Source: a virus. From it: a stretch of 23,633 nucleotides of DNA. The stretch covers positions 1-23,633 of IMG/VR virus record IMGVR_UViG_3300034073_000805. The stretch is one strand, 5' to 3'. The notes under the pieces were generated by a model, which was not told the origin of the DNA, made no database searches, and saw only the letters and a program-made list of their open reading frames with translations. This document shows, piece after piece, positions 1 through 23,633 of this stretch (within the stretch, counting starts at the first letter, position 1; every line of letters starts with the position of its first letter). A program made the position numbers and the translations under genes.

Positions 1-230
1 AACGCCTTCTTGATCTGCCCTTCCAGCCCTTCTGATTGGGCCGCCAGCCAGCCGATCACAGCGTTAGGCTCATGCGATTCGTCCAGCGCCCGGACTTGGT
101 TCGTGGAACGCTTACGGTCTTCTTGGGCGATGTAGTAGTAATCGACCAGAAATCTTGCCTCGTCATCAGACAGGTTCGTGGCTGCGACTTTAAGGTCCTT
201 GGTCAGTTTCATGATTGGTTCTAGGTTCAT
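1..230 (-). CDS. Conserved small phage protein, runs off left edge
   Basis: An open frame of 76 codons starts at ATG (228-230) and reaches the window edge without a stop, so the C-terminus is missing. The N-terminus reads MNLEPIMKLTKDLK; the middle contains DEARFLVDYYYIAQ and NQVRALDESHEPNAVIGWLA, a charged, mainly helical pattern. I recall proteins of this pattern in small-gene clusters of Burkholderiales phages, always as hypotheticals, so no function is given. GCGAGAAC lies just upstream as a moderate ribosome binding site. The start shares four bases (ATGA) with the stop of the preceding HTH gene, so it is the last visible gene of the leftward operon. The opposite-strand frame over the same bases looks like a shadow. 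Confidence 0.8.
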   Translation of the reverse strand, partial: MNLEPIMKLTKDLKVAATNLSDDEARFLVDYYYIAQEDRKRSTNQVRALDESHEPNAVIGWLAAQSEGLEGQIKKA

Positions 231-466
231 AGTGTTCTCGCTAGGTTGAATGGATCGTGCCAACTAAATTCTTTATAGGTGTAAAGCAACTGGTTAAATC
301 TCATGGGATGCTTGGTTGCTACAACACATCCCAGCCCTACTAAAACTCTCATACGCTCTGCCGCTGTGGTTCTGCTCACGCCAAAGTGTTTTGCTACTTG
401 CTCCGATGTAAAAGGTTCTTTTTGTTCCTTGGCCCATGCTAGATATGTCTCATCGATTGGTTTCAC
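227..466 (-). CDS. Small helix-turn-helix DNA-binding protein
   Basis: A 79-residue protein. Residues about 15-45 (EPFTSEQVAKHFGVSRTTAA followed by ERMRVLVGLG) are a clear helix-turn-helix of winged type, with 'VAKHFGVSRTTAAERM' as the turn and recognition helix. It probably binds DNA as a small phage regulator; its target is unknown. I chose the GTG at 464-466 because AAGGGGAG sits about five bases upstream and because the frame further upstream (to 634) duplicates the coding region of the neighbouring gene. It overlaps the preceding gene by 17 bases and shares ATGA with the next one, so the genes are probably translationally coupled. Confidence 0.72.
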   Translation of the reverse strand: MKPIDETYLAWAKEQKEPFTSEQVAKHFGVSRTTAAERMRVLVGLGCVVATKHPMRFNQLLYTYKEFSWHDPFNLARTL

Positions 467-701
467 TGTCTCCCCTTGCTCGTATGGCTTCAGCGCACAT
501 CGCTGCAAGCCCCTTTGTGTAATACTTTTGAAAAACTTCTTGCCGTTCCTCGCACACCTTCGCACACGCCTCACGCTCATGTGCTGCAACAAGTGCGGCG
601 AAGCGTTCAAACACAGGGGCAAGATCACGCTCAACCCATGTCATATGGTCAAACATTGCACCAGCCTCTCTCGCCATCTTGATAATGTCGTCTCGGTTCA
701 T
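450..701 (-). CDS. REACAK-family small phage protein, paralog A
   Basis: An 83-residue protein and the first of three paralogs in this operon. Shared blocks are an N-terminal DDIIKMAREAG, a central FERFAALVAAHEREACAK and a C-terminal AIRAR. The family is recognisable from phage genomes but has no established function. The predicted structure is helical; there is no signal or membrane segment. The start is ATG 699-701, with AAGGAG about seven bases upstream inside the last codons of the previous gene, and the two genes overlap by ATGA. The C-terminus (GDSETNR) extends past the AIRAR block and overlaps the HTH gene by 17 bases. A 51-base segment is almost identical to one in paralog B. Confidence 0.75.
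   Translation of the reverse strand: MNRDDIIKMAREAGAMFDHMTWVERDLAPVFERFAALVAAHEREACAKVCEERQEVFQKYYTKGLAAMCAEAIRARGDSETNR
562..612. repeat. 51-bp near-identical repeat, copy 1 (paralog A)
   Basis: This segment encodes the FERFAALVAAHEREACA block of paralog A. It matches 795-845 at 50 of 51 positions by eye (one A/G difference), while flanking sequence is much more diverged. That suggests recent duplication or gene conversion between the two genes. Confidence 0.85.
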
Positions 702-928
702 TGCTCACTCCTTGCTCTGATGGCTTGCGCCTCCATATCACGCACTAAGTCCATAAGCTCGTTAGCACCATTTTTTCTTGATTCAATCAGCTTTGCACAC
801 GCCTCACGCTCATGTGCTGCGACAAGTGCGGCGAAGCGTTCAAACGATTCAAGGTTTGCGCCCATGTATGAGACTGGGTTAAAACCAGCCTCTCGCGCCA
901 TCTTGATAATGTCGTCTTTATCCAACAT
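698..928 (-). CDS. REACAK-family small phage protein, paralog B
   Basis: A 76-residue protein starting MLDKDDIIKMAREAG, with the central FERFAALVAAHEREACAK block and a C-terminal AQAIRARSEQ. The ATG at 926-928 is preferred over the longer frame to 970 because GGAGGGG lies five bases upstream; the 14 extra residues are basic and unlike the paralogs. It overlaps the HTH gene upstream by 11 bases and paralog A downstream by ATGA. The region between the conserved blocks differs from paralogs A and C, so only the N-terminal, central and C-terminal blocks are under obvious constraint. Function unknown. Confidence 0.75.
   Translation of the reverse strand: MLDKDDIIKMAREAGFNPVSYMGANLESFERFAALVAAHEREACAKLIESRKNGANELMDLVRDMEAQAIRARSEQ
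795..845. repeat. 51-bp near-identical repeat, copy 2 (paralog B)
   Basis: Partner of the repeat at 562-612, with one mismatch in 51 bases. A third, more diverged version lies in paralog C at about 1480-1525. Confidence 0.85.
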
Positions 929-1121
929 TCTTCCCCTCCGGCTCGTGCGTACATGCGTTTTCGTAGTCAATAACGTCCTGCAACCGATAGCGAATCAATC
1001 CACCCAACTTCATGTACCGAACCCCTTTTTTGAAAGACCGGTCACGTTCCAGTGTTGCTTCGCTGATCTTCCATCGGGTAGCAAGCTCCACTTGCGTTAT
1101 GAATTGGTCCGATGCGGTCAT
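918..1121 (-). CDS. Excisionase/AlpA-like helix-turn-helix protein
   Basis: A 67-residue protein. Residues 8-55 (FITQVELATRWKISEATLER, then GVRYMKLGGLIRYRLQDVI) match the usual MerR-like winged helix of small phage excisionase/AlpA-type proteins: helix, turn, recognition helix, a wing with the 'KLGG-IRYR' signature, and a final helix. It probably binds DNA as an early regulator; an excisionase role is possible, but no integrase is seen here. It overlaps the upstream gene by ATGA (1118-1121) and paralog B by 11 bases. Its last codons (PEGK) carry the GGAGGGG ribosome binding site of paralog B. Confidence 0.78.
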   Translation of the reverse strand: MTASDQFITQVELATRWKISEATLERDRSFKKGVRYMKLGGLIRYRLQDVIDYENACTHEPEGKNVG

Positions 1122-1402
1122 GTGTTTTTCTCCTTCAGTTTGGCTTCGATGGCTTTTCCGATGTCTTGAGCGTCGTTTATTGATGCTTCCCCCATTTCAT
1201 CGCAGTATTTGTTCCAGATGTCGTCAATCTCGTCCTCCGTCAGCCCAACCCATTCTCGCTTCTCTGCCTCTGCGATGGCTTCACGCAATGCCTTAATTGT
1301 TTTATCTACGTCAATGTTTTCTTCAAGCATCCAAAGCTTTTGATCCAAAGGCTCAAAAGAATCCAGCACCTCCAATGCCTGCCTCATTGCTTCTATACTC
1401 AT
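1118..1402 (-). CDS. Conserved small acidic phage protein
   Basis: A 94-residue acidic helical protein beginning MSIEAMRQALEVLDSF, with TIKALREAIAEAEKREWVGL in the middle followed by TEDEIDDIW. The 'EAEK-EWVGLT-(D/E)' pattern recurs in small-gene clusters of Burkholderiales phages, as far as I recall, always without assigned function. There is no membrane segment or known catalytic motif. The start is preceded by AAGGGG inside the end of paralog C, and it overlaps that gene and the HTH gene by ATGA at both ends. Confidence 0.75.
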   Translation of the reverse strand: MSIEAMRQALEVLDSFEPLDQKLWMLEENIDVDKTIKALREAIAEAEKREWVGLTEDEIDDIWNKYCDEMGEASINDAQDIGKAIEAKLKEKNT

Positions 1403-1605
1403 TGCTCACCCCTTGCTCTGATGGCGACCGCTATTTCGCGGTAGTCATACGCCCATACCTCACCGTCAAACAACTTCGCACATGCCTCACGTTCATGCTC
1501 GGCAACAAGGGCGGCGAAGCGTATTACAGAGCCCAATGGATTTTCGTCAGACCCGTAAACTAGTTGAGCCTCTCTCGCCATCTTGATAATGTCTTCTTTG
1601 TTCAT
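1399..1605 (-). CDS. REACAK-family small phage protein, paralog C
   Basis: A 68-residue protein, the shortest and most diverged of the three paralogs. It opens MNKEDIIKMAREA, has IRFAALVAEHEREACAK in the middle and ends AVAIRARGEQ. The N-terminal 13 codons remain close to paralogs A and B at the DNA level (about 1570-1605 against 664-701). Its last codons repeat, almost base for base, the junction at the end of paralog B, including the ribosome binding site and ATGA overlap with the next gene. Function unknown. Confidence 0.75.
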   Translation of the reverse strand: MNKEDIIKMAREAQLVYGSDENPLGSVIRFAALVAEHEREACAKLFDGEVWAYDYREIAVAIRARGEQ

Positions 1606-1727
1606 CAGAAAGGTGCCTCTTCAATAGGTTCGGCCGGCACGGGTTGCTTCTCAAGCACCTCACCGTCTTCACAGTAGTGGTACTTAAATGGCCATTTATC
1701 GCCAAGCTGTTTGATGATTTCGTCCAT
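1605..1727 (-). CDS. Very small phage protein, first gene of the leftward operon
   Basis: A 40-residue frame starting MDEIIKQLGDKWPFKYHYCE and ending EEAPF. It has an excellent ribosome binding site, AAGGAGATAACC directly before the ATG (1725-1727), and its stop and the start of paralog C share a base in TGATG, the coupling pattern used throughout this operon. The protein is acidic, with Trp/Phe/Tyr in the centre. I do not recognise it. The 363 bases upstream carry no convincing gene, so the operon promoter may lie there; a weak TAAATA-type -10 is visible near 1750, but no good -35. Confidence 0.62.
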   Translation of the reverse strand: MDEIIKQLGDKWPFKYHYCEDGEVLEKQPVPAEPIEEAPF

Positions 1728-2090
1728 GGTTATCTCCTTGTCGGTAGGAGTATTTAACCACAGTTTTATGCGTTTGTGCATACCGTTCGTCAGGTCGATG
1801 AGCGGCGGAATCTAATTTCTAGAACATTTGCGGAATAGCGTCCCCAGGGGTGAAGCACGGGGTTCACCCTCGCCCGAAGAGGCGCACTTGATGCCTCCTC
1901 CAGCGCAGCCGGAGCCAGCGATTCCTTCCATGTGCACGCTGTCTTCACCACTGTCGCGCACGTGTTACCCAGTCCCTCGCTGAAAGGCTGGACGGCGATA
2001 TCGGGGGTTAGCGATACACCGGTGTTCTGCTCCACGCAGCCCATGCAGGCCCTTGCTATCGGATGGAGTCCGGTTATCGCCGCTGAATGC
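1728..2090. other. GC-rich intergenic island with inverted repeats, no convincing gene
   Basis: About 360 bases separate the small-gene operon from the next gene to the right. The part from about 1840 to 2090 is visibly richer in G+C than the flanking genes. Perfect inverted repeats include GGGTGAA/TTCACCC (1848-1854 and 1863-1869) and CGCC/GGCG (1871-1874 and 1881-1884). Both strands carry frames of 60 to 100 codons, but these start at TTG or GTG without a ribosome binding site and have no recognisable motif. It could hold a structured RNA, a regulatory region, or a decayed or acquired segment. Confidence 0.45.
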
Positions 2091-2168
2091 AAAAAGGCCG
2101 CTTACTGCTGCTCTCGGTAGCAGAACCCGAGTCTTGCAACAAGGGTCGAGAGCATGAGTAAACGGCCT
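2091..2168 (-). terminator. Long hairpin with T-run, leftward terminator
   Basis: Arms 2147-2168 and 2095-2116 pair over 22 positions with two adjacent mismatches and one G-T pair. Read leftward, the stem is followed by five T residues (2095-2091). The 30-base loop can itself pair (ACCC/GGGT). The stem overlaps the last codons and stop of the 42-residue gene at 2102-2230. It would end transcripts from the leftward genes at 2838-2102. Confidence 0.6.
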
Positions 2169-2230
2169 TCCATAACATTGTCTGCTACGACAACAACTTC
2201 ATGATAACATAACTTCACAGCTAAGTCCAT
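2102..2230 (-). CDS. 42-residue small protein ending inside a terminator stem
   Basis: The frame runs MDLAVKLCYHEVVVVADNVM to a C-terminus of GFCYREQQ. The ATG at 2228-2230 has a very good ribosome binding site (AGGAGACACAGCC) and lies 19 bases after the stop of the 67-residue gene, which supports it as the third gene of this leftward set. The product is short, partly hydrophobic and not recognised. Its last 22 codons coincide with the two arms of the hairpin at 2091-2168, so coding and terminator functions overlap, and translation through the stem could affect termination. Alternatively the hairpin is the only functional element and the frame is fortuitous. Confidence 0.5.
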   Translation of the reverse strand: MDLAVKLCYHEVVVVADNVMEGRLLMLSTLVARLGFCYREQQ

Positions 2231-2249
2231 GGCTGTGTCTCCTGGTTGT

Positions 2250-2453
2250 TTAGACCTTTCCCCGGCCACCCTCGCCGGGGTTTTTTTTGAGCCACATACT
2301 GAATGCTTGTGTATCAGCGAGTAGCTTCATGGACCTGATCTGCAACTCCAGGGCCGTTCGCTCTGCCACCTCATGCCGGATCTGTAACTTCACTGACTGG
2401 GGTATTGATTCGATCATGTCGTTCACGATCGCCTTGCGTATACGTGGATCCAT
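2250..2453 (-). CDS. Small charged helical protein of unknown function
   Basis: A 67-residue protein: MDPRIRKAIVNDMIESIPQS, then a helical middle (VKLQIRHEVAERTALELQIR) and a basic, glycine-rich tail (GEGGRGKV). GAGGATGACC precedes the ATG. It overlaps the 3' end of the nuclease gene by 83 bases in another frame, which is long for this genome, but the helical, strongly charged composition looks coding. Its last ten codons also form the stem and run of A's that read as a terminator on the opposite strand (2260-2288). I do not recognise the family. Confidence 0.6.
   Translation of the reverse strand: MDPRIRKAIVNDMIESIPQSVKLQIRHEVAERTALELQIRSMKLLADTQAFSMWLKKNPGEGGRGKV
2260..2288 (+). terminator. 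Rightward intrinsic terminator (orphan)
   Basis: Seven perfect G/C pairs, CCCCGGC (2260-2266) with GCCGGGG (2274-2280), a 7-base loop, then eight T residues (2281-2288). This is a textbook intrinsic terminator for rightward transcription only; the leftward side lacks a T-run. No rightward gene is evident upstream in the window. Confidence 0.75.
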
Positions 2454-2838
2454 GGGTCATCCTCATTGTTGCTATTGCTACCTCAAACGATACCTGCATC
2501 CAATCATTCTCATCAAATGGCCCTTGGCCGCCCCACACCACCAGAAACACACTGATCGGTAAATACACATCCCAGTACCTCGCATGATTCCTTCGATGGA
2601 ATAGGATCGGCATCAGCCCATCCTTCCATGCACTGGTAAGAGCCTGCCGCTGCCATGCACGCCAGTCGGGATTCTCGGCTCGCTTCACTTCCACCGCCCA
2701 ACCCCATACTTTCATATCATAACCACCCGCCGCGGCTTGGTCATAATTCAGTTTGACTTGGAAATCCAATGCCTGCGAAATCAGTTTGGCTACTTCCAAC
2801 TCCCCGCGCCGGCCCTTCTGTCTGCTATTGATTGCCAT
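2371..2838 (-). CDS. PD-(D/E)XK nuclease, Holliday-junction-resolvase type
   Basis: A 155-residue protein. The order GRRGELEVAKLI (E13), AAGGYDMKVWG (D41) and AVEVKRAE (E50, K52) gives the E...D...ExK active-site layout of archaeal Hjc-type and related phage PD-(D/E)XK endonucleases, which bind metal and cut branched or other structured DNA. The later WQRQAL and HRRNHARYW segments fit the rest of such a core. I chose ATG 2836-2838 because AGGAGG lies about ten bases upstream; the in-frame ATG at 2866-2868 has none. It is the first gene leftward of the divergent control region. The exact substrate cannot be told from the sequence; a VRR-NUC-like role is an alternative. Confidence 0.7.
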   Translation of the reverse strand: MAINSRQKGRRGELEVAKLISQALDFQVKLNYDQAAAGGYDMKVWGWAVEVKRAENPDWRAWQRQALTSAWKDGLMPILFHRRNHARYWDVYLPISVFLVVWGGQGPFDENDWMQVSFEVAIATMRMTHGSTYTQGDRERHDRINTPVSEVTDPA

Positions 2839-2910
2839 TGGTCGGATACCTCCTATGTATATTGCCATATATTGTGAACATAGGTTACCATTCTTTCACT
2901 GGAGAACACA
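2839..2910. promoter_or_regulatory. Divergent AT-rich control region with inverted repeat
   Basis: This gap separates the leftward nuclease gene from the rightward operon, so both early transcripts should start here. It contains a perfect inverted repeat, CCTATGT (2852-2858) and ACATAGG (2878-2884), with its centre between the two genes, and two TATATT boxes (2858-2863 and 2868-2873) that could serve as -10 elements. I see no good consensus -35 on either strand. The repeat is placed like an operator for a dimeric regulator; several HTH proteins are encoded nearby. GGAG at 2901-2904 is the ribosome binding site of the rightward gene. Confidence 0.45.
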
Positions 2911-3498
2911 ATGACTAACCTACCACTCATCCCTGAACAACGCATCTTACTGGCGGCCATCAACACCGCCATCTTTGATACCTGTAAGCAGCCCATCCTC
3001 GCAGGTGAATTGCTTACTAAGTCCAAGAAGCACAAGGACTACAAGCTACATACCGATGCACGTACTGCCTTCCAGTTCATCTTTAGTGATGGGCTGGCGA
3101 ACTTCTGTAACTGGCTGCCGCTTGATCCTGACTGGTTACGCAAGAAGCTTCTTGACTACATGTTTTACGACGGGCCTAAGAAGCCAACCGCCAAGGACGT
3201 TGTGATTCGTGTGGACGACATGCAGCGCAGGCATTTCCGTATCAATTACAAACTGTACAAACTGGAGAAAGAACCATGCTGGACATCACCGGAAGAAGAA
3301 AACCAAGAGCTACCCATCAAGCAGGTCATATCGCGCTTAGACCAGAAAGGCCGCGTATTGGAAGTCGTTACGTCCGGCCGGCCCCTAAGTGGCAAACAGA
3401 AATCCCGCCAGACCAGCTCTGGATCCAGCGCGTTTACCTCAATGAGCCCGTCTCAGACTGGACCTGGCACGGACGATGGTCAGGCGCCCTCCGAGTAG
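2911..3498 (+). CDS. Conserved phage protein, first gene of the rightward operon
   Basis: A 195-residue frame with GGAG seven bases before the ATG. Residues about 1-120 look well constrained: helical, with DARTAFQFIFSDGLANFCNW followed by LPLDPDWLRKKLLDYM. The 'F..SDG....C..L.LDP.WLR..L' pattern resembles small phage proteins I recall as probable regulators, in which a helix pair follows an 'A..W/F' segment. From about residue 122 the sequence becomes Ser/Pro/Gln/Gly-rich without pattern and overlaps the 99-residue frame starting at 3276. The C-terminal part may therefore be a weakly constrained tail shaped by the overlapping gene. Function unknown; a DNA-binding role is possible. Confidence 0.65.
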   Translation: MTNLPLIPEQRILLAAINTAIFDTCKQPILAGELLTKSKKHKDYKLHTDARTAFQFIFSDGLANFCNWLPLDPDWLRKKLLDYMFYDGPKKPTAKDVVIRVDDMQRRHFRINYKLYKLEKEPCWTSPEEENQELPIKQVISRLDQKGRVLEVVTSGRPLSGKQKSRQTSSGSSAFTSMSPSQTGPGTDDGQAPSE

Positions 3499-3575
3499 TA
3501 CTGATCATGGCCCTTGTATTTATTTTCTACCACGCCGGCCGATGGGTACATGCCGGTATGCCCACGGGATATTGA
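3276..3575 (+). CDS. Overlapping gene: small single-span membrane protein
   Basis: A 99-residue frame with GGAGAAAGAACC directly before the ATG, beginning inside the gene at 2911-3498 and overlapping it by 223 bases in another frame. The N-terminal half is basic (RRKPRATHQ, RPERPRIGSRY), followed by PKWQTEIPPDQLWIQRVYL, then a hydrophobic segment at about residues 70-88 (GALRVVLIMALVFIFYHAG) that fits one membrane span. Its stop lies one base before the next start (3577), whereas the 195-residue frame stops 78 bases earlier, which favours this frame as the real link in the operon. The role is unknown; a small inner-membrane protein is the likely product. Confidence 0.55.
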   Translation: MLDITGRRKPRATHQAGHIALRPERPRIGSRYVRPAPKWQTEIPPDQLWIQRVYLNEPVSDWTWHGRWSGALRVVLIMALVFIFYHAGRWVHAGMPTGY

Positions 3576-3576
3576 G

Positions 3577-3801
3577 ATGCTGGCATCAGAACTTATTCAA
3601 AAGCAGATCGATGCACTCAAGGAAGTGATCACTAAGCTTGAGCGACTCAAGGAAGACGTGGAACCCATGAAGATTGATGAAGCAGAAGAGCTATGGGATT
3701 CGATTGACATGGATACCTTGAAGAATGCTCACAACTTTGGCGACTTCATGGAGATTGTCAGGCGGGTATCTGCTTACTACAGCATAGGAGTGAAGCGATG
3801 A
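3577..3801 (+). CDS. Small acidic coiled-coil-like protein
   Basis: A 74-residue protein starting MLASELIQKQIDALKEVITK, a heptad-like helix, followed by an acidic middle (KIDEAEELWDSIDMDTLK). The ATG at 3577 was chosen over an upstream in-frame ATG at 3514 because the latter's extra residues are unlike the rest and lie within the preceding gene. The spacing to the previous stop is one base; the stop overlaps the next start by ATGA. No known motif. Confidence 0.65.
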   Translation: MLASELIQKQIDALKEVITKLERLKEDVEPMKIDEAEELWDSIDMDTLKNAHNFGDFMEIVRRVSAYYSIGVKR

Positions 3802-4013
3802 GCAAGACCAAGTACGCCTTCCCGCATGAAGTCGGCCACTTGCATGAGCCAAACACAGCAGGGCTCACAATGCGTGATTATTTCGCCGCGGCCGTGATCA
3901 CAGGCATCTTTTCAGGCAAGTGGGGGCAGGTCCCATCACAAAAGCCAGAGGTTGCCTTTGCAGATATTGCTTACCTTGTGGCGGACGAGATGCTTAAACG
4001 GAGGGAGCGATGA
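3798..4013 (+). CDS. Conserved small phage protein
   Basis: A 71-residue protein with TAGGAG before the ATG. The segment GLTMRDYFAAAVITGIFSG, followed later by ADIAYLVADEMLKRRE, matches a widespread small phage protein with the layout 'GMTLRDYFAA.....AY..AD.ML..R'. It is soluble, mainly helical, and has no assigned function that I know of. It overlaps the genes on both sides by ATGA, so it is part of one coupled unit feeding into the recombination genes. Confidence 0.72.
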   Translation: MSKTKYAFPHEVGHLHEPNTAGLTMRDYFAAAVITGIFSGKWGQVPSQKPEVAFADIAYLVADEMLKRRER

Positions 4014-4156
4014 ACCATGAGCGATGGTTATACGAAGCCATCCTCGCGGCAGAGGACGTTATGTTCTGGATTCACCGTTACCTTGAGGCGCCTAACCCAG
4101 AAGTACTACAGCTTTTACAGGCGGCTATGGAAAAGTTTGAAGAGAGTAAGCCATGA
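4010..4156 (+). CDS. 48-residue small phage protein
   Basis: The frame runs MNHERWLYEAILAAEDVMFW to a C-terminus of KFEESKP. GGAGGGAGCG immediately precedes the ATG, and ATGA overlaps link it both to the gene before (4010-4013) and the nuclease gene after (4153-4156). This exactly fills what would otherwise be a 140-base gap. The product is amphipathic and helical; it is not recognised. Confidence 0.68.
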   Translation: MNHERWLYEAILAAEDVMFWIHRYLEAPNPEVLQLLQAAMEKFEESKP

Positions 4157-5022
4157 ACATCACCAATAAATACAACCTGCCCGACGTTCTCATGCGGTTT
4201 GCTCGCAATAAGAACTACTCCAAGGGCGATGCCAAGCTATCTGTCACTGAGCTTATCGACAGCCCACGGGTCGTGGCACTCAAGCACAAGCACTTTGATG
4301 AGATGGAACAGGACGTATCCGATACCGTGTTCAGTCTATTCGGTACGGCTGTCCATCACATCCTTGAGAAGTTCTCAGAACAAGATGTCATCACTGAGCA
4401 GCGGTACTTCAAGGAGATTAATGGCTGGAAGATCTCTGGTGCAATCGACCGCCAGGTTGTCACGCCCCATGGACGGATCATCGAGGACTGGAAAGTTACG
4501 AGCAGTTTTGCAGTCATGCAAGGTAAGATTGAATGGGAGCACCAGCTTAACTGCTACGCCTATCTTGCCCGTGCCCATGGTCACAATGTCGTCGGTCTAA
4601 AGATCAATGCCATCGTTAGGGACTGGGCTCGCAGGAACGTAGGCCGCCAAGCAGATTACCCAGAAGCACCGATCGTACAGATTGATGTACCCCTGTGGAC
4701 CTACGAAGAACAGTCGGCTTTTATCAAGAGCCGCATCGCACTTCATGCCGCCACAATCATGGACGATCCGCCACTGTGTACACCCGATGAGCGATGGGCT
4801 AAGCCTGAAACATGGGCCATCATGAAACCAGGGGCCAAGCGAGCGCTGAAAGTATTTCTGCTTGAGCAAGAAGCAAAAGATGCAGTAAAGCCAGGACAGG
4901 AGATCGTTCACCGCCCCGGCGCTAATACAAGATGTACAAGTTTTTGTGATGTTAAACAGTACTGTGATTTTGGTAGACAACTAGGAGAAGCAAGTGAAGC
5001 AGATAGCATCAGCGCTAGTTAA
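4153..5022 (+). CDS. RecB/Cas4-like PD-(D/E)XK nuclease
   Basis: A 289-residue protein with the RecB-family nuclease layout: GTAVHHILEKF (H69), ISGAIDRQV (D99), IIEDWKVTSS (D112, K114) and HQLNCYAYL (Q131, Y135). This is the metal-dependent exonuclease core that resects DNA ends. Four cysteines in the C-terminal half (C209, C261, C265, C271) could hold an Fe-S cluster as in Cas4 and AddB, but the spacing CxxxC is not the usual CxxC and no N-terminal Cys ligand is seen. It overlaps the ERF gene by 29 bases; an exonuclease paired with a single-strand annealing protein is the classic phage recombination pair. It is not part of a CRISPR locus here. Confidence 0.82.
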   Translation: MNITNKYNLPDVLMRFARNKNYSKGDAKLSVTELIDSPRVVALKHKHFDEMEQDVSDTVFSLFGTAVHHILEKFSEQDVITEQRYFKEINGWKISGAIDRQVVTPHGRIIEDWKVTSSFAVMQGKIEWEHQLNCYAYLARAHGHNVVGLKINAIVRDWARRNVGRQADYPEAPIVQIDVPLWTYEEQSAFIKSRIALHAATIMDDPPLCTPDERWAKPETWAIMKPGAKRALKVFLLEQEAKDAVKPGQEIVHRPGANTRCTSFCDVKQYCDFGRQLGEASEADSISAS

Positions 5023-5629
5023 AGCGCAAAGGGAATTCGGCCCTGCGCTGAAGACCAGCACCAATCCTCATTTCAGGTCTAAGTACGCAGACCTTGCAGC
5101 GTGTGTTGAAGCAGTCATCGATGCACTGAACAACAACGGCATCTTCCTCATGCAGATGACGCATGAAACGCCTGATGGCGCCATGGCAGAGACCGTGTTT
5201 GTCCATGAGAGCGGAGAAATGCTTTCAGCCGGTAAGTTATTTTTCCCGGCCAGCAAGCACGATGCACAGGGCTATGCCAGCTCGCTTTCGTACGTACGTC
5301 GATACTCACTCATGGCAGCTTGCGGTATTGCACCGGAAGATGATGACGGTAACGCAGCATCTAAGCCAGCACCAAAGCCCCCAAAAGTTGAGGCTAAACC
5401 TGAGTCCAAGGTAGAAGCTAAGCCGGTAGAAACGAACGCAGGTGTAGCTGAGTTCGCCATGAATATGTTTACCGAGTTCTTACCCGAGGCTAAGAGTGAG
5501 CAAGAACTTAATGCTTTCTGGAAAGAAAACAAAGACGCAGTAAACAAAATCAAAGCCCACGATGAATCGCTGTACGTGGAGCTATTAGCCAAGTTCAAAG
5601 CACGCAAGGATCAGATCAATGGAAACTAA
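4994..5629 (+). CDS. erf: ERF-family single-strand annealing protein
   Basis: A 211-residue protein starting at GTG 4994 with AGGAG six bases upstream. Residues 1-121 match the ERF family: NPHFRSKYADLAACVEAVID near the N-terminus and QGYASSLSYVRRYSLMAACG followed by IAPEDDDGNAA. A Lys/Pro/Glu-rich linker (about 122-150) joins a helical C-terminal part. ERF proteins form rings on single-stranded DNA and anneal complementary strands during phage recombination and genome circularisation. The partner nuclease is encoded just upstream and a protein with an SSB-like tip just downstream, so the three probably act together on resected ends. Confidence 0.9.
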   Translation: MKQIASALVKAQREFGPALKTSTNPHFRSKYADLAACVEAVIDALNNNGIFLMQMTHETPDGAMAETVFVHESGEMLSAGKLFFPASKHDAQGYASSLSYVRRYSLMAACGIAPEDDDGNAASKPAPKPPKVEAKPESKVEAKPVETNAGVAEFAMNMFTEFLPEAKSEQELNAFWKENKDAVNKIKAHDESLYVELLAKFKARKDQINGN

Positions 5630-5900
5630 ATACTACGACTCAGCCAACCTATTCAGCCCCAGGGTAAAGACCGATCGTTCACCTGACTTCCGCGGCGACG
5701 TGGAACTATCTGCTGAGCTATGCGCTTACATCACCAACAAAGTCAAGCATGGTGAGACGCCTAAGCTATCCCTATCCATGTGGACTAAGCAGGGCCGCAG
5801 CGGTGAATACTTCAACTGCAAAGTACGCCAAGGTTGGGAGCAAGAAGAGTCAAAGAAAGCGCCCGCCCCTCCAGTTGACGACAGCGACATTCCATTTTGA
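5619..5900 (+). CDS. Small protein with SSB-type acidic tip, probable ssDNA-binding
   Basis: A 93-residue protein. The C-terminus reads PPVDDSDIPF, the acidic tip that in bacterial SSB (DDDIPF) docks replication and recombination partners. The body (FRGDVELSAEL, PKLSLSMWTKQGRSGEYFNC followed by KVRQGW) has alternating beta-strand character with aromatics, consistent with a small OB-fold-like ssDNA binder, but it does not look like canonical SSB and is about half the usual length. It overlaps the ERF gene by 11 bases. I infer that it coats single strands for the annealing protein; the alternative is a small partner that borrows the tip to reach host SSB-binding proteins. Confidence 0.68.
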   Translation: METKYYDSANLFSPRVKTDRSPDFRGDVELSAELCAYITNKVKHGETPKLSLSMWTKQGRSGEYFNCKVRQGWEQEESKKAPAPPVDDSDIPF

Positions 5901-5902
5901 CC

Positions 5903-6361
5903 ATGAAGAAGATCAGACGGCGGCGGCCGATTAAGCGCACCAACTACAGGCTTACCGACCAAGACAAAGAGCAGCTAACCATCATGTATTACGAGGGCTA
6001 TCACCCGATCGAAATAGCTGAGGTTATGAAGATCTCTGACAAGACGGCTTATAAGTTCTGCTCTGATAGATTCGCCCCGGTCAATAATGGATGGACAAGA
6101 GGTGCTCCTAGTATTGAAGAGCGCGACCTGATCATGCAAAGGCATAGCATGGGCGTATCTTTGTCTATGCTAGCCAGTGCTCATCGCAGGCCTGTATGGG
6201 TTATCAATCGGATCGTTAACCCAAAGCCAGCAGGTATTGCATCCATCGAAGGTGCACCGGTTCATGCAAAGCCAGGAGAGATCTTTACAGTTCCACCTCA
6301 ACCATCCTTCCTCGAAAAGGTAGGCAGCTTCTTTAGGAGGTTACTCGGTGGATCCAATTAA
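5903..6361 (+). CDS. HTH protein with two putative DNA-binding segments
   Basis: A basic 152-residue protein. After an Arg-rich start (MKKIRRRRPIKRTNYRLT), residues about 20-50 (DQDKEQLTIMYYEGYHPIEI then AEVMKISDKTAYKF) form a Hin/resolvase-like helix-turn-helix. A second similar segment follows (EERDLIMQRHSMGVSLSMLA). The tail ends with an amphipathic FLEKVGSFFRRLLGG. It is probably a DNA-binding regulator or accessory factor. The ATG at 5903 is used here; a TTG at 5897 would give a 4-base overlap (TTGA) with the preceding gene and is a real alternative, since neither has a strong ribosome binding site. Confidence 0.7.
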   Translation: MKKIRRRRPIKRTNYRLTDQDKEQLTIMYYEGYHPIEIAEVMKISDKTAYKFCSDRFAPVNNGWTRGAPSIEERDLIMQRHSMGVSLSMLASAHRRPVWVINRIVNPKPAGIASIEGAPVHAKPGEIFTVPPQPSFLEKVGSFFRRLLGGSN

Positions 6362-6770
6362 CTTTGAATGCGTCAAGGTATCCCTGCGTCAGAACAAAGA
6401 AGGTTTTATGCTGACACTGGCTATCCATCCAGATGATCTCAACCAAGACCTTGTGCGTGACTTTGTAGGCTCACGTTACGCCGTGGCCATGGTTCGGATT
6501 GGTGAAGATGAGCAACCCTATGTCAGGCCAAAGGTCAGCAGCTTTGTGCAGACCGCAGGTATCTTGGCTAAAGATCCTGAGTTCCAACGCTGGTGCGTAG
6601 CTACCGGGTGGTGCTTCTCTCACTCTGAGGATGATGCTGCACGGGCTATATGCGAGGCACTGAACATCGAGTCCCGATCAGAACTAGCTTCCAATACAGA
6701 AGCGCAAGGCGCATTGATTGATTTGCGTAAGGAGTTTGAAGAATGGAAGCAAAGTACAAACGAAAGCTAG
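6348..6770 (+). CDS. Conserved phage protein near recombination genes
   Basis: A 140-residue protein starting at GTG 6348, with AGGAGG (6335-6340) seven bases upstream. The stretch KVSLRQNKEGFMLTLAIHPD, then DLVRDFVGSRYAVAMVRIG, is a pattern I recall from conserved phage hypotheticals in recombination/replication clusters. It is mixed alpha/beta with a helical, acidic C-terminus (SELASNTEAQGALIDLRKEF). No catalytic motif is visible. It overlaps the preceding HTH gene by 14 bases and the following gene by 28. I cannot assign a function; a role beside the annealing system is suggested only by context. Confidence 0.7.
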   Translation: MDPINFECVKVSLRQNKEGFMLTLAIHPDDLNQDLVRDFVGSRYAVAMVRIGEDEQPYVRPKVSSFVQTAGILAKDPEFQRWCVATGWCFSHSEDDAARAICEALNIESRSELASNTEAQGALIDLRKEFEEWKQSTNES

Positions 6771-7075
6771 TGCCTTACCAAGTCTACCTGCGGCCCGACC
6801 AAGTTGAGAAGCTACGCGAGAAACCCGGCATGGCTTCAGAGCTTGTAAGGCAGGCGATTGATACGATCGGTGAAGCCCCTCTTGATTATCATGAGGGCTA
6901 CCGTCAGGGTTTCGTAAAAGCCCAGACGGTTATTACCAAATCCACCAAGGGGAATGCCATCACCGTATTTGGCAAGACCCTTAGTGATCTTATGTGTGAT
7001 GAACTACAGGAACATATTGATGGATTATTCGGGCCACTTGATCAAAGCAGACCAACTGATGAATCGCGTGTATGA
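6743..7075 (+). CDS. Possible ribbon-helix-helix regulator
   Basis: A 110-residue protein with AAGGAG eight bases before the ATG. The N-terminus (RKLVPYQVYLRPDQVEKLRE, then KPGMASELVRQAIDTI) fits a short beta-strand followed by two helices, the layout of MetJ/Arc-type DNA-binding proteins. The rest (GYRQGFVKAQTVITKS and an acidic helix) is unassigned and may be a multimerisation or ligand part. It is probably a small transcription regulator, inferred from the N-terminal pattern only. Confidence 0.62.
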   Translation: MEAKYKRKLVPYQVYLRPDQVEKLREKPGMASELVRQAIDTIGEAPLDYHEGYRQGFVKAQTVITKSTKGNAITVFGKTLSDLMCDELQEHIDGLFGPLDQSRPTDESRV

Positions 7076-7214
7076 CCTTTGCCAGAACAATGACTACATG
7101 ACCGCCATGGAGCTTTGCCTGGAGGCTATTACAGAAATCAAGATGGCTTACAACGTGTTAAATCATTACAGTCAGCACAAGGACCAAATGATTGGTATAT
7201 GGGAGAACAAATGA
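7059..7214 (+). CDS. Small helical protein of unknown function
   Basis: A 51-residue product, MNRVYDLCQNNDYMTAMELC then LEAITEIKMAYNVLNHYS, all helical. The ATG at 7059 gives a 17-base overlap with the preceding gene, in line with its neighbours; an in-frame ATG at 7020 preceded by AGGAA is possible and would add 13 residues. The stop overlaps the next start by ATGA. Not recognised. Confidence 0.55.
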   Translation: MNRVYDLCQNNDYMTAMELCLEAITEIKMAYNVLNHYSQHKDQMIGIWENK

Positions 7215-7465
7215 AATCATGTCCGCCCTGCCACGGGGAATGTAACCAAGGTCGGATCTGTCCGGCAAGGATCAGTCCAGCCTTTTCATCATGGGTTAAA
7301 TGGCGCAAAAGAAAAAAAGAAACCATTTCCGTAAGCTATCTTCATTTCCTTATGTCTATTTCCGGAAGATCATACAGGGCGGGTTATGACGCTGGCATGG
7401 ATGACGCTAAGAAAGTTGTTAAGAGCGGTGAAGAGTGGAAGCTTTGGGATAATGACCAAGCATGA
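7211..7465 (+). CDS. Cys-rich small phage protein
   Basis: An 84-residue protein. The N-terminus MKSCPPCHGECNQGRICPAR has four cysteines (4, 7, 11, 17) and matches a short Cys-rich pattern, 'C..xCxQGRxCPAR', that I recall from many Proteobacteria phages; it may bind zinc. The rest is basic (KWRKRKKETI), followed by SYRAGYDAGMDDAKK, which looks like a separate fused segment, since the usual versions are shorter. The start has GGGAG seven bases upstream and overlaps the previous stop (ATGA). Function unknown. Confidence 0.65.
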   Translation: MKSCPPCHGECNQGRICPARISPAFSSWVKWRKRKKETISVSYLHFLMSISGRSYRAGYDAGMDDAKKVVKSGEEWKLWDNDQA

Positions 7466-7701
7466 ATAGCTACCCGACAGACATTAAATTTGAAGAGGAC
7501 TGGATCGCACGTAAGCTTTGGGATCGCTGTATGCAATACAAAAAACGATACCCAGGATTTGATGCAGAAAGATTTTTTAAGGACGCATCAACGTGGACTA
7601 GAGCACAGCAACGTAGAGCGCCTTACATGACTGACAAAGATATTCAAACGTGGGGTAGGCACAGAAGATTCAATCAAGGTATGAGCAGGATCAATGACTA
7701 A
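7462..7701 (+). CDS. Small charged protein of unknown function
   Basis: A 79-residue protein rich in Arg, Asp and aromatics (EEDWIARKLWDRCMQYKKRY, TWTRAQQRRAPYMTDKDIQT). It is soluble and helical, with no recognised motif. It starts in an ATGA overlap with the Cys-rich gene and ends eight bases into the HNH gene. The basic aromatic composition would suit nucleic-acid binding, but that is only composition. Confidence 0.6.
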   Translation: MNSYPTDIKFEEDWIARKLWDRCMQYKKRYPGFDAERFFKDASTWTRAQQRRAPYMTDKDIQTWGRHRRFNQGMSRIND

Positions 7702-7984
7702 AAAAGCTGATAAAGCGCACATGGATCGCGTCGCAAGTATTGGGTGCATCCTGTGCAAACACCTAGACCTTGGAGCGACCCCTGCTCAGATCCACCACAT
7801 CCGGGAAGGCCAAGGTATGAGCCAGAGGGCTAGCAACTTTCTGGTGGTTCCTTTGTGCCCAACCCACCATACCGGAAGCCCTGGCGTCCATGGCCTTGGC
7901 GAGAGAGGGTTCTATACCCGCTATAAGCTTAGCGAGTTAGACCTTCTTGCCATGACCTTGGAAGTACTTCAATCCTCTAAGTAA
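7694..7984 (+). CDS. Ref/DUF968-like HNH nuclease
   Basis: A 96-residue protein. CILCKH (C18, C21), IHHIREGQGMSQRASNFLVV (H34, H35) and PLCPTHHTGSPGVHG (C55, H58, H59, H66) match the core of the phage P1 Ref/DUF968 group, an HNH-type zinc-containing fold. P1 Ref is a RecA-activated nuclease that promotes recombination. This copy holds only the core and lacks the N-terminal extension of P1 Ref (about 186 residues). AGGA precedes the ATG. As the last rightward gene after the ERF module it probably contributes to recombination or DNA processing. Its 3' end overlaps the 3' end of the opposing 2096-residue gene by 16 bases. Confidence 0.8.
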   Translation: MTKKADKAHMDRVASIGCILCKHLDLGATPAQIHHIREGQGMSQRASNFLVVPLCPTHHTGSPGVHGLGERGFYTRYKLSELDLLAMTLEVLQSSK

Positions 7985-10900
7985 ACTGTCTTCTCAAGCA
8001 ACTCAGGGCGCTTGGCGCTAACAATAATCCCTTTCTCAGCACGCTCTGACATCCGCTCACGTTGAGCAAACGAACGCTTGATCTTCTTTTCATCAATTTC
8101 ATTACCAGGATTCTTGCTGCTGTATCGGATGATCTGCTCACCAATATCATCCATCTCTTCATAGTCACCGCTCTTGTAAGCTAAGAACAGTTTTGACAGG
8201 AGCCTTTGCTCACGCTGAGCCAGTTGCTTATCAAGACTCTTAATCTCGCCCATGGCCTCGTAGCCACGCTGAAGATCCTGTGGCGTAAAGCCAAGTGACT
8301 GAGCAAAGACTCCCCACAACCCTACGTTTGGTACGATTGGATCGCCACGCAAGGTTGTCGCACCCTCATGGTAGAACCTCCAGGCTTTGAAGAAGTCCTT
8401 CACAACAGGTGGTGACATCTCTTCCATACCTCTTGCGTAGTGACCTTCATTGATCTTCTTGATGCCACCAGCCACGTTAAGAACAATGCCTGCCGCCGGC
8501 CCAAGCATGTCGATCAGCATATTCTTGGCCCACTCCTCCTCATCCTTAGCCATGGCGTCATCACGGAACCAGAGTCCATTGAGGTTAGCAAACCTGCTTA
8601 CATCAACTTGTAAGATCTCTGACATTGGTCCTTTACTCAGCGCCCGTGACACGTTGTCACCAAACGCATTTGCCATAGCAACCTTTAGTTCTAGGCTGAA
8701 GTCATAAGGATCGTCTTCATCATCAAAGATAAGGTTCATAACGCCTTCAATGATGTAGTAAAACGGCAGACCTTCATAACCTGCAAAGAGCGCTGTCATG
8801 CCCATAACACCAGTCAGACGCTTCCTTGCAGCTTTCTTGATCCTTGTTAGTTCATCGTACTCACGCTTGGCAGCATATCGTTCATCCTCTGATAGACCTT
8901 TGTCTTGCGACTTCAGTAGCAGTGCATTCAACTCACGCGTATTGGGGAGAGAATCCTTAATTGCCTGTGCGATGAAGGCTGTCATCTGCTGCGCGTAGTT
9001 CTTGAACTGTAGCGTTACCTGTGCAATCGGATGACGTAAGAACCTAGCCTTAGTTTCTTTTGCATACTCAAAATGAATCTGGCGAATCATTTCTCTTGCG
9101 AGCTGTATCGTCTGGGCTTTATTCATCCCCTTGGATTGAGCAAGCCTAACCACTGCAAGTGCTGTAACTTGGCGGTTTGCAATTTCTGCCAGATTAAATC
9201 CATAACCAAGAATCATGGACGCCTTGTCAAGGACGCCCAACGACTTTGACTTAAGGATGCTCTTAAAGCCGGTCGCATATAAACCACTCGGGCGTTCAGC
9301 TAAACCAGCCAAGGAAAGCGTTTGAGTCTGATTTGTCAGGCCTTCAAGCTCTGACATGATTTCGGCTTCTTCCTTAAGCTTTGCAGATCCACTCGCCTTG
9401 GCTTGTTTTTCTAACATGCCTATCAGGTCATACTGCGCCGTGCCTTTTTTCCTCGATGACTTTAAATCTGAAAAGGCTTTGAAGATTTCCTTGCTTGCCC
9501 TTGCAAACGAAACATCAAACTCACCTGCAAGTGTTGGTATCCCAATGACCGGCGTTTGGATTAAGTTACCAAGAGCAGAAGCAGGAGCGGTCAAGTAATA
9601 CAAAAACGCAAAGTTTGTAATCTTTGACCAAACTGGGTGCACATCCTTTGGATTGCTGAAGTCAGAATGCTGTGCCTTCAACTCCTGCAAGTAACGGTCA
9701 CGGGCAATATTCCTTACACCCTTTTGTGAATCAGAGTACCGCTGCGCCTCACTGATGATGGCATCTAGCGTGGGGCCATACTCCATTCTTGCTAGGTTGT
9801 ACGCACTATGGAATGCTGAATCAGCAAATGCACGGCGCATATCAAGCGTAGCACCGGCAACCTTCTTGGCGTGAATAAAGTTCTTCTGTACAGACAACTC
9901 AGGAAGCATGGACAGGTAAGCCTGATACACATCATCCTTAAGCCTGTTCTTCAAATCCATCGCCCGGCCAGCGGAGTCTGAAAGCGTTGGCTGATCAGTC
10001 TTATCGATGGCAGCAAAGATCTTATTGATGAAGGCAGACTTGATGACGCCCTCGGTGAAAAGCTCTTTGGTATCTACACCACTCTTGAGGTTGATGATCT
10101 TGCCGCTTGCTACATCCTTGGCAATACTTTCCTCATGCTTGCGAAGGTCGGCCAAGGATTCAAACATCTCTTGGTACGGTTTCGTCCCGCCATTAGGTAG
10201 TTTGATGTTGTAAGCAATAAAGTACTGACCAAACCTGCTAAGAGGAAAATACGGACCTTCGCTTTCAAACTTCTGGAACTCATAGTCCAACTCACGCAAA
10301 CTCTTGGCGCGTTCATTAACGTCCGTGATCTTGGTGGTGATGATCCTCTTAAGAATCTCCCTCTTATCATTAAGCTGTTTCTTGTAGAAATCACGAAGCT
10401 CCTTGAAGATCGTTTCGCCTTCCGTGCCCTTGATCATCTCCCAGTTCTTACGGAAAGATTCACTCTTGATCTTTGCTTCTTTCTCAGGAATCGTTGGGTC
10501 AATGCCTGACATACGGGCGTCTAGGATTACCTTATCTAACGCTTCACCCAGCTTAGGATTTTTGTCAGCCCACTGGTCCCACTTCTCACGAAGCTTGCTT
10601 GCGGTGGTCAGTTTTTTATCCCTCTCTACCATCATCTGGTTTAGCACATCGTAATACTGACGTACCTGCGGCAGGTCTTTCTTGGCTAGCTCTGCAATCT
10701 GTCTGAGGTTCAGGAACTGCAATAACGTCTGAGCGTTATCTGCCGTCGCATCCTTAACGTATTGACCAAGCTTTTCCTTGGCAGCCGCAAAGGACGGCGT
10801 GTCCTTGATCATCGTATCCATGGACTTCATGCCTTCAGCAGGCGTGTCATCAATCTTGTCTACGGCGTTGAATAGATCTTGCTGCTCTTGTGGAGATAGA

Positions 10901-13900
10901 TCCTTACCGGCGTCAGTTAATCCTTCAACGCTACGGCGCATGTATTGGATTTCAGTGTCGCTTGGCTCTAGCTGATCTTTCATGAACAAAGCCATCTGGT
11001 CCTTCACACCCAGTGGCTTAGCTTCTACGCGTACAGGGGCTATGTCTTTGACACTAGCCGTAACCTTATCCATGTACTGCTTAAAGGTTTCATTAGGCAG
11101 GTACTTTTGATTGCGTACCTTGGCGTAAAAGGATTTCAGTGCATCTGCAAGACGCTTGAAGAACCTCTCTACTACCGTCAGTGGCTTCTCGGATGTCGTT
11201 GCCCAACGTGATACTTGGTCTGCGTACCACTCGCCAAAGCTCTTCCAATAAGGAGTTAGATCCTCAAACTTGGTCTTCTCTCCGGCCTGCGTAGTCTTCC
11301 CAACACCTCGCGCCCGCATGGACTCGATGTAATCCTTGGCCGATTTGCCCTTAGAGGAATTCAGAAACTTATCAAACTCATCACGTATGGAACGCTGCGT
11401 TGCAAGATCTGCATTCCTGAATGACTCACGCTCATGGATGTGGCCAAGCTCATGGGCCAATGTCTCTAGCATCCGCGTAACTGATGCGTCCTTGGTAAAG
11501 GCTATGTAGTAATTACCATCGGGCATCTTCCTCATAGACCCAAGGTCATCACTAAGCGCAGCCGAACCGATCGTGCGATGCGGCCCTGTGAACTTACCGC
11601 GATTGGCAACTATATCGTCCATGGTTGTGACATAGACGCCCTGAGGAATCTTAAGAAGTTTCTTCCATCCTGCAATCACACCAGCCAGTTCTGGCGATAT
11701 GCTTTGCGACATTGCGACACCATCGGCATCAAACTTGATGAATGGTGATTTGTCATGCAGAGCTTTGTCTTTCTTTTCAAGCGCTTCCTTGGCCGCAACT
11801 AATCTCGCCTTTTGAGGCGCATTGATTAAATTGCCTGTGTAATTCTCTACGTCTGTGCGCGAACGGAAAGACCCATTGGCAACTACGTAAACAGGGTCGC
11901 CGGTTAGTAAGGCATGTGCCCGGATGAGTGCAAGATCCCCGTCCTGCCACACCACAACCCCACCCAAATTATCTGCATGAGTTTGCGATGTTTTAGACTG
12001 GCCTGCCGTAGCCTTCATCATCGGCTGTGCACGGCGCTCTTCCAGGTCAGCTAGCGCCTGCTCTATCTCTTGCCGGTTCTCTTGGAAGTACGCATAAGCC
12101 TCATCTGTATCAGGCAACGTCTTGTCCATCATCTGCTCGGCATAAGACTGAGGCGTATAGGCTACTTCAACTCTGGCAGCTTCACGTTCAGGTCTGGCAG
12201 CTTCGCTAGGTTCAGCAACTCGTTCTTCGCCTTCGGGGATAGCTTGTTCCACTTGCTCATAAACAACTCTTTGCTCATCGGCAGCTTCCGCGGCTTCAAG
12301 ATTGGCTTCAAGTTCACTGCGAAACTCCCTAATCATGGTTAACACTTCGTCTAGCTTGAGATCTAAATCAGCAAGCTCAGCCTTCGTTGTATCGCTTACA
12401 TAATCAAAATTCAGGATGCGGTCTTTGAGGTACTCAACCGCCTCGTTTTGCTTCATCTTCTGGTCAAAGACATCCGCTCTATCAACCGCTACAGATGAGT
12501 ATTCACCAAGCCATGGGTCCAAGAGCCCGCTCACAACAGCCTTATCAAGGTTCTTGTCAGACTGTGTTTTGCGTATATCCGCCACGTCCTTGGCGCTTAC
12601 TCCAGCCTTCTTGAGCGCATTCAGGAATGTATCGCCTTGTGACTTACGCTTGCGCTCCCTAGCCTCGACAGCTTCCTTTTGTGTCGCTAGTTCACCAGCC
12701 TGCTTCTCTAGTTCAGCTATCTGCTCTGTGATCCTTTGATCCTCTTCGCTTAACGGCGCCGGACCTTCCATGGGAGGAGGCTCAACAAACTCTGGCGGCC
12801 CTACCACTTGTTCAGCAACTGCTGGCGGCGCTGCTAACTGAAGCGTTTCTGATGGCGGCACAGGAATGCTTGTCTCGGCAGATGGCGCTGCTTTTTGAGT
12901 AGGTTGCACAGCAGCCGCCTGCTCTTCCCCTAATCTCTTTTCTATTGCCGGTGCATTGTTGGCGTAAAACTGCTGATCCTCGGGTGTTGTACGAGGAACA
13001 CCAGCCATAATGTCCGCAACAAATTGCTCGAAATACTTCTGGTCAACCGGTGTTTCTGTGAAGATTTCGGGCGGCACTTGATAGCCAACACTTGAAGGAG
13101 TTGGCGTAAGTGCTTGATCTGTAACGGGTGGGGGGGTAATTCCGCCCACGGGCGGAATTTGATACTTAAGTAGGGGGTCTGTCGTTTCAGGCTGTGTAAC
13201 TTGTGGCTCAGCAACAGTGGCTTGCTGAGGTGGCGCGGGTTGTTCAACAGGCTGTTCAACAGGCATACCGAGACGCTGTATACCTCTGCCAGCCGCACCT
13301 AATGCGCCACCGCTTATGGTTCCTGTAAGGCCAGCCTCGAAATATTCCCGCAGCCGCTTTGGCGAAAAGAGTTCGTAGTTTTCATCAACATACTTGACTG
13401 CAACATTTGACAAAAACTCCTGAGCCGCCTCAGTTAAACCTTCTTTGGGCGCCGTCTTAGCAGCAGCTAGTCCGATGTCTTTGGCAGCTTCTTTAAATCC
13501 AGCACGCTTGGTCATTTCTTCAACCATCTTGGCGCGACCAAATCCACCAAGCTTGTTTAGGAATGATGCAGGTGCAACAAGATCAAGGAATGTCTGAAAA
13601 CTTGCTGCGACAGATGCGACACCTGGACGTAGCTGACCGGTTTCTTCAAGAACCTTGGAGAATGTTTCAGGAGCGTTTAGCGCGTAGCCTCCAGCACCAG
13701 CCCCACCAAGGGCAGCTCGTTGGGTGACTTGGGCAGCACGTGCAGCGCCAGCAGATTCAGCAGCCGCAGAAGACAAACCTCTGGCAAGGGCAGCTTCTGT
13801 AGCAGAGGCTCCAGCCCGTGCAGCAAGACCTCGCGCACCGGCAGCAGCAACTCCTCCAGGTAAAAGCATAGCAAGTCCATAAGGCAAGGCCTCCGCAATA

Positions 13901-14259
13901 CGCTCATAACCAAAGCCAAGAGCGGATAAAGGACCCGTCACATCCTCTGAGGACTGATACATACGGGGAAGCCTTTCCTCCCGTTCTGCATATTCCTGCT
14001 TGGCTTCTTCCATCAGGCCACGTGCGGCAACATCTTGGCCGATCGCAGCAAGCCCCATGGCGGGCAACTCTTTGCGGATGGACGTACCGATATTCTCAAA
14101 TGTTCTCTGAATCGGGCGGAATGCTACTTGGGATGTGGAATACTGAGGCTCCTGCCCGTATTCCATCTGCATACCGCGAATGATGTTTTGGTAATCCTGT
14201 GGTTTTAAACCTTCAGGAAGTCTTACCGCACCATACCCAGGAACATTAAAGACTGGCAT
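7969..14259 (-). CDS. Giant 2096-residue virion/ejection-type protein with zinc-protease motif
   Basis: The N-terminus (PGYGAVRLPEGLKPQDYQ) resembles the 'VPG.G.V.FPdgms' start of other huge phage proteins. Residues about 120-330 are Ala-rich and partly hydrophobic, including EGLTEAAQEFLSN. A Pro/Gln linker (about 330-500) and coiled coils (about 505-720) follow. A zincin-like segment has HELGH at 936-940 and a likely third ligand in FGEWYAD (E1010, D1014). Long helical regions lead to a C-terminal part (about 1690-2090) resembling the large-polyvalent-protein LPD38-type domain, with a hydrophobic hairpin near 1825-1850 (GMTALFAGYEGLPFYYIIEG). Its place at the end of the late operon, next to other structural genes, fits a virion protein injected with the DNA, comparable to T7 gp16 in position only. 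The protease activity is inferred from the motif. Confidence 0.85.
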   Translation of the reverse strand: MPVFNVPGYGAVRLPEGLKPQDYQNIIRGMQMEYGQEPQYSTSQVAFRPIQRTFENIGTSIRKELPAMGLAAIGQDVAARGLMEEAKQEYAEREERLPRMYQSSEDVTGPLSALGFGYERIAEALPYGLAMLLPGGVAAAGARGLAARAGASATEAALARGLSSAAAESAGAARAAQVTQRAALGGAGAGGYALNAPETFSKVLEETGQLRPGVASVAASFQTFLDLVAPASFLNKLGGFGRAKMVEEMTKRAGFKEAAKDIGLAAAKTAPKEGLTEAAQEFLSNVAVKYVDENYELFSPKRLREYFEAGLTGTISGGALGAAGRGIQRLGMPVEQPVEQPAPPQQATVAEPQVTQPETTDPLLKYQIPPVGGITPPPVTDQALTPTPSSVGYQVPPEIFTETPVDQKYFEQFVADIMAGVPRTTPEDQQFYANNAPAIEKRLGEEQAAAVQPTQKAAPSAETSIPVPPSETLQLAAPPAVAEQVVGPPEFVEPPPMEGPAPLSEEDQRITEQIAELEKQAGELATQKEAVEARERKRKSQGDTFLNALKKAGVSAKDVADIRKTQSDKNLDKAVVSGLLDPWLGEYSSVAVDRADVFDQKMKQNEAVEYLKDRILNFDYVSDTTKAELADLDLKLDEVLTMIREFRSELEANLEAAEAADEQRVVYEQVEQAIPEGEERVAEPSEAARPEREAARVEVAYTPQSYAEQMMDKTLPDTDEAYAYFQENRQEIEQALADLEERRAQPMMKATAGQSKTSQTHADNLGGVVVWQDGDLALIRAHALLTGDPVYVVANGSFRSRTDVENYTGNLINAPQKARLVAAKEALEKKDKALHDKSPFIKFDADGVAMSQSISPELAGVIAGWKKLLKIPQGVYVTTMDDIVANRGKFTGPHRTIGSAALSDDLGSMRKMPDGNYYIAFTKDASVTRMLETLAHELGHIHERESFRNADLATQRSIRDEFDKFLNSSKGKSAKDYIESMRARGVGKTTQAGEKTKFEDLTPYWKSFGEWYADQVSRWATTSEKPLTVVERFFKRLADALKSFYAKVRNQKYLPNETFKQYMDKVTASVKDIAPVRVEAKPLGVKDQMALFMKDQLEPSDTEIQYMRRSVEGLTDAGKDLSPQEQQDLFNAVDKIDDTPAEGMKSMDTMIKDTPSFAAAKEKLGQYVKDATADNAQTLLQFLNLRQIAELAKKDLPQVRQYYDVLNQMMVERDKKLTTASKLREKWDQWADKNPKLGEALDKVILDARMSGIDPTIPEKEAKIKSESFRKNWEMIKGTEGETIFKELRDFYKKQLNDKREILKRIITTKITDVNERAKSLRELDYEFQKFESEGPYFPLSRFGQYFIAYNIKLPNGGTKPYQEMFESLADLRKHEESIAKDVASGKIINLKSGVDTKELFTEGVIKSAFINKIFAAIDKTDQPTLSDSAGRAMDLKNRLKDDVYQAYLSMLPELSVQKNFIHAKKVAGATLDMRRAFADSAFHSAYNLARMEYGPTLDAIISEAQRYSDSQKGVRNIARDRYLQELKAQHSDFSNPKDVHPVWSKITNFAFLYYLTAPASALGNLIQTPVIGIPTLAGEFDVSFARASKEIFKAFSDLKSSRKKGTAQYDLIGMLEKQAKASGSAKLKEEAEIMSELEGLTNQTQTLSLAGLAERPSGLYATGFKSILKSKSLGVLDKASMILGYGFNLAEIANRQVTALAVVRLAQSKGMNKAQTIQLAREMIRQIHFEYAKETKARFLRHPIAQVTLQFKNYAQQMTAFIAQAIKDSLPNTRELNALLLKSQDKGLSEDERYAAKREYDELTRIKKAARKRLTGVMGMTALFAGYEGLPFYYIIEGVMNLIFDDEDDPYDFSLELKVAMANAFGDNVSRALSKGPMSEILQVDVSRFANLNGLWFRDDAMAKDEEEWAKNMLIDMLGPAAGIVLNVAGGIKKINEGHYARGMEEMSPPVVKDFFKAWRFYHEGATTLRGDPIVPNVGLWGVFAQSLGFTPQDLQRGYEAMGEIKSLDKQLAQREQRLLSKLFLAYKSGDYEEMDDIGEQIIRYSSKNPGNEIDEKKIKRSFAQRERMSERAEKGIIVSAKRPELLEKTVYLED

Positions 14260-15954
14260 TTATTGGGCACCTCTTCTTGCGTATGCTTGCACCTGTTCAT
14301 TTGACGGAGTAAAGATGCCAGCCTGACCAGGGAATCCAAACATCTGCGCGTAACGGCGAATGACGGCTTCTTGCTCCGCACGCATTTTGTCGCCAAGGCT
14401 TGGCTTTCTTTCGTTCGTTTTTGGATCAATCTTTCCAGGCTCTCGCCAGTTTTCCGGGACGCTGCCGCCAATTCCTGTGCCGCCAAAGCCAAGTGTAGGT
14501 TTAGCCATCGCCTCATATTTATCTTGAATTGCCTTGATTTCAGCTTGAACTTGAGGCATCTGAAAAATCTCACGAATTTCTTTAGAAGCCTGAAGCGGGT
14601 TAATTGGTTTTTCACCCGTTCCTTTTGGTTGCATAGCTCTGGCCAATCCCATGCCAACCTCAAGAGGCATCATGGCCTGATCTTGTTGTAGCTTCTGAGC
14701 TTGAAGTCTATAAGTACGCTCTTCTTTTGCTGCTCTCTCTGCCGCATCGTAATCACCACGGCGTACCGCATCTTGATACTTTGCATGGGCCAACTGTGCC
14801 TGCAACGAAGCTTGTTGCATTGCACGATTCTCTGCGCCCATGGACTTCTTAACATCCTCACCGGCTTGTAGCCCACTAGCTAAACCAGATAAGAAGTTGC
14901 GGTCCTTACTTCCCATCATAGCTAAAGCTATCTGGCGATTAGCTGCTTTATCTATATCTTGCTTAGATGCTTGTTGACCATAGAACTGCTTAAGCTGTTC
15001 CATGATTGGAGATATTTGATCAGGGAATCGCTTCTGCCGTTCGTCATACAGCGTTCCGGCACGGGCTGCAGTTTCTGCCGCAAGTTCTGGCTGAATCTGT
15101 GGAACGCCAGCCAAACCCTTTTTACCCATAGCTATAATCTGCTCAATACCCATAGGTGGGGGCGCAGCAGGGGCTTGCTGCATAGGAATAACAGCTTGTC
15201 TTTGCGGGGGCTGTTGTGCACTTTGCTGCTGTTGTGAAGGCTGTTGAGGCGCTGGTATTTCACCTCTTTCCCTACGCAATGCGTCATAGTATGGTGTCAT
15301 GCTACTTCTATCGCCGCCGTAGTATGACTCTGGCAAGTATGGGATATTTACACCCATGGCACGCAAAGGCCTTGTTATTGCTGACTCAGCCGCACCGCCT
15401 ATCGCTCTGAAAGGTAAAGAGCCAATATCCATAGCAGCAGCACCAACAGACCTCATGCTTTCTGCCATGGCCTCCCTATCCCTTCTTTTCCTTTCCTCAT
15501 CATCCTCTTTGGTTCCGCCAACCAAGTCACCTCCTTTAAAGGCGACAATACCACCACCAGCCATACCCTGTGGAGCAACTGCACCTAATCCAACCTGTGG
15601 TTGCATTTGCGGTTGCATTTGCGGTTGCATTTGTTGCATTTGTGGTTGCTGCGACGGAGCCATCTGCATAGGCTGTGGCTCTTGCGGTGCATTCATACCA
15701 GGCGGCATCATGGGCATCGTCGGCGCCATGGACTCAGCCAGTTGTGCAACTACAGGCTTATTGGGCTTTTGCGCTCTCTGGTTGTACCGCTTACGCATGT
15801 CATCCCGGCGAGCCATTTCCGCCGCGGCAAAGATCGCTAGCTTAGGATCTTGTGCGTATTTAGGTAGCATCTGATCAGGCACTGACTTAAACATCTCCAT
15901 AGCCTCAAGGATATTGACATCCCCACCAAGGCCGGTATTTGCTTGTGCGAACAT
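14260..15954 (-). CDS. Structural protein with Met/Gln/Pro repeats and Gly-rich motif
   Basis: A 564-residue protein. Residues 1-70 are helical (NILEAMEMFKSVPDQMLPKY); residues about 75-122 are Met/Gln/Pro repeats; GMAGGGIVAFKGGDLVGG follows at about 130-147. The C-terminal half has long Ala/Gln/Lys-rich helices (about 330-420), probably coiled coil, and ends in a Gly/Pro-rich section. GGAGG lies seven bases before the ATG. Its stop abuts the start of the giant protein, suggesting coordinated synthesis. Composition and place suit an internal virion or tail-tube protein; I do not recognise a named family. Confidence 0.75.
   Translation of the reverse strand: MFAQANTGLGGDVNILEAMEMFKSVPDQMLPKYAQDPKLAIFAAAEMARRDDMRKRYNQRAQKPNKPVVAQLAESMAPTMPMMPPGMNAPQEPQPMQMAPSQQPQMQQMQPQMQPQMQPQVGLGAVAPQGMAGGGIVAFKGGDLVGGTKEDDEERKRRDREAMAESMRSVGAAAMDIGSLPFRAIGGAAESAITRPLRAMGVNIPYLPESYYGGDRSSMTPYYDALRRERGEIPAPQQPSQQQQSAQQPPQRQAVIPMQQAPAAPPPMGIEQIIAMGKKGLAGVPQIQPELAAETAARAGTLYDERQKRFPDQISPIMEQLKQFYGQQASKQDIDKAANRQIALAMMGSKDRNFLSGLASGLQAGEDVKKSMGAENRAMQQASLQAQLAHAKYQDAVRRGDYDAAERAAKEERTYRLQAQKLQQDQAMMPLEVGMGLARAMQPKGTGEKPINPLQASKEIREIFQMPQVQAEIKAIQDKYEAMAKPTLGFGGTGIGGSVPENWREPGKIDPKTNERKPSLGDKMRAEQEAVIRRYAQMFGFPGQAGIFTPSNEQVQAYARRGAQ
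15599..15645. repeat. 12-bp tandem repeat encoding Met-Gln-Pro-Gln units
   Basis: TTGCATTTGCGG-type units repeat head to tail, with one shortened copy, and encode the MQPQ repeats of the 564-residue protein. Unit lengths are multiples of three, so slippage would keep the frame. Confidence 0.8.
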
Positions 15955-16701
15955 TTATAGGCCTCCGTACAAGAGACGCGCCAATCCTAACCCTTGGGTT
16001 AGTGGATTGCCTGAAGATTGATAGGCCGACTGAGAAGCGTACCCCGGCAGGCCAAAAATAATATCCCGGTATTGAGCCACTTGCTGCGCCGGATAATTAC
16101 GCTGACGCTCAAACTCTTGGTACATCGCATCCAAATCTCTCTGGCGGCGTGCCTCATCAGAAAGACCAAGTTGCTGCAAGGTCTGAGCCTTTTGCATCTG
16201 GTTCTGCAAGTCTTGCTGATACAACTGACCCGCTTGATTAAATGCCTGCTGTGAACCCTGCATCTGGATATTAGAAAGATTGGTGCCTAAGTTCTTCATC
16301 AGCTCCGATTCCATGATCGCCTGACGTGAACCACCATAAGCACCACGAGCAGCCGCATTACTTCTTAAAGACTGTAGACCGGAGCCGTATTCTTGTACGG
16401 CTTTCTGCTTGGCGACATCCGTAACCGCCTGTTGGTACGGATTCATGTAAGCCTGCATGACGCCTACATCTTGGCCGCCAATCTTTAATTGCCCCAAGAG
16501 GCCTGGAGACTGCGCCACTTGCTGAGCGGCTTCTGCACCTTGCTGGTATAGCGGTGCTGTTTCAGCATACCGTGGCATTTGGTAAGCCGTGTATGGGGTA
16601 TATGCAACCTGTTGTCCCATCCGGTACAGATCAGATATGTACGGGAGTTGGAACTCCGGTGGCATTTGGGTTACTGTTTGCGACGGGCCGCCCATGCTCA
16701 T
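15955..16701 (-). CDS. Podovirus structural/injection-like protein
   Basis: A 248-residue protein rich in Gln, Ala and Tyr. Residues about 108-175 (YMNPYQQAVTDVAKQKAVQE, later AAARGAYGGSRQAIMESEL) match a pattern I recall from virion proteins of aquatic podoviruses: 'YMNPYQ..VTD.AK..A' and 'GA(F/Y)GGSRQA'. Long amphipathic helices follow (NQAGQLYQQDLQNQMQKAQ). The C-terminus is Gly/Leu-rich (GLGLARLLYGGL), as often seen in proteins that associate with membranes during DNA entry. The start overlaps the previous stop? No: it overlaps the stop of the upstream 117-residue gene by ATGA (16698-16701), and its own stop directly abuts the next start. The exact role is inferred. Confidence 0.75.
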   Translation of the reverse strand: MSMGGPSQTVTQMPPEFQLPYISDLYRMGQQVAYTPYTAYQMPRYAETAPLYQQGAEAAQQVAQSPGLLGQLKIGGQDVGVMQAYMNPYQQAVTDVAKQKAVQEYGSGLQSLRSNAAARGAYGGSRQAIMESELMKNLGTNLSNIQMQGSQQAFNQAGQLYQQDLQNQMQKAQTLQQLGLSDEARRQRDLDAMYQEFERQRNYPAQQVAQYRDIIFGLPGYASQSAYQSSGNPLTQGLGLARLLYGGL

Positions 16702-17051
16702 TTGGACACCTCTTCCATCAAAGTTACTGATTTCAATCGTTGCGGGTATATTTTCTGCCAGCCCGGACGCCCTTGCAACGTGATGGCATCACAGTCTGCT
16801 TGCTTGGCAAACATTCGTATATACGTCACGATATGTTTGATCTCTTCAAGATCCCCTCCAGCAAGCCACACATTACATATCTTCTTGCGCGGGTACTGCC
16901 TTACCTCTGTCACTAGCGCACAATCCTTGCCGGGCCAGAATTGCGCCTTACCTGTTTGTATAGCTTCTAACACATCCTCTAGGGAAAACAAATTGCCTGC
17001 TTGATCCAAAGCCGCTTGAATCCATGCACTGCAACGCTCCCATTCATTCAT
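16698..17051 (-). CDS. Small alpha/beta phage protein, possibly GNAT-like (T7 gp13-type)
   Basis: A 117-residue protein with an N-terminal helix (WERCSAWIQAALDQAGNLFS), strands around ALVTEV and CNVWLAGGD, a helix (EIKHIVTYIRMFAKQADCDA) and a terminal LQGRPGWQKIYPQRL. The order, with a WPG turn, a 'V.EV' strand and a 'GR.GW.K' ending, is like the acetyltransferase-type fold of T7 gp13-like internal virion proteins. This is a fold-level guess. Between two structural genes and coupled by ATGA on both sides, it is probably a morphogenesis or minor virion protein rather than a metabolic enzyme. Confidence 0.6.
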   Translation of the reverse strand: MNEWERCSAWIQAALDQAGNLFSLEDVLEAIQTGKAQFWPGKDCALVTEVRQYPRKKICNVWLAGGDLEEIKHIVTYIRMFAKQADCDAITLQGRPGWQKIYPQRLKSVTLMEEVSK

Positions 17052-18073
17052 CTTGGCATAGCCGATTCAGCCTTTACCTCTGGCGGCTGTTTGCTTGTGC
17101 CATGTCTGGCCTGACGAATCTTTTTCATCATGGCGTACAGCTTCTTTGCACCTGCATTTGATGAACCATTACCAAGATCAGCCACGACATCCGCAGGAAC
17201 CACAAACTCACCATCTGCCAAACGCGCCGGTTGCTTGTTGTTAATCGTTGCAGGGATGCTGTCAGACATACCATCACCGCCACCTCTTAAGTAACGACCA
17301 GCCGCCATGTAAACATCGCCACCTTGGTTGTAACCTCCACCACCATAACCAACCATGATGTCATCAACAGAACCGCCTGTGGCGCCTGCAACAACTTCAT
17401 CCCCAGACGGCGCTGGAGCAGGTGCAGGTGCAGGGGCAGGTGCAGGGGCAGGTGCAGGAGCGGGTGTTGGAGAATGGGTTGCATAAGTAAATGGCGTGAT
17501 TGTTAACGGCTTATACAGTGATGCAAGACCTGCCTCATACCCAGCCCTTCCACTAGCAATTTGCTCTGGTGTTGGGCCATACCGTTTTGCAGCTTCAGTA
17601 GCGTCAAACTGAAATGGATTGGGATTAAAGAACAATGGCATCCCCACCATGGGCCGGTAAATGTTTTGCCCTGAAGCTGATTTCTCGGGCGCCGGCTGTG
17701 GAGGCATGAGCGGTGCAGTTAATGCACGGTTATATATAGGCGCTGACTTATATTCAGGAGCTTTGATGGTTGGTGCTTTTTGTTGCGTCAGAGCTGCTGC
17801 CAATGCACCAAGGCCGAGAGCAAGACCAGCGCCAGTGCCATTAGTTCCCTGCGTACCTAAGACGGAACGCAGCACGTTTTTCCAAATAGATGAGCCCTCA
17901 GAACCAAGTCCAATAGATTGTTCAATCTCTGCATTCGTTGGGCTTGTACCGCCAGCAGGTATTGTGCTTGGGTCTATCCCAATTAATCGCCAAAAATCTT
18001 CGTCATCCGCTGCGGTAACAGTCGTTGAATCACCTTGTGGCGCCATATTGGCTAATAATTCATCTTCTGACAT
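17048..18073 (-). CDS. Structural protein with Pro-Ala repeat and conserved Gly-rich module
   Basis: A 341-residue protein. The N-terminal part is acidic (MSEDELLANMAPQGDSTTVT), followed by a glycine/alanine-rich segment (GTGAGLALGLGALAAALTQQ), a Pro-Ala tract near residues 202-220, and a C-terminal module (about 260-325) including DGMSDSIPATINNKQPARLA then DGEFVVPADVVADLGNGSS and LYAMMKKIRQARHG. I recall that module from virion genes of many aquatic podovirus-like phages; its function is not established. The Pro-Ala tract is probably a flexible linker between two folded parts. It overlaps the downstream gene by ATGA. Confidence 0.75.
   Translation of the reverse strand: MSEDELLANMAPQGDSTTVTAADDEDFWRLIGIDPSTIPAGGTSPTNAEIEQSIGLGSEGSSIWKNVLRSVLGTQGTNGTGAGLALGLGALAAALTQQKAPTIKAPEYKSAPIYNRALTAPLMPPQPAPEKSASGQNIYRPMVGMPLFFNPNPFQFDATEAAKRYGPTPEQIASGRAGYEAGLASLYKPLTITPFTYATHSPTPAPAPAPAPAPAPAPAPAPSGDEVVAGATGGSVDDIMVGYGGGGYNQGGDVYMAAGRYLRGGGDGMSDSIPATINNKQPARLADGEFVVPADVVADLGNGSSNAGAKKLYAMMKKIRQARHGTSKQPPEVKAESAMPR
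17412..17466. repeat. Hexamer tandem repeat encoding a Pro-Ala tract
   Basis: About nine copies of GCAGGT/GCAGGG-type hexamers encode the alternating Pro-Ala linker of the 341-residue protein. Copy number changes would be in frame. Confidence 0.85.
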
Positions 18074-18084
18074 AACTAGCTCCG

Positions 18085-18729
18085 TTATGGAGGTGTAGGC
18101 CGGGGGTCCGGCAAGGGAGATATGAAGTTTACCGCCATAACACTTGACGGTATACCGGGATGAGGTGATGTTGCCGCCTCTGCATCTAACCGCACATTAG
18201 TATCTGTTGTTGCTATTTCTAACTCAAGATATTCACCGGCAGCAAGATCAATATTAAAGTTCCAACTAACTTCCATATATTCATTATTAGAAGATAATGT
18301 ATACGCATGGGTCGAATAACCAATGTTTATACCGTTTCTTTTAATCCAGATATATACGTTTTTTGCACTGGAATTAGTACTTAATAACTGACCAGAATAC
18401 TGGAAGTTATATATGCCATCGATCGTAACTTCTATTCTTGATGTACTTCCTGACTGTAAAGCCACCGCATTATTTAAATAAGTGGCATTAAATACAACCG
18501 GATAAGCAGTACCGGTTGCAGCAAATGTCTGGTCTACAGTATTAAAAAATAATCCATTCGGGCAATCAACGTACTGTCCACCATTTGGTCCTAATAAATA
18601 CTGCGTGGCATGGCTCAACCGATTAAAGTACAAACGCAGGACGTTATTAAGCTGCTCCTGATATTGAGGATTCCATTCCTGCGGTGCGTATGGCAGGTTA
18701 GGCGGCTGAGGACTATCTAGGTATCTCAT
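18085..18729 (-). CDS. C1q/TNF-like jelly-roll virion protein
   Basis: A 214-residue protein. Residues about 100-205 (TIDGIYNFQYSGQLLSTNSS, KNVYIWIKRNGINIGYSTHA, EYMEVSWNFNIDLAAGEYLE, LEIATTDTNVRL) follow the beta-strand order of the C1q/TNF-like jelly roll found in many T7-like cyanophage and freshwater phage virion proteins, including the 'W-R-NG--I' and 'L--GDYL-L' signatures. The N-terminal 60 residues (NPQYQEQLNNVLRLYFNRLS) are a helical attachment part. It probably trimerises on the tail or capsid surface. It overlaps the upstream tail gene by ATGA and is followed after 11 bases by the 341-residue gene. Confidence 0.75.
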   Translation of the reverse strand: MRYLDSPQPPNLPYAPQEWNPQYQEQLNNVLRLYFNRLSHATQYLLGPNGGQYVDCPNGLFFNTVDQTFAATGTAYPVVFNATYLNNAVALQSGSTSRIEVTIDGIYNFQYSGQLLSTNSSAKNVYIWIKRNGINIGYSTHAYTLSSNNEYMEVSWNFNIDLAAGEYLELEIATTDTNVRLDAEAATSPHPGIPSSVMAVNFISPLPDPRPTPP

Positions 18730-20873
18730 GCACCACGTCCTGTAGCTTTTCCGTCCGGCCTGATGTCCAGTCTAGGCGAGCCTAGCTGCCAAGCGCTGCC
18801 AAGATCCGTAGATTCAACTTTAAAGATCAACTGACGCCCACGGACCCTTGTATAAATCTGCCCCGTAAACTGCTCAATCACCGCCGTGGATGTTCTGGTT
18901 ACCGCAGCAGAACTACTCCCGCCCTCTGATTGTGGACTGTTATACCCGGAACCAGAGTTCATCATAGGTATTAAGGTCATCGTGACACTTGGATTTGTGT
19001 TCGTACTACTTGTCCCGCTAAAGGTAATGTCAGGCAGGATGCGCCATACAAACCCTATGTTGTGACCATCTTGAATATCAAACTCAGCCGATTCAATGTA
19101 AGCCGTAATCGGTACCGGTATACCACTGGTATTGTCATCATTGCCAAACTCATGGTTCACTAGGTTGTTACTGTAAGTAGCCGCCTGCGGGTAATCACGC
19201 AACCCTGCGTCGAACCATGCCGTTCGTGCCATCGTTCCGTAGTACCAGATTCGCTCCATGTAGTTGTACACCACATACCGATCAATGGTCGTAGAGCCTT
19301 GTGAGGCATAGAACCACCATACCTCATTAAAGCCCTCAATAGTCCCTGAGAAATAAGCCAAGTATTGCGTACTATTTATGTCTTGGAATACATATTTACG
19401 CAGGTCACAGTTAAGTGTCTGTACCCGCCCGTCATACATGTAGAACTTATCAACACCCATCCAATAAACAATCCCAGATGCTACCGATGCTGCATTTGGC
19501 CCAACGATGGATATGTTGTCTGCTAATAACTGAGCACCCCATACCAGTGGCGCTCCAAGGTATTGCAAGGAATACAAGGATGTATCGGTCCAGACTAGAA
19601 TCTCTTGCCTAGTCTGTATAGCCGCAATGATCTTTGACCCATGGGATAGACGTAATGAGCCGGCCTGGTTAACCGCAGTCGGCGTCCAGTCGGTTATTGA
19701 CTCCTGATCCGCCCAGCGTATGAGCATGGGGTCTTGCACATCTGATAGGTAATCGTTAGCGCCTAAGCAAAATACAAACCGATACACATCAGATACAAAC
19801 ACAAGGTTCTGTACTACTGGAGGATTGCTCGCACCTGGTAATGTCTCAATACTTACGCCACGCGTACCTAGGCCGTTTGTTGCGTCCCAGTAATAAACAC
19901 CGCCGCCGCGAGGAGCAAACACAAGATCCTCGCCAAAGTTCATGGCCGACCATAGTCTCAGCGCATCCGGTATAAACGTGCCGACACCACCGAACTTCCC
20001 TGCCCCCCAAGCACCTGCGCCAAATCCAACCTGCGCCACTTGATCTTCCGGCCCGATGGTAATTTGATACGTAGCACGTACAGCAGACCCACCACCTGTT
20101 GTAGTTGATGACGCATTGGTACTGGCATTGACGGTAAAGCTATTCGTATCAATAACGGTGATCGTGAACTCACCATTCATATCCACGTTGGCAAAGGTAG
20201 ACGCCCCAGAGAAGGTAACGTAATCACCCGTCTGGCCGCCATGACCAGTTGCCGTTACCGTAACAACATTGCTACCACTGGTTGTCGCAAATGGATCTGT
20301 ACCAAGTAACCGACCATTAATGTAATACGTGGCTGTTACTGTGCCGCCACCCGTTGCAGAAGATGAAGCTGATGTAGTGACCGTAATGACATAGGTATTA
20401 GCATCCGTAATGGATGTAATCGCATGTCTTGTATTGATCTCCGCCGCAGGTATACCACCAACCGCTGAAGATCCTGTGAAGTAAACAATAGATCCAGCCT
20501 GTGCGCCATGGTCGGTATCGCTTACCGAGATCGTGTTTTGCCCGTTGGTCGTGGTAAACGGATTGGTTAACGTGGCTGAATAGGTGTACTGACGGATCGG
20601 TGTAATGTCGTTGTATACACCACCACTCTCAATGTAATACTTAGCGCTGGTGCCACAACCCATGAGATTGTTAGCTGTTAGCGTTACCCAGTTCCATAAT
20701 GACCTGCAAGTACCTAAGAATGTATTGGATGAAATCCTCGCCCAGCCGCCAATCTTTTCTGGCGTGCCCTGACGAAATCGCACCTTGTCAGAGACATACC
20801 AACCGCTCTCAGAAGTATAGCGGGTATTTTCTCGGTTGACGCCAGGTCGATTAAGGATCTTTTGTAAAGGCAC
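18726..20873 (-). CDS. P22 gp10-type tail stabilisation/hub protein with beta-repeat insert
   Basis: A 715-residue protein. The start (QKILNRPGVNRENTRYTSES then DKVRFRQGTPEKIGGWARIS) is the signature of phage stabilisation proteins of the P22 gp10 type, which close the portal and join the tail. Its main body (about 270-570) has the usual beta-rich blade pattern with DALRLWSAMNFGEDLVFAPR and later VWTDTSLYSLQYLG. Two tandem repeats of about 75 residues (about 95-265), each with a DTDHG/ATGHG-type turn and a TITVIDTNSFTV-type strand, are inserted after the N-terminal part, making it much longer than P22 gp10 (472 residues). The start is GTG 20873, with GAGGTGAGCC before it. Confidence 0.8.
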   Translation of the reverse strand: MPLQKILNRPGVNRENTRYTSESGWYVSDKVRFRQGTPEKIGGWARISSNTFLGTCRSLWNWVTLTANNLMGCGTSAKYYIESGGVYNDITPIRQYTYSATLTNPFTTTNGQNTISVSDTDHGAQAGSIVYFTGSSAVGGIPAAEINTRHAITSITDANTYVITVTTSASSSATGGGTVTATYYINGRLLGTDPFATTSGSNVVTVTATGHGGQTGDYVTFSGASTFANVDMNGEFTITVIDTNSFTVNASTNASSTTTGGGSAVRATYQITIGPEDQVAQVGFGAGAWGAGKFGGVGTFIPDALRLWSAMNFGEDLVFAPRGGGVYYWDATNGLGTRGVSIETLPGASNPPVVQNLVFVSDVYRFVFCLGANDYLSDVQDPMLIRWADQESITDWTPTAVNQAGSLRLSHGSKIIAAIQTRQEILVWTDTSLYSLQYLGAPLVWGAQLLADNISIVGPNAASVASGIVYWMGVDKFYMYDGRVQTLNCDLRKYVFQDINSTQYLAYFSGTIEGFNEVWWFYASQGSTTIDRYVVYNYMERIWYYGTMARTAWFDAGLRDYPQAATYSNNLVNHEFGNDDNTSGIPVPITAYIESAEFDIQDGHNIGFVWRILPDITFSGTSSTNTNPSVTMTLIPMMNSGSGYNSPQSEGGSSSAAVTRTSTAVIEQFTGQIYTRVRGRQLIFKVESTDLGSAWQLGSPRLDIRPDGKATGRGA

Positions 20874-20876
20874 GGC

Positions 20877-21458
20877 TCACCTCATTAAGGCAGCTTCAGC
20901 AGCACGTCGGCGCGTGAGGCCAGGAAGGACTCGACCCGATGCCTTATTCCATAACAAGCACTGATCGGCTGCACCATCCCAATCTCCCGCATCAATACGC
21001 TTTTTAAACGTGGAAACCCGATAGTTCCCTAGGCCACAATTGTAGACCCAGCTAGTCACAGCGGCAATGCGCCTTGGTAGTGCAGTTTGAATCTTGGGTG
21101 AAAGCTTTACCAGACCTCGGACAAAATACTCCACATGATGGTCCAAGGCGTCTTCGCACTGCTCCATTGTCCAGATGGTGCCGGGATTAATGTCTGGTCC
21201 GGTGGCTCCCCAACCGATTGTCCAGGGATGTCCTCTGGTTCCGGGGTCGGGATAGGCTTGGACTCGTCCGTCAGGCAGGCGTCTTGCTAAACCTTCAAAG
21301 GGTTTGATCAGATGCTCCTTGGCTATCTGCTTCGCGGCGTCCAAGGAGTTCAAGGATTCTTCTGTTTTGCTCGGCAATGATTCGTCGCTGCTCTTCAATG
21401 AACCGTAATTGCGCCTCAACATCTGCACGTATTCTGACAAGTTCAATGAATTGCTCAT
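20877..21458 (-). CDS. Endolysin, GH24 phage lysozyme
   Basis: A 193-residue frame. The catalytic Glu-Asp-Thr set of GH24 is present in IKPFEGLARR (E55), AYPDPGTRG (D71) and PWTIGWGAT (T80), with an insertion PDGRV between the Glu and Asp. SWVYNCGLGNYRVSTF and the final GRVLPGLTRRRAAEAALM are typical of the helical lobe. It hydrolyses the glycan strands of peptidoglycan after the holin opens the membrane; no signal or SAR segment is seen. The ATG at 21458 has a poor ribosome binding site and adds about 50 residues before the domain, overlapping a second credible frame (21295-21465). The true start may be an internal ATG or TTG between 21458 and about 21340. That ambiguity affects only the N-terminus. 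Confidence 0.85.
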   Translation of the reverse strand: MSNSLNLSEYVQMLRRNYGSLKSSDESLPSKTEESLNSLDAAKQIAKEHLIKPFEGLARRLPDGRVQAYPDPGTRGHPWTIGWGATGPDINPGTIWTMEQCEDALDHHVEYFVRGLVKLSPKIQTALPRRIAAVTSWVYNCGLGNYRVSTFKKRIDAGDWDGAADQCLLWNKASGRVLPGLTRRRAAEAALMR

Positions 21459-21465
21459 GGTTCAT
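21295..21465 (-). CDS. Nested 56-residue coiled-coil protein in the lysis cassette
   Basis: The frame begins MNHEQFIELVRIRADVEAQL and continues RFIEEQRRIIAEQNRRILEL, then LGRREADSQGASDQTL. It is an almost continuous amphipathic, highly charged helix with hydrophobic spacing suited to a coiled coil. Its ATG (21463-21465) overlaps the holin stop as ATGA, the coupling used across this genome, whereas the endolysin ATG lies 7 bases further on in another frame. Nearly all of it overlaps the N-terminal extension of the endolysin. There is no membrane segment, so it is not a classical inner-membrane spanin; it might act as a lysis accessory or be packaged. Its function is unknown and its expression is not proven. 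Confidence 0.6.
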   Translation of the reverse strand: MNHEQFIELVRIRADVEAQLRFIEEQRRIIAEQNRRILELLGRREADSQGASDQTL

Positions 21466-21947
21466 GTCTTACGGTATTTTTCTAAGCTTCTTGAAACAAA
21501 CCAGTACGTAAGTACCATCGTGAACAGACCAAAATCGTCCTCGTCCCAGCACTTGGTTACAACTTCAGTCCATGCCGCACCCGTCTGAAATGCCATAACA
21601 ATCGCAGCCGCCTTGACTGACGCATACATAAAGAAGAGACACCAAGTGATGCCCGGACGAACCAGCGCCGAGATAGCAGCCACCATTGGGCCCGCTGCTT
21701 TAGCCGTTTCAGCCTGCTCTTGAAACGCGCTTTTGATGGTATCCAGTTGTTGAACCGAGTAGTCAACATACTTTTCCTCCACCTTAAATTCGCCACGCAG
21801 CTTCTCTAGGTCGGTCTGCAACCGGAACATGGACAGCTCATGCTGCCGCTCGTTCTTCTTATCAAGGAATTTAAGGATCTCTGGGGCGATACGAAAAATA
21901 CCGCCAACCACCGATCCCAATAAGCCACCTGATAGAAGATCAAACAT
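21462..21947 (-). CDS. Holin of the 3-TM type (GTA_holin_3TM-like)
   Basis: A 161-residue protein. A hydrophobic N-terminus (LLSGGLLGSVVGGIFRI, residues about 4-20) is followed by a long charged helix (about 30-85, ERQHELSMFRLQTDLEKLRG) and two membrane segments: about 93-120 (SALVRPGITWCLFFMYASVK, AAAIVMAF) and about 138-155 (FGLFTMVLTYWFVSRSL). The 'LVRPGITW' stretch before the second span is typical of the three-segment holins of gene transfer agents and related phages. It forms lesions in the inner membrane to release the endolysin encoded just after it. The start lies two bases after the stop of the lipoprotein gene. Confidence 0.82.
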   Translation of the reverse strand: MFDLLSGGLLGSVVGGIFRIAPEILKFLDKKNERQHELSMFRLQTDLEKLRGEFKVEEKYVDYSVQQLDTIKSAFQEQAETAKAAGPMVAAISALVRPGITWCLFFMYASVKAAAIVMAFQTGAAWTEVVTKCWDEDDFGLFTMVLTYWFVSRSLEKYRKT

Positions 21948-21949
21948 GA

Positions 21950-22585
21950 TTACTGAGGCGCGGCAGGATTGATGACCACCGGATTAACCACTTCAGGTCG
22001 CACCACAGTTGGGTTGACAATTACAGGCTTCTCGGTAGTGATCACTTTAGGATCAAGCACAACAGCTTTTTCAGTCGTGACAACTGTTGGTGTATGGGTG
22101 TTATCGGTTGTAGTAGTGGTTGTCGTGGTTATGTTTGCTGCTGGCGCTTGGATCTTGCCAGCGATACTCGCAAAGGTGTCATTGGTACTTCTTGCAGTCA
22201 TAACTGACGCATTGCTTACCGTCTGCTGTATGGCTACGTTACCCCTAACCTGCTCAATACCTAACGCGACTTGTCTGTTTATGCCGTATATCTGAGCAAT
22301 CGACGGGAGAATGGTTGCAATCGCTTGCAGGGTCGTCTCGCCTGCTGATTTTGGCGGTGCGATCTGTTGCTGTGGTTGGTTAGGTTGCCCAAGCGCCATG
22401 CTCATAACGGCAGCGACTTTGGCCGCAGCATCACCTGTAGATGCAATTGCTGCCATTGCTTTGTACTTTTCACTCTCAGCTTGTGCGCGAGCTTGAGCAA
22501 TCTTTACATTAGCCTCGGCATAACCATCGTAATTTGTAGCGCAGCTTGCGAGAAGCAGGGGTGTAATCAGTAAGAGCTTTTTCAT
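21950..22585 (-). CDS. Phage lipoprotein beside the holin, possible spanin analogue
   Basis: A 211-residue protein with a signal peptide and lipobox at the N-terminus (MKKLLLITPLLLASCATNYD, Cys15); Ala at +2 predicts outer-membrane delivery. The mature part has an Ala/Lys-rich helix (VKIAQARAQAESEKYKAMAA), a Pro/Gln linker, a helix around QIYGINRQVALGIEQVRGN, a run of threonines near residue 160 and a Pro/Val-rich C-terminus (VVRPEVVNPVVINPAAPQ). It sits immediately upstream of the holin, where outer-membrane spanin subunits are often found, but it is about twice the length of typical ones, and no inner-membrane spanin partner is seen. A virion or exclusion role is also possible. Confidence 0.7.
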   Translation of the reverse strand: MKKLLLITPLLLASCATNYDGYAEANVKIAQARAQAESEKYKAMAAIASTGDAAAKVAAVMSMALGQPNQPQQQIAPPKSAGETTLQAIATILPSIAQIYGINRQVALGIEQVRGNVAIQQTVSNASVMTARSTNDTFASIAGKIQAPAANITTTTTTTTDNTHTPTVVTTEKAVVLDPKVITTEKPVIVNPTVVRPEVVNPVVINPAAPQ

Positions 22586-22600
22586 AATTACTCCATGTAA

Positions 22601-23326
22601 TTAAAACGGACTAGACCCAGAAACAATAACGCCAGAGTTAGTCACCGTCCATGGGCCACCACCATTAGCCACGCTATTATCTTTTACAGTTGATGACTGG
22701 CATGTAAGCATCTTGGTTGTTGCTTGTGCAGTCAATGGGCTTGTAGGAACTGTGGCACTTGAAAACGATGAGCCAAGATTGAAACGTAAGTTGCTGATCT
22801 TTCCGTCAAGAAACCGAGTGGTTTGAACAGTGCCGTTTCCAACTGATGGCGTAATTGTTGAACCGCTTGTAATCGTCCCAGATATGGATGCCGAAGCACC
22901 TTGTGAAGAACCAACAAATACACGAACCACACCAGAAGAAAGCCTAGACACAGCAATGTATGTCCACGTTGACAGTGACACGGCTATTGATGATGTCGCA
23001 GTTGTTGATCCGCTTGTTGTCGGGTAATTATTCCTAACAAACGCAGGCTGACCTGATGAGTTGATATAAAACTGTATTCGTTGAGGCTGCGAGCTACCTG
23101 TGCCGTATCCAAAGTCTAGGATTGGGGCGGTTGTTGCCGGGTAAGAGTCTAAATAAACAAAGCACTCAATACTGAATTGCTGGGTTCCAATAGCAAACGA
23201 TGACGATGCAGGGTAAGTAAAGTATGACGAGCCATTAAAATCGTACGAATACTCGCCTTCAATAATCCCGCCTCCACCTCCTACACCCAGAGGTCTAGCC
23301 GCACCAAATGCTGAAAGAATCGGCAT
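22601..23326 (-). CDS. LamG/concanavalin-like jelly-roll protein
   Basis: A 241-residue protein. Residues about 27-185 follow the LamG/concanavalin A-like pattern: YDFNGSSYFTYPASSSFAIG, TQQFSIECFVYLDSYP, APILDFGYG, WTYIAVSRLSSGVVRVFVGS and FLDGKISNLRFNLGSSF. Such domains bind glycans in phage tail fibres and host proteins. The C-terminal 35 residues contain AQATTKMLTCQSSTVKDNS. There is no signal peptide. Its start overlaps the stop of the fibre gene by one base (TAATG), so it is probably expressed with the tail fibre as a receptor-binding or decoration protein; it could also be a chaperone-like fibre partner. Confidence 0.78.
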   Translation of the reverse strand: MPILSAFGAARPLGVGGGGGIIEGEYSYDFNGSSYFTYPASSSFAIGTQQFSIECFVYLDSYPATTAPILDFGYGTGSSQPQRIQFYINSSGQPAFVRNNYPTTSGSTTATSSIAVSLSTWTYIAVSRLSSGVVRVFVGSSQGASASISGTITSGSTITPSVGNGTVQTTRFLDGKISNLRFNLGSSFSSATVPTSPLTAQATTKMLTCQSSTVKDNSVANGGGPWTVTNSGVIVSGSSPF

Positions 23327-23633
23327 TATGCGTACCTTGCCTGGCTAGCAAAAACTGTAAACGAACCACTCCCTGTCTTGATAAGCGTATAGCTGTAAAC
23401 GTCTACGCTATTAGCATTGCCTGCACTGGGGGCCGATCCACCTGACCATTTAGGCGTAACACTTGTACCGTCTACCGTAACCGCTGAGTTGTAATAAGCC
23501 GTCCCGCCTTGTGTCACAAGATGCGTAATCGTGACACTCTGCCCTGTAGACATGATGCTGTTTAGGGCTACTGAGCTTGACCCACGGATGTTAAGCGTCC
23601 AGTTGGCTGAAGCATTGCTTGTGTAGTACAGGA
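23326..23633 (-). CDS. Tail-fibre-type protein, C-terminal part (5' end outside window)
   Basis: The frame stays open to the right edge, so 102 codons of a longer gene are visible. The internal ATG at 23551-23553 is unlikely to be the start. The visible end is a small beta-rich domain: NWTLNIRGSSSVALNSIMST, VTITHLVTQGGTAYYNSAVT, VTPKWSGGSAPSAGNANSVD, then VYSYTLIKTGSGSFTVFASQ and ARYA. This matches a terminal domain I recall from fibre and other surface proteins of aquatic phages, with '(T/P).WSGG..P..GN..S.D.Y...I.KTG...TV.AS'. It is followed without a gap by the LamG-like gene. The assignment to a fibre rests on this domain and position. Confidence 0.75.
   Translation of the reverse strand, partial: LYYTSNASANWTLNIRGSSSVALNSIMSTGQSVTITHLVTQGGTAYYNSAVTVDGTSVTPKWSGGSAPSAGNANSVDVYSYTLIKTGSGSFTVFASQARYA

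Follow-up and report, generated by a model that had tools for sequence, protein, structure and literature searches.

Lysis genes coded out of frame and accessory genes coupled to an endolysin are both already known. In the staphylococcal phage Twort, the lysis protein holTW, a membrane holin, is coded out of frame within the endolysin gene. In phage lambda, Rz1 likewise uses the +1 frame of a second lysis gene, Rz, in which it is embedded (PMC6139136); the former encodes a lipoprotein and the latter an inner-membrane protein. Mycobacteriophage Ms6 carries a gene for the chaperone-like Gp1, which is coupled to lysA by a GTGA overlap, and HNH genes intrude at this gp1-lysA junction in Ms6-related phages (PMC3111421, PMC6116114); experiments have established both what Gp1 does and that it binds the N-terminus of LysA. 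Termination-reinitiation at ATGA, in which a stop codon overlaps the next start, has also been described (PMC6728339, PMC10666635). The locus presented here brings an out-of-frame lysis gene and a coupled accessory-endolysin pair together, and this pairing is a novel variation on these known kinds.

The window analyzed is a stretch of viral DNA of 23,633 nucleotides (IMG/VR record IMGVR_UViG_3300034073_000805), with a lysis cassette on the minus strand. A gene encoding a holin-like membrane protein of 161 amino acids (21462..21947, minus strand) displays hydrophobic segments, matches PHROG 6637 at 1.9e-26 and PHROG 3427 (holin) at 2e-4, and precedes the endolysin in almost every relative whose upstream sequence is long enough. 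Its TGA stop lies within an ATGA whose ATG opens a 56-codon ORF ending at a TGA, hereafter p56 (21465-21295, minus strand); the coordinates confirm the assignment of this overlap to the 56-codon frame that had been made in an earlier note on this DNA. The endolysin ORF (21458-20877, minus strand) begins at an ATG located 7 nt downstream of the p56 ATG and 3 nt past the holin stop. This tandem start site (21456..21465, minus strand) reads ATGAACCATG in the window and GTGAATCATG or GTGAACTATG in more distant members of the p56 clade. The two ORFs overlap by 164 nt. From ATG 21458, the endolysin frame first runs through an N-terminal extension of 38 codons (21345..21458, minus strand), which overprints p56 in the +1 frame and includes the peptide sequence MSNSLNLSEYVQM, and then through the endolysin proper (20877..21344, minus strand), a GH24 lysozyme as judged from the PF00959 (Phage_lysozyme) match over residues 65-188 (E 1.5e-29); the F-E-G and T-I-G regions are invariant in the endolysin alignment. 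Within p56, residues 1-40 (MNHEQFIELVRIRADVEAQLRFIEEQRRIIAEQNRRILEL; 21345..21465, minus strand) precede a tail of 16 residues plus the stop codon (21295..21344, minus strand), which covers the former 5' end of the endolysin gene but reads it in the other frame.

By analogy, Ms6 Gp1 is the closest working precedent for p56. In both cases the endolysin gene is immediately preceded by a small accessory gene that overlaps it in another frame, at a junction where HNH genes intrude in related phages. However, the Ms6 overlap is of 4 nt only and the Ms6 enzyme is an unrelated amidase; searches of phage records, PHROG and Pfam with p56 gave no evidence of kinship with Gp1 (mycobacteriophage Pham1480). 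In contrast to the lambda pair, neither p56 nor the endolysin has the features of a lipoprotein or an inner-membrane protein, and unlike holTW, p56 is soluble and located at the 5' end of the endolysin gene. The locus also differs from known ATGA overlaps in that two starts in two frames seemingly share one stop.

The best 80 of 501 endolysin relatives in IMG/VR were kept for comparison. In 51 of these 80, the holin stop is directly followed by the endolysin start with no extension, mostly as GTGA or ATGA and sometimes as TAATG, and the product begins with M/V-NEAKKLCKDVLIKPFEG at the old start position. Eleven others contain p56. A different ORF of 60 amino acids, with a transmembrane segment and a helical tail, separates holin and endolysin in six, other inserts, an HNH endonuclease among them, are found at the junction in nine, and the remaining three are truncated. 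The stops of these other inserts overlap the endolysin start, so that coupling is preserved; given several kinds of insert at one junction, the holin/endolysin boundary is a hot spot for insertion, p56 being just one of the kinds present. The 60-amino-acid ORF (L019:2312-2494, MEALIDSLARVWFLGVALVGVAVYAVTIKTRLDYLEKDHDRQ...; likewise in L025, L028, L039, L052 and L057) combines an N-terminal transmembrane segment with a charged helical tail, its end crosses the endolysin GTG, and it matched nothing in Pfam and nothing significantly in PHROG; from its sequence it could be called i-spanin-like in outline. The HNH endonuclease, of 153 amino acids, is in L053 (2543-3004; PF13392, 2e-13). Inserts of this group are also in L027, L029, L032, L038, L045, L049, L069 and L073, L029 and others having a 188-amino-acid zinc-ribbon-like protein without clear family.

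The distribution of p56 is narrow. Three viral scans, using the single protein, the alignment or a distant member, all recovered the same 11 contigs, from uncultured phages, which form a clade of only about three well-separated lineages. Nothing was found in GTDB contigs, nor at other positions of 13 related phage contigs that lack p56, no tblastn match was obtained at E up to 1 among 50,697 phage records, and there was no match in PHROG or Pfam. Searching the PDB with a p56 profile returned weak matches only (E above 0.02), mainly to short designed helices, which are uninformative. No homologue with known function was thus recovered.

To compare selection in the two frames, as had been proposed in the earlier note, each change was classed by its effect both in frame A (p56) and in frame B (endolysin, A+1). 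Over the 38 codons between ATG 21458 and the old endolysin start, p56 had an omega of 0.19-0.20 and the extension one of 0.7-0.79, these values being simple pairwise counts from non-independent pairs. In control windows taken from holin and endolysin, which overlap one another, true frames gave 0.11-0.48 and sham +1 frames 0.44-2.27. The p56 value falls inside the range of true genes and below every sham frame, and the extension is indistinguishable from sham frames. Variable columns at p56 codon positions 3, 1 and 2 numbered 25, 12 and 7 (44 in total; p = 0.001 for position 3). The low omega and the excess at third positions indicate that p56 is a protein-coding gene, a genuine one over its first ~40 codons. 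In the next 47 nt, the p56 frame gave an omega of 1.23, as in non-coding sham frames, and it is the endolysin frame which is conserved there. The switch of constraint from one frame to the other occurs at the ancestral endolysin start; from this reversal, the last ~16 residues of p56 are an unselected by-product. The nested small gene that had been suspected in this cassette thus shows purifying selection across 11 further contigs, without its tail.

The end of p56 is to be read in the same way. Its TGA lies in the TTT-GAR of the conserved F-E codons of the endolysin (KPFEG), and its coincidence with the start of the GH24 domain had been remarked on in the earlier note. The position is correct but incidental, TTTGA being common at the F-E codons also where p56 is absent (56 of 69 such relatives). 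Loci combining a stopped p56 frame with an intact extension were absent from the best 80 of 501 relatives, which have both frames (11 contigs) or neither.

No selection is detectable on the amino-acid sequence of the extension, as estimated from these alignments. Nor does p56 show a clear deficit of synonymous change, its value ranking at the 13th percentile of the control windows, so that the sequences by themselves are no proof that the extension is translated. Nevertheless, all full-length members of the p56 clade retain ATG 21458 and the open extension frame, including L035, where the ATG has survived a change of the surrounding codons (CAT-GAG there became TAT-GAT). With the p56 protein and the codon usage of the phage taken as fixed, an open frame with this ATG is expected by chance at 0.02-0.07 per sequence and its retention in three lineages at 0.07-0.11, or about 0.01 when combined with its origin. 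The lack of a good ribosome binding site at this ATG was confirmed (Shine-Dalgarno match of -0.2 kcal/mol, near absent), with none either at the p56 ATG (+0.2). Yet the endolysin starts of unextended relatives range from -3.4 to +0.5, so a weak Shine-Dalgarno is normal for these endolysins. Predicted mRNA structure at the starts gave no signal (z = 0.95). Experiments in E. coli and Haloferax found reinitiation to be strong only near the stop, and in E. coli it occurs over short distances but is lost at around 20-40 nt (PMC10666635). This requirement for a nearby stop favours ATG 21458, 3 nt away, over a TTG more than 100 nt away.

This TTG, at 21344-21342, occupies the place where relatives start with GTG or ATG, and an endolysin initiated there, or at another TTG within p56, would leave p56 real and the extension untranslated and open by chance. 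Such an internal start, the chief rival reading but one we regard as rather unlikely, would agree with the lack of selection on the extension, with an endolysin-frame constraint that begins at the TTG position and with the conservation of the TTG in most clade members. However, L009 and L010 have TTA instead, a synonymous Leu change by which a start at the old position is ruled out for these two members. In addition, most members lack a Shine-Dalgarno there, no stop codon is near for coupling, and an open frame with its ATG in all lineages would be fortuitous at a chance of ~0.01 or less. Between the two options of the earlier note, an internal start or an extension dictated by the other frame, the second is thus the most likely, and the endolysin probably carries an N-terminal extension whose sequence, to judge from the substitutions, follows the p56 frame. 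AlphaFold2 predicted this extension to be mostly disordered, with residues 1-5 and 18-35 under pLDDT 50; disorder is what one expects of overprinted sequences (Rancurel et al., as cited in PMC6139136).

With moderate confidence, we therefore favour a model joining an inserted p56, reinitiation at two starts and an N-extended endolysin. In the ancestor of the phage group, a segment of ~120 nt would have been inserted between holin and endolysin, placing p56, with its functional core of ~40 codons, on the coupled ATGA/GTGA start once serving the endolysin. The endolysin, now in the +1 frame, would have shifted its start to the ATG three nt past the holin stop, and the enzyme would have gained an extension of ~38 disordered residues, merely the other reading of p56. 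The holin stop probably feeds both downstream starts. Ribosomes finishing the holin would restart at one of two starts 7 nt apart, in which case one stop codon would set the ratio of the two products. Actual translation, the endolysin N-terminus and the function of p56 are all parts of the model that we infer. If it holds, an inserted gene would have seized a coupled start site and shifted the old gene into another frame, an essential enzyme thereby acquiring a new disordered N-terminus. In any case, with p56 the phage lysis cassettes gain a gene family that had gone unannotated, and gene callers barring long overlaps would lose either the p56 or the endolysin call.

AlphaFold2 modelled p56 as a single continuous helix spanning residues 3-54, with a mean pLDDT of 91. 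A heptad-like pattern can be followed along V16, L20, I23, I30, I37 and L41, but shuffling gave p = 0.16 for heptad periodicity in the window peptide (p = 0.04 in the L035 version), so that the strong coiled coil claimed for it is plausible rather than demonstrated. The peptide has no transmembrane segment and no lipobox, its maximal 19-residue hydropathy being 0.41. It therefore possesses neither the inner-membrane segment or lipoprotein signal expected of a spanin, a role for which no support was found, nor the at least one transmembrane segment expected of a holin or antiholin. On this model, p56 might be a helical protein that is soluble and elongated, most probably assembles into an oligomeric coiled coil and serves lysis in an accessory capacity; its partner might be the helical middle region of the holin or the endolysin. 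A soluble holin regulator is one possible role. We tentatively suggest, giving this somewhat less than an even chance, that the holin stop splits ribosomes between two frames so that the amounts of p56 (as a soluble lysis regulator), endolysin and holin are locked together. A role for p56 like that of Ms6 Gp1 towards LysA, in which it would bind the extended endolysin and help its export or stability, would be compatible with the favoured model; p56 is small and immediately ahead of the endolysin, the endolysin region concerned is absent from relatives, and coupled neighbours are enriched for complex subunits (PMC10666635). This analogy appears doubtful, since the extension sequence is not conserved as a binding site would be, p56 is unmatched among phage records, and a GH24 enzyme presumably exits via the holin.

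The codon-position pattern also bears on a locus making only the extended endolysin, with a fortuitous 56-codon frame. In L008-L010 and L035 the small frame indeed opens with GTG, a weaker start codon than the endolysin ATG, but substitutions in the first 38 codons follow the p56 frame, and this already contradicts such a reading, which we consider highly improbable. Scarcely credible is a p56-endolysin fusion produced by +1 frameshifting at the p56 end, for although most members have CTT TGA A there (cf. the prfB site) and the +1 frame runs into EGLARR, which we take to lie just ahead of the likely catalytic Glu of GH24, the codon preceding TGA varies (CTT, TTT, GTT), TTTGA is usual in relatives without p56, the fusion would drop the first lysozyme helix, and the endolysin frame has its own ATG.

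Among close members, divergence is much lower within the module than in the flanking sequence (e.g. about 1% vs about 20% for W-L003). Synonymous-site suppression was rejected as a proof of dual coding, recombination accounting equally for this low divergence. The holin, p56 and endolysin blocks are related differently among L003, L008, L009 and L010, which indicates recombination at the cassette boundaries, and the low divergence is at least partly due to it. As the module is exchanged between phages, synonymous-rate tests are unreliable here. The holin end is common to L008 and L010, and p56 is identical in L009 and L010.

Two further genes of the window deserve mention. On the 5' side of the holin, a lipoprotein-like gene (21950..22585, minus strand; 211 amino acids) shows an LLASC lipobox and a C-terminus rich in Pro and Val, falls into no Pfam family, matches PHROG only weakly, and has a detectable homologue only in L008 among the best 80 of 501 endolysin relatives; its product is a possible outer-membrane spanin component. 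Adjoining a large virion structural protein, a small protein encoded at 18085-18729 (minus strand) has a weak C1q-like match (0.0035, under the Pfam cut-off) and is possibly a receptor-binding domain.
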